Of a DNA stretch of 64,000 nucleotides, positions 1-64,000 are shown piece after piece. The DNA is taken from positions 1,146,001 through 1,210,000 of the forward strand of contig NZ_CP045404.1 in the NCBI RefSeq assembly GCF_009363715.1. Reading direction: 5' to 3'. This stretch comes from Roseovarius sp. THAF9 (lineage in GTDB: Bacteria > Pseudomonadota > Alphaproteobacteria > Rhodobacterales > Rhodobacteraceae). Below the pieces are notes generated by a model that was given only the letters and a program-made list of their open reading frames with translations, did not search any database and was not told where the DNA came from. The number at the start of each line of letters is the position of its first letter. The first letter of the stretch is position 1. Position numbers and translations under genes: made by a program.

Positions 1-537
1 GTGAACATGGTCCGTGATGCCCTGCCGCGAGGCGGCGTCGAGGCCAACGGTGGGTTCGTCGAGCAACAGGACGTGTGGGTCGTGAATGAGGGACCGCGCG
101 AGTTCCGTGCGGCGGCGGTGGCCGCCGTTGAGGTCACGGGCCTTTTCGTCGGCCCGGTGGCGCATGTCGAGCTGGTCGAGGGCAGCGTCGATGCGGCCGG
201 GGATCTCGGATTTCGGCAGGCCCTGGAGGGCGGCGAAATAGGCGAGGTTCTGGCGGACCGACAGGTTGAGGTCGAGCGTGGATTGCTGGAAGACGACGCC
301 GAGTTTGCCTAAGGCCTTGCGGGGCTCGCGGCGCATGTCGTGGCCTGCGACGGTGATATCGCCCTGGGGGGCCACAAGCAGGCGGGTCAGAAGGGCGATC
401 AGCGTGGACTTGCCTGCGCCGTTGGGGCCCAAGAGGGCGCAGAAGGTGCCGGGGGTGACATCGAACGCCACGTTGTCCAGCGCCTGCTTGGCACCGTAGT
501 TGAAGCTGAGGTCGTTGACGGTCAGGCCTGTGGTCAC
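1..537 (-). CDS. ABC transporter ATP-binding protein, PQQ-alcohol dehydrogenase-associated (PedB-like), partial
   Basis: The gene runs off the left edge, so only the first 179 codons are present. It starts with GTG at 537, and the preceding gene's TGA lies in the same four bases (GTGA), implying translational coupling. The protein has a Walker A GPNGAGKST, a Q-loop (VVFQQSTLDL), the unusual signature LNGGHRRRTELARSL and Walker B VLLLDEPTVGLD. The LNGGHRRR form is typical of the ATPase family found with PQQ-dependent alcohol dehydrogenase systems (PedB type). Its permease partner presumably lies beyond the edge. The substrate is unknown. In Pseudomonas putida the PedABC system has been linked to growth at low lanthanide supply, and applying that here is inference. 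Confidence 0.85.
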   Translation of the reverse strand, partial: MTTGLTVNDLSFNYGAKQALDNVAFDVTPGTFCALLGPNGAGKSTLIALLTRLLVAPQGDITVAGHDMRREPRKALGKLGVVFQQSTLDLNLSVRQNLAYFAALQGLPKSEIPGRIDAALDQLDMRHRADEKARDLNGGHRRRTELARSLIHDPHVLLLDEPTVGLDAASRQGITDHVH

Positions 538-1154
538 GTGGTCTGGTCCTTTGTCGTTCCGGCGAGCTGTGCGCCGTCTGGCCCACCTTCCAGTGTCAGG
601 GTCCGGTGTGCAAGCCGTGTCGCCTCGGCCATGTCGTGGGTCACGAAAAGCGTCGCGGGCTGATGGCGGGCGATGAGTTGCTCGGTCAGTGTCAGCATCC
701 GATCGGCGGCGACGGCATCGAGCGACACGAAAGGTTCGTCCATGATCAGCAGGTCGGGCTGTCCGGCGAAGGCGCGGGCGAGGGCAAGGCGGCGCTGCTG
801 GCCGAGGGAAAGCTGGCCGGGGAAAAGCGTTTCTTTGCCCGAAAGGCCGACCTCGTCAAGCGCGGCGAGGGCGCGGTCGCGGGGCAGGCCGGGGTGCAGG
901 AGCGTGAGGTTGTCGAGGGCGGAGCGCCACGGCAGCAGGGTGGGTTCCTGAAAGACCATGGCCATCGCTTCGGGGCGGTCGATGTGGCCGGTGAAATCGG
1001 TGTCGATGCCCGAGACCAGCCGCAGGAGGGTGGACTTGCCGATGCCGGAGGGGCCGACAAGGGCGACGGTTTCGCCCTGCGCGATCTCGAAAGCGATGGG
1101 GCCGAGCACGACGTCGTCGCCGAAGCGTTTCTCAGAAATGGAGACGGTGATCAT
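534..1154 (-). CDS. ABC transporter ATP-binding protein (nitrate/sulfonate/taurine-type)
   Basis: A 206-residue ATPase of the SsuB/TauB group. It has Walker A GPSGIGKST, the Q-loop FQEPTLLPWRS, signature LSLGQQRRLALARA and Walker B LLIMDEPFVSLD, followed by an H-loop FVTHDMAEA. I place the start at ATG 1154, in a 4-bp ATGA overlap with the permease stop; the reading frame extends further upstream but only as non-homologous sequence inside the permease gene. It energises the neighbouring permease (1151-1897) with the binding protein at 1898-2860. The LSLGQ variant of LSGGQ is conservative and probably functional. Confidence 0.88.
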   Translation of the reverse strand: MITVSISEKRFGDDVVLGPIAFEIAQGETVALVGPSGIGKSTLLRLVSGIDTDFTGHIDRPEAMAMVFQEPTLLPWRSALDNLTLLHPGLPRDRALAALDEVGLSGKETLFPGQLSLGQQRRLALARAFAGQPDLLIMDEPFVSLDAVAADRMLTLTEQLIARHQPATLFVTHDMAEATRLAHRTLTLEGGPDGAQLAGTTKDQTT

Positions 1155-1897
1155 GCGCGGCGCCACCGGGTTGCGTGGCGTTCCCACGGTTGCAACAGCG
1201 CCCATTCCACCAGCAGCATCACGGTGATGAAGGAAAACGCGTAGACCAGCACCATGGCGACGTCGAAAAGCTGGAAATAGAGGTGGATCTGGAAGCCGAT
1301 GCCGGAGGAACGGCCGAGGAATTCGACCACCAGAACGATCTTCCAGATGACGGCCACGCCGCCCCGCGCGGCGGCGGCGATGAAGGGGCCGAGTTGCGGC
1401 AGGACAACGTGGCGCAGGCGCGTCCAACCGGACATGCGGTAGACCCGGGCCAGCGCGTCAAGCTGCGGGTCCAGCGCACGGGCGCCTTCGCGGATGACGA
1501 TGGCGACGTTGGGCACCTTGTTGAGCGTGACGGCGGCAATGGCGGCGGCCTCGGTCAAGCCGATCCAGAGATAGCAGAGCACGATCAGCACCAGCGCGGG
1601 CAGGTTGAGGAAGATCACCAGCCACGGGTCGAGCCAGCGGTCGAGCGCGGGGGAGCGGCCCATGGCGAGGCCGATGGCGCTGCCGAGGGCCATGGCGAGG
1701 CAGAAGGCCCATAGGACGCGCAGAAGGGTGGCCGAAAGGTGGGTCCAGAGCTCGCCGCTGGCAATTTCCTGGGCGAACAGGGGTGCGAGGGCCCACGGGG
1801 TGGGCAGGACCTGCGGGTCGGCCTTGAGCGTTGACGCCACGACCCAAAGGGCCAGAAGCCCCGCGATGGAGAGAAGCGGCGTCAGCTTGGTTTGCAT
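1151..1897 (-). CDS. ABC transporter permease (SsuC/TauC-like)
   Basis: A 248-residue inner-membrane permease with about six hydrophobic segments. The cytoplasmic EAA-like loop around residues 138-158 (EGARALDPQLDALARVYRMS) contacts the ATPase. Family members are usually 250-270 residues, so it is full length. It abuts the binding-protein gene with no gap (stop at 1898, start at 1897) and overlaps the ATPase start by four bases. This makes a compact binding protein-permease-ATPase cassette within the methanol island. The substrate cannot be read from the sequence. Its position among quinoprotein accessory genes suggests a cofactor, metal complex or small organic ligand. Confidence 0.88.
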   Translation of the reverse strand: MQTKLTPLLSIAGLLALWVVASTLKADPQVLPTPWALAPLFAQEIASGELWTHLSATLLRVLWAFCLAMALGSAIGLAMGRSPALDRWLDPWLVIFLNLPALVLIVLCYLWIGLTEAAAIAAVTLNKVPNVAIVIREGARALDPQLDALARVYRMSGWTRLRHVVLPQLGPFIAAAARGGVAVIWKIVLVVEFLGRSSGIGFQIHLYFQLFDVAMVLVYAFSFITVMLLVEWALLQPWERHATRWRRA

Positions 1898-2860
1898 TTA
1901 CTGGACGTCGGCGAAGAGGCCGTCGGGGAGTGTGTCAGCCTCGCCGACCAGTTCGGCGCCGCCGAGGTCGTGCATGAGGCTGAGCAGGGCTTGGGCGGCG
2001 TCGGTGTCGATGGGTTTGCGGGCCGGGATGCCAGCGATCCAGTCGGTGCGGAGTTGCTCGAATTCGGCGTCGCTGTCGGCGTTCATCATGGGTCGCAGGT
2101 CTTGCCAGATGTCGTCGGAGGACATGAGCAGGGTTTTGGCCTCGCGGCTGGCCTCAAAGAAGGACTGGGCGAGGTCGGGGTTCTCCGACAGGAAGTCCTC
2201 CTTGAAGTAGTAGCCCAGGAGAGGCGTCTCGGGGTCGAGGCCCAGTTCGCGGGCTGCGGTGTCGACGGAAATGAGTTCATGCATGCCGGCGGCCTTCATC
2301 TTGGCGAGGTAGTGCCAGTAATTGATGGCCCCCGCGAGGTCGCCGTCAAGGGCGGTGCGGAATATGAGGGGCGGGGCGCCGAAGACCTGTTCGGTTTCCG
2401 CTTCCAGGTCGAGGTCATGCGCCTGCTGCGCATAGGCGCGCAGGATCAGCCAGGATTTGTCGAGCGGGCCACCGGCGATGCCGATTTTCTGCCCGGACAG
2501 GTCGGCCAGCGTTTCGGCGTTGGAGCCGGACGGCACCACGACGCCGCCCACGGCGCGGGAATAGGGGAGGAAGACGTATGGCTTGCCCGCGGCACGCTGG
2601 CGGGCGACCCAGATCCAGTCGGCGACGGCCATGTCGGCCTCGCCCCCTTCGACCGCGATACGGGTGGCGCCATTGTCGGCATAGGGCTGAATGTCGAGGG
2701 TGAAGCCGTGTTTCTCGTCGAGGCCTTCGTCGACGATGGTCTGAAGCTCCCAGTTGACCGTGCCGATCTTGAGGGTGGCGGCGCGGATCGTGGGGGGCTC
2801 TTGGGCGTAGGCCGCCATGCTGCTTAGCAAGAAGGAGAGAGATGCTATGATGCGCAACAT
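1898..2860 (-). CDS. ABC transporter substrate-binding protein (NMT1/TauA-like)
   Basis: A 320-residue periplasmic binding protein with a signal peptide cleaved near AYA-QE (residue 19/20). The mature part has the alternating alpha/beta pattern of NMT1/TauA proteins: ATLKIGTVNWELQTI at the N-terminus, GGEADMAVADWIW and IGIAGGPLDKSW in lobe regions. It is the first gene of the three-gene transporter. A 33-bp gap separates it from the upstream PepSY gene, so it is probably co-transcribed with the whole run that begins at 5813. No ligand-specific motif is evident. Related proteins bind taurine, sulfonates, nitrate or pyrimidine precursors; none of these is supported specifically here. Confidence 0.86.
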   Translation of the reverse strand: MLRIIASLSFLLSSMAAYAQEPPTIRAATLKIGTVNWELQTIVDEGLDEKHGFTLDIQPYADNGATRIAVEGGEADMAVADWIWVARQRAAGKPYVFLPYSRAVGGVVVPSGSNAETLADLSGQKIGIAGGPLDKSWLILRAYAQQAHDLDLEAETEQVFGAPPLIFRTALDGDLAGAINYWHYLAKMKAAGMHELISVDTAARELGLDPETPLLGYYFKEDFLSENPDLAQSFFEASREAKTLLMSSDDIWQDLRPMMNADSDAEFEQLRTDWIAGIPARKPIDTDAAQALLSLMHDLGGAELVGEADTLPDGLFADVQ

Positions 2861-2893
2861 GGCGGGCCTTTACTCCACGGGAGAACGGAGAAT

Positions 2894-3142
2894 TTACTCG
2901 GCGCGGCGTTCGACCTCGTTCAGGTCGGCGTCGAGTTCGATGTCGAACTGGTTGCCGCCTTTGCAGATCACGTCGTCAAGTTCGTAGCCGCCGTCATCTT
3001 CGGCTTCGATATCGGCGGGGTCCATCTGGCATTCGATGGAGGCGAGATAGGCCTCGATCTTTTCGACCGTTTCTGCATCGACGTGGTCGTCGGCGAGAGC
3101 GGGCGAGGCGACAAGCGCCGCGATTGCGAAAATACGTTTCAT
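2894..3142 (-). CDS. Small acidic periplasmic PepSY-like protein
   Basis: An 82-residue protein with a signal peptide (MKRIFAIAALVASPALA). Its mature domain is strongly acidic, with two Cys (in IECQM and VICKG) that may pair, and the pattern GGYELDDVICKGGNQFDIELD, which resembles the beta-hairpin of PepSY/YpeB-type domains. It sits in the same-strand run between the 149-residue protein and the ABC transporter. A PepSY protein from Methylobacillus (LanPepSY) has been reported to bind lanthanides. That, the acidity and the position inside a XoxF island make metal binding a reasonable but untested idea. Confidence 0.72.
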   Translation of the reverse strand: MKRIFAIAALVASPALADDHVDAETVEKIEAYLASIECQMDPADIEAEDDGGYELDDVICKGGNQFDIELDADLNEVERRAE

Positions 3143-3156
3143 TTGAGGGGTCTCCG

Positions 3157-3606
3157 TTACTGGATGTTGAAGGTAACTTGTTGCGTTTCGCCGGTGGAGC
3201 CGGGGATGCGCAGCGTGTGGCTGCCCGGCTTGATGGCGATGAAAGAGATCGTGGCCACGCCCGCCTTGTCGAACTCGAGGGAATCGACGGCCATGGGGCG
3301 GATCTCGATCTGGTTGATGACAATTTCGTTCATCCAGATCGCGCGGAAGAATTCGCTGCCGGTGACGGCCAGCTCGGCCGATCCGTCTGCGGTGATTTCA
3401 AGCGTGTAATAGGCGCCCGATTGCAGGTTCACGGAGCCTGTTTCGTGCAGCGGCTGGCCCGAGGCGAGGGTGATCGGGATGTCGTCGCCGCGATTGCAGG
3501 CGGCCAGCAGGCCGGCAAAGCCGAGGTCGTCGCAAAGCGGTGCGGCGGCGGCGGGGCCGGTGAGGCAGGTAGCGGCGGTGGCCGCGGCCATCATCAGTTT
3601 CTTCAT
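3157..3606 (-). CDS. Periplasmic protein of unknown function in quinoprotein cluster
   Basis: A 149-residue secreted protein. I choose ATG 3606 because a GGAG lies about 9 bases upstream and a normal signal peptide (MKKLMMAAATAATCLTGPAAAA) follows. The body is rich in beta-strand-like segments (SGAYYTLEITADGSAELAV, RAIWMNEIVINQIEIRPM, GSHTLRIPGSTGETQQVTF), suggesting a small beta-sandwich. Two Cys occur early (PLCDDLGFAGLLAAC). It is 17 bp downstream of the YVTN propeller and 14 bp upstream of the PepSY gene, so it is part of the same transcript. I do not recognise the family; a cupredoxin-like fold is possible, but no copper ligand set is visible. Confidence 0.75.
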   Translation of the reverse strand: MKKLMMAAATAATCLTGPAAAAPLCDDLGFAGLLAACNRGDDIPITLASGQPLHETGSVNLQSGAYYTLEITADGSAELAVTGSEFFRAIWMNEIVINQIEIRPMAVDSLEFDKAGVATISFIAIKPGSHTLRIPGSTGETQQVTFNIQ

Positions 3607-3623
3607 CGTGTCAGTCTCCTTCA

Positions 3624-4598
3624 TTATTCGATGGTCACCACGCCCCAGGGCTGTTCGCCAACCTGGATGGAGCGCACGGCCTCTTCCTTGGCCACGTCGA
3701 TGACGGTGATGTCGTTGGAATTGCCGTTGGTCGTCAGCAGGTATTTCTCGTCCGGCGTGAAATCGAGCTGCCAGACGCGCTGGCCCACGAGGATGTAGTC
3801 GAGCACCTCGAGGCTTTGGGCGTCGACCACGGCGACGCGGTTCGACGGGCCGAGCGCCACGAAGAGACGCTTGCCGTCGGAGGTGACCTTGGCGCCCACG
3901 GGTTGCAGCCATTCGGGCTGCACGTTGGGAACCTCGAAGCTGATCTTCTCGATCAGGGTCGGCGTGCCGTCCTCGGCGATGTCCATAACGCTGACGGTGC
4001 CGCCGATCTCGGACGTCACGAAGAGGCGCGTGCCGTCGGCGGTATACTGGGCGTAGCGCGGGCGCTGGTCCACGAGCACGTTATGCTTGATCTCGTAATC
4101 TTCGGTCGAGATGAAATGCGCCATGTTGGTCGTCTCGGAGGTGTTCACGACCCATTTGGCATCGGGGCTCATGCCCATGCCCTCGGGTTCCACGCCCACG
4201 GGCACCTCGGCCAGCACGGTGCGGCTGTCGGTGTCGGTGACGGTCACCAGGTTGTCATCCTCGTTGGCGATATAAAGCCGCTTGCCCGAGGGTTCGATGA
4301 TGAAAAGCTCGGGGTCGGGGCCGGAGGGGAGCGAGGGCAGTTCCTCGTAGGTTTCCGAATCGAACACGCGGACGAGGTTGTCGTCGGAGGCGCAGACATA
4401 AATCTTGGTGCCATCGGGGCTGGCGGTGATGCCGCGGGGGCGGTTGCCGGCGAAGAATTCGTCGGTCACTTCCCAGGTTTCGGTATCGACCACGGTAATG
4501 GTGTTGCCGCGTTCGTTGGTGACGAAGGCCTTGCCGGCCAGCGCGGGCCCGGCGGCGAGCGCCAGGGCGGAGGTCAGAAGGAGTGCCTTGAGTTTCAT
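3624..4598 (-). CDS. YVTN beta-propeller protein, PQQ-dependent catabolism-associated
   Basis: A 324-residue periplasmic protein with signal peptide (cleavage after PALA, about residue 21) and repeated YVTN-type blades: AFVTNERGNTITVVDTET, IYVCASDDNLVRVFDSET, LYIANEDDNLVTVTDTDS and TTNGNSNDITVIDV. Seven blades fit the length. It matches the propeller family that recurs beside PQQ alcohol dehydrogenases (the PedA2-like partner). It lies 9 bp after the PQQ-associated binding protein at 4608-5813. A role as periplasmic partner or sensor for the ABC system is inferred from this constant pairing; no biochemical role is established. Confidence 0.88.
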   Translation of the reverse strand: MKLKALLLTSALALAAGPALAGKAFVTNERGNTITVVDTETWEVTDEFFAGNRPRGITASPDGTKIYVCASDDNLVRVFDSETYEELPSLPSGPDPELFIIEPSGKRLYIANEDDNLVTVTDTDSRTVLAEVPVGVEPEGMGMSPDAKWVVNTSETTNMAHFISTEDYEIKHNVLVDQRPRYAQYTADGTRLFVTSEIGGTVSVMDIAEDGTPTLIEKISFEVPNVQPEWLQPVGAKVTSDGKRLFVALGPSNRVAVVDAQSLEVLDYILVGQRVWQLDFTPDEKYLLTTNGNSNDITVIDVAKEEAVRSIQVGEQPWGVVTIE

Positions 4599-4607
4599 GT
4601 GTTCCCC

Positions 4608-5813
4608 TTAGTTGCTGAAGGCCGTGCAAGCCGATTCCGCGCGGTCGAGGCCGAGCGTGTCCTGCACGGCGTTCTGGTGCAGGAAACCTTCCTGCGGGCT
4701 GACGCTGACCGTGACGCGGTCGTCATAGAGCATGACCTGCTGGCGCATTTGGCCGTTCCAGTCGCGGAAGGTGACTTCCTGTCCCTTGAAACCGGCCAGT
4801 TCGAACTGGTCGGAGAGAAGGTAGTCCTTCACGCCGTCGGGTTCGGCAGTCTGGGCACGGGTCACCGCTTCGCCCACCGCACGCAGGGCGATCCAGACGT
4901 TGTAATCGGCGTCCTTGATGTAGCGACCCGCCAATTCCTCGAACCGGGTCTGAAGCTGGGTCGCGCCGTAGGCTTCGTGCCCGCCATGCATCTGCACGGG
5001 GCGCAGGCCGGACGACCCCATCACGGGGCGCGGATCCCACAGGTGATAGGTGAGGTAGGCGGCGAAATAGTCGGTCTCGTCGGCGGTGATGACCACGTCA
5101 TGCTCGGGCAGGCCCTGCATGAAAGTGGGCAGCTGGCGCTGGACGAGGACGTGACCCGAGTCGGTGCGGCGGGCGCCGCCGGTGTCCTCGAAGGTGCGTT
5201 CCTCGACGATGTTGGCGCCGAACTTGGTGGCGGCGCGGCGGTAGGCGTCCGCCAGTGCCATGTCGGCGGGATTGGAGCCGGAAATGAGCACCCAGCGCGG
5301 CCATTTTTTCCAGATGGCGAATTGCGCGATGGCGTCGGCTTGCTGGGCATAGCTGGTGGCGGTGTGCAGCAGGTTGGCGCGGCATTCCTCGTTGCGCATC
5401 GGCATATCGCCGGCGCGGGCGTTGAAGACCAGCGCGCCCTCTTCTGCGGCACGGTCGGCAAGGCGCAGAACGTCCTCATCCCGTGCGTGGACGACGATCA
5501 GGCGAATCCCGTCGGCGAGGATTTCATCGAGGGCGGCATCGGCGGTGTCGGGCGTGGCTGATTTCTGGACAGTCTCGTAGGTATGGCCCATGAAGCTGCC
5601 GGTGCTGTTGTTGTCCTGATCGGCCAGCGCGGCGCCGGCGAAGCCCAGATCCTCGGGCGCCTCGTCGAAGCGCGAAATGGGGCGCTGGACCTGGTAGTCG
5701 ACCCTGAGGACGGCAGCGCGCACGTCGATCGCGGCGGCAGATCCTGCGGTGGAAATCAGCGTGGCGGCGCAGAGCAGCGCGGCCGCGAAAAGCGTCGCAA
5801 AACGGTTCAGCAC
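4608..5813 (-). CDS. ABC transporter substrate-binding protein, PQQ-dependent alcohol dehydrogenase system
   Basis: A 401-residue periplasmic protein of the branched-chain-amino-acid-type binding fold. A signal peptide ends near GSAAA-ID (residue 28). The N-terminus AAVLRVDYQVQRPISRFDEAP and the internal HARDEDVLRLADRA and GHEAYGATQLQTRFEE match the family that accompanies PQQ-linked ABC systems with a YVTN propeller and the ATPase now at 1-537. It is the promoter-proximal gene of the leftward run, facing the divergent gene at 5935. The natural ligand is not known for the family. The combination of Leu/Ile/Val-type binding fold with an export-like ATPase is odd and worth note. Confidence 0.87.
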   Translation of the reverse strand: MLNRFATLFAAALLCAATLISTAGSAAAIDVRAAVLRVDYQVQRPISRFDEAPEDLGFAGAALADQDNNSTGSFMGHTYETVQKSATPDTADAALDEILADGIRLIVVHARDEDVLRLADRAAEEGALVFNARAGDMPMRNEECRANLLHTATSYAQQADAIAQFAIWKKWPRWVLISGSNPADMALADAYRRAATKFGANIVEERTFEDTGGARRTDSGHVLVQRQLPTFMQGLPEHDVVITADETDYFAAYLTYHLWDPRPVMGSSGLRPVQMHGGHEAYGATQLQTRFEELAGRYIKDADYNVWIALRAVGEAVTRAQTAEPDGVKDYLLSDQFELAGFKGQEVTFRDWNGQMRQQVMLYDDRVTVSVSPQEGFLHQNAVQDTLGLDRAESACTAFSN

Positions 5814-5934
5814 TTTTATCCTCCCTTACCGCGAAGTTGGTCCCCGCGGCCCGACCAATACCAATTGCCGTGTTTCGCAATAACTGTACGCAACGCAGAA
5901 TGAAGGGCGACTCTTAACTTCTAAGAACGTCCGT
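5814..5934. promoter_or_regulatory. Divergent promoter region of two quinoprotein accessory operons
   Basis: This 121-bp gap separates two divergent operons (leftward from 5813, rightward from 5935) and must hold both promoters. It is locally AT-richer (5862-5935) than the flanking genes. I see no strong palindrome and cannot assign -35/-10 hexamers with confidence. Confidence 0.5.
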
Positions 5935-6441
5935 ATGCGATTGATATTGTTCCTGTTCCTGGCTTTCGCCCCGGCTGCGTACGCGCAAGGGGACGTGGCC
6001 TTTTTCGGGCTGCATCTAGAGGACAGTTCGGACCAGACGACGCAATCTTCGTCGCTGATGGCGGAGGGGCCGGACGAGGCCGACCTGGCCCGCGTGAAGA
6101 TGCTGGAAGGGATGTTGGCGGAGCGATTCGAGGCAGAGGGCTATACGCTTTTGGACCTTGCGCCGGTGGCGGAAGAGTTGGAGCGCGTGAGCAACCCGGC
6201 GAGCTGTTACGGATGCGATATTCGCATGGCCGAGACGCTGGGCGCGGAGTTCATCCTGGTGGGCGAGGTCAACATGGTGTCGCCTGTTCTTGTGTCCATC
6301 GCGGTTCAGTTGAAGGATGCCGCCAGTGGCGAGATCGTGAAGGGCGGCAGCGTCAGCGTGCGCGGCAGCACCGACGAGATCTGGGCGCGGGGGATGCGAC
6401 AAATCTTGAAAAACCGAATCTTCAGGGAGGAAGATATATGA
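5935..6441 (+). CDS. DUF2380-like periplasmic protein
   Basis: A 168-residue protein with a signal peptide (MRLILFLFLAFAPAAYAQ). The body contains a CYGC pair and the motif AETLGAEFILVGEVNMVSPVL, a pattern seen in DUF2380/DUF3280-type proteins (CsgG-like alpha/beta fold) encoded near PQQ dehydrogenases. It heads a four-gene rightward operon and overlaps the SRPBCC gene by ATGA. The function is unknown; the family resemblance is from memory and moderate. Confidence 0.72.
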   Translation: MRLILFLFLAFAPAAYAQGDVAFFGLHLEDSSDQTTQSSSLMAEGPDEADLARVKMLEGMLAERFEAEGYTLLDLAPVAEELERVSNPASCYGCDIRMAETLGAEFILVGEVNMVSPVLVSIAVQLKDAASGEIVKGGSVSVRGSTDEIWARGMRQILKNRIFREEDI

Positions 6442-6980
6442 GAAGACGACTGTTCATGGCCAGCCTGACGGCGCTGATGCTGCCGGGTATGGCGCTGGCG
6501 CACGGGCCGACGCGGCAGAAGGTGACGCGGACCACCGAGGTGGCGGCGGACCCGGCCGAGGTCTGGGAGGCGATCGGGAATTTCCAGGACATGTCCTGGC
6601 ACCCGGCGGTGCATTCGACGGAAGGCGAGGGCGGCAACGAGATCGACGCCACGCGCGTGCTGACGCTGGGCGAGGAAGGTGGCCCGACCATCGACGAGAT
6701 CCTCTACAAGTACAGCGACGAGAAGATGAGCTATTCCTACCGGATCACCGAGGTCGCGGTCGAGACGCTGCCGGTGACGAACTACTCGTCCCACCTGACG
6801 GTGAAGCCGCGTGACGGGGGCGGGTCTATCGTGGAGTGGCGCGGCGCGTTCTATCGCGGCTATCCGAACAACGATCCGCCGCCCGAACTGAATGACGAGG
6901 CGGCGATTGCGGCGGTCAGCGGCGTCTACCAGGCGGGGCTGGATGCCCTGACCGAGCGGTTCGGTGCGCCGGGCTCTTAA
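6438..6980 (+). CDS. SRPBCC (START/polyketide cyclase-like) family protein, exported
   Basis: A 180-residue protein. ATG 6438 follows GGAGG (6426-6430) and overlaps the previous stop. A Tat/Sec-like leader (MRRRLFMASLTALMLPGMALA) precedes a ligand-binding SRPBCC domain with the usual start TRTTEVAADPAEVWEAIGNF and a later SIVEWRGAFYRGYP. SRPBCC domains form a hydrophobic cavity for lipids or cofactors. An exported member in a quinoprotein operon could carry a hydrophobic ligand, but this is inference. The gene overlaps the next (GTG 6964) by 17 bp. Confidence 0.82.
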   Translation: MRRRLFMASLTALMLPGMALAHGPTRQKVTRTTEVAADPAEVWEAIGNFQDMSWHPAVHSTEGEGGNEIDATRVLTLGEEGGPTIDEILYKYSDEKMSYSYRITEVAVETLPVTNYSSHLTVKPRDGGGSIVEWRGAFYRGYPNNDPPPELNDEAAIAAVSGVYQAGLDALTERFGAPGS

Positions 6981-7896
6981 CGCGCTGGCGCTTTGCCTGG
7001 CCACGCCGGTGGCCGGGCAGACCGCGTTCGTCACCTGTCAGCCTGCCGATGCGTTGAGCGTGATCGACGTGGCCCGCGGGGTCGAGGTTGATCGCTGGGA
7101 CGTGGCGGGCAAGCCTGCCGGGGTCGCCGTTGGTGGCGATGCGGTCTATTCCGTCTCCCCGGATAGCAAGACCGTGCGGCGTTTCACGCTCACCGGCAGG
7201 CTTTTGACCGAAACGGTGCTGGATGGCGGGCCGACCGGCGTGGCGCTGGATGCCGCGCGCGGGCGGCTGTTCGTGTCGGACTGGTATAACGCACGGCTTT
7301 GGGTGTTGGACGCCGAAAGCCTAGAGGTCTTGCAGGAGCTTGAGACCGGGGCGGAGCCAGCGGGGATCGCGCTGTCGGAAGATGGGCGGTTTCTGGCCAG
7401 TGCCGAGAAGGATGCCGACCGGGTGTCGGTCTGGGACGCCGGGACCCTTGAGCTGCTGCATAGGGTCGGTGTGGGCGTGCGGCCCTACGGGCTTGGCTTT
7501 GCACCGGATAGGCGGCTGTTCGTGGGTAACGTGGGCAGCAATGATGTGAGCGTGGTGGATGCCGAAACTGGCAAGGTGCTGGCCACGGTGCCGGTGGGCG
7601 AACGGCCTTATGGCGTTGCCTTTGCAAGCGGGCGGGCCTTTGTGACCAACCAGTATGCGAACAGTCTGAGCGTGATCGACCTGGCCACGCTGGAGCCGGT
7701 CGAGCAGGTCAGCGTCGGGGAATATCCCGAGGGGATCGACGCCACGGCGGACGGCGCACATGTGGTCTTTGCCAACTGGTTCGAGAACACGGTGAGCGTG
7801 ATGGACGCACAAACGCTGGACGTGGTATATGACGTCGAGACATGCGACGGGCCGCGGGCCTTTGGCATATTCCTGTCGGGAGGAGGCGAGGAATGA
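6964..7896 (+). CDS. YVTN beta-propeller protein (second copy)
   Basis: A 310-residue secreted propeller (signal peptide MRRALNALALCLATPVAGQ, GTG start at 6964 inside the previous gene). Blades include LFVSDWYNARLWVLDAES, LFVGNVGSNDVSVVDAET and AFVTNQYANSLSVIDLAT. It differs clearly from the propeller at 3624-4598, so the two are paralogues with probably separate partners. This one is co-transcribed with SRPBCC and the SoxYZ-like carrier. Likely a periplasmic scaffold or partner protein; no catalytic residues are suggested. Confidence 0.85.
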   Translation: MRRALNALALCLATPVAGQTAFVTCQPADALSVIDVARGVEVDRWDVAGKPAGVAVGGDAVYSVSPDSKTVRRFTLTGRLLTETVLDGGPTGVALDAARGRLFVSDWYNARLWVLDAESLEVLQELETGAEPAGIALSEDGRFLASAEKDADRVSVWDAGTLELLHRVGVGVRPYGLGFAPDRRLFVGNVGSNDVSVVDAETGKVLATVPVGERPYGVAFASGRAFVTNQYANSLSVIDLATLEPVEQVSVGEYPEGIDATADGAHVVFANWFENTVSVMDAQTLDVVYDVETCDGPRAFGIFLSGGGEE

Positions 7897-8702
7897 TTGG
7901 AACGTCTTTGCGCGCATTGAGTGCGCTGTGCGTGATGGCAGTGCCGGCGCTGGCAGGCACTTGGGAGGATCTGAGCGCCGAGATATATGGCGAGCGGGCG
8001 CTCTTGGACGGCGCGCAGGTGATCGCCATCGACGCGCCGTACCGGACGGGCAACGACGCGCGCACGCAGCTGGCGGCGCAGGTGGTGGCGCCGGAAGGGG
8101 CCGAGATTGCCAGCGTGACGCTTGTGATCGACGAAAACCCGATGCCGGTGTCGGCTGTCTTTGACCTGGATGCGCCGTTGCCGGCGTTCTTTTTCGACGT
8201 GACGATGCGGATCAACGGGCCGACGCCGATGCATGTCGTGGCCGAGACGACCGATGGGCGGCTTTTTGTCTCCGAGGCCTTCGTCAAGACATCGGGGCAG
8301 GGGGCCTGTGCAGCGCCGCCGGGGACCGATCCGGACCTTGCGCTGGAAACGCTGGGACAGATGGAAATCGAACTGGCCGGGCGGCTGACCGGGCTGGGGC
8401 AAAGCGCGGCGGACAAGCTGGCCAATCGGCTGAACCGGATGGACGTGGACATCTCGCACCCGTCGCATTCGGGGATGCAGATGGACCAGATCACGCTGCT
8501 GTTCCTGCCCATGCGCTATGTCGAAACTGTGGAGATTGATCTTGACGGTGCGGGATATGTCGAGATGACGGGGTCGATTTCGCTGTCGGAAAACCCGCAG
8601 GTGGCCCTGTCGGTGCCGAGCCGGGCGCAGGCGGTGGACGTGACCATGACGGATACCGATGGCACCGTGACCCATGCGCACAAGAAACTGACTGGATATT
8701 GA
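7893..8702 (+). CDS. Quinoprotein dehydrogenase-associated SoxYZ-like carrier protein
   Basis: A 269-residue fusion. ATG 7893 overlaps the previous stop (ATGA) behind an AGGAGG. After a signal peptide (to about residue 22) comes a SoxY-like domain ending in GQGACAAP with the single candidate carrier Cys139, then a SoxZ-like domain (SHPSHSGMQMDQITLLF ... GSISLSENPQVALSV). In true SoxYZ the terminal GGCGG Cys carries sulfur intermediates. Here the motif is degenerate and internal, as in the fused carriers that accompany PQQ dehydrogenases. It may shuttle a covalently bound intermediate to the metallohydrolase at 17205-18236, as proposed for 'quinoprotein relay' systems. A paralogue is at 18344-19153. 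Confidence 0.85.
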   Translation: MIGTSLRALSALCVMAVPALAGTWEDLSAEIYGERALLDGAQVIAIDAPYRTGNDARTQLAAQVVAPEGAEIASVTLVIDENPMPVSAVFDLDAPLPAFFFDVTMRINGPTPMHVVAETTDGRLFVSEAFVKTSGQGACAAPPGTDPDLALETLGQMEIELAGRLTGLGQSAADKLANRLNRMDVDISHPSHSGMQMDQITLLFLPMRYVETVEIDLDGAGYVEMTGSISLSENPQVALSVPSRAQAVDVTMTDTDGTVTHAHKKLTGY

Positions 8703-8750
8703 AATGGGCGGCCCCGGGCGCGTGATGCGCCAGGGGCCTGTCTTTTGTCG

Positions 8751-9989
8751 TTACTCGCAGGCCGCAGCGAAGCGCGCGGTATTGTTCTCGACGCTTTCGA
8801 CCGTCAGCGTGCAGCCGTTGTCGAGTTCCACCTCGGAGCCCGACTCGGCGGACTGGGTCGAGAAGCCGTTGACGGCGAAACGCACGGTGTCGTTGGCGAT
8901 CGAGCTGACGAAGATGCGGATGTCGCCGTCGTTCAGCATCGCGGTAGAGCCGACACCAAAGGTTTCGGTGTCCTCACCGGACGCGGCGCCGCTGTCATTG
9001 GAACTGGAGCCTGAGCCACCTTCGCTGAGCTGAGCTTCAAGTGCTGCGACGCGTTCCTCAAGTGCGGCGATCTTGTCTGCGCTGGATTGCGTGCCCTCGG
9101 AGCCTTCGCTGTCGCTCTCGGAGGAGGCGGTTTGCTCTTCGGAGCCTTCGCTATCGCTCTCGGACGATGCGGCTTGCTCTTCGGAGCCTTCGCTATCGCT
9201 CTCGGAGGAGGCTGCCTGCTCTTCGGAGGCTTCGCTTTCGCTCTCGGAGGATGCGGCTTGCTCTTCGGAGGCTTCGCTTTCGCCCTCGGACGATGCGGCT
9301 TGTTCCTCGGAGCCGTCGCTGTCGCTCTCTGAGGATGCGGCTTGCTCTTCGGAGCCTTCGCTGTCGCTCTCGGAGGATGAGGCCTGCTCCTCGGAGCCTT
9401 CGCTGTCGCTCTCGGAGGATGAGGCCTGCTCCTCGGAGCCTTCGCTGTCGCTCTCGGAGGATGCGGCCTGCTCCTCGGAGCCTTCGCTTTCGCTCTCGGA
9501 GGATGCGGGTTGCTCTTCGGAGCCTTCGCTGTCGCTCTCGGAGGAGGCTGCTTGCTCGTCGGAGCCGTCGCTTTCGCTCTCGGAGGAGGCTGCCTGCTCC
9601 TCGGAGCCCTCGCTGTCGCTCTCGGAGGATGAGGCCTGCTCCTCGGAGCCTTCGCTGTCGCTCTCGGAGGATGCGGCCTGCTCCTCGGAGCCTTCGCTTT
9701 CGCTCTCGGAGGATGCGGTTTGCTCTTCGGAGCCTTCGCTGTCGCTCTCGGAGGAGGCGGCCTGCTCTTCGGAGGCTTCGCTGTCGCTCTCGGAGGATGC
9801 GGCTTGCTCTTCGGAGCCTTCGCTGTCGCTCTCGGAAGATGCGGTTTGTTCCTCGGAGGTTTCGGTGTTGGCTTGGGCGGTCTGGTCGCCAAGCGGTTCG
9901 GGTTTCGGGCGCAGGGCGGCCACCGCCAGAAGCACGGCCACGGCCGCGATCAGAACCCCGTAAATCAACTTGTCATTCAATGTTTCCAC
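8751..9989 (-). CDS. Membrane-anchored acidic repeat protein downstream of xoxFGJ
   Basis: A 412-residue protein. Residues 8-26 form one N-terminal membrane anchor. Residues 45-296 are eighteen exact-length 14-residue repeats with consensus SEEQAASSESDSEG, about five acidic residues each. Residues 304-322 form a short heptad coiled coil (DKIAALEERVAALEAQL), and the last 65 or so residues form a compact domain with two Cys (NGCTL, AAACE). It is encoded 92 bp after the CxxxCW gene on the same strand, so it probably ends the xoxFGJ transcript. I do not recognise the family. The array should be disordered and highly negative, and calcium or lanthanide buffering or a surface spacer are possible roles. 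The translation is consistent: anchor, repeats and C-terminal domain lie in one frame. Confidence 0.75.
   Translation of the reverse strand: METLNDKLIYGVLIAAVAVLLAVAALRPKPEPLGDQTAQANTETSEEQTASSESDSEGSEEQAASSESDSEASEEQAASSESDSEGSEEQTASSESESEGSEEQAASSESDSEGSEEQASSSESDSEGSEEQAASSESESDGSDEQAASSESDSEGSEEQPASSESESEGSEEQAASSESDSEGSEEQASSSESDSEGSEEQASSSESDSEGSEEQAASSESDSDGSEEQAASSEGESEASEEQAASSESESEASEEQAASSESDSEGSEEQAASSESDSEGSEEQTASSESDSEGSEGTQSSADKIAALEERVAALEAQLSEGGSGSSSNDSGAASGEDTETFGVGSTAMLNDGDIRIFVSSIANDTVRFAVNGFSTQSAESGSEVELDNGCTLTVESVENNTARFAAACE
9102..9857 (-). repeat. 18 tandem 42-bp coding repeats
   Basis: Eighteen back-to-back 42-bp units encode the Ser/Glu-rich array of the protein above. 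Variation is mostly limited to Gly/Ala, Asp/Glu and Ala/Ser/Thr/Pro at fixed columns, which suggests recent expansion by recombination with selection for acidity. Because 42 is a multiple of three, several other frames are also open through the array; I regard those as spurious. Confidence 0.95.
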
Positions 9990-10081
9990 TCCCAGGTCTT
10001 GGTGTTTTCGGTGCGCGAGTCGCTTTCAAACCATATGGGACGACCCGGCCAAACGGCAAATTTCCGGCGCGTATTCGCCTG

Positions 10082-10627
10082 TCAGGGGGTGGGGAACGGC
10101 TCAATTTCTTTCAACGGAAAATCCTGAAACGCCCACCCGTCCGTACCATCGGGAAACCAGTAGACTTGCGAATGGTTCCATTCGATCGCACGTTTTGCGG
10201 CGTTCCAGCTCATCCAGCACTCGGCCAGGCAGAAGAAAACGACCGGGCGGTCGGGGTCGCCCTCGGTCGCGTGATCAAGCCCGGCGCGGAAATAGTCGGC
10301 GGTGACGTCGGCCAGCGCGCCGTAGCCCACGTTGGGCAGCCAGAGCGCGCCGGGGATGCTGGGGCGGGGCTTGTCGCGCCAGATGGTGCCTTCGGGCAGG
10401 TTCTCGGGCTTGGGCGCGCGGGGGAGGACGTCGATGAAGGCGGCCTCGCCGGCCTGCCAGAGGGCGTGCGCCTCTTTCGCGTCGATGACGGTGCCGCCCT
10501 GAAGCGTGGCAGGCACCGGCGCGCGGTAGTGGTCCGTGCGGTAGTCGGAAGGCTCGGGGATGTCTTGGGCGGTGCCTGGCGTTGCGGCCCAGGCCGCGAG
10601 GGCGAGGGCCGCGACGAGGCGTTTCAC
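10082..10627 (-). CDS. PQQ-dependent catabolism-associated CxxxCW motif protein (rhodanese-like)
   Basis: A 181-residue periplasmic protein with GTG start at 10627, overlapping the xoxJ stop by four bases. A signal peptide (to about residue 20) is followed by a rhodanese-like fold (GGTVIDAKEAHALWQAGEAA) and the hallmark FFCLAECWMSWNAAKRA, in which two Cys are three residues apart and precede Trp. Family members are always near PQQ dehydrogenases. The Cys pair could act in thiol redox or sulfur transfer, perhaps connected with the SoxYZ-like carriers; this is inference. Confidence 0.9.
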   Translation of the reverse strand: MKRLVAALALAAWAATPGTAQDIPEPSDYRTDHYRAPVPATLQGGTVIDAKEAHALWQAGEAAFIDVLPRAPKPENLPEGTIWRDKPRPSIPGALWLPNVGYGALADVTADYFRAGLDHATEGDPDRPVVFFCLAECWMSWNAAKRAIEWNHSQVYWFPDGTDGWAFQDFPLKEIEPFPTP

Positions 10628-11493
10628 TGCGCCAGCTCCAGCATTTCATTGCCCATGTCGCTGACCAGCGGCACGCCGGCCTCGACCAGAAGCGCATTGA
10701 TTTCGTCCTGGTGACGGCGGATGAGCGAGTTGAGCTCGCGCTGCCAGACCTTTTCGCCCTGCCGCACGCCCATGGTGATGCGGAAGAAGAGGCGCGGGGG
10801 CAATTCCTCGTTGATGAGAGGGATCACCTTCATGCCGGGGTAGTCCGCCTTGACCAGCGGGCCGCCGAGCGGGCCCCAGAGGATGGCGGCGTCGGTGTCG
10901 CCGGCCTTGAGGTCGTCGAGCATGTTGATCGCCGGATTCTCGTGCCGGCGGTCGACAACAAGGTTGTAGGGCTTGGCCTTGCCGATCAGCCCGTGCCGCG
11001 CAAGATGCGCCGAAGGCGGCGTTCCGGCGATGATGCCGATGCGGGTCCCCTTCAGAGCGTCGTCTGTGAGGGTCTCGACCGAGGCGAGCGGGCTGTCCTG
11101 CGGGACGATAAGCGTATAGACCGAGCTGAAGTAGTGGTTGGTGTTAAGCACCAGTTCATGGCCCTGGGCGTAGCCCATCACGACGTCGCAGCGCTTGACC
11201 TTCAGCGTGTTGCGGATGAACCCCGTGGCCTGCGGATACCAGGTGTATTGCACCGGCAGGTCCAGCTTGGACGCGATGAGTTCGGCCAGCTTGTTTTCGT
11301 ACCCCGTTCCCTCTTTGGTGGACATGGGGTAGTTGGCCGGATCGGCGCAGACGCGCAGCGCGTTCTGCGACACAAGATCGGAGGTCTGGGCCGTTGCCGG
11401 CCCGGACATCAGCAGCGCCGAAAAGCAAAGCGCCGCCGACCCGGTGAGGCGGGCGGCGGCGCGCAATGCTGTGGATTTAGCCCATGCAGGCAT
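10624..11493 (-). CDS. xoxJ: XoxJ, quinoprotein dehydrogenase-associated periplasmic binding protein
   Basis: A 289-residue protein of the periplasmic binding-protein type 2 fold. Family hallmarks are ALRVCADPANYPMSTKEGTGYENKL near the mature N-terminus and DVVMGYAQGHELVLNTNHYF. I choose ATG 11493 because AAGAGG lies six bases upstream; ATG 11499 is an alternative, and the gene overlaps the end of the cytochrome gene by 17 bp. XoxJ is encoded with XoxF and XoxG and is thought to help activate or mature the lanthanide dehydrogenase rather than feed an ABC transporter. The order xoxF-xoxG-xoxJ here is canonical. Confidence 0.9.
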   Translation of the reverse strand: MPAWAKSTALRAAARLTGSAALCFSALLMSGPATAQTSDLVSQNALRVCADPANYPMSTKEGTGYENKLAELIASKLDLPVQYTWYPQATGFIRNTLKVKRCDVVMGYAQGHELVLNTNHYFSSVYTLIVPQDSPLASVETLTDDALKGTRIGIIAGTPPSAHLARHGLIGKAKPYNLVVDRRHENPAINMLDDLKAGDTDAAILWGPLGGPLVKADYPGMKVIPLINEELPPRLFFRITMGVRQGEKVWQRELNSLIRRHQDEINALLVEAGVPLVSDMGNEMLELAQ

Positions 11494-12004
11494 CTTCATC
11501 CTCTTGGATCGATTCTGACTTGGCTTGTTTCGAGCCGGGGCGTCCGCGCGGGACGGCCTCCATGCCGCGGGCCTTGAGATAGACATAGATGTCGTCGAGA
11601 TAGCACATCACGTTCGGGTTGTCGCCGAAGTGGGGCATGACGGAGTTGCCGTTTCCACGGCCGTTCACGACAACATCGTAGAAGTCGTAATAGCCCATGT
11701 GGACGGCGGAATTCTTGACTTTGGGGGCGTAGGACGAGCCTTCGCCATCGGGGCCGTGGCAGACGTGGCATTCGGCGTGATAGCGGCGAAAGCCCGAGAA
11801 GGTGAGCCAGTCGACGGTGCCGTCTTCGCCCACGTTGTAGGTGGGAACGTCGTCCTCGTTGAAATACCGCCCGTCTTCTTCGTAGGCGACGGTCTCGTCG
11901 TGGTTTGCAGGATCGACCGGCTGATCGCTCCAGTTCTGAGCCGAGGCTGTGATCGGCAGCGCGACCAGGGCCGAGGCGAGTGTCAAGCGGAGTCCGGTGC
12001 TCAT
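11477..12004 (-). CDS. cycB: Cytochrome c553i / XoxG-type methanol-metabolism cytochrome c
   Basis: A 175-residue secreted c-type cytochrome with signal peptide to about residue 22. One haem site, C79-HV-C82-H83 (CHVCH), and two further Cys at 134 and 173 give the four-Cys pattern of the methanol-related cytochromes (c553i in Paracoccus). The acidic stretches before and after the haem domain also fit. It lies between xoxF and xoxJ and should accept electrons from XoxF. The region 12005-12110 upstream contains a strong hairpin, so its level may be set below that of xoxF. Confidence 0.9.
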   Translation of the reverse strand: MSTGLRLTLASALVALPITASAQNWSDQPVDPANHDETVAYEEDGRYFNEDDVPTYNVGEDGTVDWLTFSGFRRYHAECHVCHGPDGEGSSYAPKVKNSAVHMGYYDFYDVVVNGRGNGNSVMPHFGDNPNVMCYLDDIYVYLKARGMEAVPRGRPGSKQAKSESIQEDEDACMG

Positions 12005-12061
12005 GATGCGGTCATACCTTTCCTGTTTTTGGTACTGATAATGCGTCGTTTATCTTGGGCA

Positions 12062-12095
12062 CGGGGCCGGCCTTCCCGAAGGAGGACCGGCCCCG
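12062..12095 (-). terminator. Strong intercistronic hairpin after xoxF
   Basis: A perfect 9-bp stem (CGGGGCCGG / CCGGCCCCG) continues inward with further pairing (CCTTC/GGAGG). It lies between the xoxF stop and cycB. There is no T-run on the leftward side, so I read it as an mRNA-stabilising or partial-termination structure rather than a full intrinsic terminator. Confidence 0.65.
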
Positions 12096-12110
12096 GCTGT
12101 TGCGTATCGC

Positions 12111-13910
12111 TTAGTCCGGCAGAGCGAACACGGTCAGTTGGCCACCCAGCGCGGTGTAGTCGCTGAGAGCGGCGTAGCCACCCACAGCGCCCAGACCGTC
12201 ATTGGGGTTGGTCAGACCGGCCGCGAGACCGATGCCGGCCCAGCCACCGACGCCCGAGAGGACGGCGACATACTGTTTGCCTTCACGCTCGTAGGTCATC
12301 ACGTTGCCGATGATGCCCGAGGGTGTGCGGAACTTGTAGAGTTCCTCACCCGTGGCGGTGTCGACGGCCTTGATATAGCCTTCGAGCGTGCCGTAGAAGG
12401 TGATGCCACCCGCGGTCGTCAGAGCACCGGACCAGACCGAGAACTGCTCGGGGTTGGACCACTTGATTTCGCCGTTGATGTTATCCCAGGCGATGAAGTT
12501 GCCCATGCCGCCATGGCTGTCCGGGGCAGGGTACATCGACAGGGTCGCGCCCACATAAGGCTGACCTGCGGTGTAGCTGACGCGGAACGGCTCGTAGTCC
12601 ATGCAGACGTGGTTGGTCGGAACCAGGAACAGCTGGGTTTCCGGGTCATAGGCCGCGGGCTGTTGGTCCTTGGTGCCAAGCGCCGCAGGGCAGATGCCTG
12701 TGGAGTTGACGTCTTCGCCGTTCTGCTCGGTGGAGTATTGCGCCACCACTTCAGGACGACCGTAGGTGTCGGACTCGGGGTCCATGTCGACGCCGGAGGT
12801 CCAGTTCACGACCGGGTCGTATTTTTCGGCGACCAGAAGTTCACCCGACACACGGTCCATCGTGTAGGCCAGACCGTTACGGTCGAAGTGGGTCAGAAGC
12901 TTGCGCTCCTCGCCGTCAATTTCCTGCTCCGTGAGGATCATTTCGTTGACGCCGTCGTAATCCCACTCGTCATGCGGGGTCATCTGGTAGAACCACTTGG
13001 CCTCGCCGGTGTCGATGTCGCGGGCCATGACGGTCATGGACCAGCGGTTGTCGCCGGGACGCTGCGAGGGGTTCCACGTCGACGGGTTGCCGGTGCCGTA
13101 GTACATCAGGTTCTCGTCGAGATCCGCCGAGTACCAGCCCCAGGTGGTGCCGCCGCCGATTTGCCACTGGTCGCCTTCCCAGGTGTTGGTGCCGGAGTTT
13201 TCACCGACAGGCTCACCCAGATGGGTCGTGTTCTCGGGGTCCACGAGGATGTCCTCGTCGGGGCCCATCGAATAGGCGCGCCACGCTTGGCTGCCGTCCG
13301 ACATGTTGTAGGCGGTCACGTGACCACGCACGCCGAACTCGCCGCCCGAAATGCCGACGATGACCTTGTCCTTGACCGGAAGAACGGTCGCGGTGTTGGT
13401 TTCGCCGATGGACGGGTCGCCGTTGACGACTTCCCATTCGACCGAACCGTCGTCAGCGTTCAGAGCCACGACCTTGGTGTCGGCCTGGTGCAGGAAGATC
13501 TTGCCGTCGGCATAGGCCACACCGCGGTTCACGGTGTCACAGCACATCACCGGAATGACGTCCGGATCCTGCTTGGGCTCGTATTTCCACTTGATCTTGC
13601 CTTCGTCGGCGAGGTCGAGCGCGTAGACGATGTTCGGGAAGGGCGTGTGGACATACATGGTGTCGCCCACGACGAGCGGCGAGCCTTCGTGCCCGCGCAG
13701 AACGCCGGTCGAGAAGGTCCATGCGACCTGCAGGTCGCCCACGTTTTCCTTGTTGATCTGATCCAGCTTGGAATGGCGCTGGTTCTTGTAGTCGCCCGTC
13801 TGGATCGCCCATTGGCTGGGGTCGTCCATCTGCGTGACAAGGTCGTCATTGGCGACGGCCATGCCAGCGCAGAGCGCCAGACCCGAAGTTAAAAGCATAA
13901 GCTTCTTCAT
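12111..13910 (-). CDS. xoxF: XoxF-type lanthanide-dependent PQQ methanol dehydrogenase
   Basis: A 599-residue periplasmic quinoprotein (signal peptide [20 protein letters not shown]) that oxidises methanol to formaldehyde or formate. It has the vicinal disulfide C123-C124 (VMCCDTV), metal-ligand candidates E191 (GGEFG) and N275 (GTGNPSTWN), catalytic D317 and the extra D319 in [10 protein letters not shown]. The last Asp is replaced by Ala in calcium MxaF and marks lanthanide use. Tryptophan-docking blades ([14 protein letters not shown], GTLEGYIKA) form the eight-bladed propeller. It has its own upstream region, since a terminator follows the cytochrome c2 gene. Length and motifs fit XoxF5, the common alphaproteobacterial clade. 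No mxaFI is present in this window. Confidence 0.97.
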
Positions 13911-13970
13911 TGTAGTCCTCCCATGTAAGCAGCGGTCTTCCGCCGCATTGGAATGGCCGATTATCGACCG

Positions 13971-14013
13971 TTAAAGCGGGGGTCCCAAGCTCTCTCCTTC
14001 GAGGAGCCCCCGC
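13971..14013 (-). terminator. Intrinsic terminator after cytochrome c2 gene
   Basis: On the leftward strand a stem GCGGGGG / CCCCCGC (14013-14007 with 13982-13976) encloses a smaller CTCCTCGAAGGAG hairpin and is followed by TTTAA. It separates the cytochrome c2 transcript from xoxF. Confidence 0.65.
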
Positions 14014-14030
14014 GTCTCGGACGCGCCGCG

Positions 14031-14423
14031 TTATTCGCCCGTGGAGGCGAGGTACGCGATCACGTTCATTCTTTCTTCTTCCTTGCGCAGACCGGCGAAG
14101 GCCATCTTGGTGCCCTTGGCATAGTCACGCGGTTTTTCGAGGAACGCCGCCAGCTCTTCGGGCGTCCACTCCTTGCCCTCGGCGCCCATCTCGGCGAGCA
14201 CGTCGGAGTATTTGAAGTCTTCATTCGCCGCGACGGGGGCGCCGACGATGCCGGTCAGAACCGGGCCGACCTTGTTCTTGGCGCCTTCGCCGACGGCGTG
14301 GCAGGCCATGCATTTGCGGAACACTTTTTCACCGGCTTCGGCGTCGCCTTCGACGTCTTGCGCAAAGCCCAGAGCGGGCGTGGTGGCCAGGATGCCGGCG
14401 GCGAGGATGGTACGGATGGTCAA
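14031..14423 (-). CDS. Cytochrome c2 / c550 family protein
   Basis: A 130-residue class I cytochrome c with signal peptide (to about residue 21), haem site C38-MA-C41-H42 and axial Met107 in KGTKMAFAGL. The size and the AGEKVFRKCMACH start are typical of soluble cytochrome c2/c550, which carries electrons from cytochrome c553i or bc1 to the terminal oxidase. Its place between the formaldehyde genes and xoxF suggests it is the second electron carrier of methanol oxidation. Confidence 0.92.
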   Translation of the reverse strand: MTIRTILAAGILATTPALGFAQDVEGDAEAGEKVFRKCMACHAVGEGAKNKVGPVLTGIVGAPVAANEDFKYSDVLAEMGAEGKEWTPEELAAFLEKPRDYAKGTKMAFAGLRKEEERMNVIAYLASTGE

Positions 14424-14460
14424 GTTGATGTCTCCCTAGTCAACAGTGTCAGTACACACA

Positions 14461-15294
14461 TCAGTGGTGCAGACGTTCGGCATGCCATGATACGTGGTCT
14501 GCGGCGAATGTCTGTACAAAAAAATATGAGTGATCATAGCCCGGCTGAATCCGGACCTGGCCGGGCTGACGGCGTTTGGCCATGGTATCTGCCAGCGCCT
14601 CGGGTTTCAGCAGGTCGAGGAACTGGTCGCTCGACCCCTGGTCGATCAGGACGTCGCCTTTCCAGCCGTGTTCCTCGAGCAGCAGCGTGGAATCGTGCTG
14701 CGCCCAAGTGCTTTCGTCATCGCCCAGATAGGCACTGAGCTGCTTGCGCCCCCAATCCGAGCGAGTCGGGTTGGCGATGGGCGCGAAGGCCGAGAGCGAC
14801 TCGAACTTGTCGGGGTTGCGCATGGCGATGGTCATGGCGCCGTGCCCGCCCATGGAGTGCCCGGTGATGCCGTGACGATCCTGCACCGGCTGGGTTTCCA
14901 TGATGATCGAGTAGAGCTCGTTCACTATGTAGTCGTACATGCGGTAGTGCTGCCGCCAAGGATCGCAGGTGGCGTTGACGTAAAAGCCCGCCCCCTGGCC
15001 CAGATCGTACGCCTCGTCATCCGCAACGTTGTCGCCGCGCGGCGAGGTGTCGGGGAACACCAGCGCGATGCCTTCCCGCGCTGCGTGTTCCTGGAAACCG
15101 CCCTTGGTCATGGCGTTTTCGTGGTTGCAGGTTAGGCCCGAAAGGTACCAAAGCACCGGAACCGGGCCATCCTTGGCCTGCGGAGGCTGGTAGACAGCGT
15201 AGGTCATCTCGCAGGCACAGGTGTTGGAACTGTGCTTGTAGACGATCTGTTCGCCGCCGAAGCTCCTGTTTTGTGAGACGACCTCTACGGACAA
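14461..15294 (-). CDS. fghA: S-formylglutathione hydrolase
   Basis: A 277-residue esterase-D family serine hydrolase that splits S-formylglutathione to formate and glutathione. The nucleophile is S147 in GHSMGGHG; YLSGLTCNHEN forms the oxyanion region, and the C-terminal GYDHSYFF supplies His. The start appears to be TTG at 15294, one base after the dehydrogenase stop, with GGAG seven bases before; the residues right after it (SVEVVSQNRSFGG) match the family N-terminus and no ATG fits. Translation is therefore likely coupled to the upstream gene. Confidence 0.94.
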   Translation of the reverse strand: MSVEVVSQNRSFGGEQIVYKHSSNTCACEMTYAVYQPPQAKDGPVPVLWYLSGLTCNHENAMTKGGFQEHAAREGIALVFPDTSPRGDNVADDEAYDLGQGAGFYVNATCDPWRQHYRMYDYIVNELYSIIMETQPVQDRHGITGHSMGGHGAMTIAMRNPDKFESLSAFAPIANPTRSDWGRKQLSAYLGDDESTWAQHDSTLLLEEHGWKGDVLIDQGSSDQFLDLLKPEALADTMAKRRQPGQVRIQPGYDHSYFFVQTFAADHVSWHAERLHH

Positions 15295-15295
15295 A

Positions 15296-16423
<1,128 letters not shown>

Positions 16424-16586
16424 GATAGTGTATTTCCTCCCGTTCGCGCCGCAGACAGGCACGTGAATCAAAGCTATGGTAGGGGGCGGCAATGCCGCGG
16501 CACAATTAGTACCTTGGTTGGTATTCCATTGTGAACCCTTGCCGGGGATGCATGGGCGTGTTCCCATGGGACCAAGGGAGGACCGT
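16424..16586. promoter_or_regulatory. Divergent promoter region upstream of formaldehyde genes
   Basis: This 163-bp gap lies between the leftward frmA-fghA unit and the rightward gene at 16587. It is AT-richer around 16495-16545 and contains near-repeats of GGTAC/GGTAT around 16510-16525, which might be a regulator site. I cannot assign the regulator. Confidence 0.4.
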
Positions 16587-17201
16587 ATGAGGACGTTCGT
16601 TTTAATGGCATTCGCCGGTTTCGTGGGCGTCGCCGCCCCGGTGATGGCCGAGGATTTCTCGGACCCGACTTGGCCTTGCGTGCAGCGCAAGGTGGAATCC
16701 TTGTCGCTTGGGCTGATGTGGCCCATCGCGTTGCCGGAAGGCGAGGTCGAGGATCCGGCGCTGGCAGCGGATATCAGGGACCTTGCAGGCACGTTGGCCG
16801 TACGGCGGCTGGAGATGGACGCGCTGCGGCAGGCGGCAGAGGATTTCGTCGATCGCTGGCCCGAGGACACGGAAGCCAACCTTGGCCGGGCCTTTTCGCA
16901 AACATTCAAGTCGCTCAACACGCGCCGGTCGCAGGTCATCAACGGGATCGCGGACTTCTCGCTGGGGCAGATCGCGCTGTCCGAGAAGATCGACGAGATG
17001 CGGCTGGAGATGGACACGGCGCTGGAAGCGGAGAACCCGGATTTCGACCGGGTCGACGAATTGGAGGAGAAGCTGGACTGGGACCAGGTGATCTATTCCG
17101 ACCGGCAGCAGTCGATCACCTATCTGTGCGAGACGCCGCAACTGATCGAAAAGCGGCTCTTTGCCATCGCGCAGATGCTGCAGGGCGTGGCGAGGGAATA
17201 G
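16587..17201 (+). CDS. Conserved-looking periplasmic protein of unknown function
   Basis: A 204-residue protein starting at ATG 16587 behind GGGAGG. Signal peptide [21 protein letters not shown] is followed by a mature region with two Cys (WPCVQRK, YLCETPQ) placed near the ends, and long charged helices between ([39 protein letters not shown]). It looks like a helical hairpin closed by a disulfide. It converges on the metallohydrolase gene with only 3 bp between the stops. I do not recognise it. Confidence 0.72.
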
Positions 17202-17204
17202 GCG

Positions 17205-18236
17205 CTATTCCCATTCAAGTTCGGTGAAGGCGACAGTGGCGTTCCGCGGGTTGTAGGCCTCGAAAAGCTGCCACTTGTCTGCTTCGCTTTCCGCGATTGT
17301 GGTGACGGCCTCGCCCAGACGGGTGCCGCGAGCGATGGCGGCGCGGGTGTCGTCGCGCAGCGTTTCCAGATAGCGGTGCTGATCCTCGGCGCCTTCAGGC
17401 CAGTCCAGCACCGGGCCGCCGTGGCCGGGGACGATACGGGTGACGTTCCACTTTTTCAGCTGGCCCAGAACGTCGAGCCAGCCTAGCACGCTGCCGTCGA
17501 GGGCGGGGGTGTGCATGTGAAAAATGAGGTCGCCTGTGAAGAGCGTGCCGGTCGCTTCGTCCAGCACCGTGAGATCGTTGCCGGTATGGGCGGTAGGCCA
17601 TGCGTGCAGGGTGAGAATGCGGTTGCCGAGGTCGATCTGCATTGGCGCGTCGGGCGACACCGTGATGTCCGTGTCCGGCGCGGTCGAGCCTATGAAGGCG
17701 GGACCGATCAGGCGCGTCAGGCTTTCCGCGTAATTGGCCTGCCTGTCGGCCAGCGCGCGGGGCAGGGCGGCGTGGGAGGCAACCTGTGCCCCGGTGGTGC
17801 TGAAGGCATCCGTGCCCAGCACATGGTCGGGGTGCATGTGGGTCAGGATCACGTGGCTGACGGGCTTGTCGGTCTCAAGGCGGATCGCGCGCCAGAGTGC
17901 CTCGCCGATCCAGCGGGCCGAGCCGGTGTCGATCACGGCGACGCTGTCTTGGCCGACGACAAAGCCGAGATTCGCGACGTCACCGCGGTTGTCGGTGTCG
18001 GGTTCCTCGACCCGGCCCAGATGGGCGAAAACGCCCGGTGCGATCTCGGTCGTGTCGAGCGCCGGGCCAACGGGGGCACAGCGCGGGTCATCGTATGTCT
18101 TTGAAAGTTCGGGCAATTGCGCCTCGCACTCGGCCTGTGTTGGAGCCTCGTAATTCGCCAGAAGCATGTCGCGGCAGGCCGGCTCGCCTGCCTCAGAGGC
18201 AAGCGCAATGCAGGCTGTGACGACGACCTCGAACAT
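17205..18236 (-). CDS. Quinoprotein relay system zinc metallohydrolase (type 2, SoxH-like)
   Basis: A 343-residue metallo-beta-lactamase-fold protein. The metal motif is H133-M-H135-P-D137-H138, followed by a metal His in HTGNDLTV, the Asp of FTGDLIFH and His in VPGHGGPV. A weakly hydrophobic N-terminus with two Cys (GEPACRD, DPRCAPV) precedes the domain, as in the SoxH-like hydrolases that travel with SoxYZ-like carriers and PQQ dehydrogenases. The start at ATG 18236 is chosen by family length; an ATG 45 bp upstream is possible. It is divergent from the SoxYZ-like gene at 18344, its probable substrate carrier. Confidence 0.85.
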   Translation of the reverse strand: MFEVVVTACIALASEAGEPACRDMLLANYEAPTQAECEAQLPELSKTYDDPRCAPVGPALDTTEIAPGVFAHLGRVEEPDTDNRGDVANLGFVVGQDSVAVIDTGSARWIGEALWRAIRLETDKPVSHVILTHMHPDHVLGTDAFSTTGAQVASHAALPRALADRQANYAESLTRLIGPAFIGSTAPDTDITVSPDAPMQIDLGNRILTLHAWPTAHTGNDLTVLDEATGTLFTGDLIFHMHTPALDGSVLGWLDVLGQLKKWNVTRIVPGHGGPVLDWPEGAEDQHRYLETLRDDTRAAIARGTRLGEAVTTIAESEADKWQLFEAYNPRNATVAFTELEWE

Positions 18237-18343
18237 GGCCGGATCTTGCCACACGAGATTGTGAGGTCCATGCCCCATTTCGTATAAGTGGATTTTGCCG
18301 CCGTTTCGTGGCATAACACTTGCGCACTGCGGGAGGAGACCGT

Positions 18344-19153
18344 ATGAGACATGCAATCGCATCCGTTTTGGCGCTGGGTCTTGCGGCGTCACCTGGTTGG
18401 ACTGAGGAGGCGGTCAAGAACCCCTTGACCGAAAGCCCGACCTGGCAGGATCTTCGCTATGACGTGCTGGGCGAGGCCACGCTGGAGGAGGCGGAGGGTC
18501 CGCTGAGCGTTGAGGCGCCGTACCGTGCCCATGACGCGGCGACGGTGCCGCTGCACCTGAAACAGACCGATCCGGACGCGCAGATCAGGTCGGCCACGGT
18601 GGTGATTGACGAAAATCCTGCGCCAGTTGCCGGAGAGTTCACGTTCGGGCACGGTATGGGGCAACTCGATTTCGAAATGCGCGTGCGAGTGAACCAGTAT
18701 TCCAATGTGCGGGTTATTACCGAGACCGAGGACGGCCTTTACATGACCGGGCGGTTCGTGAAAGCGTCGGGCGGCTGTTCTGCCCCGGCCTCGAAAGACC
18801 CGGAGGTGGCGCTGGCAGGCATGGGCCGTATGAAGCTGCGCAGCTTTGGCGAGACGGCGGCGGTATCCACGCCGCGGCGCGAGGCGCAGATCATGATCCG
18901 GCATCCGAATTATTCCGGGCTTCAGCGGGACCAGATTACGCAGCTGTTCATCCCGGCGCATTTCATCGACACGATCGAGGTGCTGCAGGGCGACGAAATG
19001 CTGTTCTCGATGACCGGGGGGATTTCGATCTCGGAAAACCCGTCCTTCCGGTTCTTCTATGATGACAACGGCTCGGCAGACCTGACTGTGAAGGCCACGG
19101 ATACCGAGGGTAACGTGTTCGAAAATACCTTGCCGAAATCGCTGGACGGCTGA
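18344..19153 (+). CDS. SoxYZ-like carrier protein, quinoprotein-associated (second copy)
   Basis: A 269-residue paralogue of 7893-8702 with the same layout: signal peptide, SoxY-like domain ending ASGGCSAP (Cys145), then SoxZ-like domain (IRHPNYSGLQRDQITQLF, GGISISENPSF). Strong GGGAGGAG lies upstream of ATG 18344. Sharing of the carrier Cys context but little else suggests old duplication and separate partners, this copy with the divergent metallohydrolase. An intrinsic terminator follows. Confidence 0.86.
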   Translation: MRHAIASVLALGLAASPGWTEEAVKNPLTESPTWQDLRYDVLGEATLEEAEGPLSVEAPYRAHDAATVPLHLKQTDPDAQIRSATVVIDENPAPVAGEFTFGHGMGQLDFEMRVRVNQYSNVRVITETEDGLYMTGRFVKASGGCSAPASKDPEVALAGMGRMKLRSFGETAAVSTPRREAQIMIRHPNYSGLQRDQITQLFIPAHFIDTIEVLQGDEMLFSMTGGISISENPSFRFFYDDNGSADLTVKATDTEGNVFENTLPKSLDG

Positions 19154-19178
19154 CCACGGCTTGATCTTCTAAATACGA

Positions 19179-19215
19179 AACGCGCGTGCCGGAATCCCGA
19201 CACGCGCGTTTTTTT
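19179..19215 (+). terminator. Intrinsic terminator after SoxYZ-like gene
   Basis: A perfect 10-bp stem AACGCGCGTG / CACGCGCGTT with a 12-base loop is followed by T6. It ends the rightward transcript and may also stop the converging ectoine transcript, whose last gene ends at 19240. Confidence 0.92.
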
Positions 19216-19239
19216 GAATCATCTAGGGCGAGGGCGCTG

Positions 19240-20673
19240 TCAGGCAGCGATCGTGATGTCCGACTTTTTTCCGTTTTCGGACGCCTTGCCGAAGAACGTG
19301 TCGTGAAGCGCCTTGATCGCCGGATCGCGGTCTTCGCGTTCGAGTATGAACTGCGTATCGACGTGGCGCGGGCCTTGGGTGGCCCCGAGCGAGGCCATGC
19401 CGTTGTCATCCAGCGCCTGCAGGCCGCGCTGCAGCGTGCTTAGCCCATCGAGATCACGCCCGATAACGGAGACCAGCGAAAGCTTGCGATTGCGGATTTC
19501 GGACTGCGGATATTTCTCCGCCAGATCGTCGGCGACCTTGCGCATGGCTTTGACCGATGCGTCGACATAGTGCGTGATCGTGTTGGCGTTGGACGCCTTC
19601 GACACGATGCGCACGGCGTTGCGCGTCAGCGCGTCGAGAATGGCGGCGTCGTAGCCTTTGACGCCGACCATGTCCTGTTCGAACACTTCCAGCGCGATGA
19701 TGTCGAGGCCGGTGACCATCTCGACCGCCGGCGTTTCGGCGGGTTGATCGTCGATGACCGTGCCGGGCTCTTCGGGCTCGAACGCGTTGGTGACGCGCAG
19801 GGGCACGCCGGCCTGGCGCAGTGTCTTGGCAGCGGAGGGATGGATCGCTTCCATCCCGAGGTTCGCCATCTGGTCGGCCACGTCATAGTTGGTATGACCC
19901 AAGGTGCGCACGTTCTCTGCGCCGACCAGCTTGGGGTCGGCAGAGGAAAGGTGAAATTCCTTGTGGATGATCGCCTCGCGCGCGCCGGTCAGGGCGGCCA
20001 TCTGCGAGAATGTGACCTCGGAATAGCCGCGGTCGAATTCCTTCATCAGGCCCTCGCGGCACTGGGCATAGCCGGTGACGATCGGCATTTCCGTGGCCGG
20101 GTCGATGCTGGCCATTGCGTTGTTGATACGCTCGTCCAGTGTGACTTCGCCATCTTCGCGCCAGCCTGTCAGGTCCACGGCGCGGGCGTTGACACCGGCA
20201 CGTTTCAGCACCAATGCCGCCACGTGCGCGCTGTGCGCTTCGCCAAGGCCCGAAAGCAACTCGCGGATATGCATCAGGTGCGCGTTCAGCCGGAAATGGC
20301 CGTAGGAGCACAGGCGCTGGAGGTCGATCAGACAGTTGCGGGCACCTTCGATCCGTTCGTTCACAAAGGCAGTCGCCTGAGCGATGTCGGCAGGGTGCTC
20401 GAGCACGTCCTCATGCGCTTTGATCATGGCGCGACAGGCCTTTGTCAGCGCATCGTGCCAGCCATGGTCGTCCTCGGCGTCGGCGAAAGCGGCATAGGCG
20501 CCATCCTCGCCCGATTTCTTGTGCTCCAGCAGCATGTCGGTGATGCCACCGAAGGCCGAAACGACGAAGATACGTCCGTATTGCGGCTCTCCGTTCTTGA
20601 TGAACAGGGTATCGCGCAATTCGTGCAGGCGGGACATGGACGTCCCGCCGATTTTCTCCACTGTGTGGGTCAT
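19240..20673 (-). CDS. ask: Aspartate kinase of the ectoine operon (Ask_Ect)
   Basis: A 477-residue aspartokinase that makes aspartyl phosphate for ectoine. It begins THTVEKIGGTSMSRL, with the kinase-domain KIGGTS motif, and has two ACT-like regions in the C-terminal third (RNRKLSLVSVIGRDLDGLS). Start ATG 20673 is 4 bp after ectC. Ectoine-linked Ask forms are distinct from housekeeping LysC and less feedback-inhibited, which supplies precursor under salt stress. It is the last gene of ectABC-ask. Confidence 0.94.
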   Translation of the reverse strand: MTHTVEKIGGTSMSRLHELRDTLFIKNGEPQYGRIFVVSAFGGITDMLLEHKKSGEDGAYAAFADAEDDHGWHDALTKACRAMIKAHEDVLEHPADIAQATAFVNERIEGARNCLIDLQRLCSYGHFRLNAHLMHIRELLSGLGEAHSAHVAALVLKRAGVNARAVDLTGWREDGEVTLDERINNAMASIDPATEMPIVTGYAQCREGLMKEFDRGYSEVTFSQMAALTGAREAIIHKEFHLSSADPKLVGAENVRTLGHTNYDVADQMANLGMEAIHPSAAKTLRQAGVPLRVTNAFEPEEPGTVIDDQPAETPAVEMVTGLDIIALEVFEQDMVGVKGYDAAILDALTRNAVRIVSKASNANTITHYVDASVKAMRKVADDLAEKYPQSEIRNRKLSLVSVIGRDLDGLSTLQRGLQALDDNGMASLGATQGPRHVDTQFILEREDRDPAIKALHDTFFGKASENGKKSDITIAA

Positions 20674-20677
20674 TGGT

Positions 20678-21079
20678 TCACGCCTCGGCGGTTTCGGGCG
20701 CCGCGTAAGAGCCATCTTCGCGATGCACCTCGTTGCCGGTGACCGGCGGGTTGAAGCAGCAGGCCATTACCAGCTCTTCGTCGGCGCGCAGTATGTGGCG
20801 GTCGTGCTTGTCTAGCGCATACATCACGCCGGGCTTGATCTCGTGCGTTTCGCCGGTGGCGATGTCGGTGATCGAGCCGGTGCCTTGCATGCAATAGACG
20901 CTCTCGAAGTGATTCTTGTATTCGAACGTATGTTCGGAACCGGCCTCGAGAAAGGTGATGTGGAACGAAAAGCCCATGTTGTCATCGGCCAGCAGCATCC
21001 GGACGCTTGTCCAGTTGGCGTCCGAGACGACGCGGTCTTTTTCGTTCTCGGTGATCTTGTTGAAGTCTCTGACGATCAT
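20678..21079 (-). CDS. ectC: L-ectoine synthase
   Basis: A 133-residue cupin that cyclises N-gamma-acetyl-diaminobutyrate to ectoine. It has the family start MIVRDFNKI and the cupin pattern [20 protein letters not shown] with the metal-binding residues of the EctC type, then [19 protein letters not shown]. Full length for the family (about 130). It lies 5 bp after ectB. No ectD (hydroxylase) is present here. Confidence 0.97.
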
Positions 21080-21084
21080 TTCGG

Positions 21085-22374
21085 TTACTCCGCAGCGATG
21101 TTGTGGCCTTCGACGCAGGTCGAGGCAGCTTTTTCCAAAATATCGAGACCCTTCTCAAACAGCTCGACCGGGATGGTCAGCGGTGCAAGGACCTTGACGA
21201 CTTCGTCAAAGCTGCCCGAGGTCTCGATGATGAGCCCGTTGCGGAATGCTTCGCCGCAGATTTGCTCGGCCAATTCGCCCGAGCCGACATCCACGCCGCG
21301 CATCATGCCGCGGCCCTTGAGCTTGGCGCCCGGCACCATGTCGGCGATGCGTTGCAGGCGCGTCTCGAGGATCTTGGCCTTTTCGGCGACCTCGTTCTTG
21401 AATTTGTCGTCCGACCAGAACTTCTCGAGCGCGACGCGTGCAGTGATGAACGCATGCGTGTTACCCCGGAACGTGCCGTTATGCTCGGCCGGTTTCCAGA
21501 TGTCCAGATCGCGACGGATCAGCAACGTGGCGAAAGGCAGGCCGAAGCCTGACAGCGATTTCGCCAGCGGGATCATGTCGGGCTCGACATCCATGTCGTC
21601 GAAGCTGAAGAAGCTGCCCGTGCGGCCGATACCGGCCTGGATATCGTCTACGATTAGAAGGATATCGTGGTTTTTGGCGAGCCGGCCAAGGCGTTCGACC
21701 CACTCTCTGGAGGCGGCGTTCAGGCCACCTTCGCCTTGAACCAGTTCGACCAGAAAGGCAGCAGGGGCGTCGACACCCGATGAGGGATTATCGAACATCA
21801 TTTCCATTTGACCGATCGTGTCCACATCGTCGCCGAAGGCACCGTCATAGGGCATCCGGTTGATGCCGCACAGCGGCGCGCCACCGGCGCCGGCGCGCTT
21901 GCCGGCGTTGCCGGTGCACGCCAAGGCGCCCAGCGTCATCCCGTGGAAGCCGTTCGTGAAGGCGATGATGTCGCGGCGGCCAGTGACCTTGCGCGCAAGC
22001 TTCAGTGCGGACTCGACGGCATTGGTGCCGGTCGGACCCGTCATCATGATCTTGTGGTCCATGCCGCGCGGCTCAAGGATCAGTTTCTCGAACGTCTCGA
22101 GGAACTGCGCCTTGGTGTCAGACATCATGTCCAGCCCGTGGGCGATGCCGTCATTCGAGATATGCTCGAGCAGGGCTGCCTTCATATCGGGGTCGTTATG
22201 ACCGTAGTTTAGTGAAGAACAACCGGCCAGGAAGTCGATATAGGTGCGGCCGTCCACATCGGTCATTTCGGCGCCAGATGCAGACGTGAACACGGTATCG
22301 AACCCGCGGCAGTAGCTACGGGCTTCGGATTCACGACGTTCAAAAACAGGTTTATGGGAGGTATTCGTAGACAT
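21085..22374 (-). CDS. ectB: Diaminobutyrate--2-oxoglutarate transaminase
   Basis: A 429-residue class III PLP aminotransferase making L-2,4-diaminobutyrate from aspartate semialdehyde. Typical features are [16 protein letters not shown] at the N-terminus, [15 protein letters not shown] for phosphate binding, [15 protein letters not shown] with the cofactor Asp, and [12 protein letters not shown] with the PLP lysine. The order ectA-ectB-ectC-ask is standard in Rhodobacterales. Confidence 0.97.
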
Positions 22375-22430
22375 ACGACCTCTCTTTCAATGTCAGAATT
22401 TGAGGGGGATTTGGGGAGGTGGCCCCGGTA

Positions 22431-22955
22431 TTAGGCCACTTTTGCCAGCTCTTCGGCCAGCGGAATCGTCACGAGGTTCTCCGTCTTGCTTTGACCGTTG
22501 AAGTGCTCGTCTTCCTCGTAATACGCCTCAGCATCAAGATCGGTTCCACACTCTTCGGCAAATTTCTTGAAAAGGGCCCAAGATGCGTCGTTATCCGACG
22601 TAATCGTAGTCTGGATCTTGTTGACGTCCGCACATGCATCGCGCTGCAACGCTTCTTTCAGCATCAGCGAACCAAGGCCCATGCCGCGCGCATCTTCCGA
22701 AACGGCAACCTGCCAGATGAACAAAGTCTCGGGATCGCTCGGAATGACATGGCCCGATACCCAGCCCACGGGCTTGCCCTCAATCTCGGCGAGAACGCAA
22801 GTGTCGGAAAAGTGGTCGCACTGGATCAGATTGCAGTACATCGAGTTTTCGTCGAGCGGCTTGCATTCGCGCACGAGTTCCCAAATTTCCGAGCCGTCCG
22901 TCGGTTCGGGCTCGCGAAGGGTCGGGACGATTTCTTTTGCAAGGTCGCGGGGCAT
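22431..22955 (-). CDS. ectA: Diaminobutyrate acetyltransferase
   Basis: A 174-residue GNAT acetyltransferase, the second step of ectoine synthesis. It has DENSMYCNLIQCDHFSDTC near the N-terminus and the acetyl-CoA loop VAVSEDARGMGLGSLML. I choose ATG 22955 because CGGAG sits about nine bases upstream; an in-frame start 39 bp further up lacks one. First gene of the operon, downstream of the regulatory region at 22981-23037. Confidence 0.95.
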   Translation of the reverse strand: MPRDLAKEIVPTLREPEPTDGSEIWELVRECKPLDENSMYCNLIQCDHFSDTCVLAEIEGKPVGWVSGHVIPSDPETLFIWQVAVSEDARGMGLGSLMLKEALQRDACADVNKIQTTITSDNDASWALFKKFAEECGTDLDAEAYYEEDEHFNGQSKTENLVTIPLAEELAKVA

Positions 22956-22980
22956 GTTTGTATCTCCGATTTGCTTTGGT

Positions 22981-23037
22981 TTACTAAGTAGCATCGGACT
23001 GGTGGTACTTCAAGTGACTAAGTATAATATTTACTAG
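22981..23037. promoter_or_regulatory. Probable EctR operator and ectA promoter
   Basis: TTACTAAGTA (22981) recurs as TGACTAAGTA at 23015, exactly 34 bp on, and the second copy forms an imperfect palindrome, CTAAGTATAATATTTACTAG (23018-23037). On the ectA strand the palindrome covers a TATACT hexamer that could be the -10. EctR regulators of halotolerant methylotrophs are known to bind a pseudopalindrome over the -10 of ectA, so this is the likely operator. Confidence 0.6.
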
Positions 23038-23200
23038 GACCTCTAATTTCCACAAAAATAACTTGTTTTTAGCGTCAAATCGCTTTGGCTATAGCAGTGA
23101 ATTTAGCGATATCTGGTTAATAAGGCTAACCAAAGGGGGCTTCACAAACCAAGTTTGCGTGTATATGTTTAGCTATCCTAACGAAACGTCAAAGGTAGGA

Positions 23201-23683
23201 ATGGACCGCATCGATACCTCTTTAGTCGCACTCAGACGCATTCTTCGCGCGACCGATTTGTTCGGTCGCGAAGTCAAACAGTCCGCCGGGGTGACTCCCG
23301 CGCAGTTCCGGGTTTTGCAGATCATCGGCGAGACCGGGCAGGCAACAGCGACCGCGATATCATCGCGAATGCGTGTGACGCAGGCGACCGTGACCTCGCT
23401 GGTGGACAAGCTGGTGAACGAGGGGATGGTCTTGCGTGAAAAGTCGACACGAGACCGCCGGCAGACCAATATCCACCTTACCGCGAAGGGGCGCGACACG
23501 CTGGCCAAGGCGCCAGACCCATTGCAGCAGCGCTTCGTTCGAAAGTTTTCTGTCATGGAAGACTGGGAGCAAGCAATGCTGGTGGCCAGCTTGGAGCGCG
23601 TGGCGGCAATGCTGGACGCGGACGAGATCGATGCGGCACCCGTGCTCGATTCCGGCGACTTCAAGAGCTTGAGCGACGGCTGA
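23201..23683 (+). CDS. ectR: MarR-family transcriptional regulator, ectoine operon (EctR)
   Basis: A 160-residue winged-helix protein divergent from ectA. ATSLVDKL-type recognition helix (RVTQATVTSLVDKLVNEGMV) and wing RDRRQTNIHLTAKG are clear. Start ATG 23201 has AAGG/AGGA just upstream; an in-frame ATG at 23166 would add about 12 residues. EctR represses ectABC-ask at low osmolarity in relatives. The AT-rich 245-bp upstream region probably serves both directions. Confidence 0.9.
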   Translation: MDRIDTSLVALRRILRATDLFGREVKQSAGVTPAQFRVLQIIGETGQATATAISSRMRVTQATVTSLVDKLVNEGMVLREKSTRDRRQTNIHLTAKGRDTLAKAPDPLQQRFVRKFSVMEDWEQAMLVASLERVAAMLDADEIDAAPVLDSGDFKSLSDG

Positions 23684-23728
23684 GCACCCGCGCCGCCGCA
23701 AGATTGTCTCGTTGCTGTGCCGCTCGGA

Positions 23729-24115
23729 TCAGCGCTTTTGCCAGATTTCCTCGATCTGGGACGACAGCGTCATCGGGTCCACCGGTTTGGTGATGACGGC
23801 CAAGGCGCCTTTGTCACGCAGCTGCTTGGAAAAAGAATCTTCGGCCTTTGCCGTCAGAAATATCGTGGGTATGTCTGCAAATCCGGGCTTGGCCGTGATG
23901 GCGCGCCAAACATCTTCGCCGGACATGTCGGGCATCATTACATCCAGCAAAAGCATCTGCGGCTTGACCGACACGGCAGCCTCGACCGCGCCTTGGCCGG
24001 TGGCGAACTGCTGCACGTCGAAGGAGCCGACGGTTTCAAGGGCCATGTGGATGATCACGCGGATGTCTTCGTCATCGTCCACATGAAGGATGGTTTGCAG
24101 GGGCTGCTGCGCCAT
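23729..24115 (-). CDS. Single-domain response regulator
   Basis: A 128-residue receiver domain (phospho-acceptor D58 in LLLDVMMPDMSG, acidic pocket VDDDED, Lys in VITKPVDP) without an output domain. ATG 24115 is preceded by AAGGAGGAG six bases away, which decides the start over an in-frame ATG at 24163. It follows the histidine kinase at 24166-25317 and probably relays phosphate within this locus. Confidence 0.9.
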   Translation of the reverse strand: MAQQPLQTILHVDDDEDIRVIIHMALETVGSFDVQQFATGQGAVEAAVSVKPQMLLLDVMMPDMSGEDVWRAITAKPGFADIPTIFLTAKAEDSFSKQLRDKGALAVITKPVDPMTLSSQIEEIWQKR

Positions 24116-24165
24116 GACTGTCTCCTCCTTGGGACGATTGGGAAATGTGAGGATGTTGGCCATAC

Positions 24166-25317
24166 CTAGCTCGCCACCCACTCCACATCTTGGTTCAGAT
24201 CACTCAAAAGTACAAGATGCGGGGGGATCCGAAACTGGAAGGTGCTGCCCTGGCCGACCTCGGATTGGAAGGTGATCGGATAGTCGAGGCGCTTTGCGAT
24301 GGCGGCCACGATTGCAAGGCCGAGGCCGGTTCCCGGACGCTTGCTGCCATCACCGGCGCAGGCCTGGGAAAAGGGCTTGAACAACATGCGGTTCTGTTCT
24401 TCGGAGATACCCGGGCCCTGGTCGGTGACGGAGATGGCAATCCCGTCCTCGGCCTCGGAAATCCCGACGCGAACGACCCCGCCCCGAGGCGAATACTTGA
24501 TCGCGTTGGAGCCGAAATTGGTGATGATCTGGGCGATGCGTTCGGCGTTGCCCAGCACCATGGCGCTGCGCAGCTTTGTCTCGACCTCGAGACGGACTTC
24601 GTTTTCAAGAGCCGCGCCGGAAATCAGTTCGATGGTGTCTTGCACACATTCCACGACGTCCATTTCGGCGATGGAGAAGTCCATCTTGTTGCTGTTGATC
24701 TTTTCCAGGTCGAGAATGTCATTGACGATAGACAGCAGGCGGTCGGTATTGCGGGAGGCGATGTCGACCACGCTTTGTGTCTTGGGGTCCAGCTTGGATA
24801 CCGCGCCGGCCTTGAGCAGGCGCAGAGCCCCGTGGATCGACGTAAGCGGTGTGCGCAATTCGTGGCTGACGGTCGACACCGTTTGGACCTTGTCGGAATC
24901 CGCGCTTTTGCGGGCAGAGATATCGCGTAGAACGGAGACGAAGAAGTCGCCCTCGTCGTGTGTTCGCACAAGTCGTGTCGAAACTTCGACCGGGAGGGTG
25001 AGATGCGTGAGTTCGAGGGTGATCGCGCTTTGCTCACCGCTGAGCAGGGGGGCCGCGGCACGGAAAAACGACTTGCTGTCGAAGGTGGCGGCGGTGTCGC
25101 TGATACGCTTGGTGCGGGCCAGCTCGGGGGTCCAGCCATGGCGGGCGCGGGCGGCAGCGTTCATGTAACGGATGCGAAGCGTGTCGCTGGCGTAAACGTA
25201 GACGCCGTCCTGCAAGCTTTCGAGGATCGTTTCGAGAAAGGAAAGGTCGGTGATAGCGGCATCAATCGGGTGCGTGGCGCTGTCGTCGTGTCCTTGACGG
25301 TTTGCAATTTGTTGCAT
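24166..25317 (-). CDS. PAS-domain sensor histidine kinase
   Basis: A 383-residue cytoplasmic kinase. A PAS domain (about residues 27-135: FLETILESLQDGVYVYAS, RYMNAAARARHGWTPEL) precedes the HisKA box VSTVSHELRTPLTSIHGALR and the HATPase N (NFGSNAIKYSP), G1 (DQGPGI) and G2 (GTGLGLAI) boxes. No membrane segment is seen. ATG 25317 has AAAGGG just upstream; upstream in-frame ATG and TTG starts also exist. Likely partner of the adjacent response regulator. Confidence 0.9.
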   Translation of the reverse strand: MQQIANRQGHDDSATHPIDAAITDLSFLETILESLQDGVYVYASDTLRIRYMNAAARARHGWTPELARTKRISDTAATFDSKSFFRAAAPLLSGEQSAITLELTHLTLPVEVSTRLVRTHDEGDFFVSVLRDISARKSADSDKVQTVSTVSHELRTPLTSIHGALRLLKAGAVSKLDPKTQSVVDIASRNTDRLLSIVNDILDLEKINSNKMDFSIAEMDVVECVQDTIELISGAALENEVRLEVETKLRSAMVLGNAERIAQIITNFGSNAIKYSPRGGVVRVGISEAEDGIAISVTDQGPGISEEQNRMLFKPFSQACAGDGSKRPGTGLGLAIVAAIAKRLDYPITFQSEVGQGSTFQFRIPPHLVLLSDLNQDVEWVAS

Positions 25318-25433
25318 GGTTGCCCTTTCGTGCCGTGTCATGGTGCCGGCCAAAAAAATCCTAGTTCTCGGGGGTGGTGTTCATTGGGCTGGAAAAAGGA
25401 AAAGTTTAGGCAAGATCGGCAAGTCCGCGCGCG

Positions 25434-27503
25434 TCAAGCGGCCAGTTCCGTAGGAGTTCGCGCGCGGATTGGAAGGGTGATCGTAAAGGTACTGCCGCGG
25501 CCCTCTTCGCTTTCGACCGAAATCTCGCCACCGTGCAACTCGATGAGTTCGCGGCTGATCGCAAGGCCCAGTCCGGTGCCCGAATTGCGCCGCGTAACGG
25601 AGGTGTCGACTTGCACGAACTGATCGAAGATCTGGTCCAGCTGGTCTGCGGGTATGCCACAGCCGGTGTCGCGCACGGTGATCCGCACTTGGGTGTCGTC
25701 GCTGTCCGATGACAGGTGAACGCCGCCGGTTTCTGTGAACTTGATGGCGTTGCCGACGACGTTGATAAGCACCTGGCGCAGACGCTTGGCATCGGCTGCG
25801 ACCGCAAGGGGGGCGACATCCGAAGTCAGCGAGATGCCCTTTTCGGTGGCCTTGATTCCAAGGCCTGAGGTGACGGTTTTGACGGTGTCTTTGAGATCAA
25901 TTCGCTCAAGATTGAGCTCGACGGTCTCTGCCTCGAGCTTGGCGCGATCCAGTACGTCATTGATCAGCCCGAGAAGGTGATCGCTGGCGGTGGTGATGCG
26001 GCCGGACATTCCGGACACGTCATTGCGCAATGCGGCGAGTGCCTCAGCGCATTCGGACTTGTCCGCGCCGCTGCGCACTGCGTGATCCAGCGCCTTGAAA
26101 CCGGGCAAGACCTCGAGGTTTTCAAGGAAACGAGCATATCCGATGACCGAGGTGAGCGGAGTGCGCAGCTCGTGGCTGATGATATTGAGAAAGTTGTTCT
26201 TGGCCCGGTTCGCGGCCTCGGCCCGTTCGCGGGCCTGCTTCAACTCGGTGATGTCGACGCGGAAGCCCACGGTGTTGCCGTCCGGTGAACGGGTTTCGGC
26301 GACCTTGAGCCAGCGGCCATCGCCTAGCTTTTGCTCAATCGGTTCGGTCGGGTTGAAATGCTTGTCCAGCCGCTCTTGCAGCCACTCGTCCTCGCGACCG
26401 ATCGCATCCTTGTACTGACCGTTTTTCAGGCCCTCTCGCAGTATGTTTTCAAACGTGTTGCCTGGGTAGATCGCGCTGCGCGAAAGATCGTAGTAGGACA
26501 GGTATTTCTCGTTGGCGAAAACGAGGCGATCAAGTTCGTCATACAGCGCAAAGCCGTCGTCGATCGAGTTGATCGCCGAGCGCAGCTGACCTTCGGCGAT
26601 GCGTTTGGAGCGGTACATCGACCAGAGCGCCAGGATCATGCCGCACAGAAGGGCGCTGCTCAGAAAGCTGAGGACCCAGACATAACCTTCTGCCCGAACA
26701 TGTGCGGGCCAGCCCGAGGACGGTACAAGACCGATTTGCCAGGTGCTGCTATCTGTCGGAACCCGGCGAAGGATAGGATTGTTGTCAAAAATGCTTTCCG
26801 GGCCGTATTTCATCTTGGCGGGCATCGAGTCAGGCGTCAGGCTGCGGATCGCGATTTCATGGGCCTCGATGCCAAGGTCTTGATAGATCTGGGCCATCAG
26901 ACGCTCGCGGTCTACAACGACCGAGATCAGGCCGGACGCGATGCGCGACATATCCTGCCTGTTGTTCGGATAGTATGGAGTTCGTTGGATAAAGGCCTTG
27001 CCCCCCTGAACCAGATCGACCGGACCTTCAAGTGATGCCTTGCCCGAGTTCAGTGCCTCGCGAACGGCCATGAATTGCGTGGGCACCAGCCGATAGTCCA
27101 GACCTATCGCCTTTTCATTTCCGGAGATTGGGTAAATCTGCTCGATGACGAAACCGCGGGACCGACCGACCACGAGGATCGCAGGCGTCGTTCCGATCAG
27201 GGGTTCAACCAGATTCTGGTATTCCTGCTGCGTGAGGTTGGGGTTTTGTTCAATCGAATAGCGAATTGCTCGTGCGATAACATCTACGTTCGTCAACTCG
27301 CGTTGCAAAGCGCCGGCTATGGCATCCGCGTTCTGTGCGGCGTCTTCCCTGGCTGTCTGGCGTGCAAGGTCCAGAAGGCGGGTGTTGGTCTGGCTGGCGA
27401 TGACTGCAGTCAAGATCAGCACCACGACGATAGTGATCCCGACGGCAACGGGAAACTCTCGGAGTTTGACGACTTTTTTCAGTCTCGCGAAATGGCTTGG
27501 CAC
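25434..27503 (-). CDS. CHASE-type membrane sensor histidine kinase
   Basis: A 689-residue kinase. Membrane segments at about 19-36 and 275-296 flank a periplasmic sensor with CHASE1-like features (residues 70-215). A PAS domain (310-420), HisKA with H444 in ISHELRTPLTS, and a full HATPase domain (NVVGNAIKF, DTGCGIP, GTGLGLAI) follow. The start is GTG 27503 with AAGGGA seven bases upstream. An IS5-like element ends only 15 bp upstream of that GTG, leaving the ribosome site intact but removing the native promoter context. The ligand is unknown. Confidence 0.88.
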   Translation of the reverse strand: MPSHFARLKKVVKLREFPVAVGITIVVVLILTAVIASQTNTRLLDLARQTAREDAAQNADAIAGALQRELTNVDVIARAIRYSIEQNPNLTQQEYQNLVEPLIGTTPAILVVGRSRGFVIEQIYPISGNEKAIGLDYRLVPTQFMAVREALNSGKASLEGPVDLVQGGKAFIQRTPYYPNNRQDMSRIASGLISVVVDRERLMAQIYQDLGIEAHEIAIRSLTPDSMPAKMKYGPESIFDNNPILRRVPTDSSTWQIGLVPSSGWPAHVRAEGYVWVLSFLSSALLCGMILALWSMYRSKRIAEGQLRSAINSIDDGFALYDELDRLVFANEKYLSYYDLSRSAIYPGNTFENILREGLKNGQYKDAIGREDEWLQERLDKHFNPTEPIEQKLGDGRWLKVAETRSPDGNTVGFRVDITELKQARERAEAANRAKNNFLNIISHELRTPLTSVIGYARFLENLEVLPGFKALDHAVRSGADKSECAEALAALRNDVSGMSGRITTASDHLLGLINDVLDRAKLEAETVELNLERIDLKDTVKTVTSGLGIKATEKGISLTSDVAPLAVAADAKRLRQVLINVVGNAIKFTETGGVHLSSDSDDTQVRITVRDTGCGIPADQLDQIFDQFVQVDTSVTRRNSGTGLGLAISRELIELHGGEISVESEEGRGSTFTITLPIRARTPTELAA

Positions 27504-27518
27504 GTCGGAGTCCCTTAA

Positions 27519-28882
27519 CAGGCTGCTGAAGAAGTCAGCCTTGAAGGACGTTATTCTTCCCCCACGGTTTGAAGGTGGCTCTTTGCGACTGCGGACGCCG
27601 GGTCGGGTTTGCCCCCTTCGTCAGGGGGCAAGGAGTTTCGGTAGTCTGGCCAGATTGCAGGCTGCCATGGTCATTGTGAATTGGGCGCGGACCCTGTCGA
27701 GGCCGCGATGAACAGTCTGGGCCATGCCGCCCACGGTCTTGGCCCAGCCAAAGGGTTCCTCGATCTTCTTCCGGCGCCGCTGTGACAAGGCATAACCGGG
27801 ATGCTGGGTGGTTCGCCCGTCGATTGCGGAACTCCGGGCCTTCTGCGCGACATGTGGCGTCACAACCATGCGCCTGAGTGCGGCAACAAAGTTGGCGCTG
27901 TCATATCCCTTGTCTGCTCCAAGCGTCAGGCGCCGGGTCGAGCCAGGGGAGTGTCGGTTGATCATCTCGAGGGCCGCCTTGCGCTCGCCGTAACCATCGG
28001 CATGGGTCAAATCGGCCTGCACGATCAGCCCGTTGCGGTTCTCCATCAGCGTATGTCCCATGAAGCACAATGTCGCCGCGGCACCCGGTGCCTTCTTGTA
28101 GAGACGGGCATCGGGGTCCGTCACAGAGATGTGGGTTGCGTTCGAGCGCTTCTGGCCCCGGAAGTTCACTGCGGCGTTGCGGATATGGCGGGGCGTGTCG
28201 GGCATCGGCTGCGTTTCTGTCTGCTGGGGCTGCGGTTCGGTGTTTGCGAAGGTCGCGTCGGCCGGTGGTGGCGGTCCGCCAGGATCATCGTCATGCGGTG
28301 GCGGCGCGCTGTTCCTGGGCTGAAAGCTCTTCATGGACGCCCACGCCTTGACCAAAGTGCCGTCTACCGAGAAGTGTTCATCCGAGAGGAGCGGACGGAC
28401 CTCCGGGTGCGCCAGGATCGCCGCCATCAGCTTGCGCGACATGTCGGTCGTCAGCAGCCGATCGCGGTTCTTGGTAAACACCGTAGGAACCCAGACCGGA
28501 TCGTCGATGCCAAGGCCGACGAACCACCGAAACAGCAGGTTATAGTTCATCTGTTCCATCAGCTGCCGTTCCGAGCGGATCGAGAACAGGAGCTGAAGAA
28601 GGCTCGCACGGATCAGTCGCTCCGGCGCGATGGAGGGGCGGCCAAAATCGGTGTAGAGCGCGGCGAACTCGGCATCCAGGCTGGCCAGCGCGTCATTGAC
28701 GACCCGACGGATCAACCGCAGCGGATGACGATCCGGAACCCGCTGCTCAAGATCAACATAGCTGAACAGCGACCCGCTTGCCTCGTCCGTCCCACGCATC
28801 GCCACCTCCTGCTGCCGCTGCCATGCCGGAAGTGAATCATGTTCTCATAACCGCGTCGAGGGCCGACTTTTTCAGCAGCCTG
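27519..28882 (-). mobile_element. IS5-like insertion sequence, complete (1,364 bp)
   Basis: Terminal inverted repeats CAGGCTGCTGAARAAGTCRGCC bound the element (27519 onward and 28882 inward), with two mismatches between ends in the first 22 bases. Both ends are flanked by TTAA (27515-27518 and 28883-28886), a 4-bp target duplication typical of this IS group. One transposase gene fills the interior. Intact ends and gene indicate recent insertion, between the Hpt gene and the CHASE kinase. Confidence 0.9.
27621..28805 (-). CDS. IS5-family-like DDE transposase
   Basis: A 394-residue transposase. The N-terminal DUF772-like domain (SLFSYVDLEQRVPDRHPLR) is followed by catalytic Asp in HFSVDGTLVKAW, Asp in LTLGADKGYD and Glu in KKIEEPFGWAKT. 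A Pro/Gln-rich insert (about 168-205) lies between, as seen in some members. Full length with no visible defect, so the element may be active. Assignment to IS5 rather than IS1182 rests on the 4-bp TTAA duplication and overall look. Confidence 0.9.
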   Translation of the reverse strand: MAMRGTDEASGSLFSYVDLEQRVPDRHPLRLIRRVVNDALASLDAEFAALYTDFGRPSIAPERLIRASLLQLLFSIRSERQLMEQMNYNLLFRWFVGLGIDDPVWVPTVFTKNRDRLLTTDMSRKLMAAILAHPEVRPLLSDEHFSVDGTLVKAWASMKSFQPRNSAPPPHDDDPGGPPPPADATFANTEPQPQQTETQPMPDTPRHIRNAAVNFRGQKRSNATHISVTDPDARLYKKAPGAAATLCFMGHTLMENRNGLIVQADLTHADGYGERKAALEMINRHSPGSTRRLTLGADKGYDSANFVAALRRMVVTPHVAQKARSSAIDGRTTQHPGYALSQRRRKKIEEPFGWAKTVGGMAQTVHRGLDRVRAQFTMTMAACNLARLPKLLAP

Positions 28883-28938
28883 TTAAGTGCAGCGAGTGGC
28901 GGTTGTAGATCCGGCGGCGCTGCTCGCCGCGCGGTCGG

Positions 28939-29310
28939 TCAGATTTCTGTCAAGTGATGTTCGAGCAGGTCGAGGAACTGGTTGACCTTTTCGTTCAGTG
29001 CGGTCCGGACATCCGGCGACAGCGGCCGCGTTTCGATTTGTGTCACGTGCTCTTCCAGAACGCGGGCTAGGGCTGAGACATCATCTAGGCCAAGGCTCCC
29101 GGCAACGCCGCAGATGCGGTGGGCTTCGAATTTCAGGCTTTCAAGCGCGGCTTGCGTGTCGGAGCCAAGGGCCAGGCGGGCGGTCTCGATACGGCAGATG
29201 CGCGCATCGAGGCCGGCGCAGAAATCGCGGCGCATTCCGGCCAGAGCGTCTGCGACGCTGGAGCGGGTCGCGGCGGTGTCGGGTCGCGTGGGGCGGGCGG
29301 GGGTGGTCAT
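28939..29310 (-). CDS. Histidine phosphotransfer (Hpt) domain protein
   Basis: A 123-residue Hpt protein with phospho-accepting H64 in FEAHRICGVAGSLGLDD. It overlaps the response-regulator stop by ATGA at 29307-29310. It would pass phosphate between the receiver proteins and kinases encoded on either side. The IS5-like element begins 52 bp after its stop. Confidence 0.88.
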   Translation of the reverse strand: MTTPARPTRPDTAATRSSVADALAGMRRDFCAGLDARICRIETARLALGSDTQAALESLKFEAHRICGVAGSLGLDDVSALARVLEEHVTQIETRPLSPDVRTALNEKVNQFLDLLEHHLTEI

Positions 29311-30263
29311 GCGCTTGCCCGCAATTCGTGTGTTTCCACGGTCCCGTTGGGCGCGTGCGCGGAGCGGCGAGCCCGCGCGATCAGGGTGGTGGGGCATTGC
29401 GCGCGGAACAGGCCGTTGCGGACCGGCGCGCCGATTAAGACCTGCGGCAGCGTCATGTCGATGGCCGAGAAGCGCAGGCGCAGGGCTTCGAGTTCGTGCG
29501 CCAGGTTTTCCTGGATCAGCGCCGCGTCGACCTGCGGCCGGTCGATCAGCAGCGCCACGATATCGCCCTTGCCGGGACAGGTCAGCATGTGCGGAACGGC
29601 GGAGAGCGACCGCGACACGGCCTGTGCCATGTCGCCGATCAGCACGGCGTAGTAGGTCGGGTCCATCATCCGAAAATAGTGCTCGGCCTGGGGCAGGGTG
29701 AAGCCGATTGCGCATGACTGGCGCAGACGGATGTTGCCCTGTTTGAGAAGGAAATTTTCCATAGACATCAGGCTGACCGCACCGGGCACGTCATCGAGGA
29801 TGATTTCGCCGTCGAACTCTGCCGAGGGGAACAGGATCGCCTCCTGTTTCAGAACGTGTTCGTGCAGCAGGCGGGCCTGGGCGCGTTCCGCCAGAATGTT
29901 GCGGGCCATCTCAAGGCGGATCTTCAGCTCGACCATTTCAAGCGGCTTGGTAATGTAATCATTCGCCCCGGCCATGAAGGCCGCGTCGATCGATGTCTTG
30001 TCGGTCAGGGCCGACAGCATCACGATGGGCGTCGCTTGGTGATGCGGGATGGCGCGCAGGCGCCGAACCAGTTCGATCCCGTCCATCGGCATCATGCGAA
30101 TGTCGACGATGAAACATTCGACCGGGTTGGTCCGGGTCGCCGCGATATCCAGTGCCTCGGGGCCGGTGAAAGCGGTTTCGATGTTCTGATATCCAAGCTG
30201 TTCAAGCCGTGTTTTGAGAAGATCGCAGAAGATCGGCTCGTCATCTATCGCTAGAATGCGCAT
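29307..30263 (-). CDS. Response regulator with unusual C-terminal domain
   Basis: A 318-residue protein. Residues 1-125 are a receiver (DDEP pocket, D54 in FIVDIRMMPMDG, YITKPLEM). Residues 140-318 do not match a DNA-binding, GGDEF or phosphatase domain that I can recognise. The segment ENFLLKQGNIRLRQSCAIGF and the final LIGAPVRNGLFRAQCPTTL could be a degenerate cyclase-like or novel output fold. First gene of the phosphorelay run. Confidence 0.85.
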   Translation of the reverse strand: MRILAIDDEPIFCDLLKTRLEQLGYQNIETAFTGPEALDIAATRTNPVECFIVDIRMMPMDGIELVRRLRAIPHHQATPIVMLSALTDKTSIDAAFMAGANDYITKPLEMVELKIRLEMARNILAERAQARLLHEHVLKQEAILFPSAEFDGEIILDDVPGAVSLMSMENFLLKQGNIRLRQSCAIGFTLPQAEHYFRMMDPTYYAVLIGDMAQAVSRSLSAVPHMLTCPGKGDIVALLIDRPQVDAALIQENLAHELEALRLRFSAIDMTLPQVLIGAPVRNGLFRAQCPTTLIARARRSAHAPNGTVETHELRASA

Positions 30264-30432
30264 TGTTTCTCTTTCTTCTTTATTTGTCTGCTCGCGCCCT
30301 GATTGTTCACGGCCAAATCGGGCGGAAATGTGGCGCAGAGAAGGTAAAAGCGTATTTTCAGAAAATTATTCGCCTTCAGGTGGTGCGAGGGATTGTCGCA
30401 CCAGTCCGATGAACCGAAGCCATCCTGAAAGC

Positions 30433-31416
30433 CTATGTGCCTGGCGTGTTGCCGGCCGCGACAAGGGCGATTTCGCCGGGCCAGCGTTGGCGCAGATGTG
30501 TGGCGGCCTGCCACGCGCGCAGGCCCGAGCGGCATGCGAAGACCGCGCGCCCGCCGTCGGGCGGCACAAGGCCGGCGCCGCTTGTGAAATCATCGAGAGG
30601 AATGCGCTGCGCGTGGGGCGAGACGGGGTTTGGCGCTTCTTCGGGGGGACGCAATTCGACCACGAAATCGCGGGCGGTGATCTGGCTGGCGGCGATGAAG
30701 CGCAGGTCGGCGGCAGGCTCGGGCGCGGCGTCGAAGCGAAAGCCGCAACTGCGATAGCCTTGCATGTCGAAGGTCAGCACCTGGCCCAGCGGCGAGGGTG
30801 TCTGCCCGGTCAGGCAGGCCAGCGCCATCTGCGCCTGTGCCGCCCCGATCATGCCGACGACCGGCCCCATGACGCCCGCCGTGGCGCAGGTCGCGGCGCG
30901 ATCGGGCAAGTCGGGGAAGACGGCGCGCAGGGAGGGCGCGGTGCCGCAGAAGCCGCCCGCGTAGCCTGATACGCCCAAAACCGAGGCGCTGATGAGCGGC
31001 ACGCCTGCGGCGCGGCAGGTGTCGGACAGGATATAGCTGACCGCGAAGCTGTCGGCGCAATCGAGCACAAGCGTCGCCTGCGCCACGAGGTCGGACACGT
31101 TGACCGGATCGAGCGGGGCCAAGACGGTGTCGATGGTACAGTTGGTGTTGAGGCGGCGCAGGGTGTCGGCGGCCGCCTCGACCTTGGGACGGTCGATATC
31201 GGCCTCGCGAAAGAGCGTCTGGCGGTGCAGGTTGGTAAGGGAAACCGTGTCGCCATCAACCAGCGTCAGGTGCCCTACGCCAGCACCGGCCAGGTATTGC
31301 AGGACAGGTGCGCCCAGCCCGCCTGCGCCGACCACCAGCACATGCGCCGCATCCAGGGCGGCCTGTCCGGCCTCACCCATCCCGGGCAGGCAGATCTGGC
31401 GGGTGTAGCGGTTCAT
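30433..31416 (-). CDS. thiF: ThiF/MoeB-type adenylyltransferase with C-terminal rhodanese domain
   Basis: A 327-residue E1-like enzyme that adenylates the ThiS C-terminus for sulfur loading. Features: RYTRQICLPGMGEAGQAAL, nucleotide loop VVGAGGLGAPVLQYLAGAG, NLHRQTLF, and VLDCADSFAVSYILSD. A rhodanese module at the C-terminus contains FACRSGLRAW with candidate Cys. ATG 31416 overlaps the thiE stop. Last gene of the thiamine operon; a MoeB role is possible but the context favours thiamine. Confidence 0.9.
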   Translation of the reverse strand: MNRYTRQICLPGMGEAGQAALDAAHVLVVGAGGLGAPVLQYLAGAGVGHLTLVDGDTVSLTNLHRQTLFREADIDRPKVEAAADTLRRLNTNCTIDTVLAPLDPVNVSDLVAQATLVLDCADSFAVSYILSDTCRAAGVPLISASVLGVSGYAGGFCGTAPSLRAVFPDLPDRAATCATAGVMGPVVGMIGAAQAQMALACLTGQTPSPLGQVLTFDMQGYRSCGFRFDAAPEPAADLRFIAASQITARDFVVELRPPEEAPNPVSPHAQRIPLDDFTSGAGLVPPDGGRAVFACRSGLRAWQAATHLRQRWPGEIALVAAGNTPGT

Positions 31417-32009
31417 CTTGTCGCCGCCAGCCATTCGCGCACCCGCGTTTCGGGGCTGTCGTTGAGGGTGATATCGGTAACCGCCGCCACAACGTCGGCG
31501 CCTGCTGCAAAAGCACCGGGAGCGCGGTCGACGGACATGCCGCCTATGGCGATGAGTGGAAGGTCGCCAATCAGGCCGCGCCATTGCGTCAGGCGGTCGA
31601 GGCCCTGTTCGTGCCACTTCATCTTTTTCAGAATGGTCGGATAGATCGGGCCGAGGGCGATATAGTCGGGTTTCAGTGCCAGCGCGCGGTCGAGTTCGGC
31701 CTTGTCATGGGTGCTGATACCAAGGCGCAGGCCAGCATCACGGATGGAAGATATGTCAGCGGTATCAAGGTCTTCCTGTCCAAGATGAATGTAGGTGCAG
31801 CCAGTGTCGATGGCCTCGCTCCAATGGTCGTTGACGATGAGCGTGCAGCCATGCGCGTCGCAGACTGCCTTGGACCGCAGGATGTGGTCGCGCAGGGTGT
31901 CCGGTGCCGCGTCCTTCACGCGCAGTTGCACCAGCTTGATGCCAAGAGGCACGAGGCGTTCGATCCAGTCGGCGCTGTCGAATATGGGATAGAAGGGGTC
32001 GAGCGTCAT
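31413..32009 (-). CDS. thiE: Thiamine phosphate synthase
   Basis: A 198-residue TIM-barrel enzyme joining the pyrimidine and thiazole phosphates. Motifs: [55 protein letters not shown] and IAIGGMSVD. It overlaps thiG by 4 bp and thiF by 4 bp. Slightly shorter than the usual 205-215 residues. Confidence 0.93.
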
Positions 32010-32779
32010 TCGAGGAACGCCTTGCCGATGATCGGAGTCGACGGGGCGGCCATGTCGCGCGGCTCCATCGGGTCGGCGGATTGGGCGAGTTTCCCGGCCT
32101 TGAGGGCAAGCGCGAAGGCTTCGGCCATCGCCGCCGGGTCGCCCGCCTTGGCCACGGCGGTGTTGAGAAGGATTGCGTCATAGCCCAGCTCCATCGCCGC
32201 CGTCGCCTGTGAGGGCAGACGCAGACCTGCGTCGATCACCAGTGGCACGTCTGGGAAATGCGCCCGCAGCGCGCGCAGGCCGAAGATGTTGTTCAGGCCC
32301 AGCCCCGAGCCGATCGGCGCGCCCCAGGGCATAAGCACTTCGCAGCCGGCGTTGAGCAGGCGGTCGGCCACGACGAGATCTTCGGTGGTGTAGGGAAAGA
32401 CCTGGAAGCCGTCCTCGGTCAGGATGCGCGCGGCCTCGACCAAGCCGAAGACATCTGGTTGCAGGGTATCTTCCTCGCCGATGACCTCCAGCTTGATCCA
32501 GGGCGTGTCGAACACCTCGCGCGCCATGTGCGCGGTGGTCACTGCCTCTTTCACGCTGTGGCAGCCGGCGGTGTTGGGCAGGATGTGCACGCCCAGATCG
32601 CGGATCAGGTTCCAGAAATCCTGGCCCGCGCGGTCCTGCCCACTTTCGCGGCGTAGCGAGACGGTGGCGACGCTGGCGCCGCTGCGCCGGAACGCCTCGG
32701 CCAGGATGGCGGGCGAGGGGTATTGGGCGGTGCCCAGCATGAAGCCGTTGGCAAGCGTGGTGCCGTAGAAGTCGCGCAT
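32006..32779 (-). CDS. thiG: Thiazole synthase
   Basis: A 257-residue TIM barrel that forms the thiazole ring from deoxyxylulose phosphate, iminoglycine and ThiS thiocarboxylate. Motifs: [14 protein letters not shown] [35 protein letters not shown] with the imine-forming Lys, [27 protein letters not shown]. It lies 3 bp after thiS. Full length. Confidence 0.96.
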
Positions 32780-32782
32780 GGC

Positions 32783-32980
32783 TCAGCCGCCCTGCATGGG
32801 CGCCAGCACTTCGATGCTGTCGCCTTCGGCAAGCGTGTGGTCGGCGCGCAAAGGCGCGGGCACGAAGGTGCCGTTGACCGCCGTCGCCACCTTGGCGTCG
32901 CCGTAGCCATGGGCCGCAAGAAGGTCAGCCAGGGTGGCGACCTCGGCAGTCACGGGCGTGCCGTTAAGCTGCAATTTCAT
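32783..32980 (-). CDS. thiS: Sulfur carrier protein ThiS
   Basis: A 65-residue ubiquitin-like carrier ending in the required Gly-Gly (LAPMQGG). The N-terminus MKLQLNGTPVT overlaps the end of thiO by 17 bp. It is activated by ThiF and delivers sulfur to ThiG. Confidence 0.95.
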   Translation of the reverse strand: MKLQLNGTPVTAEVATLADLLAAHGYGDAKVATAVNGTFVPAPLRADHTLAEGDSIEVLAPMQGG

Positions 32981-33959
32981 CGGAAACCTCCGGTGTCTTG
33001 TCGTGAAGGATCAGGTCCGCGACCATACGGGCCAGCGCGGGAGCCAGCAAAAAGCCGTGGCGGTAAAGCCCGTTGGCGCGGATCAGTGTGCCGTCGCGGC
33101 GGATGCGCGGCAGGTTGTCGGGAAAGGCGGGGCGGCTGTCGACGCCGATCTCGACCACTTCGGCCTCGCCGAAGGCCGGGTTCAGCGCATAAGCCGTGCT
33201 GAGCAGTTCCAGCATGGCGCGGGCGGTGACGTTGCGTCCGGCGCGGCCCTCGACCATCGTGGCGCCGAGCATGAACATCCCGTCGCCGCGCGGCACGACG
33301 TAGATCGGCACGCGAGGGTGCAGCACGCGGATTGGACGTGACAGGGTCACATCGGGGCAGGAGAGGATCAGCATCTCACCTTTCACGCCGCGCAGATCGG
33401 TCAGGGCGTCGCGCGCGGCAAAGCCGCGGCAGTCAACCGTCAATCCCTTGGCGGCAAGGGCGTCCGGGTCGGCCTCTTCCTGTCGGAAGGTGGCACCGTC
33501 GGCAATGAGGCTGTTGTGGAGTGTCGCCAGCGCGGCGCGAGGGGCGAGATGCGCCTCGCTCTCGAAAAAAAGACCGCGATCAAAACGCGTGCCGAGGTCT
33601 GGTTCCAGTTCGGGAATCTCGGGGCCGGTGACGGCGCGGTGGCCCGTTGTCAGCCGGGCAAAGCGCGCGAGATCGGCCTTGTCGCGGCCCGGTGAAACCA
33701 CTAGCGAACCGCGCCGGATGACGCAGTCGGTATGGGCCTTCCACCAATCGGCGGCCTCAGCCCCGAGGCGCAGCACGGGTTCCTCGGCGCTCTCGCCTTC
33801 ACAAAAGGGGGCGAGCATTCCCCCGGCCCACCACGAACAGGCATGCGGCCCGGGCGTTGCGTGGCGGTCGATCAGAGTCACTGCCACGCCACGATCCAGC
33901 AGGGTGCGGGCCACGCACAGACCGGCGACACCGGCGCCGATGACGGTCACGGATGTCAT
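32964..33959 (-). CDS. thiO: Glycine oxidase ThiO (FAD-dependent)
   Basis: A 331-residue D-amino-acid-oxidase family flavoenzyme producing iminoglycine for ThiG. FAD site VTVIGAGVAGLCVARTLLDRG and the C-terminal GLYRHGFLLAPALARM are clear. I choose ATG 33959 because the flavin motif starts right after it, with the riboswitch leader directly upstream. First gene of thiOSGEF; thiC and thiD are not in this window. Confidence 0.92.
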   Translation of the reverse strand: MTSVTVIGAGVAGLCVARTLLDRGVAVTLIDRHATPGPHACSWWAGGMLAPFCEGESAEEPVLRLGAEAADWWKAHTDCVIRRGSLVVSPGRDKADLARFARLTTGHRAVTGPEIPELEPDLGTRFDRGLFFESEAHLAPRAALATLHNSLIADGATFRQEEADPDALAAKGLTVDCRGFAARDALTDLRGVKGEMLILSCPDVTLSRPIRVLHPRVPIYVVPRGDGMFMLGATMVEGRAGRNVTARAMLELLSTAYALNPAFGEAEVVEIGVDSRPAFPDNLPRIRRDGTLIRANGLYRHGFLLAPALARMVADLILHDKTPEVSDEIAA

Positions 33960-34068
33960 GCCGGCGGGCCTGCTGCGGGCGTGGTCAATCGCTGTGTCAC
34001 TGGCGCGTCTCCATGTCTGGGGGCGTGCCAACGTAAGAATGAGCCTGTGCCTTGCTTGCACATTCTAC

Positions 34069-34152
34069 CCGTTCCCTACGCCGGTATTGCCCGGATCAGG
34101 TTCGACGGGTCGGTGCGCGCACCTCTCAGCCCTTTGCGGGCCCCCCGACGGA
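34069..34152 (-). ncRNA. TPP riboswitch (THI element)
   Basis: On the leftward strand the leader holds the conserved blocks GGGCTGAGAGG (around 34136-34126) and ACCCGTCGAACCTGATCCGG (about 34112-34093) followed by GCAATACCGGCGTAGGGAA (34092-34073), diagnostic of thiamine pyrophosphate riboswitches. It ends about 110 bp before thiO ATG and should repress thiOSGEF when TPP is abundant. Confidence 0.96.
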
Positions 34153-34398
34153 TGAATTTTGCGGTCCGGCATCCTTGGTGTGCGCGGGCGCCGCATCGGT
34201 TGCATAGATAGTTCAGCGATGCGCGTGCTGCAACGTCTGATGCGCAATCTGGCCAATCCGGTGCGCGCCCAATTGGCCCGCCGGCGCGGCAGCGGTTGGC
34301 ATTGCGCCGCCGTCGACGGGGCCGTTTCACGGGCTCAACCTTGACGTTCGGGCCCTTGCACGCCTTATTCTGCGCATAGGATCATGGAGGGCGATGTT

Positions 34399-35442
34399 GT
34401 GACAGGCGCACGCGGTTTGTTCAATCTTCGGTTTCGAGCGGGTGTCCGGATTTGCGCGGCGCTGACGCTCGGGGCGGGTGGAGCAATGGGTCAGACGCAA
34501 GGGGCAGAGCCGCTTCCCGAGCCACTGCCGGAGCCGCCGGTCACCGCGACGCCTCTCGAGGACTCTGCACCGGCGCAGGGCGGCGCCGGCATCGACGTGA
34601 CCGGGGCGGATGCGGACCGGGCCGATCCTGCCGCCAACGGCGCGGCGGATGACGAAGACCGTGCAACAACGGCGCAGGTGCCCGAGGCGGACGTGCTGCC
34701 CGAACCGGCGACGACGCGCAATGATCCGCTGCCACTGGACCAGCCCGGCACGGCGCGCCCTCTGCGGGACCAGATCGCCGCCTGTTACAACGGTGCGACA
34801 GGCTCCGACGGCGATGACGCGGTTACGATCAGCTTCGTTCTGGACAGTGCGGGCCTCTTGCGGGGTATCCCCCGGCACGTGGGCGACGAGGCGCAATCAG
34901 CGATTCACCGGCGGCTGTTTCTGGATGCCGTCGTGGCACTGGAAGACTGCGCGCCCTATACTGTCAGCGGAACCGAAACGACCTATGAGGCGACGTTCAC
35001 GCCTGAAACGGTGGGCACGGTCAACATCGTCGAGTCCGCCCCGCTGGTGACGGAGCCGGAGGTTCTGGGCACGGCGCGGGTGGATCCGACGGCGCTTGCG
35101 ACCGAAGAGATCGAGGCGGCGCTGGACCTGTCGCGCAGCGAGCGCCGCGAGATCCAGAACCGCCTGCGCCTGGTTGAGCACGATCCCGGCGGCGCAGACG
35201 GCGTCTTTGGACCGAATACCCGCACGGCGATTACGTCGTGGCAGGCGGAGCAGGGCTTCCCGGTCAGCGGATATCTCGACGATTTTCAACTGACCGCCCT
35301 TCGCGAGCAAAGCGAGACCGAGTACCAAGCGTTCCTGCAAACTCAGCCCAAGCCGAAGCCCAAACGCAAGGCCAAGCGCGTGCGGGTCTGCAAGCGCGGG
35401 GTGTTCGGCGTGCTTTACGATTGCCGTTTCGTCTGGCGCTAG
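34399..35442 (+). CDS. Peptidoglycan-binding domain protein, exported
   Basis: About 347 residues. GTG 34399 is favoured by GGAGG eight bases upstream (34386-34390), although ATG 34384 is in frame and overlaps that site. After a leader, residues 20-110 are Pro/Ala/Glu-rich and disordered. A middle domain with two Cys (AACYNGA, EDCAPYT) resembles a TonB-C-like fold seen in cell-envelope proteins. Then a PG_binding_1 domain (EIQNRLRLVEHDPGGADGVFGPNTRTAI) and a basic tail with KPKPKRKAKR end the protein. Likely an envelope protein; exact role unknown. Confidence 0.82.
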   Translation: MTGARGLFNLRFRAGVRICAALTLGAGGAMGQTQGAEPLPEPLPEPPVTATPLEDSAPAQGGAGIDVTGADADRADPAANGAADDEDRATTAQVPEADVLPEPATTRNDPLPLDQPGTARPLRDQIAACYNGATGSDGDDAVTISFVLDSAGLLRGIPRHVGDEAQSAIHRRLFLDAVVALEDCAPYTVSGTETTYEATFTPETVGTVNIVESAPLVTEPEVLGTARVDPTALATEEIEAALDLSRSERREIQNRLRLVEHDPGGADGVFGPNTRTAITSWQAEQGFPVSGYLDDFQLTALREQSETEYQAFLQTQPKPKPKRKAKRVRVCKRGVFGVLYDCRFVWR

Positions 35443-35677
35443 GCATACTGGAACATCACTCATCCTAAGCTCCGGGGGCAGTACCTGGGCCAATGCCACC
35501 GTCCTGACGGGAAACAGCGGGCGGGGCAGTTTTTGCGGGAACTGAATTTGGGCATCGGCGTTATATCCGCGATACAAGAAAGCCAAAGATGCATCACAGA
35601 CAATCTGCAAGATTTCCTGGCCCGGCTCCGCGCCTCGAATTTTGGGACGGATCCTTTACATTGGCCGGTGGTGGTGA
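35443..35677. other. Intergenic stretch without a supported gene
   Basis: No reading frame here has a credible start, ribosome site and codon pattern together. A short open stretch on the plus strand (35533 on) runs through and out of frame into the ExoD gene. I see no hairpin terminator or repeat. Confidence 0.5.
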
Positions 35678-36295
35678 GTGCTCGGAAGACTGCGCACCGT
35701 GACCCGCACCACCGAAGTATCGAGTGCCCATCCTCTGATGGACGTGATCGAAAGGATCCGGTCGGTGGCCGACAAGCCGGAGGTTTCCCTGGGTTCGATC
35801 CTGGAGGCCGCCGGGCAGGCCGGGGTTCTGCCCCTGATTTTCGTGCCAGCGCTGATCGCGGCGACGCCACTGTCGGGGATACCGGGTGTGTCGATGGTTT
35901 GCGGTATTCTGATAGCGCTGTTCTCGGTCGAATTGATCCTGGGGATGAAGGAGTTCTATCTGCCGGGCCGGCTGAAGCGAAAGACCATCGATGGCGACAA
36001 GCTTGACCACGCGATGGCACGGATCACGCCGGTGATGGAGTGGATCGAGCGCCATACCGGTCAACGCCTTTCTTTTCTATTTCACCGCCCGTTGATGTGG
36101 GTGCCGCAGGGGATCTGTCTGCTGAGCGGGATGGCCATGCCGTTTCTTGAGTTTATCCCGTTCTCGGGGTCGATTGCGGCCACGGGCGTTTGCCTTCTTG
36201 TGATGGCGATGCTGACCCGCGACGGCTTGGTTTTCCTGTTGGCGATGCTGCCCTACGCGGTGGGCGCGGGGCTTCTGGCCCGGTTCCTGCTGTGA
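35678..36295 (+). CDS. exoD: ExoD-family exopolysaccharide synthesis membrane protein
   Basis: A 205-residue protein. Residues 18-60 (HPLMDVIERIRSVADKPEVSLGSILEAAG) and the hydrophobic pattern GVLPLIFVPALIAATPLSGIPG match ExoD. Four hydrophobic segments in all, with RPLMWVPQGICLLSGMAMPFLEFIPFS conserved between. GTG 35678 is taken as start; a downstream GTG is possible. Function in polysaccharide production is known only genetically for the family. Confidence 0.85.
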   Translation: MLGRLRTVTRTTEVSSAHPLMDVIERIRSVADKPEVSLGSILEAAGQAGVLPLIFVPALIAATPLSGIPGVSMVCGILIALFSVELILGMKEFYLPGRLKRKTIDGDKLDHAMARITPVMEWIERHTGQRLSFLFHRPLMWVPQGICLLSGMAMPFLEFIPFSGSIAATGVCLLVMAMLTRDGLVFLLAMLPYAVGAGLLARFLL

Positions 36296-36675
36296 GGTGG
36301 CCGGCGGTCCTATTGCCGTTTTTTGCGCTGGGCGACTGGTACGCTCCGCAATCGGTTCTGGATCCGGCGGGGCGCGACGCCGAGGTGCTGGTGACGCTTT
36401 TCTAGTTGATGCTTGGTGGGGCCCGGGTGTTGTGGGTGGCGCTGAACTTGCTGATCTATTTTGTGACGAAGATTGTGCCGCGCCCGCTGAATGCGCATGC
36501 GGCCGAAGCGCTGACCATTGGGGGCGGCGTGGTTGTGCCGGTAATCCTGCGGTCGATCCTGCTGGCCTATGCGCTGAGCGAGATGCCCTGGCAGCGCGAC
36601 AATGGCGAGGGGGTGCGCGTGTAGGTCACTGGCCACCAGTTCTGGGCACGCGCGAAAGCGGGATCATGTAAGAGG
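36292..36675 (+). pseudogene. Cytochrome c oxidase subunit II remnant (coxB-like)
   Basis: One frame encodes, in order, PQSVLDPAGRDAEVLVTLF, a stop, a hydrophobic hairpin (VLWVALNLLIYFVTKIV, VVVPVILRSILLAYAL), another stop, then VTGHQFWARAK. This order matches alternative cytochrome c oxidase subunit II proteins, where the first stop would be Trp (LFW; TAG at 36403-36405) and the last piece leads into the copper domain. The lipobox position reads LGDWY instead of an LGGC-type motif. The CuA domain is absent. It overlaps the exoD stop (GTGA). Confidence 0.75.
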
Positions 36676-36677
36676 TG

Positions 36678-37070
36678 ATGAGCCAGCTTCCCAATGCATC
36701 GGTCGAGCGGCTGACCCGGAATTTTGGTGGCGCCGCGCCCGAGGGCACGGCGCCGGAGCGGTCGGAGCTGGCCGCGGAAGTCCGGGTTTTGGCTTTTGCC
36801 GAGGGCGGCGCGCAAAGCGTGCCGGCGTGTCGGGCCTGTTACGGGCCGCAGAGCGCGCCGATCAATCCGGCCTTTCCGTCGCGAGCCGGACAGCACGCGC
36901 CCTATGTTGCCCAACACCTGACGCTGTGGCGTGAAGGCAACCGCGGCAGGGGCCGGGCGGCGGAGTTGATGTTCAAGGCCTCGAAGGATCTGACGGATGA
37001 AGAGATTGCGGCGCTGGCGGCGCATTATTTGGGTCTGGAGCCCGCAAAGCTTGACGATACGGGGGAGTAG
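36678..37070 (+). pseudogene. Degenerate cytochrome c gene (haem His replaced by Tyr)
   Basis: A 130-residue frame ending in a recognisable class I cytochrome c: VPACRACYGPQSAPINPAFPS, then RAGQHAPYVAQHLTLWREG and LTDEEIAALAAHYLGLEP. The haem motif is CRACY where CxxCH is needed, explained by a single CAC-to-TAC change at 36841. There is no signal peptide. With the adjoining coxB remnant it looks like the decayed end of an oxidase operon of the coxMNOP kind. Confidence 0.75.
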
Positions 37071-37398
37071 GCTGGCTCTGTCGGTCTCTGCGGTCTTGTT
37101 TGGGCAGGTCCATCAAAAACCGTGTATCGCACGAACGACAGCTTGAAACTACGGTCGCATTTCGGCGTCGACGCAAACACGCGCCGCCCCTTGACGTAGC
37201 CTGCACGCGGTTTCCGTAACCAGGCTCGTGGACCGCGCGTACAGCCGCGTTGTGTGGCACGTCCGAAACACGTTTTGCCAGAGCCTTCTATACAATTGCG
37301 CGAAGAGCATGGGCCTCTTAAGACGGTACATAGGCGCTTCTCGCGTATGCAAGCGGAGACGCTTCTCGCGTATGAAATATGAATTTCGGGGATTTTTC
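37071..37398. other. Non-coding stretch with a 15-bp direct repeat
   Basis: I see no gene here. CGCTTCTCGCGTATG occurs at 37335-37349 and again at 37360-37374, a 25-bp period, just upstream of the protease gene. It could be a regulator half-site pair or chance; there is no third copy. Confidence 0.45.
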
Positions 37399-38472
37399 AT
37401 GTGCCAGATTTGCGCCGAGTTCCGACCCTATGCAAGCAGCTGTGATTATGACGGCCTTGGCCTTGATGATGCAGGGCAGGCCGCACCGGCGGCAAATAAC
37501 GTGCAGCCCTCTGCCGATCTGACCGATGGCTTTACCGACGCTGAGTTCGACGCTTACCTCGAGACGGTGTTACGAGCCAATGACTTCTCGTATTCAACGT
37601 GGCCGTTTACACCTTCGGCCGGCCCGGTCCAGCTGACATACAGCTTTGAAACCGGTCCCACCGCTGATTTCCCCTGGAGCAATGTGGGGGGCGGATTCTC
37701 GGCCTATACAGCTGCAGAGGAAGCCGCCGTTCGGCGTGCGCTGGAAGAGTTCGAACGGGTCATCAATGTCGAGTTTGTCGAGATCGCGCCCGGAGGTGAT
37801 GCGGATATCGCATTCTTTCAGGCCGGCGATCTGAACACCGATGTCTCGGCGGTCTATGGCGGGCGCGGGCGCTGGCAGTATAGAGGCGATCAATGGGATG
37901 GCGCCGTGATATTCAATTCGGCGCGCGACTTGTCGCAAGACCGCGAATTCGACCTTATCCTGCACGAAATCGGGCATAGCCTGGGGCTGCGCCATCCGGG
38001 CAATTACGACATCGGCGGCAACAACCCGAGCGGTCCGTTTTTGCCTGAGGCGTTGGACAATGATCAGTACTCGATCATGTCCTATTCCAATAACGCGATA
38101 GGCAATCAGGAAAGCCGCGAACTGATGCTGTTCGATATTGCAGCCCTTCAAGAATGGTGGGGCGCAAATGCATCTTACGCAACGGGTGATGATGTCTACA
38201 CCGCGCGCGGCGAGAACCGATTTCATGTGATCTGGGATGCCGGCGGCACCGACATGATCCGGCACTTGAACGGTCCTGCGCGTATCGATCTGAGGCAAGG
38301 GGCGTTTTCCACCTTTTCGGGCGTCACGGAGTTGGTGATCGGTGTCCGTCTTCAGAGTTTTTCGGACAAGTCGTTTGTTTTGGTAACGGAGGCTCTGGTT
38401 CGGTTTCTGTTTGAGTTTAGGCGACCGCGGCTTTGTGCTGCAACCGGCGCTTTCGGATTGTCTGTTTCTTGA
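37399..38472 (+). CDS. M10-type (serralysin-like) metalloprotease, truncated by IS
   Basis: About 357 residues from ATG 37399 (MCQICAEFRPY, an N-terminus I associate with this group; an in-frame ATG at 37372 is possible). The zinc motif HEIGHSLGLRH and Met-turn SIMSY are intact, so the catalytic domain could fold. The IS3-family element starts near 38363, so the last 37 or so codons come from IS sequence and the usual C-terminal RTX calcium repeats and type I secretion signal are missing. Probably not exported. Confidence 0.82.
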   Translation: MCQICAEFRPYASSCDYDGLGLDDAGQAAPAANNVQPSADLTDGFTDAEFDAYLETVLRANDFSYSTWPFTPSAGPVQLTYSFETGPTADFPWSNVGGGFSAYTAAEEAAVRRALEEFERVINVEFVEIAPGGDADIAFFQAGDLNTDVSAVYGGRGRWQYRGDQWDGAVIFNSARDLSQDREFDLILHEIGHSLGLRHPGNYDIGGNNPSGPFLPEALDNDQYSIMSYSNNAIGNQESRELMLFDIAALQEWWGANASYATGDDVYTARGENRFHVIWDAGGTDMIRHLNGPARIDLRQGAFSTFSGVTELVIGVRLQSFSDKSFVLVTEALVRFLFEFRRPRLCAATGAFGLSVS

Positions 38473-39397
38473 TCTCCTCTCTCATTTTCAGGATCGTCCG
38501 ACCCCGACCGTGGTAGACGTCAGCCGGCGTCAGGTTATCCAGGCTCTCGTGGTATCGCCGAGTGTTGTAGTATCCGACGAAGTCGCCGATCTGGCGTTCA
38601 AGATCCCCCGGCAGATAGTAGTTCTCCAGCAGAACCCGGTTCTTCATGGTCTGGTGCCAGCGTTCGATCTTGCCCTGGGTCTGTGGGTGGTGCGGCGCTC
38701 CGCGGACGTGATCCATACCTTTGGTATCGAGGTAGTCGGCCAGGTCGGCCGCAACGTAGGACGAGCCGTTGTCGCTGAGCAGCCGGGGCTTGTGAACGAC
38801 TGTCGCATGAGCACAGCCCGAGGCCTCCAGCGCCAGATCCAGCGTGTCCGTCACATCCACGGCCTTCATTGTCGTGCAGAGCTTCCACGCGATGATGTAG
38901 CGGCTGTAATCGTCGAGGATCGTGCTGAGATAGAACCAGCCCCAACCGATGACCTTGAGATAGGTGAAGTCGGTTTGCCAGAGTTCGTTGGGCCGAGTTG
39001 TCTTGTCCCGGAACTCATCGGCGGCACGGATCACCACATGGGCCGGAGCCGTGATCAGGTCCTGGGCCTTGAGAATGCGGTATGCCGAGGACTCAGATAC
39101 AAAATACCGTTTCTCATCGGTGTATTTGACCGCCAATTCCCGTGGCGTCAGATCCTCATGATCCAGCGCGAACTCAACGAAGGCGTCGCGGATCTCGTCC
39201 GGGATGCGGTTCCACACCGCCCGAGGCCGCGGGGACGTGTCACGCAAAGCGTCAACGCCGCCATCGGCCCACCGCGCATACCACTGGTAATAGGTGCTGC
39301 TGGGAATGCCGAGCATGGTCAGGGTCCGCCTGACCGGCAAATGCGAGGCTTCGACTGTCCGAATGATCTCGAGCTTCTCCGAGGCTGGGTATCTCAT
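38417..39397 (-). CDS. IS3-family transposase OrfB (integrase core)
   Basis: A 326-residue rve-type transposase. Catalytic triad: Asp in LWQTDFTYLK, Asp in LLSDNGSSY, Glu in QGKIERWHQTMKNR. An N-terminal HTH_21-like region (PRELAVKYTDEKRYFVSESSAYRIL) precedes it. ATG 39397 overlaps the OrfA stop by 4 bases, and the frame is -1 relative to OrfA, so OrfAB fusion by slippage is likely. Confidence 0.93.
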   Translation of the reverse strand: MRYPASEKLEIIRTVEASHLPVRRTLTMLGIPSSTYYQWYARWADGGVDALRDTSPRPRAVWNRIPDEIRDAFVEFALDHEDLTPRELAVKYTDEKRYFVSESSAYRILKAQDLITAPAHVVIRAADEFRDKTTRPNELWQTDFTYLKVIGWGWFYLSTILDDYSRYIIAWKLCTTMKAVDVTDTLDLALEASGCAHATVVHKPRLLSDNGSSYVAADLADYLDTKGMDHVRGAPHHPQTQGKIERWHQTMKNRVLLENYYLPGDLERQIGDFVGYYNTRRYHESLDNLTPADVYHGRGRTILKMREEIKKQTIRKRRLQHKAAVA

Positions 39398-39768
39398 GCG
39401 TCGTCCTCCCCATCCCCGAACGTGCTTTTTTTGAGCAGCCTGTTCTCCAGTGTCAGCTCCGCGACCACTTCTTTCAGCGCGGCTGCCTCAGAGCGCAGTT
39501 CCTTGACCTCGGGAGCTGTCGCCTGACGGGCTGTGTCACCCGCCAGCCGGTTCTTCCCAGCCTCAAGAAACTCCTTCGACCAGCTGTAATAAAGGCTCTC
39601 AGCGATCCCTTCACGACGGCACAGGGCCGCTATGCTTTCTTCGCCCCGCATCCCGGCAAGCACGATGCGGATCTTCTCCTCCGCCGAGTAGTGCTTGCGG
39701 GTCTTACGCTTGATACCCCTAACAAGCTTGTCAGCAGCATCCTTGGATGTTCCGGATCTCTTGTTCAT
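39394..39768 (-). CDS. IS3-family transposase OrfA
   Basis: A 124-residue HTH_Tnp_1 protein (RKHYSAEEKIRIVLAGMRGE, LCRREGIAESLYYSWSKEF) with a C-terminal leucine zipper (EVKELRSEAAALKEVVAELTLENRLLKK). Near its end the coding strand has seven A (39432-39426), a classical slippery run for -1 frameshifting into OrfB. Confidence 0.92.
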   Translation of the reverse strand: MNKRSGTSKDAADKLVRGIKRKTRKHYSAEEKIRIVLAGMRGEESIAALCRREGIAESLYYSWSKEFLEAGKNRLAGDTARQATAPEVKELRSEAAALKEVVAELTLENRLLKKSTFGDGEDDA

Positions 39769-39862
39769 CTTCGCTCCATTATGGCTTCGATGAACCAGAA
39801 ATCCTCCGTTCCTCAAACACCTAAATCTGTCCGGTAGGTGCTGACGTTAGACAGGACAGATC

Positions 39863-40294
39863 ATGCACCACCAACACGACGACACGCTTGAAGACCTGAT
39901 TTTCGAAGCGCTTCAAAAAGCCCGGTCTTTTGTTGCAGCGCTCAATATCGCGGCCCTTTCGAGCAATTCCCAAGATGGCGCATTCATAAGCCGATGCGTC
40001 TCGCAAATCGAGACCGGACGCGTTCTCGACGACGATGTCGAAGGCGTTCTCGATGCCGTCCGCAAGATCCTCTGCAGGGAAATCGAAGAGGAAACTTTCG
40101 AAACCCGGCCGGTCTTCGACGGCTATCACGATCCGGAATTTGGCGATGTCGGTACTGTCCTGGAAATTCCGGTTCGGACAGTCCGTGGAGACGACCTGAG
40201 CGAGAGTCTCACGCGGCTCGATGCGCTTGTTTCTGCGCGGTACGCCGCACTCGATCGGTTATGCGCAGAGAGAGAAGTCCGAAAAAGGATATGA
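39863..40294 (+). CDS. Hypothetical protein next to IS3 element
   Basis: A 143-residue acidic, mostly helical protein with no signal peptide or membrane segment. It is preceded by AGGACAG and followed by a strong terminator, which supports a real gene. Features such as RVLDDDVEGVLDAVRKILCREIEEE and TRLDALVSARYAALDRL suggest two amphipathic helices. I recognise no family. Confidence 0.65.
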   Translation: MHHQHDDTLEDLIFEALQKARSFVAALNIAALSSNSQDGAFISRCVSQIETGRVLDDDVEGVLDAVRKILCREIEEETFETRPVFDGYHDPEFGDVGTVLEIPVRTVRGDDLSESLTRLDALVSARYAALDRLCAEREVRKRI

Positions 40295-40303
40295 GAGCAA
40301 GAC

Positions 40304-40334
40304 CTGCCGCGCGAAAGCGCGGCAGATTTTCTCT
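40304..40334 (+). terminator. Intrinsic terminator
   Basis: A 9-bp perfect stem CTGCCGCGC / GCGCGGCAG with a GAAA tetraloop is followed by ATTTTCTCTT. It ends the transcript of the gene at 39863. Confidence 0.93.
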
Positions 40335-40510
40335 TCTGGCAACAGGCACCAATAGGAGCTGCCACTGTACGCTGTTTTTCCAAGCCTTACTCACGGCCCA
40401 GAGCTGCTGTTCAACCAAAAGCAAAATGCAGCTGCGCGGAATGTCTGGACCGGCCATTCGCTGCACGCGCGAAGCCGAGGTGATCATCGAAGTTCTCGCG
40501 CCTTCTCTTC

Positions 40511-42064
40511 CTACCCTCGGAAGTGCCGAAAGACTTTCGGATCGACAGTTGCGGCGGCGAGCAATCCGCCCCAAAGCGCGCCCGGGATTCCGGGGCTCAA
40601 TACGTCCTGACCCGCAAGGTAGAGGCCCGGGATGGGGGTCTTGGCCCGCAGCCCATCACACATGACCCGTTCCGGCGTCACGTCGAGGCCATAAAAAGCG
40701 CCCTTGCGATGCCTCGTAAATGTAACGGTGGAGAGTGGCGTGGCGAGTTCGCGGTATACGACAAGCTTGGCGAGCTCTGGGAAATGGCGCTCGAACATCG
40801 TCATCAGGGTTTTCTCTGCGCAGCGCTTGAAAACAGCGTAATCGTCGCCACGCGCTCCCATCAGCGTATCTGCCCATTGATCAACGTTGGCCCAGTCGGC
40901 CCAGACCAGCAACTGACCCGTGTGTTGCCGCCTTGGGCCAGGGTCGTGGGTCGGGTCTTTTAGCGATCCGAATGACACGGTCATGTGGGGTGGATCGCCG
41001 TCTGGCGCGTCAGTCCAGACGACATCAGTTTCACCGGTTGGAAAGATCCAGTGGTTCGCTTTGGTCGCGCCGGCGGCCTCGATATCGCCTTCGAAGCCAA
41101 GGAACAGGGTAAAATGCGCGATGCTTGAGGGCAGCGCGCGGATTTCGGCCTTCCAGTCCTCATGGCCGCAATCCTTGGGCAAAAGCGCATCTATTGTTTC
41201 CCGAGCACCGATATCGGACAGCACCAATTTCGCCCGGATCTCTGAGCCGTCCTCGGCCCGGACACCGACGACAGCGCCGCCTTCGAACAGCAACTCTGTG
41301 ACGCGGACGCCGGCGCGTGTTTCGCCGCCATGTTTGGCAATGGTCGGGATAATGTGACTGGCAAAGGCGGCGCTGCCGCCCATCGGATACCAGGACCCGC
41401 TTACGAGGTAGGAGGCGGCGATCAGCGCATGCATCGCGAAACTCGCCTTGCTGGGACGTCCGCCATAGTCACCCCATTGCGCCGACATCACAGCGGCAAG
41501 CTCAGGATCATCTGTGAGATCGTCGATGACCTCCTGGGTCGTCCGGGAGATCCATTTCGCGTTCGCGCGCCTGTGCCACCAGTGCAGCACGTCGCCCGCA
41601 ATCTCGGGCATCGCGCGGGTCGACGTGGCTTTCATGACCGTCTTGCGGCCCTCTCGAAGTGCCTCGATCCAATCCTCGATGGCCTTGGTTTCGTTCGGGA
41701 AGCGATCCTTGAGGTCCCGTTCCTGCGCTTCGTAGGGACGCGAGAGCGTCAGCGGCTCGGACGATCCCATGTGAAGGACGTCATAGATCGCGCCCAGCGA
41801 CGAGAACTCCATGGGCGTATCGCAAAGCCAATCGACAAGCATGCGCTCGCGATCGTCCGGGGACATGCAACTCAGGTAATGCAGGCCGACGTCCCACGTG
41901 AACCCGTCGCGGGAGAAGCTGTGCGTCTGCCCACCGATTGTTTGGTGCTGCTCAAGCAACAGCACTTTGTGCCCGACTTTCGACAAAGCGGCGGCCGCGG
42001 CCATCCCGCCCATGCCGGAGCCGATGACGATAGCATCCCAGGGATCACTCACAGTCTGTTGCAT
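40511..42064 (-). CDS. FAD-dependent oxidoreductase, phytoene desaturase / retinol saturase-like
   Basis: A 517-residue flavoprotein with dinucleotide site AIVIGSGMGGMAAAAALSKVGHKVLLLEQ, the CrtI/RetSat continuation GGQTHSF and the C-terminal GLYLAGQDVLSPGIPGALWGG. Start ATG 42064 has GGAGG six bases upstream. Family members act on isoprenoid or fatty-acid-like substrates. It ends a three-gene unit with the SnoaL-like and lactonase-like genes; carotenoid genes are absent, so a different lipid substrate is likely. Confidence 0.85.
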   Translation of the reverse strand: MQQTVSDPWDAIVIGSGMGGMAAAAALSKVGHKVLLLEQHQTIGGQTHSFSRDGFTWDVGLHYLSCMSPDDRERMLVDWLCDTPMEFSSLGAIYDVLHMGSSEPLTLSRPYEAQERDLKDRFPNETKAIEDWIEALREGRKTVMKATSTRAMPEIAGDVLHWWHRRANAKWISRTTQEVIDDLTDDPELAAVMSAQWGDYGGRPSKASFAMHALIAASYLVSGSWYPMGGSAAFASHIIPTIAKHGGETRAGVRVTELLFEGGAVVGVRAEDGSEIRAKLVLSDIGARETIDALLPKDCGHEDWKAEIRALPSSIAHFTLFLGFEGDIEAAGATKANHWIFPTGETDVVWTDAPDGDPPHMTVSFGSLKDPTHDPGPRRQHTGQLLVWADWANVDQWADTLMGARGDDYAVFKRCAEKTLMTMFERHFPELAKLVVYRELATPLSTVTFTRHRKGAFYGLDVTPERVMCDGLRAKTPIPGLYLAGQDVLSPGIPGALWGGLLAAATVDPKVFRHFRG

Positions 42065-42446
42065 CACGAACCTCCGTTGGTTGACCGGGAACGATGTCCC
42101 AGACCTCTAAAACTCGATCCGCCACGATGCGCCAAACCACCACGACATCGACCGTCACACTGCGGCCTCCCAGGGTAAGCGTGTTGCGCGACTGGACGAC
42201 GACCAGTTCCGGGCCGACCGGAGTGGCAGAGACCGGCTCGATCCGGAACGTCCCGCGGGATTTCTCGGCAAGGGCCGCGAAGAAGGCGCCGATGGCTTCG
42301 CGTCCGACATGGTCGCCCTGCAATTCCGGCAGATTGGGATTGAAGTAGTGCCAGACGGCGTCCTCCGCGAAGAGTGGCGCCGAGGCTGCCATGTCGCTCG
42401 GATCGAATTGCCGCAGCACGGCGATGGCTGGATGGTCTTCGGTCAT
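42045..42446 (-). CDS. SnoaL-like / NTF2-fold protein
   Basis: A 133-residue cone-fold protein with MAASAPLFAEDAVWHYFNPNLPELQG and IVADRVLEVWDIVP, matching limonene epoxide hydrolase/SnoaL-like domains. It overlaps the upstream gene by ATGA and the downstream gene by 20 bp. Could be an isomerase or cyclase for the substrate handled by the neighbours. Confidence 0.82.
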   Translation of the reverse strand: MTEDHPAIAVLRQFDPSDMAASAPLFAEDAVWHYFNPNLPELQGDHVGREAIGAFFAALAEKSRGTFRIEPVSATPVGPELVVVQSRNTLTLGGRSVTVDVVVVWRIVADRVLEVWDIVPGQPTEVRDATDCE

Positions 42447-43366
42447 GTTCGTTCCATTTCCACGTCCCACGCGGTTCCCGTCGCCCGCGCGACTTCCTTG
42501 GCGGCTGCGGCATCATGCGAGGCCACGATGGTCAGCCCCGGAAGACGCTCCTTGAGCGCGCGCACTTTTGCGTATGACGCCAGCAACGTCTTCCGGTCGC
42601 CCACGCCCGGAACCACGTCCTTTTCGATAAGCGCGGCGTCGTATGTCAGATCCCCGACCAGCAGCACCGGGTCCCATCCCTCCCGACGGATCAACATGGA
42701 AAGAGAGCCTTTCGTGTGCCCGGGCGTCGGCAGAAGGATCATCGACCCGTCGCCCACCACGTCGTAAACGCCATCGAAACCCTCAAAGAGCGGGTCCTCG
42801 GAGGGTGCGAACGCGATCTGCTGCCATTTCGCGGATGGGATTTCGATGTGCTCTCGCAGGATCCACTCCCGTTCCGGATGGGGTTCCGACAGGATCGACC
42901 ACTCTCGCGCGCTGACCATCAGATCGGCTTGCGGGATCTGGGCGATCCCTCCGACGTGGTCGAAATGCAGGTGCGAAATGATCGCCAAACGAATATCTTC
43001 GGCATCGACACCCTGTGCTGCCAATACATGGTCGATCCGATCGGCGTCGGTCAGGTGAAATCGAAATATCCAAGGCAACAGGATGCGTCCGACCGCCTGG
43101 CGAATGTAGCCGGGGTCGGACAGGATCGCTGGATCGATGCCGGTGTCGAAGAGCACCCAGCCGTCCCGATGATCGATCAGGAACGCCTGAAGGGGCAAAG
43201 GCACCCAGCGACGCCCGAACAGCACCCACCAAAGACGCGGCAGTTTGCTGCCATAACGGTGCTCGATATGCTGCTCGGCGCTTCCGCATGTCAAAACCCG
43301 GATCGACGCGATCAGCGGTCCATCCGGGTTCTCGGCGCGCACGGCCGCTGGTTCCACGTCAGTCAT
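42443..43366 (-). CDS. Metallo-beta-lactamase-fold hydrolase, N-acyl-homoserine lactonase-like
   Basis: A 307-residue hydrolase. Metal motif SHLHFDHVGG, later His in LPTPGHTKGSLS, Asp in LLVGDLTYDA and His in IVASHDAAA match the AttM/AiiA lactonase group. ATG 43366 follows GGAGG nine bases away. A quorum-quenching role is possible, but lactonases of other esters look alike. First gene of the three-gene unit. Confidence 0.82.
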   Translation of the reverse strand: MTDVEPAAVRAENPDGPLIASIRVLTCGSAEQHIEHRYGSKLPRLWWVLFGRRWVPLPLQAFLIDHRDGWVLFDTGIDPAILSDPGYIRQAVGRILLPWIFRFHLTDADRIDHVLAAQGVDAEDIRLAIISHLHFDHVGGIAQIPQADLMVSAREWSILSEPHPEREWILREHIEIPSAKWQQIAFAPSEDPLFEGFDGVYDVVGDGSMILLPTPGHTKGSLSMLIRREGWDPVLLVGDLTYDAALIEKDVVPGVGDRKTLLASYAKVRALKERLPGLTIVASHDAAAAKEVARATGTAWDVEMERT

Positions 43367-43472
43367 GAGCGCAGTCCTCCCTGCGACAGGCAACACGTCA
43401 CACTGCATTTCAGGGAAATGTCGCCTCGGACAGAAAGCTACCAGACGAGAAATCAGGTATCCTTGACGTGCC

Positions 43473-43796
43473 TCAAAGACATCTCGTTCGGTTTGAGACA
43501 CGCATCACGTGCCAATCGAGGGGCACGACAGTTTGACCTTTGGCCGGCACGTAAGGAGCAAGGCCTCTCCACAGGTCCACCCCAAGAAGGATCAGGCCGC
43601 CACCAAATAGCAGCGCACCAATTTTGACCACGATCATCGGGAACATGCCGCTCAGACCAAGTTTAAAGAAAATCGCTCCGAGAATGGTGAGCCAAGCTGA
43701 TGGTCTCGATACCGCCCGTGTTTTGAGAACCTCCCATCCAAAGAATGTAAACCCGGCCATGAACAAGATGCCCGCCAACGGGAATGCGAAGGCCAC
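43473..43796 (-). CDS. Small membrane protein, probably N-terminally truncated
   Basis: A 107-residue frame (GTG 43796) with three hydrophobic segments (FPLAGILFMAGFTFFGWEVL, AWLTILGAIFFKLGLSGMFP, IGALLFGGGLILLGVDLW). The frame stays open about 60 bases further upstream (SILEKRRFGPSVAF) with no start codon, which suggests a fragment of a longer protein. No recognised family. Confidence 0.5.
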   Translation of the reverse strand: MAFAFPLAGILFMAGFTFFGWEVLKTRAVSRPSAWLTILGAIFFKLGLSGMFPMIVVKIGALLFGGGLILLGVDLWRGLAPYVPAKGQTVVPLDWHVMRVSNRTRCL

Positions 43797-44152
43797 AGAC
43801 GGCCCAAAGCGGCGCTTCTCCAGTATACTTAGCGATGCAGCGCAGCTTTCCCCTGCGGACGTTCATCTAAAGCGCAGGATCCTGAGAGGTGAGATGTTTG
43901 CTATGCTGGGCGAAGCGACCTATTGCGCCTACGGCATATTCAGGTGAAATGACGAGGTCTCTATCAGATGTGCCTGACCAAGACTGCTTTCTAAAACCGC
44001 CAGAGAGAGGTGAAAAATATTGCGGTATTGGCCGTCAGCTACCCAGGCTGACCTTTGCAAATAAAAACAAAATCCTTACGCGGGCTTAGCCGATCTCTGG
44101 ATTTTCTTATAAACATTAGTCCTTCGTGCTTGGCCAAAGTTCAGCGATTGCC
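43797..44152. other. AT-rich non-coding stretch
   Basis: No supported gene. It is AT-richer than its flanks and separates the accessory region from the FNR-controlled operon. Short open frames here lack ribosome sites. Confidence 0.5.
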
Positions 44153-44166
44153 TTGATCAAGATCAA
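44153..44166 (+). promoter_or_regulatory. FNR/FnrL-type box upstream of ABC exporter
   Basis: A perfect TTGAT-N4-ATCAA site centred about 81 bp before ATG 44241. This is the consensus of FNR/FnrL (and Dnr/NnrR) regulators in Rhodobacteraceae, implying induction at low oxygen or by nitric oxide. Confidence 0.85.
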
Positions 44167-44240
44167 TGCGTCTCCCTCGTATTCGTCTTCGGAATTAGGG
44201 ACCGAGGGCGCACTCGGTCAGTAGCGCGGCGAGGGCAGTG

Positions 44241-44945
44241 ATGGAAAGGGTTTTTCGGACTGAAGCCCTTACAAAGGTCTACGACACCGGCACGCTCCGG
44301 GTGCGGGCGCTCGATGCTGTGGACCTGCAGCTCTACCGCGGTGAACTCGCCGTTCTACTGGGCCCGTCGGGCAGTGGCAAATCAACGCTTCTCAACATCC
44401 TGGGCGGGCTGGACCACGCCACCGATGGCCGCGTCTGGTTCCGCGATACCGAGCTCACGGGCATGAATGAAAAGCAACTCACGCTCTACCGGCGCGCACA
44501 TGTCGGATTCGTCTTCCAGTTCTACAACCTCGTCGCCAGCCTCACCGCCTGCGAGAATGTCCAGCTTGTCACAGACGTCGCCCGCACGCCCATGCGCGCC
44601 GAAGAGGCGCTGGAGCGCGTCGGGCTCTCGCACCGCCTGCATCACTTCCCGGCCGAGATGTCGGGCGGCGAACAGCAGCGGGTCGCGATCGCCCGCGCCA
44701 TCGCGAAGCGCCCCGAGGTGCTGCTCTGCGACGAACCCACCGGCGCACTGGACAGCCAGACCGGGGTGCAGGTGCTCGAGGCCCTGCGCGAGGTGAACGA
44801 GGATCTTGGCACCTCCACGGTTGTCATCACCCACAACGTGGGGATACGGAAAATGGCACACCGGGTGATCTGGTTCCTTGATGGCCGCATCGACCGCGTC
44901 GAAGAAAACGCCACCCGAGTCGCGCCGGCAGAGATCTCGTGGTGA
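44241..44945 (+). CDS. ABC transporter ATP-binding protein (LolD/MacB type)
   Basis: A 234-residue ATPase with Walker [11 protein letters not shown]-loop [17 protein letters not shown], signature [14 protein letters not shown], Walker [13 protein letters not shown] and THNVGI. The phenotype FYNLV/LTACENV is typical of MacB/DevA-like exporters. A GTG three bases upstream is an alternative start. Followed by its permease after 7 bp. Confidence 0.9.
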
Positions 44946-44952
44946 GGCCGGC

Positions 44953-47319
44953 ATGAACGCACTCGACCGCAAGCTTTTGCGCGATTTCGTCCGGCTCTGG
45001 GAACAGGCGCTGGCGATTGCGCTGGTCCTGGCCTGTGGCGTTGCCATCCTCCTGGCAACCTTCGGCACCTACGGCGCACTGGACGAGACCCGCCGGGCCT
45101 ATTACGAGCGCAACCGCTTTGCCGATATCTTCGCGCATGCGGTGCGTGCGCCCCGGGCCCTGATGCAGGACATCCGGGCCATAGACGGCGTTCGTTCCGC
45201 CGAGGCACGCGTGTCCAATCATGTCATACTCGACGTGCCGGGACGGCAGGAAACCGTGTCGGCCTATCTTTTGTCGTTGCCCCCCGACGGCACTCAGGCG
45301 CAGCTCAACATGCCGATCCTGCGCACGGGCCGTTTGCCCCGCCCCGAAAGGACGGACGAGGCCGCCGTCAACGCGCCTTTCGCGGCAGCCAACGGGCTGA
45401 AACCCGGCGACAGGTTTCATGCCAATCTGAACGGCCAGAAACGAGAAATCACCGTCACCGGCACACTGCTGTCACCCGAATTCATCTACACCATCGGCCC
45501 GGGCGCCCTGATGCCCGACAACGAGACTTTCGCGATCCTCTGGATGCCCGAGCGCACCGTCGCGGCGGCATTCGACATGGACGGCGCCTTCAACGACGTC
45601 ACTCTCAAGCTTGGTCCCGGCACGCCGGAGGCCCCTGTGATCGACCGGCTGGACGACCTGCTGGAGCCCTACGGCGGCCTGGGCGCCTACGGACGGGACC
45701 GGCACCTCTCCAACAGCTTCATCGACAGCGAGCTTCAGCAACAGCGCGTCGCCGCGATGATCCTGCCCCCGATCTTCTACGCCATTTCGGCCTTTCTCGT
45801 TGGTGCCGTCATCAGTCGGATCATCGCGCTGGAACGCAGCGAGATCGGTCTTCTCAAAGCCATTGGCTACTCGAACTTGCGCATCTGCCTGCATTACCTC
45901 ATGCTGGCGGGGCTCATCGCCCTTGGCGGCACGCTGATCGGCTGGGGCGCGGGCACGTGGCTGGCGCGCGGCCTCGCGCGGCTCTATGCCGGGTTCTTCG
46001 ACTTCCCCTTCCTGATCTACCACGTCAGTCTGGACGCTTATGCGCTGTCGGGCCTGCTCGCGATTGCCAGCGCGGCGCTCGGCGCCGCCCGCAGCGCCCT
46101 GCGCGCGGCGCGCCTGCCGCCGGCCGTCGCCATGGCGCCGCCCGCCCCGCCGCGCTTCAAGCAGGGGCTGACGGACCGGGCGCTGGCCGGACTGCGCTTG
46201 TCGCAACCCACGATGATGATCGCTCGCAGCCTGCTGCGCTGGCCTCTGCGCTCTGGCATCACGCTCTTGGGCATGTCCTGCGCCGTGGCCGTGCTGGTGG
46301 CTTCCGGTTTCTTTTCCGCCGCGCTCGACGCGTTGATGGACACCACGTTCGACCGCGCCAACCGTCAGAACGCCATGCTACTGTTCGACCCGGACGTGCC
46401 CGAAACCGCGCTGACCGCCGTCGCGCGACTTCCAGGCGTGCTGCGCGCGGAGGGGCAGCACTACCAGTCGGTCGTCCTGCGCCACGGGCATCTCGAAAAG
46501 GAGACCGCAATCGAATCGCGCCGCCCGGGAACCGATCTTGCCCGCATCATCGCCAAGGATGGCGGTGTGATCGAACCTCCGAGCCAGGGCCTCCTGCTGT
46601 CAGAGCGTTTGGCCCGGCAGTTGGAGGCCGCGCCCGGAGACGTGCTCGAGGCGGAATTCCTCGGCGGACGCAACGAGACCCACCAGATCCGCATCGCCGG
46701 GATCGTCACGCAATATATCGGCCTCAATGCCTACATGGATCTGGGCGCGCTAAACACGCTTTTGCGGCAAGCGCCTCGTATCACCGCCGCCAACCTGCAG
46801 CTGGATACGGCCGCACTGCCGGACCTGCACAAGGTCCTCAAGGCAACGCCGGAACTCTCCGCACTGGTCCTGCTTGACAAGGCGAAACGCGGCTTCGAGG
46901 AGACGATCCGCGAAAACCTGATGATCATGACCACGATCTACATGACCGTCGCCGTGCTTATCACCGCAGGCGTCAGCTACAACTCGGCCCGCATCCAGCT
47001 TTCGGAACGGGCCCGCGAACTTGCCAGCCTGCGCATTCTCGGCTTCAGCCGGGGCGAGGTCGCCTATATCCTGATCGGGGAAACCATGCTCATCGCGACG
47101 CTGGCGCAGCCATTGGGCTGGCTCTTCGGGGCGGGGATTGCCGGTGCGCTGGCAAGGGGCTCCTCGAGCGACCTCTACGAAATTCCGCTGGTGCTGGAGA
47201 CAGCAGGTTTCGCGCAGGCCAGCCTCGTGGTGCTCGCCGCCGCGCTGGCGGCCGCGCTCGTCGTGCGCCGCCGCCTGGACACTCTCGACCTCGTGCAGGT
47301 CATGAAAACACGTGAATGA
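44953..47319 (+). CDS. ABC transporter permease with two FtsX domains
   Basis: A 788-residue permease. The first FtsX core (about residues 260-400: ISAFLVGAVISRIIALERSEIGLLKAIGYSN) and the second (about 660-785: NSARIQLSERARELASLRILGFSRGEVAYI) flank periplasmic MacB-like segments. Fused double-FtsX permeases resemble YbbP-type exporters. With the ATPase and the HlyD-like protein it forms a tripartite export system for a lipid, peptide or drug; no outer-membrane partner is seen. Confidence 0.88.
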   Translation: MNALDRKLLRDFVRLWEQALAIALVLACGVAILLATFGTYGALDETRRAYYERNRFADIFAHAVRAPRALMQDIRAIDGVRSAEARVSNHVILDVPGRQETVSAYLLSLPPDGTQAQLNMPILRTGRLPRPERTDEAAVNAPFAAANGLKPGDRFHANLNGQKREITVTGTLLSPEFIYTIGPGALMPDNETFAILWMPERTVAAAFDMDGAFNDVTLKLGPGTPEAPVIDRLDDLLEPYGGLGAYGRDRHLSNSFIDSELQQQRVAAMILPPIFYAISAFLVGAVISRIIALERSEIGLLKAIGYSNLRICLHYLMLAGLIALGGTLIGWGAGTWLARGLARLYAGFFDFPFLIYHVSLDAYALSGLLAIASAALGAARSALRAARLPPAVAMAPPAPPRFKQGLTDRALAGLRLSQPTMMIARSLLRWPLRSGITLLGMSCAVAVLVASGFFSAALDALMDTTFDRANRQNAMLLFDPDVPETALTAVARLPGVLRAEGQHYQSVVLRHGHLEKETAIESRRPGTDLARIIAKDGGVIEPPSQGLLLSERLARQLEAAPGDVLEAEFLGGRNETHQIRIAGIVTQYIGLNAYMDLGALNTLLRQAPRITAANLQLDTAALPDLHKVLKATPELSALVLLDKAKRGFEETIRENLMIMTTIYMTVAVLITAGVSYNSARIQLSERARELASLRILGFSRGEVAYILIGETMLIATLAQPLGWLFGAGIAGALARGSSSDLYEIPLVLETAGFAQASLVVLAAALAAALVVRRRLDTLDLVQVMKTRE

Positions 47320-47327
47320 GGACAGCG

Positions 47328-48533
47328 ATGAAACCCAGTACCGTGATCGCGATTTCGCTCGGCGCCCTGGCCATTGGCGCCCTCGCCGTGCTGGCCTTCC
47401 GGACGGACCCGGTGCCTGTAGACCTGGCGGAGGTGCAGCGCGGCCCGATGCAGGTGACCGTGGATGTCGAAGGCGAAACCCGCATCGCCGAGCTTTACGA
47501 AGTGGCCGCGCCGATCCGTGGCAACGCGCGCCGCGCGCCGGTGCGCGTGGGCGACCCGGTCATCGCCGGCGAAACCGTTGTCGCCATTCTCGACCCGGCC
47601 GCCTCCGATCCGCTCGACGCCCGCAGTCGCGTCCAGGCCGAGGCCGCCACGCGCGAGGCAGAGGCCGGTCTGCACATGGCCCAAAGCACGTTGCGACAGG
47701 CCGAGGAGGAACTGCAACTCGCGATCAGCGAACACAACCGCACGCGAGAGCTGGTGGATCGCGGTGTCGCCTCACTGACCCGGCTGGAATCGGCCGAGCA
47801 GACCCTTGCCGCGCGTCAGGCCGCCCGGCGCGCAGCCGAGTCGAACCTCGAACGCGCACAAAGCGCGCTCGACCGCGCCCGCGCCGCTCTCATCGACGCC
47901 ACCGCCGACACCACCGGCGCCGAGACTTGCTGCATGAGCCTGACGGCACCCGTGGACGGTCAGGTGCTGGACATCGACACGATCAGCGCCCGGCCCGTCG
48001 CCGCCGGCACCCGCCTGCTCACCATCGGTCAGCCGCAGGACCTCGAAATCGTGGCCGACGTCCTGTCGACCGACGCCGTCCGGCTGAAGGTCGGCGACCG
48101 GGCAGAGGTTCTGCGCTGGGGCGGAGACAAGACGCTCGAAGCCACGATTTCCCGGATCGAGCCCTCCGCCTACACCAAGGTCTCCGCCCTCGGGATCGAG
48201 GAACAGCGCGTCGACGTGGTGTTCGATCTCGTGACCCCTGCAGAGGACCGACAGACGCTTGGCCACGGCTTTTCCGTCTACCTGCGCGTGGTGGAATGGG
48301 AGGGTCGCGATATCCTGCAAGTCCCGCTCAGCGCGCTCTTCCGACGCGGCTCGGACTGGGCGGTGTTCGTGGCCGTGAATGACGCGGCTAGCCTGCGGAT
48401 GATCGAAACCGGAAAGATGAACCCGGACCGAGCGCAGGTGCTTTCCGGGCTTGAGGCCGGCGACACCGTGATCCTGCACCCCAACGACAGCATCCGAGAC
48501 GGCGTCTCGATCACCCCGCGTCAAGCCGAATGA
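47328..48533 (+). CDS. HlyD-family periplasmic adaptor of ABC exporter
   Basis: A 401-residue membrane-fusion protein: one N-terminal anchor (TVIAISLGALAIGALAVLAF), a lipoyl half-domain (GNARRAPVRVGDPVIAGETV), a long coiled-coil hairpin (about 95-195), the second lipoyl half (LTAPVDGQVLDI) and a beta-barrel. ATG 47328 is favoured by AGGA six bases upstream; ATG 47316 overlapping the permease stop is possible. A CC pair (GAETCCMSL) at the hairpin base is unusual for the family. Confidence 0.88.
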   Translation: MKPSTVIAISLGALAIGALAVLAFRTDPVPVDLAEVQRGPMQVTVDVEGETRIAELYEVAAPIRGNARRAPVRVGDPVIAGETVVAILDPAASDPLDARSRVQAEAATREAEAGLHMAQSTLRQAEEELQLAISEHNRTRELVDRGVASLTRLESAEQTLAARQAARRAAESNLERAQSALDRARAALIDATADTTGAETCCMSLTAPVDGQVLDIDTISARPVAAGTRLLTIGQPQDLEIVADVLSTDAVRLKVGDRAEVLRWGGDKTLEATISRIEPSAYTKVSALGIEEQRVDVVFDLVTPAEDRQTLGHGFSVYLRVVEWEGRDILQVPLSALFRRGSDWAVFVAVNDAASLRMIETGKMNPDRAQVLSGLEAGDTVILHPNDSIRDGVSITPRQAE

Positions 48534-48575
48534 CGCCAAGCGCCCCAACCGTTCCCCGCAAAGGCGTACCGTCAA

Positions 48576-48589
48576 TTGATGCGTATCAA
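48576..48589 (+). promoter_or_regulatory. FNR/FnrL-type box upstream of trxC operon
   Basis: A second perfect TTGAT-N4-ATCAA site, centred about 60 bp before the GTG start of the thioredoxin gene and placed between the exporter genes and that operon. It indicates an independent low-oxygen promoter. Confidence 0.87.
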
Positions 48590-48642
48590 TAACAAGGCCC
48601 GACAAGCGGAATAGACTCGGCCAAAACGAAAGGAGTAGAGCC

Positions 48643-49089
48643 GTGGCCGTGAAACTGACCTGCCTCGCCTGTGGGCAGACCAACCGCGTTCCCGAAGATC
48701 GGCTTTCCGCCGGACCGAAATGCGGCACCTGCGGCGCAAGGCTGATCGACAAGGCACCGAAAGACATTTCTTTCGACGTGCTGCGCAAAGCCGCCCGCGT
48801 GGACGAACTGCCGCTGATCGTCGATTTCTGGGCGGCGTGGTGCGGCCCGTGCCGATCCATGGCGCCCGAATTCGCGAGCGACGCCGCCACGCTTTCCGGG
48901 CAGGCGCGTTTCGCCCAGCTGGACACCGAGGCCAACCCGCAAGCGAGCGGCACCTACGGCATACGCGGCATCCCCCTGCTGATCGCCTTTCGCGCCGGTG
49001 GCGAGGCTGGACGCCAGACCGGCGAAATGCCCGCCGGGAAGATAACGGACTGGGTCAAGCGCATCGCCGGGAAAAGCAGCGTTGGATGA
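48643..49089 (+). CDS. trxC: Thioredoxin 2 (zinc-ribbon type)
   Basis: A 148-residue thioredoxin. An N-terminal zinc ribbon (C7, C10, C27, C30) precedes the active site WAAWCGPC (C67, C70) and cis-Pro in GIPLL. GTG 48643 has AGGAG seven bases upstream. In the cytosol it reduces disulfides, notably under oxidative stress. It heads the operon with the CbpA/CbpM chaperone pair. Confidence 0.94.
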   Translation: MAVKLTCLACGQTNRVPEDRLSAGPKCGTCGARLIDKAPKDISFDVLRKAARVDELPLIVDFWAAWCGPCRSMAPEFASDAATLSGQARFAQLDTEANPQASGTYGIRGIPLLIAFRAGGEAGRQTGEMPAGKITDWVKRIAGKSSVG

Positions 49090-49119
49090 ACTGGACAAGC
49101 ATGAGTGTGAAACCGCAAA

Positions 49120-50037
49120 ATGAGTGACGACCCCTACAAGGTTCTTGGCGTCGCCAAAAAGGCATCGCAGGACGAGATCCAGAAGGCCTATCGCAAGCTG
49201 GCCAAGAAGCTGCACCCGGACCTGCACCCGGGCGATGCCGACAAGAAGGCCGAATTCCAGGCCGTGTCGGCGGCCTACGAGATTCTCGGCAACGCCGAGA
49301 AACGTCGCCGATTCGACGCCGGGGAAATCGACGCCAAGGGCCATGAGCGTCCCGAGCGCGACTTCTACCACCAATATGCCAGCCAACAGGGCGCGCGCCG
49401 CTACGATCCCGGGCCGGGGACAGGTGGCGCCGAGGACTTTTCCGACCTGTTCTCGGACCTTTTCGGCCAAAGGGCGCGTGGCGGCCAAGGCGGCTTTCGG
49501 CAGGAATTCCACGCCCGTGGCGCCGATGCGCACTATCACCTCGACGTGGATTTCCTCGACGCGGCCAAGGGCGCGCGGCGCCGGGTCACCATGCCCGACG
49601 GCAATCGGCTGGAGGTTACCATCCCTGCGGGTATCCGCGACGGGCAGACGCTGCGCCTGCGCGGCAAGGGCGGCCCCGGCTTCGGGGACGGACCGCCCGG
49701 GGACGCGCTGGTGACCGTCACCATCCTGCCCCATCCGCTCTTTGTCCGCGCGGGCGACAACGTGGAAATCGAACTGCCCATCACGTTCGACGAGGCCGTG
49801 CTGGGCGCGAAGGTCGATGTGCCCACGATCTCCGGCACCGTCTCGATGACCGTGCCCAAAGGCACGTCGTCCGGTGACAGGCTGCGGCTCAATGGACGCG
49901 GCCTGCCGATCGCAAACGGCGGCAAGGGCGACCAGATCGTGCGCCTCAGGATCGTGCTGCCCAAAAAGATCGACGCACGGATGGAAGACATCGCGAAAGA
50001 TTGGCGCGCACACGTAAAGAGCAACCCGCGCGAATAA
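49120..50037 (+). CDS. cbpA: CbpA-like DnaJ C-terminal-domain co-chaperone
   Basis: A 305-residue J-protein: J-domain at 1-70 with HPD in LHPDLHPGDADKKAEF, then a Gly/Phe-rich linker (residues 85-130: YDPGPGTGGAEDFSDLFSD) and two beta C-terminal domains (NRLEVTIPAGIRDGQTLRL, VSMTVPKGTSSGDRLRL). There is no zinc-finger domain, as in CbpA. It stimulates DnaK. It precedes the specific modulator gene cbpM by 14 bp. Confidence 0.92.
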   Translation: MSDDPYKVLGVAKKASQDEIQKAYRKLAKKLHPDLHPGDADKKAEFQAVSAAYEILGNAEKRRRFDAGEIDAKGHERPERDFYHQYASQQGARRYDPGPGTGGAEDFSDLFSDLFGQRARGGQGGFRQEFHARGADAHYHLDVDFLDAAKGARRRVTMPDGNRLEVTIPAGIRDGQTLRLRGKGGPGFGDGPPGDALVTVTILPHPLFVRAGDNVEIELPITFDEAVLGAKVDVPTISGTVSMTVPKGTSSGDRLRLNGRGLPIANGGKGDQIVRLRIVLPKKIDARMEDIAKDWRAHVKSNPRE

Positions 50038-50051
50038 CTGAGGAGGACTAC

Positions 50052-50390
50052 ATGAGCTACGACGAACGCACCGTTGTCACGCGTGTCGAGCGGCTGACGC
50101 TCCGGGACCTGCGCCTCTGGGTGCGCAAGGGCTGGGTCAAACCGATGGAAGGCATGGCCGGCCCACGCTTCGACGAGGTCGATGTCGCCCGCATCTGCCT
50201 CCTGCGCGATCTGAAGACCGACATGTCCATATCGGCCGACGCCCTGCCGCTGGTTTTGTCGCTGATCGACCGGCTGAACCAGAGTCGCCGCGAGCTTCAA
50301 TGCCTCCAGCGCGCCCTCGAAGGACAGCCGGACACCGTGCAGCAGCAGATCGTTGCCCGCTACGCCGCGCTTCGCGAAGATCCGGAGTAG
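50052..50390 (+). CDS. cbpM: Chaperone modulator CbpM (MerR-like)
   Basis: A 112-residue protein; ATG 50052 follows AGGAGGA. The MerR-like fold shows in RLTLRDLRLWVRKGWVKP and FDEVDVARICLLRDLKTDM, with a C-terminal helix (LVLSLIDRLNQSRRELQCLQRAL). CbpM inhibits CbpA co-chaperone activity, and the pairing next to cbpA supports the call. Confidence 0.88.
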   Translation: MSYDERTVVTRVERLTLRDLRLWVRKGWVKPMEGMAGPRFDEVDVARICLLRDLKTDMSISADALPLVLSLIDRLNQSRRELQCLQRALEGQPDTVQQQIVARYAALREDPE

Positions 50391-50439
50391 CGCCACGACG
50401 GAAAGGACAGGATACGAGCCAGAAAGAAAGGACAATCGC

Positions 50440-50748
50440 ATGGACAGGGATCTTGACCAGAGCCGCCGGCTCCTCGCCGTGACCTACCGGCGCTACATCG
50501 AGGCCGACCTCGGCTGGGTCCGGGCACGCTGCGCCGCACGCGCATGGTTCCCCGAGGAAAGCCTGCCCTATCGCTGGACAATGGGCAGCCCGCAATCGCG
50601 CCTGCGCCAGATCTACGAACGGCGCCAACGCGCACTGGTGCAGCTCGCGGCAGCCCGGCAGAAATTCCTGCGCGCCAAGGAGCGCATGGAAAAGCGCCGC
50701 CGGGTGATCCTGCTGCTGCCGGGGCCGCTCGACGGCCAGAGCGCATGA
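50440..50748 (+). CDS. Hypothetical basic helical protein
   Basis: A 102-residue, Arg-rich, soluble-looking protein. ATG 50440 has AAAGGA seven bases upstream, and it continues the operon 49 bp after cbpM. It contains two helices (QSRRLLAVTYRRYIEADLGWVRAR and ERRQRALVQLAAARQKFLRAKERM). No family recognised; position suggests a chaperone or redox link. Confidence 0.7.
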   Translation: MDRDLDQSRRLLAVTYRRYIEADLGWVRARCAARAWFPEESLPYRWTMGSPQSRLRQIYERRQRALVQLAAARQKFLRAKERMEKRRRVILLLPGPLDGQSA

Positions 50749-50790
50749 CATGCCCGACCAGCCCTGACCGCTTCAATCGAAGGAATCATG

Positions 50791-51219
50791 ATGAAACACG
50801 TATTGATCCCCATGGGCTTGTTCCTTGCGGGCTGCATGCCGGGACCCGAACCGGAAGTGTCCCGCGAGGACGGACAGGCGATTTTCGCCCGGAACTGCGC
50901 TGTCTGCCACGGAGGGGACGGCACCGGCACCGGGCCAATGGCCGCGCGTCTGGCAACGCGCCCGGCCGACCTCACGAAAATCGCCAGCCGCCGGGGCGGT
51001 GTCTGGCCAATGCTCGAGGTGATGTCGATCATAGACGGCTACACCAAGCGAACCGAACCACGCGAGGACATGCCGGTCATTTCCGAACTGACCGAAGGAC
51101 CGAAGGTGGATTTCGACAGCGGCAACGGCCTCGTCAGACCCACGCCCGCCCGGCTCATCGCCGTGGCTGAATATCTCGAACGCATACAGTCCCCGCCACC
51201 GTCCCGCTACGTGCCTTGA
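50791..51219 (+). CDS. Lipoprotein c-type cytochrome
   Basis: A 142-residue monohaem cytochrome. The leader ends in lipobox LAGC (Cys at about 15), and the haem motif CAVCHGGDGTGTGPMAARLA follows; Met ligands could be in MPVISEL or GVWPML. AAGGA lies about seven bases before ATG 50791 (ATG 50788 is in frame). It ends the FNR-box operon and could take part in microaerobic electron flow. Confidence 0.85.
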   Translation: MKHVLIPMGLFLAGCMPGPEPEVSREDGQAIFARNCAVCHGGDGTGTGPMAARLATRPADLTKIASRRGGVWPMLEVMSIIDGYTKRTEPREDMPVISELTEGPKVDFDSGNGLVRPTPARLIAVAEYLERIQSPPPSRYVP

Positions 51220-51696
51220 GTGGCGCGACAACGTTTCTGGTCCAATCGCCTGCAATAGGGCCGGGCTTTTGCTTATGTGGCGCCAAGCGAGCAGGAAGTA
51301 TTTAATCTGATCGCGGTTTTGTCTGATTTTCGATTTACAGATGAACCGCTGGCAGTTGCAGCGAACTTTGGCTTTTCGCGCATCCCGCATGAGCGAAACA
51401 AACGGCCCAAAGGCGACCTTCGCAAGAAGAAACTTCAATGACGGCTATGCGTCAGACTTTGTCCTTTATCTTACCATCTCGTGTGGAAGGCTCGATCGGA
51501 ACTTGTGCAGCAAAGCAAGTCCGACACAGAAAGTAATGAATGCCCTTATTCGTAAGAGCAATTTTTCTTCGAACCCGCACTGCAAGTAGCAGTTCCATAA
51601 GCTAAAGTGATTTGTAAGCGATCCTAATCTCAACTTCATCGCAACGGTATAGGTGCTTGACCTCGCGCTTGGCTCGAAAGTATGTAAAATATTAAT
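51220..51696. other. AT-rich non-coding stretch
   Basis: About 480 bp without a convincing gene. A short open frame at 51341-51589 lacks a good ribosome site and homology that I recognise. The stretch is AT-richer than its flanks and ends in the LacI operator. Confidence 0.55.
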
Positions 51697-51710
51697 TTTA
51701 CGCGCGTATC
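51697..51710. promoter_or_regulatory. LacI-type operator half, autoregulatory candidate
   Basis: TTTACGCGCGTATC matches the smoE palindrome TTTACGCGCGTAAA in 12 of 14 positions and lies 22 bp before the regulator ATG, suggesting that the regulator controls its own gene. Confidence 0.7.
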
Positions 51711-51732
51711 AGTTACAACAGCAAGGCGCCGA

Positions 51733-52764
51733 ATGCCACACTCCAAGATTCGCAACATGGAAGAGTTCGCCGCAGTCAGCGGCATCTCGCGCCCCACACT
51801 TTCGAAATACTTCAACAATCCCGACAGCGTTCGGAAGTCGACGCGACAGCGCATCGAGGTCGCACTGGATCAACATGACTACCGTCCGAATGTGTACGCG
51901 ATGAACCAGAACCGGCAGACAACGCGCAATATCGGGATCATAGTGCCTTATCTCGCTGACCCGTTCTTCAACGAGATCGGCCGCGCTGTCGAGGTGGCCT
52001 GCATCGAGGCAGGCTACAGCCCAATCCTGCTCAGCTCTCATGGCAAGCCGGAGCTTGAGGCCGAAAATCTGGAGTCACTGAGGTCTCTCAAACCCGCAGG
52101 GGTTTTGCTTGCACCGTTCGGGCGCGGATCCGACCGCAAAACCATTGAGAAGATCGGCCGCGACGTCCCGCTGGTTCTATTCGACGCCAATATTAACAAT
52201 ACGGGCGAAGCTTTCATCGGTACCGACAACTTCCAGAGCGTCGGCTTGATCGTGGAATATCTGTGCCGGAGTGGCGAGCCGCCCTGCTTCTTCGAGATGG
52301 AAACACCCTCCAACCCGAATGCGATCAAGCGGCGACAGGCCTATCAGGAAAGCATGGCGCAGCATGGCTTTACCGCACATATCTTCCAAGCCGAAGGCCG
52401 GGGCTGGGATTTCGAGGAAATTGGTCAAACAGAAGGCGGGGCAATGCTGAAAAAGAGTGTTTTTCCGACCAACACGGTGTTGTGCAGCAACGACCGGCTT
52501 GCGATCGGCATGCTGTCAGCGGCGTATAACCTCGGCCTGAAGGTTGGGCATCACAGCGGGTGCAGCCTTCGGATCGCAGGGCATGACGATCATCCGTATG
52601 CCCGGTTCACCTGTCCTTCGCTGACCACGATTGCGCAAGACTATGCCGCCATCGCCGAGCGCGCGGCGAGTACACTTTTTCGAATCATCGAGACGAGCGA
52701 ATCGCCAGAGACACGAGTGGAGACCCTGTTCGAGGGAAGGCTGGTAATGCGCGACTCTGCCTAA
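51733..52764 (+). CDS. LacI-family transcriptional regulator of polyol operon
   Basis: A 343-residue LacI/GalR protein with an N-terminal HTH (MEEFAAVSGISRPTLSKYFNNPDSV, RQRIEVALDQHDYRPN) and a periplasmic-binding-like effector domain (NIGIIVPYLADPFFNEIGRAVEVAC). Unlike the usual 'xxVSRxTVS' helix, it has GISRPTLSKYF. It lies just upstream of smoEFGK in the same direction, and shared operator-like sites flank both genes, so it most likely represses the operon and is relieved by a polyol. Confidence 0.9.
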   Translation: MPHSKIRNMEEFAAVSGISRPTLSKYFNNPDSVRKSTRQRIEVALDQHDYRPNVYAMNQNRQTTRNIGIIVPYLADPFFNEIGRAVEVACIEAGYSPILLSSHGKPELEAENLESLRSLKPAGVLLAPFGRGSDRKTIEKIGRDVPLVLFDANINNTGEAFIGTDNFQSVGLIVEYLCRSGEPPCFFEMETPSNPNAIKRRQAYQESMAQHGFTAHIFQAEGRGWDFEEIGQTEGGAMLKKSVFPTNTVLCSNDRLAIGMLSAAYNLGLKVGHHSGCSLRIAGHDDHPYARFTCPSLTTIAQDYAAIAERAASTLFRIIETSESPETRVETLFEGRLVMRDSA

Positions 52765-52796
52765 GTCTTCGGCACTATAAGAAAAACTCAAGTTTA

Positions 52797-52847
52797 TTTA
52801 CGCGCGTAAAAATAAAATTGACTTCGCGTAAGCTGGGCCACTAAGTT
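52797..52847 (+). promoter_or_regulatory. smoE operator palindrome and promoter
   Basis: The perfect 14-bp palindrome TTTACGCGCGTAAA (52797-52810) precedes TTGACT (52818-52823) and, 18 bp on, TAAGTT (52842-52847), a plausible -35/-10 pair. The regulator could block the promoter from just upstream of -35. Confidence 0.75.
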
Positions 52848-52879
52848 GTTCCTCATATCGGACGTTTAGGGAGGAACGG

Positions 52880-54190
52880 ATGTCCCAGATCAAATCACTC
52901 TATGCCGCCACCGCCATGGTCCTTGTGACCGCAAGCGGGGCTTTCGCCGAGACCACAGTGACGATTGCCACGGTCAACAACGGCGACATGATCCGTATGC
53001 AGGGTCTTGCGTCCGAGTTCGAGGCGCAGCATCCCGAAATCCAGCTTGAATGGGTCACGCTCGAGGAAAACGTCCTGCGTCAGCGAGTGACACAGGACGT
53101 GGCCGCGAAAGGCGGTCAGTTCGACGTCATGACCATCGGAACCTACGAGGTCCCGATCTGGGGCCAGCAAGGTTGGCTGGTGTCCCTAAATGATATGCCC
53201 GAGGCTTGGGACGCAGACGATCTGCTGCCGGCGATCCGCAACGGTCTGACCGTGGATGGCGAGCTCTACGCGGCACCTTTCTACGGTGAAAGCTCCATGG
53301 TTATGTACCGTACTGACCTGATGGAGCAGGCCGGTCTTGAGATGCCTGAAGCGCCAAGCTGGGACTTCATCAAAGAAGCCGCGGCGGCGATGACCGACAA
53401 GGAAAATGAGACTTATGGCATATGCCTGCGAGGCAAGGCGGGCTGGGGCGAGAACATGGCGTTCCTGACGGCGATGGCCAACTCGTTCGGCGCGCGCTGG
53501 TTCGACGAAAACTGGCAGCCGGAACTGGATGGCGAAGAATGGACCTCTGCGGTCAATTTCTACATGGACCTGATGACGAATTATGGACCTCCGGGTGCAT
53601 CGACCAACGGCTTCAACGAGAACCTGTCGCTTTTCCAGCAAGGCAAATGTGGCATGTGGATTGACGCCACGGTGGCGGCGTCCTTCGTGACCAACCCCGA
53701 CGACTCGACCGTTGCCGACAAAGTTGGCTTCGCGCTGGCGCCCGACAATGGGCTGGGCCGTCGCGGCAACTGGCTTTGGGCGTGGTCGCTTGCCGTTCCG
53801 GCAGGCTCGGATGCCACGGAAGAGGCCAAGACGTTCATCCAATGGGCCACGTCCAAGGACTATACCGCGCTCGTGGCCGAAAAAGAGGGCTGGGCAAACG
53901 TACCTCCGGGCACTCGTACCTCGCTCTATGAGAACGCTGAGTACCAGGCCGCTGCACCTTGGGCAGAGATGACGCTCGGCTCGATCAAAGCGGCCGATCC
54001 GACCGACCCGTCGGTCAAGCCTGTGCCCTATACCGGCGTTCAGTTCGTCGCGATCCCTGAGTTTGCGGGCATCGCTACGCAGGTCGGCCAGGAAATCTCG
54101 GCTGCGTTGGCCGGACAGCAGTCGGTCGAACAAGCGCTCGACAAAGCACAAATGCTGACGCTCGACGAGATCGAAGCCGCCGGCTACTGA
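52880..54190 (+). CDS. smoE: Polyol ABC transporter substrate-binding protein
   Basis: A 436-residue periplasmic binding protein with signal peptide (to about residue 23). Typical polyol-binding features: YEVPIWGQQGWLVSLNDM, GVRNGLTVDGELYAAPFYGESSMVMYRTD-like (AIRNGLTVDGELYAAPFYGE) and GRRGNWLWAWSLAVPAGS. It initiates smoEFGK; GGGAGG is present just upstream. Sorbitol, mannitol and similar polyols are the expected ligands. Confidence 0.93.
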   Translation: MSQIKSLYAATAMVLVTASGAFAETTVTIATVNNGDMIRMQGLASEFEAQHPEIQLEWVTLEENVLRQRVTQDVAAKGGQFDVMTIGTYEVPIWGQQGWLVSLNDMPEAWDADDLLPAIRNGLTVDGELYAAPFYGESSMVMYRTDLMEQAGLEMPEAPSWDFIKEAAAAMTDKENETYGICLRGKAGWGENMAFLTAMANSFGARWFDENWQPELDGEEWTSAVNFYMDLMTNYGPPGASTNGFNENLSLFQQGKCGMWIDATVAASFVTNPDDSTVADKVGFALAPDNGLGRRGNWLWAWSLAVPAGSDATEEAKTFIQWATSKDYTALVAEKEGWANVPPGTRTSLYENAEYQAAAPWAEMTLGSIKAADPTDPSVKPVPYTGVQFVAIPEFAGIATQVGQEISAALAGQQSVEQALDKAQMLTLDEIEAAGY

Positions 54191-54206
54191 CCCCAGACGC
54201 GCTCTC

Positions 54207-54229
54207 GGGCGGCGCAGGCCGCGTCGCCC
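54207..54229 (+). other. Weak hairpin between smoE and smoF
   Basis: GGGCG / CGCCC with inner pairing forms a modest hairpin in the 123-bp gap. Such structures often allow higher expression of binding protein than permeases. No T-run follows. Confidence 0.35.
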
Positions 54230-54313
54230 ACCGATCCACACCTATTCTTTTTCGCGAAACCACCGTTTGATCCAAGGACGGCCGTTTGCGGCAGTCAACA
54301 GGAGAGATCAGCC

Positions 54314-55180
54314 ATGGCAACTCAAAACTCCCGATCCGCGGCCCGCCTGATGATGGCCCCCGCCGTGATCCTGCTGCTGGGATGGATGCTCGTCCCGCTG
54401 ACCATGACACTGCTCTTTTCGTTCAAGAAATACCTTCCCTTGCGGGGTGGTGATCTGGGTTGGGTCGGGTTCGAAAACTACGTGCGCTTCGTAACGTCCA
54501 GCGCGTTCTGGCCGTCTGTCTGGGCCACGCTTGTCATCGTGGGCGGTGTCCTAATCATCACGGTGGTCTTCGGTGTCTTGCTGGCCATCCTGCTGAACCA
54601 GCCAATGTGGGGTCAGGGTGTTGTACGCATTCTCGTGATCTCACCGTTTTTCGTGATGCCCACCGTGTCCGCGCTGGTTTGGAAAAACATGTTCATGGAT
54701 CCTGTGAATGGGCTTTTTGCGCATATCTGGAAATTCTTCGGGGCCGCACCGTTGGAATGGCTCAGCCAGGCATCTCTGCAATCCATCACCTTGATCGTAT
54801 CCTGGCAGTGGCTACCGTTCGCAACGCTGATCTTGCTGACGGCGATCCAGTCGCTTGACAGCGAGCAGTTGGAGGCCGCCGAAATGGATGGCGCGACACC
54901 GCTGCAGCGCTTCGCCTATGTCACCCTGCCGCATCTGGGACGCGCCATCACCGTTGTTGTGCTGATCCAGACAATCTTTCTCTTGGGCATTTTCGCCGAG
55001 ATCTTCGTGACGACCCAGGGCTCCTTCGGAACCCGCACGCTGACTTACCTGATCTACCAGCGTGTACTGGAAAGCCAGAATGTCGGGCTCGGTTCCGCCG
55101 GCGGCGTATACGCCATCATCCTCGCCAACATCATCGCCATCTTCCTGATGCGCATGGTTGGCAAGAACCTCGACAAGTGA
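54314..55180 (+). CDS. smoF: Polyol ABC transporter permease SmoF
   Basis: A 288-residue MalF-type permease with six hydrophobic segments and the EAA loop EQLEAAEMDGATPLQRFAYVTLP. Start ATG 54314 follows AGGAG. Partner of smoG. Confidence 0.93.
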   Translation: MATQNSRSAARLMMAPAVILLLGWMLVPLTMTLLFSFKKYLPLRGGDLGWVGFENYVRFVTSSAFWPSVWATLVIVGGVLIITVVFGVLLAILLNQPMWGQGVVRILVISPFFVMPTVSALVWKNMFMDPVNGLFAHIWKFFGAAPLEWLSQASLQSITLIVSWQWLPFATLILLTAIQSLDSEQLEAAEMDGATPLQRFAYVTLPHLGRAITVVVLIQTIFLLGIFAEIFVTTQGSFGTRTLTYLIYQRVLESQNVGLGSAGGVYAIILANIIAIFLMRMVGKNLDK

Positions 55181-55190
55181 GGAGGCCATC

Positions 55191-56021
55191 ATGGCGCGCG
55201 CAGTCACTACTCAACGAAAGATCATCAACACCACGGCCGCATGGGCGGTAGGCCTGCTGATCTTCTTTCCGATCCTCTGGACGATCCTCACCAGCTTCAA
55301 GACCGAGGCCACGGCGATTGCCGATCCGCCCGTCTTTATCGGCTTCGACTGGACGTTGGAAAATTACGCCACGGTGATGGAGCGCTCGGACTACGCGCGG
55401 TTCCTTTGGAACTCAATCATCATCGCGGGTGGCTCGACTATCTTGGGCATTCTGGTCGCCGTACCCGCCGCGTGGTCAATGGCCTTCGTTCCCTCGAAAA
55501 GAACCAAGGACATCCTGCTGTGGATGCTCTCGACCAAGATGCTGCCCGCCGTCGGCGTACTTTACCCGATCTACCTAATCTTCATCCAGCTGGGCCTTTT
55601 GGACAGCCGCACCGGGTTGGTGATCGTCCTCATGCTTATGAACCTGCCGATCATCGTCTGGATGCTCTACACCTATTTTCGCGAGATCCCCGGTGAAATC
55701 CTCGAGGCGGCGCGGATGGATGGCGCGAGCCTGAAGGAAGAGATCCTTTACGTGCTGACGCCGATGGCGGTGCCCGGGATTGCCTCGACGCTGCTGCTCA
55801 ATTTCATCCTCGCGTGGAACGAGGCGTTCTGGACGCTGAACCTGACCGCGGCCAAAGCGGCGCCGCTCACGGCCTTCATCGCCAGCTACTCCAGCCCCGA
55901 GGGTCTGTTCTACGCCAAGCTCAGCGCGGCCTCGACCATGGCCATCGTGCCAATCCTCATCCTCGGCTGGTTCAGCCAGAAGCAACTTGTCAGCGGCCTG
56001 ACCTTCGGCGCCGTCAAATAA
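55191..56021 (+). CDS. smoG: Polyol ABC transporter permease SmoG
   Basis: A 276-residue MalG-type permease with the EAA motif EILEAARMDGASLKEEILYVLTP. ATG 55191 has GGAGG upstream, 10 bp after smoF. It completes the channel with SmoF. Confidence 0.93.
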   Translation: MARAVTTQRKIINTTAAWAVGLLIFFPILWTILTSFKTEATAIADPPVFIGFDWTLENYATVMERSDYARFLWNSIIIAGGSTILGILVAVPAAWSMAFVPSKRTKDILLWMLSTKMLPAVGVLYPIYLIFIQLGLLDSRTGLVIVLMLMNLPIIVWMLYTYFREIPGEILEAARMDGASLKEEILYVLTPMAVPGIASTLLLNFILAWNEAFWTLNLTAAKAAPLTAFIASYSSPEGLFYAKLSAASTMAIVPILILGWFSQKQLVSGLTFGAVK

Positions 56022-56036
56022 GGAGACACGGGAACA

Positions 56037-57041
56037 ATGGGACGTATCACACTGGACAAGGTCTCCAAGAGCTTTGGCGACGTGGAAGTGATCCCGCCGC
56101 TGGATCTGACCATCGAAGACGGGGACTTCACCGTATTCGTCGGCCCCTCGGGGTGTGGCAAGTCGACCTTGCTGCGGCTGATCGCGGGGCTGGAGGACAC
56201 CACCGGCGGCCAGATTCGCATCGACAGCAACGACGCCACCCACGTGCCGCCTGCCAAGCGTGGCCTGGCCATGGTGTTCCAATCCTATGCGCTTTACCCG
56301 CATATGTCGGTGCGCAAGAATATCGCATTTCCGATGAAGATGGCCGGCGTTTCCGAGGACGAGCAGGCCCGCCGCATCGACGCGGCCGCCAAGGCACTGA
56401 ATCTCAAAGACTATCTGGACCGCCGTCCGGGGCAACTCTCCGGCGGGCAGCGTCAGCGGGTTGCCATTGGGCGTGCAATTGTCCGTGAACCGGCGGCGTT
56501 CCTGTTCGACGAGCCGCTGTCGAACCTGGACGCAGCGCTGCGCGTGGGGATGCGACTGGAAATCAGCGAGCTGCACGAACGACTGAAGACAACAATGATC
56601 TACGTCACCCATGACCAGGTCGAGGCGATGACCATGGCGGACAAGATCGTGGTGCTTAAAGCGGGCCGCATCGAACAGGTCGGCAGCCCGCTGGAGCTTT
56701 ACCGTGCGCCGCGCAACACTTTCGTTGCGGGCTTCATCGGCTCGCCAAAGATGAACCTAATAGATGGGCCGGAGGCCGCCAAGCATGGCGCGCATACTAT
56801 CGGCATCCGGCCCGAGCATATCGACGTGGTCGAAGAAAACGGAACCTGGAAAGGCACGGTCGGGGTGGCCGAGCATCTTGGCTCCGACACGTTCTTTCAC
56901 ATCCATGACACCGGCTTGACCGAGACACTGACTGTGCGGGCGCTGGGTGAGGTGACGCTGCGTCACGGCGACAAAATTCACCTGTCACCACGCGCCGAGC
57001 AGATTCACAAGTTCGACGCACAAGGCCTGCGGTTCGAATGA
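56037..57041 (+). CDS. smoK: Polyol ABC transporter ATP-binding protein SmoK
   Basis: A 334-residue UgpC/MalK-type ATPase: Walker [10 protein letters not shown], signature [14 protein letters not shown], Walker [11 protein letters not shown], then a C-terminal TOBE-like regulatory domain ([15 protein letters not shown]). Overlaps the downstream region by 4 bp if the long mtlK start is used. Confidence 0.94.
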
Positions 57042-57079
57042 CACGACAGACGGAAAACACCGAGTTCGGGCTGGCTGAT

Positions 57080-58540
57080 ATGACGACACGACTTTCGCTT
57101 TCCACATTGTCAAAGGTCCCGGAACGCGTATCGGTTCCGTCCTATGACCGCGCCGACCTGTCGCCGGGCATCCTGCACATCGGGATGGGGAACTTTCATC
57201 GCGCCCACCAGGCGGCATATCTGGACCGGCTTTTCGATCTGGGGCTTGATCATGACTGGGCCATCGTCGGCGCCGGCGTCATGCCTTTCGACGCCGCCCG
57301 ACGCGCCGCGCTGGAGCCCCAGGATTGGCTGAATTGCGTGGTTGAGTTGAGCCCCGGGACCTACAATGCGCGCGTGACCGGTGCGATGATTGATTTCTGC
57401 CCGATCGACGCGCAAGCCATTATCCAGCGTATCGCCGATCCTGAGATCCGCATTGTGTCGCTGACGATCACTGAGGGCGGGTATTTCATAGATGCCGCCA
57501 CGGGCGCGTTCGATTCCGCGCATCCCGACATTCGGCACGATGCGGCCAAGCCGGACGCCCCGGTGACGGTGTTTGGTATTCTACTGGCCGGTCTGCGCCT
57601 GCGCCGCGAGAACGGCCATCCCCCGCCCACGGTCCTGTCTTGCGATAACATCCCCGAAAACGGCCATGTCGCGCGCCAGGCACTGGCCGGGCTGGCGGCG
57701 CTGATATCGGACGAGTTGCATCAGTGGATCATGGATCAGGTCGCCTTTCCGAATTCCATGGTGGACCGCATTACGCCCGCCACGTCGGAGGCAAAGCGCG
57801 CCATGGTAGCCTCCACCTTCGACATCGAAGATGCTGCGCCGGTTTTGTGCGAGCCGTTCACGCAATGGGTCATGGAGGACAACTTTCCGCTGGGCCGTCC
57901 GGCTCTGGAAAAGGTTGGCGTGCAATTCGTAGACGATATTGCCGCGTACGAAACGATGAAGCTGCGAATCCTGAACGCCAGCCATGCCGCGCTGTCCTAT
58001 CCGTCCGCACTGATGGGCTATGACTGCGTACATGATGCGGTGGCCGACCGGGACATCTACGACTGGATTGTGCACTTGATGCACGACGAGGTCATTCCGG
58101 TGCTCACCCCGATCCCCGGCGTGGACTACCGCAATTATCTGGCAACCTGTCTCAGCCGCTTTGCCAACCCCGAAGTGCGCGATACCGTTGCCCGTCTCTG
58201 TCAAGACGGCTCAAACCGCCAGCCCAAGTTCATTCTGCCCACGGTTATCGATGCGCTGGCGGCCGGGCGTCCAGTGGATGGACTCGCGCTGGAGGTGGCG
58301 CTGTGGTGCCGGTACTGTGCCGAGAGCACAGATCTTGATGATCCGCGTGCAGAAGCGCTGCGTGATGCAGCTCGTCCGGCACTGCAGACCCCGGCGACAT
58401 TTCTCGCCTTGACCGAGATTTTCGGGACACTGGGGCAGCAGGATGAATTCTCGCGCGCCTTTGCCCGGCAGATCGAAGCGGTGTGGTCCGGCGATGCCCG
58501 GTCAGTCTTGCGCAACTTTCTGAATAGGAAAGCGGCTTGA
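57080..58540 (+). CDS. mtlK: Mannitol 2-dehydrogenase (long-chain polyol dehydrogenase)
   Basis: A 486-residue NAD-dependent enzyme oxidising mannitol (or arabitol/sorbitol) to the ketose. It has LHIGMGNFHRAHQAAYLDRL near the N-terminus, DNIPENGHVARQAL, and the polyol-dehydrogenase core MKLRILNASHAALSYPSALMGY with catalytic Lys. I prefer ATG 57080 by family length; ATG 57038 overlapping smoK (ATGA) would add 14 residues. Confidence 0.92.
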   Translation: MTTRLSLSTLSKVPERVSVPSYDRADLSPGILHIGMGNFHRAHQAAYLDRLFDLGLDHDWAIVGAGVMPFDAARRAALEPQDWLNCVVELSPGTYNARVTGAMIDFCPIDAQAIIQRIADPEIRIVSLTITEGGYFIDAATGAFDSAHPDIRHDAAKPDAPVTVFGILLAGLRLRRENGHPPPTVLSCDNIPENGHVARQALAGLAALISDELHQWIMDQVAFPNSMVDRITPATSEAKRAMVASTFDIEDAAPVLCEPFTQWVMEDNFPLGRPALEKVGVQFVDDIAAYETMKLRILNASHAALSYPSALMGYDCVHDAVADRDIYDWIVHLMHDEVIPVLTPIPGVDYRNYLATCLSRFANPEVRDTVARLCQDGSNRQPKFILPTVIDALAAGRPVDGLALEVALWCRYCAESTDLDDPRAEALRDAARPALQTPATFLALTEIFGTLGQQDEFSRAFARQIEAVWSGDARSVLRNFLNRKAA

Positions 58541-58541
58541 G

Positions 58542-59468
58542 ATGATCCTGTGTTGCGGTGAAGCCCTGATCGACATGATCCCCGCCCCGGCGCCGGGCGG
58601 GAAGGACGGTTTCGTTCCGCATCCCGGCGGCGCGGTTTTCAACACGGCCATCGCACTTGGCCGGTTGGGGGCCGACACGGGTCTGCTCACCGGTCTTTCA
58701 ACCGACATGTTCGGGACGCAACTGACGGACGCCCTGACGGCCAGCTATGTGGACGCCGACCTTGCGATCCGGTCTGACAGACCTACGACGCTGGCGTTCG
58801 TGAAGCTGATCGACGGGCAGGCCACCTACAGCTTTTACGACGAGAACTCGGCAGGGCGGATGTTGACCTCAGAAGAGATGCCCGCCTTGCCGGGCGCGAT
58901 CACTGCGCTTTTCTTCGGAGGTATCAGTCTCGCGTGCGAGCCGGCGGCGGACGCATATGCCAATCTGCTGGCGCGGGAAGGTAAGACACGTGCGGTCATG
59001 CTGGATCCCAATATCCGGCCCGGCTTTATTCAGGATGTCGACCGCTATCGCATGCGGCTGAACGCAATGTTGGGGCAATCGGATATCATTAAGGTATCGG
59101 ATGAGGATCTCGGCTGGATCGCTCCCGACGCACAGTCACTGACAGGCAAGGTCGCGATTTTGCGGGACAAAGGACCCTCAGTTGTCATCGTGACCCTTGG
59201 TCGCGAAGGTGCAATTGGCTTTCTGCGGGATGGCGCGGAGGTGCATGTGCCCGCCGCGCAAGCAACGGTCGTCGATACCGTGGGCGCAGGAGATACGTTC
59301 AATGCAGGCGTTCTTGCTAAACTGTCCGAGACAGGCCAGATGCACAAGGATGCGCTGGCCGCCCTGTCGGTTCAAAGCTTGCGAGATGCGATGGCACACG
59401 GCGCAAAGGTCGCGGGTATCACCGTCTCGCGCGCCGGAGCCAATCCGCCTTGGGCCCGGGAGATCTGA
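58542..59468 (+). CDS. frk: Fructokinase (PfkB family)
   Basis: A 308-residue PfkB sugar kinase: N-terminal ILCCGEALIDMIP, HPGGAVFNTAIALGRLG and the C-terminal signature VDTVGAGDTFNAGVLAKL with catalytic Asp. One base after mtlK. It phosphorylates the fructose made from mannitol or sorbitol. Confidence 0.92.
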   Translation: MILCCGEALIDMIPAPAPGGKDGFVPHPGGAVFNTAIALGRLGADTGLLTGLSTDMFGTQLTDALTASYVDADLAIRSDRPTTLAFVKLIDGQATYSFYDENSAGRMLTSEEMPALPGAITALFFGGISLACEPAADAYANLLAREGKTRAVMLDPNIRPGFIQDVDRYRMRLNAMLGQSDIIKVSDEDLGWIAPDAQSLTGKVAILRDKGPSVVIVTLGREGAIGFLRDGAEVHVPAAQATVVDTVGAGDTFNAGVLAKLSETGQMHKDALAALSVQSLRDAMAHGAKVAGITVSRAGANPPWAREI

Positions 59469-59512
59469 CATGGGCCGGCTTGGGATAATTCCGTTCCATA
59501 CTCAGGAACAAT

Positions 59513-59530
59513 ATGTTAGCGCTAACATAA
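59513..59530. promoter_or_regulatory. LacI/GalR-type palindromic operator upstream of gap
   Basis: A perfect 18-bp palindrome, TATGTTAGCGCTAACATA, sits 33 bp before the gap ATG. TGTTAGCGCTAACA is a classical LacI/GalR-family operator and differs from the smo operator, so gap-zwf-edd-eda are probably under another sugar-responsive regulator. Confidence 0.85.
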
Positions 59531-59562
59531 GCTCCATACCACGGCTGCAAAGGAGAAATGAC

Positions 59563-60594
59563 ATGAAGATCAGAATTGCAATCAATGGCTTCGGGCGTAT
59601 CGGGCGCGGCGTTCTGCGCGCTTTGATCGAAAACGAGACGCACGATATCGACGTCGTTGCAATAAATGACCTCGCACCAGCGGAAACGCTGGCCCATCTG
59701 TTGAAATACGACAGCGTGCATGGTCGCCTGAAGGCACCGATAAACGTCTCGGATGATGAGCTTCGTGTCGGACGACACAGTATTCGCCTTACCGCGCTAC
59801 GCAACCCCGGTGACCTACCCTGGAGCGACGTGGACGTGGCCTATGAATGCACAGGGCTGTTCACGGATCGCGACAAGGCGGCGTTGCACTTGCAGAACGG
59901 ATCCAAGCGCGTCCTCATTTCGGCCCCTGGAAAGGATGCCGACCGCACGGTGGTTTACGGGGTAAACCATGCCGATCTCACCTCCCGCGACGTAATCGTC
60001 TCCAACGCCTCCTGCACCACCAATTGTCTTGCGCCCGTTGCCATGGTTCTTGATGCCGGGTTCGGCGTCAAGACTGGCTACATGACCACGATCCATTCAT
60101 TCACCGGGGATCAGCCAAGTCACGATAGCAGCCACAAAGACCTCTACCGAGCCCGTGCGGCATCGCTATCCATGGTTCCAACGTCGACCGGGGCCGCGCG
60201 CGCCATTTCGCTGGTACTGCCGCAACTTGCAGGCAAGCTCGAAGGGTCTGCAGTGCGGGTACCCACGCCCAACGTGTCGCTCATCGATCTGACCTTCATG
60301 CCTCACAAAACTGCTACACGGGACGCTGTGAACGACGCACTGCGCAACGCGGCCTCGGGTCAACTGGCAGGCATCCTCGCCTACGAAGAGGACCCGCTCG
60401 TCTCGATCGACTTCAATCACGACTCGCACTCCTCATGCGTGGCCGCGGCCCAGACAGCGGTGACAGCGGACGGGCTGGTACGCGTCGTCAGCTGGTACGA
60501 TAACGAGTGGGGCTTCTCCAACCGTATGATCGACACGGGCCGACGCATGGGTCGGCTGCTTAGCGACGCGGCCCCCCAAAGGCTGGCAAGCTGA
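59563..60594 (+). CDS. gap: Type I glyceraldehyde-3-phosphate dehydrogenase
   Basis: A 343-residue glycolytic enzyme: NAD site INGFGRIGRGVLRAL, catalytic C151 in SNASCTTNCLAP, and WYDNEWGFSNRM. Start ATG 59563 has AGGAG nine bases upstream. It begins an Entner-Doudoroff operon behind the palindrome at 59513, 4 bp ahead of zwf; housing gap there links lower glycolysis with glucose-6-phosphate oxidation. Confidence 0.95.
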   Translation: MKIRIAINGFGRIGRGVLRALIENETHDIDVVAINDLAPAETLAHLLKYDSVHGRLKAPINVSDDELRVGRHSIRLTALRNPGDLPWSDVDVAYECTGLFTDRDKAALHLQNGSKRVLISAPGKDADRTVVYGVNHADLTSRDVIVSNASCTTNCLAPVAMVLDAGFGVKTGYMTTIHSFTGDQPSHDSSHKDLYRARAASLSMVPTSTGAARAISLVLPQLAGKLEGSAVRVPTPNVSLIDLTFMPHKTATRDAVNDALRNAASGQLAGILAYEEDPLVSIDFNHDSHSSCVAAAQTAVTADGLVRVVSWYDNEWGFSNRMIDTGRRMGRLLSDAAPQRLAS

Positions 60595-60598
60595 CGCG

Positions 60599-62050
60599 AT
60601 GGTGTCGCGCGTCATCCCCGTCGACCCGTTCGACCTGGTTATCTTCGGCGCGACCGGTGACCTTGCGCGGCGCAAGATCATTCCGGGCCTGTTCCACCGT
60701 TTCGTTGTGGGACAGATGCCGCCCGAGGCGCGCATCATCGGCGCCGCCCGGACCGAGACGACCTATGAAGCATTTATCCAGCTGATCCGTGACAGCCTCG
60801 AAGAATTTGCGCCGAAGGCGGCAGAGCAAGGCCGCGAGATCTCCGCGTTCCTGAAAACGCTGCATTATGTCTGCGTAGATGCCACGGGCGATACGGGGTG
60901 GCGCGAACTGGGCCAGATTTTGCGCCCCAACGCGGTGCGGGCCTTCTATCTATCGGTCTCGCCCACGCTCTTCGGCTCGATCGCAAGCAATCTGAGTGCG
61001 CACGGTCTTGCCACGCCCGAGAGCCGGATCGTCGTGGAAAAGCCTTTTGGTCGCGACCTTGCCTCAGCAAAGGCGCTGAACGCGGATTTGCGACGCGGCT
61101 TCGACGAGAGCCAGATCTATCGGATCGATCACTACCTGGGCAAGGAAACCGTGCAGAACTTGATGGTGCTGCGCTTTGCCAACTCACTGTGGGAGCCGTT
61201 GTGGAATTCCACGCATATCGACCACGTACAGATCACCGTGGCCGAAAGCCTCGGCGTCGAGGGCCGGGGCGAATACTATGACCGTTCCGGCGCCATGCGG
61301 GACATGGTGCAGAACCACCTGATGCAGCTCCTGTGCCTCACGGCGATGGAGCCACCTGCGCGGTTAAGGCCCGATGCGGTACGCGACGAGAAAGTCAAGG
61401 TGATCGAGGCGCTCGATCCTGTAGAGCCCGCCAGTATCGCCCGAGGACAATATCGCGCCGCGAACGGCGACGGCGGGTATCGCGATCACGCAGGCGACCC
61501 GCAAACCCTGACCGAAAGCTTCATCGCCATGAAGGTCAATATCGGTAACTGGCGCTGGGCTGGAACGCCCTTTTACCTGCGAACTGGGAAGAAGCTGCGT
61601 GCGCGCACCTCCGAGATTGCGATCACGTTTCGCGACCCACCGCACATGATCTTTCCCAAGATGGACGGTCGCCGCGGCAATGCTCTTATTATCAGGCTGC
61701 AGCCGGACGAGGGCATCACTTTGCGCACAACGATCAAGGAACCGGGGCCCGGCGGTATGCGCGTGGCCGAAGTCTCGCTCGACATGACCTTTGCCGAGGC
61801 GCTCGGCTCCCATGCCGAGACTCAGGATGCCTACGAGCGGCTGGTGATGGACGTTATTCGCGGTGATCAGACACTCTTCATGCGTGGGGATGAGGTCGAG
61901 GCCGCCTGGGCCTGGGTCGACCCGATCATCCGCCGATGGGAGGAATACCGCGATGTGCCCGCGCCCTATGATGCCGGTAGTGCTGGACCGGAAGATGCGC
62001 TGATGCTGCTACATCGCGACGGACGCCGCTGGCGCGAAATACAGCCATGA
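60599..62050 (+). CDS. zwf: Glucose-6-phosphate 1-dehydrogenase
   Basis: A 483-residue NADP enzyme: FGATGDLARRKIIPGLF, the substrate motif RIDHYLGKETVQNLMVLRFAN, and PFYLRTGKKL. Start ATG 60599 lacks an obvious Shine-Dalgarno and probably depends on gap. The usual pgl is not between zwf and edd here. Confidence 0.95.
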   Translation: MVSRVIPVDPFDLVIFGATGDLARRKIIPGLFHRFVVGQMPPEARIIGAARTETTYEAFIQLIRDSLEEFAPKAAEQGREISAFLKTLHYVCVDATGDTGWRELGQILRPNAVRAFYLSVSPTLFGSIASNLSAHGLATPESRIVVEKPFGRDLASAKALNADLRRGFDESQIYRIDHYLGKETVQNLMVLRFANSLWEPLWNSTHIDHVQITVAESLGVEGRGEYYDRSGAMRDMVQNHLMQLLCLTAMEPPARLRPDAVRDEKVKVIEALDPVEPASIARGQYRAANGDGGYRDHAGDPQTLTESFIAMKVNIGNWRWAGTPFYLRTGKKLRARTSEIAITFRDPPHMIFPKMDGRRGNALIIRLQPDEGITLRTTIKEPGPGGMRVAEVSLDMTFAEALGSHAETQDAYERLVMDVIRGDQTLFMRGDEVEAAWAWVDPIIRRWEEYRDVPAPYDAGSAGPEDALMLLHRDGRRWREIQP

Positions 62051-62131
62051 CGACACAGAGAAAACTCTGGTGGGAAGTCTTATTGTTGGCGACGCGCCCC
62101 CGGGTGCGCAACGCAAGGAAGGAGGGCCAAG

Positions 62132-63943
62132 ATGACCGCAGTAAACGACACGGTTAAGCGGGTGACAGAGCGGATTATCGCTCGGAGTGAACCCACACGG
62201 ACGCTTCATTTGAGCAACATGGAGGCCGCGCGTGCCAAGGGACCGGCGCGCGCGCATCTGTCCTGCAGCGGGCAGGCGCATGCCTATGCGGCGTCCGGGC
62301 CCGACAAGGACAGGCTGGCCGCCACCGGCGCGGGCAACCTCGGGATCGTGACGGCTTATAACGACATGCTGTCGGCGCATCAGCCCTTCGAACGTTTCCC
62401 CGATCTGATCCGCCAGGCCGCGCGCGAGGTCGGCGGCACCGCCCAGGTCGCGGGCGGGGTTCCGGCGATGTGCGACGGGGTCACACAGGGCGAAGCGGGG
62501 ATGGAACTGTCGCTTTTCTCGCGCGACGTCATCGCGCTGGCCGCTTCCGTTGCACTCAGCCATAATACCTTCGACGCCGCCGTGTTTCTTGGCGTCTGCG
62601 ACAAGATCGTGCCGGGGCTGGTGATTGCGGCGCAGGCCTTCGGACACCTTCCGGCTGTGTTCATGCCCGCGGGTCCGATGGAAAGCGGCCTGCCCAATGA
62701 CGAAAAGGCCAAGGTCCGCCAGGAATTCGCGGCAGGCGAAGTGGGCCGCGATGCGCTGATGGCGGCCGAAATGGCGTCCTATCACGGGCCAGGCACCTGC
62801 ACCTTCTACGGCACGGCCAATACCAACCAGATGCTGATGGAATTCATGGGCCTCCACCTGCCCGGGGCCAGCTTCGTGACACCCAATACCGGCCTGCGCG
62901 ACGCGCTGACGCGCGAAGGCGCCAAGCGCGCGCTCAGCCTCAGTGCGCTGGGCAATGACTACACGCCGGTCTGCGATATCCTTGATGAACGCGCCTTCGT
63001 GAACGGGATCGTGGGGCTCAATGCCACCGGCGGGTCCACCAATCTGCTCATTCATCTTATCGCCATGGCCCGGGCGGGCGGGATCATCCTCGATTGGCAG
63101 GACTTCTCGGAACTGAGCGACATCACGCCGCTGATGGCACGCGTCTATCCCAATGGTCTGGCCGACGTGAACCATTTCCACGCCGCGGGGGGCCTTGGCT
63201 ACATGATCGGTGATCTTCTCAAGTCGGGCCTGTTGCACCCTGACACCAAGACCGTCGCGGGCGCCGGGCTTGAGAACTACACGAAAGATCCCGTTTTCAA
63301 GGACGGCGAACTCAGCTGGCACGACGGCCTCGACGAAAGCCTGAACGACAAGATTCTGCGCCCCGCCAGCGATCCGTTCCAGCCCACCGGCGGGCTGAGG
63401 CGCCTGGCCGGATCGCTTGGAACGTCGGTCATGAAGATCTCTGCCGTCGCGGCCGAGCATCACGTTATCGAAGCGCCCGTGCGTGTGTTCCACGATCAGG
63501 AAGCGGTGAAGGCCGCCTTTAAGGCCGGCGAGTTGGCGGACGACGTGATCGTGGTTGTCCGCTTTCAAGGCCCCAAGGCCAACGGCATGCCTGAACTGCA
63601 CAGTCTGACGCCGCTTCTGTCGATCCTTCAAGGGCGTGGACAGAAAGTGGCTCTTGTCACTGATGGGCGCATGTCGGGTGCATCTGGCAAGGTTCCCGCC
63701 GCAATCCACGTCTGTCCCGAGGCGGTGGATGGTGGGCCAATTGCAAAACTTCAAGACGGCGACCGAATGCGCATCGATGCGACGCAAGGCACGCTCGACA
63801 TCCTGACGCCCGGCGTGTCGGAGAGACCCGCGGTCACTGCCGACCTTTCAGCAAATGCCGCGGGTACAGGTCGCGAGCTTTTCGCGACATTCCGCAACAC
63901 GGTCGGATCCGCCACCACCGGCGCGACCATCTTCGGAGACTGA
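62132..63943 (+). CDS. edd: Phosphogluconate dehydratase
   Basis: A 603-residue IlvD/Edd dehydratase making 2-keto-3-deoxy-6-phosphogluconate. Fe-S ligand Cys candidates are in [11 protein letters not shown] and [20 protein letters not shown] and [14 protein letters not shown] are also typical. AAGGAGGG precedes ATG 62132. It ends 4 bp before eda. Confidence 0.96.
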
Positions 63944-63947
63944 GGCC

Positions 63948-64000
63948 ATGACGCTTTCGCCCAAAAATGCCAGCCAGCGTACCCGTGAAATCTGTGCTCT
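63948..64000 (+). CDS. eda: KDPG aldolase, N-terminal fragment (cut by window edge)
   Basis: Only 17 codons (MTLSPKNASQRTREICA) lie inside the window. The spacing after edd and the start REICA resemble 2-dehydro-3-deoxyphosphogluconate aldolase. It would split KDPG to pyruvate and glyceraldehyde 3-phosphate. Confidence 0.7.
   Translation, partial: MTLSPKNASQRTREICA

Follow-up and report, generated by a model that had tools for sequence, protein, structure and literature searches.

A gene at the edge of a xox cluster in Roseovarius sp. THAF9 encodes a protein with an N-terminal hydrophobic anchor, a long acidic repeat array, a predicted coiled coil and a small two-cysteine end domain. We hold at about even confidence the reading that it is a membrane-tethered periplasmic accessory of XoxF/PQQ methanol oxidation, from an undescribed Rhodobacteraceae family, with the array acting as a charged stalk. 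This reading builds on the computed architecture, family membership, synteny, co-occurrence with methanol-oxidation genes, clade-specific array and kept acidity. All coordinates refer to the window, the whole 64,000-nt stretch that was analysed (contig NZ_CP045404.1, 1,146,001 to 1,210,000).

The gene and its product

The features of the gene, in order of transcription, are:

10030..10059 (-), promoter-like TTGCCG-N18-TATGGT, read by eye in the leader and below scan threshold
9986..9992 (-), Shine-Dalgarno-like GGAGTGG, conserved in five of five orthologues
8751..9980 (-), array gene, probable TTG start, 409 aa; alternative start GTG at 9989
9912..9968 (-), predicted single N-terminal membrane anchor, LIYGVLIAAVAVLLAVAAL, hydropathy 2.84 over 19 residues
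9102..9857 (-), array of 18 acidic 14-residue units, 90 D/E and no K, R or H
9021..9092 (-), predicted coiled-coil helix (AlphaFold2 helix 5-28; heptads by eye)
8754..8966 (-), predicted all-beta end domain (CTD) of ~71 residues, from profile, alignments and predicted structure

Start codon. The open reading frame on the minus strand spans 8751-9989 if GTG is the start. The start is probably the TTG at 9980 (MNDKLIYG...) rather than this GTG, since GGAGTGG lies 5 nt upstream of the TTG, the TTG is conserved, and the protein of a metagenomic relative, P0001, begins MNDK. TTG and GGAGTGG are both kept in the window's gene and four further orthologues, whereas one of the five has its GTG in a different frame. 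This is the sole correction to the first-pass annotation's description of the gene, whose anchor, eighteen repeats, coiled coil, two-cysteine end domain and placement downstream of xoxFGJ and the CxxxCW gene were all confirmed.

Leader. A 101-nt leader, conserved in the five orthologues, precedes the gene, and no terminator-like site was found between it and the CxxxCW gene. The promoter-like element in this leader may give the array gene its own transcript, so that the operon named in the first-pass annotation is only putative.

Protein. The 409-residue protein has a net charge of -106. Its anchor is predicted from hydropathy and would place the remainder in the periplasm. Tandem Repeats Finder reports period 42, 18.1 copies and 90% matches over 9097-9858, and the unit consensus is SEEQAASSESDSEG. 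When 2540 distinct stop-to-stop frames at least 200 codons long, from 252 sequences (1.8 Mb), were surveyed, a net acidity of 0.25 or more over a 200-residue stretch occurred solely in this protein and the four orthologues; the acidity is therefore not a chance property. The AlphaFold2 model of the last 117 residues has a helix (5-28) followed by an eight-stranded beta domain (pLDDT ~95 for the latter), a predicted fold that gave no significant match in a comparison with the PDB. The last 71 residues belong to the CTD family by profile match, with two cysteines that are invariant in the alignments (codons 8811-8813 and 8757-8759) and could form a disulfide.

The neighbouring cluster

The following genes define the surroundings of the array gene:

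7842..8702 (+), SoxYZ-like carrier, convergent, closing the slot downstream of the array gene; TIGR04557
10082..10627 (-), CxxxCW rhodanese-like protein; TIGR03865
10624..11586 (-), XoxJ; TIGR03871
11477..12004 (-), XoxG-type cytochrome c; TIGR03874
12111..13910 (-), XoxF methanol dehydrogenase; TIGR03075, PDB 6oc5

The best PDB match of the window's PQQ alcohol dehydrogenase is 6oc5, a lanthanide-dependent XoxF; the D-x-D pair aligns between the two, and we take this pair to be the mark of lanthanide-type enzymes. XoxF stands here with xoxG and xoxJ, the combination by which we recognise a lanthanide-type XoxF cluster. Two SoxYZ fusion proteins and a SoxH-like hydrolase flank the cluster (7842-8702, 17205-18392 and 18320-19153), the hydrolase matching TIGR04559, a model named for a quinoprotein relay system. 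Within the PQQ gene neighbourhood, 2894-3142 encodes a small secreted-looking protein of 82 aa that has no NCBIfam match at E 1e-10.

XoxJ of the window is basic and the other measured cluster proteins are acidic; across 27 clusters the pI of XoxJ runs from 5.0 to 9.3, a range within which the array clade (7.2-8.4) is unremarkable. Electrostatic docking of the array on XoxF or XoxG was considered and rejected, both being strongly acidic in the clusters measured. The same charges count against an accessory role, since XoxF (net -50) and XoxG would be expected to repel a polyanion.

The CTD family

Profile search found the CTD in 18 of 394 genomes (393 genera) of the window's family and in none of 105 other genomes from the class, a set that includes at least one member of that family. 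A single-sequence search had returned 20 of the 394 at E <= 0.01; G086, G165, G322 and G335 were removed upon inspection of the frames, and the profile search added G083 and G262 to give the final 18. Within the window's genus, single-sequence search of 84 genomes gave nine cases with E below 1e-7, and a pattern-limited scan of named genomes gave 26 loci, all under genome names that we take to be those of Rhodobacterales. The CTD defines an undescribed, predicted all-beta family that, among the genomes searched, occurs only in Rhodobacteraceae and relatives. No Pfam or NCBIfam model fits it beyond weak touches.

All 44 tabulated CTD proteins share a layout of an N-terminal hydrophobic stretch (best-window hydropathy 1.36-2.84), a linker and one to three CTDs. 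Outside this table, the copy of G106 (L253:9650-10120) is a short frame of 157 codons that has no anchor and may be a fragment.

Genomic position

The window's gene and its four orthologues from the genus occupy the identical slot, CxxxCW - gene - SoxYZ. In the family sample the CTD gene is linked to the cluster in 7 of the 18 genomes. In six of these (G000, G004, G008, G035, G239 and G263) xoxF lies no more than 10 kb away on the same contig; in G338 the gene lies among PQQ accessory genes, behind DUF3280, with xoxF on another contig. The place taken varies: between CxxxCW and SoxYZ in G035, before a SoxYZ gene in G239, ~8.5 and ~4 kb from xoxF in G004 and G008, respectively, and behind a beta-propeller gene on the strand opposite xoxF in G263 (L050:9771-10502). 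The 20-kb locus of G263 shows no SoxYZ1 match, and the CTD gene may occupy the place of SoxYZ1. The linked copies do not form a single clade (p-AU 0.04), a point against the accessory reading.

The other 11 family genomes, G083, G106 and G262 among them, carry the gene unlinked: their CxxxCW genes sit on different contigs, and within ~10 kb of the CTD gene, or up to the contig end where that comes first, no gene of the cluster was found. In the pattern-limited scan 25 of the 26 loci lie away from the cluster. The first-pass annotation had named homologues mainly away from xoxF as an outcome that would refute it; by position that is what we find, but not by genome content, as detailed below. 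Many copies sit in one of two other conserved neighbourhoods, the 12 loci of the first and the 11 of the second each having neighbours in common; single loci serve as examples, one naming an M3 oligoendopeptidase (L058:7483-9336) and one an allantoate amidohydrolase-like gene and preA (L065:8040-9428).

Twenty further xox clusters, 13 from genomes with a CTD gene elsewhere and seven from genomes without one, contained no CTD gene. The gap from CxxxCW to the next cluster gene is 9-223 bp in 15 of the 16 further clusters that show both. In the genus relative G475, whose CTD gene lies elsewhere, a histidinol-phosphatase-like gene (below the model cut-off) sits in the CxxxCW-SoxYZ slot (L123:6476-7267).

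Co-occurrence with methanol-oxidation genes

Genomes with the CTD are strongly enriched in the CxxxCW gene, with hypergeometric p values that ignore kinship: 17 of 18 CTD genomes have it versus 56 of 394 in the family overall (6e-15), as do all 11 unlinked CTD genomes versus 50 of 387 (6e-11). The same holds in the genus, at 9 of 9 versus 24 of 84 (4e-6) and, for unlinked CTD genomes, 4 of 4 versus 19 of 79 (0.003). The one CTD genome of the family without it, G008, is represented by an assembly of 82% completeness, in which a truncated xoxF lies ~4 kb from the CTD gene. Of 19 CTD genomes queried for XoxF itself, 18 have it. G320 carries the CTD, but a search at E 1e-150 gave no XoxF there, and its CxxxCW is a distant one (38%). 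Conversely, 39 of the 56 CxxxCW genomes have no CTD, so the system does not require it.

Kinship was addressed with an RpoB tree from a sample of 120 genomes, namely all 57 with CTD or CxxxCW and 63 random others, an enrichment for CxxxCW that lowers power. Of these, 110 entered the tree; six had no RpoB match and G027, G319, G344 and G381 were excluded as partial, split or stop-containing. The CTD distribution needs 14 changes on this tree, so one clade is insufficient to explain its spread. In tree-independent pairs CxxxCW goes with the CTD in 4.5 pairs versus 0.2 (median p 0.125), a weak signal in the same direction.

These figures bear on the alternative that the CTD proteins are general envelope proteins whose methanol link reflects shared ancestry, genome size or lifestyle plus chance capture by the cluster. 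The majority of copies are unlinked, many at the two other conserved sites, the tree-corrected signal is weak, and the control gene soxB is itself mildly enriched (15 of 18 CTD genomes versus 244 of 394, p 0.04), all as such a protein would have it. Against it stand the persistence of CxxxCW in every unlinked genome and the linkage, at several positions within the cluster, in seven family genomes that belong to separate genera. We consider this alternative unlikely, though deserving of real weight, and a tie of the CTD family to the XoxF methanol system likely.

The array across relatives

Among the proteins found, the array is present only in the window's protein, its four genus orthologues (G400, G404, G438 and G458) and the metagenomic P0001, which has about eight units. 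The five orthologues have 18, 21, 23, 26 and 27 units with the reading frame intact in each. Net acidity of the linker is 0.29-0.31 in the array proteins versus 0.035-0.18 in the other 39, linked or not; the other six cluster-linked proteins have no acidic array and fall at 0.07-0.18. In the 102 units of regular spacing in the five orthologues, positions 2, 3, 9 and 13 are acidic in 99, 99, 100 and 100, with 24, 23, 18 and 4 synonymous changes, respectively; position 11, the fifth acidic one, is acidic in 76. The units are duplicates of one another and not independent, so this kept acidity is an argument from ratios and not a test. The array is thus a clade-specific add-on to the CTD family, whose length drifts while the acidity of four positions is kept.

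The first-pass annotation had proposed that such an array buffers lanthanide or calcium. According to this proposal the array, or the CTD, stores these ions at the membrane and passes them to XoxF, which would fit the 90 carboxylates uninterrupted by basic residues, the acidity kept at four positions per unit and the adjoining lanthanide-type XoxF. A weak touch by the NCBIfam model Ca_tandemer (NF033510), a calcium-stabilised adhesin repeat, in 2 of 48 CTD sequences (best E 4e-4) points the same way, but the window's own CTD has no such match at E <= 0.1. The proposal fares poorly on distribution, since the array is confined to its clade and the six other linked CTD proteins make do with ordinary linkers. 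Nor did a Pfam scan of the protein to E 1 give any metal-site family: EF-hand families are absent at E <= 1 from both the whole protein and its C-terminal 117 residues (the genome's EF-hand matches all lie outside the window), as is PepSY from the protein. Just 76 of the 102 units retain the fifth acidic position. General chemistry suggests that a simple polycarboxylate in sea-water-like Mg2+ and Ca2+ would be taken up by those ions and not by trace lanthanide. We therefore judge the buffer improbable.

A broader version would have the protein form a membrane-anchored oligomer dedicated to lanthanide methanol oxidation in Rhodobacteraceae, in which the CTD binds XoxF or its partners and, in the array clade, the stalk also gathers lanthanide or calcium where XoxF is loaded; we give it a slim chance. 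If true, such a tethered device for metal hand-over would have no counterpart among the described lanthanide proteins. Docking of the GspC/PilP type, in which a periplasmic protein with anchor and linker bridges inner- and outer-membrane complexes through a beta homology-region domain, is very improbable in our estimate. GspC and PilP combine membrane attachment, a linker and a small beta domain, and the predicted layout of the array protein shares all three. That the array is replication-slippage debris with no selected role would suit a copy number that moves from ~8 to 27 between relatives, but this idea, already disfavoured, deserves almost no weight given that four positions stay acidic in 97-98% of units while third bases vary and the frame is kept in all five orthologues.

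Proposed role

In the accessory reading that we prefer, the N-terminal helix would anchor the protein in the inner membrane and the coiled coil would probably drive oligomer formation, while the disulfide-bonded beta domain would be the working part and would contact some component of the quinoprotein system in the periplasm. In the array clade, multiplication of the 14-residue acidic unit between anchor and coiled coil would have produced a long, disordered, negatively charged stalk that keeps the end domain off the membrane. The context idea of the first-pass annotation holds up in altered form, as a membrane-tethered, probably periplasmic protein with a tie to the XoxF system; the tie gains support from the shared slot of the five orthologues and from the CxxxCW gene in nearly all CTD genomes.

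Little is known of how such bacteria load, hold and wire XoxF in their periplasm. A family with no Pfam or NCBIfam model that is found almost only in genomes with a xox cluster offers a concrete accessory candidate that can be deleted, and the 18-fold array offers a natural case of a quickly drifting repeat with its charge preserved.

Comparison with known systems

Models of a staphylococcal YSIRK lipase and of ClfA give marginal matches over the array (E 0.0012 and 0.022, respectively) that fall far below their cut-offs; the ClfA-type match, mainly over the array, scores 12.4 bits versus a family cut-off of 1150. The low-complexity regions of staphylococcal surface proteins act as stalks and are, like the array, acidic Ser-rich spacers. 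The array protein differs in its 14-residue unit, its predicted N-terminal membrane anchor, its Gram-negative host and its lack of an adhesin or lipase domain, and the likeness is one of composition, not kinship.

Neither Pfam nor NCBIfam names the array protein, in line with the earlier remark that it is not among the described lanthanide proteins, and literature searches, judged mostly from listings, gave no publication recognisable as being on it. The available text of PMC5934484, PMC11996626 and PMC12482762 likewise holds no description of it. In the text available from these sources, LanM, LanPepSY, LanA and LutH are the major known parts (PMC12482762), to which landiscernin has been added as a named lanthanide protein (PMC11996626); lanmodulin is calmodulin-like and LanPepSY has two PepSY domains (PMC11996626, PMC12482762). 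Lanmodulin, LanPepSY and landiscernin are, according to the same text, periplasmic proteins of lanthanide-using methylotrophs, as is proposed for the array protein (PMC11996626, PMC12482762). They are described as small binding proteins, whereas the array protein is a membrane-anchored repeat with neither an EF-hand nor a PepSY match.

The CTD family, which has no NCBIfam model, differs in this from the quinoprotein-associated families TIGR03863, TIGR03865, TIGR03866, TIGR04557 and TIGR04559. These five belong to the same cluster and are poorly understood accessories of PQQ dehydrogenases.
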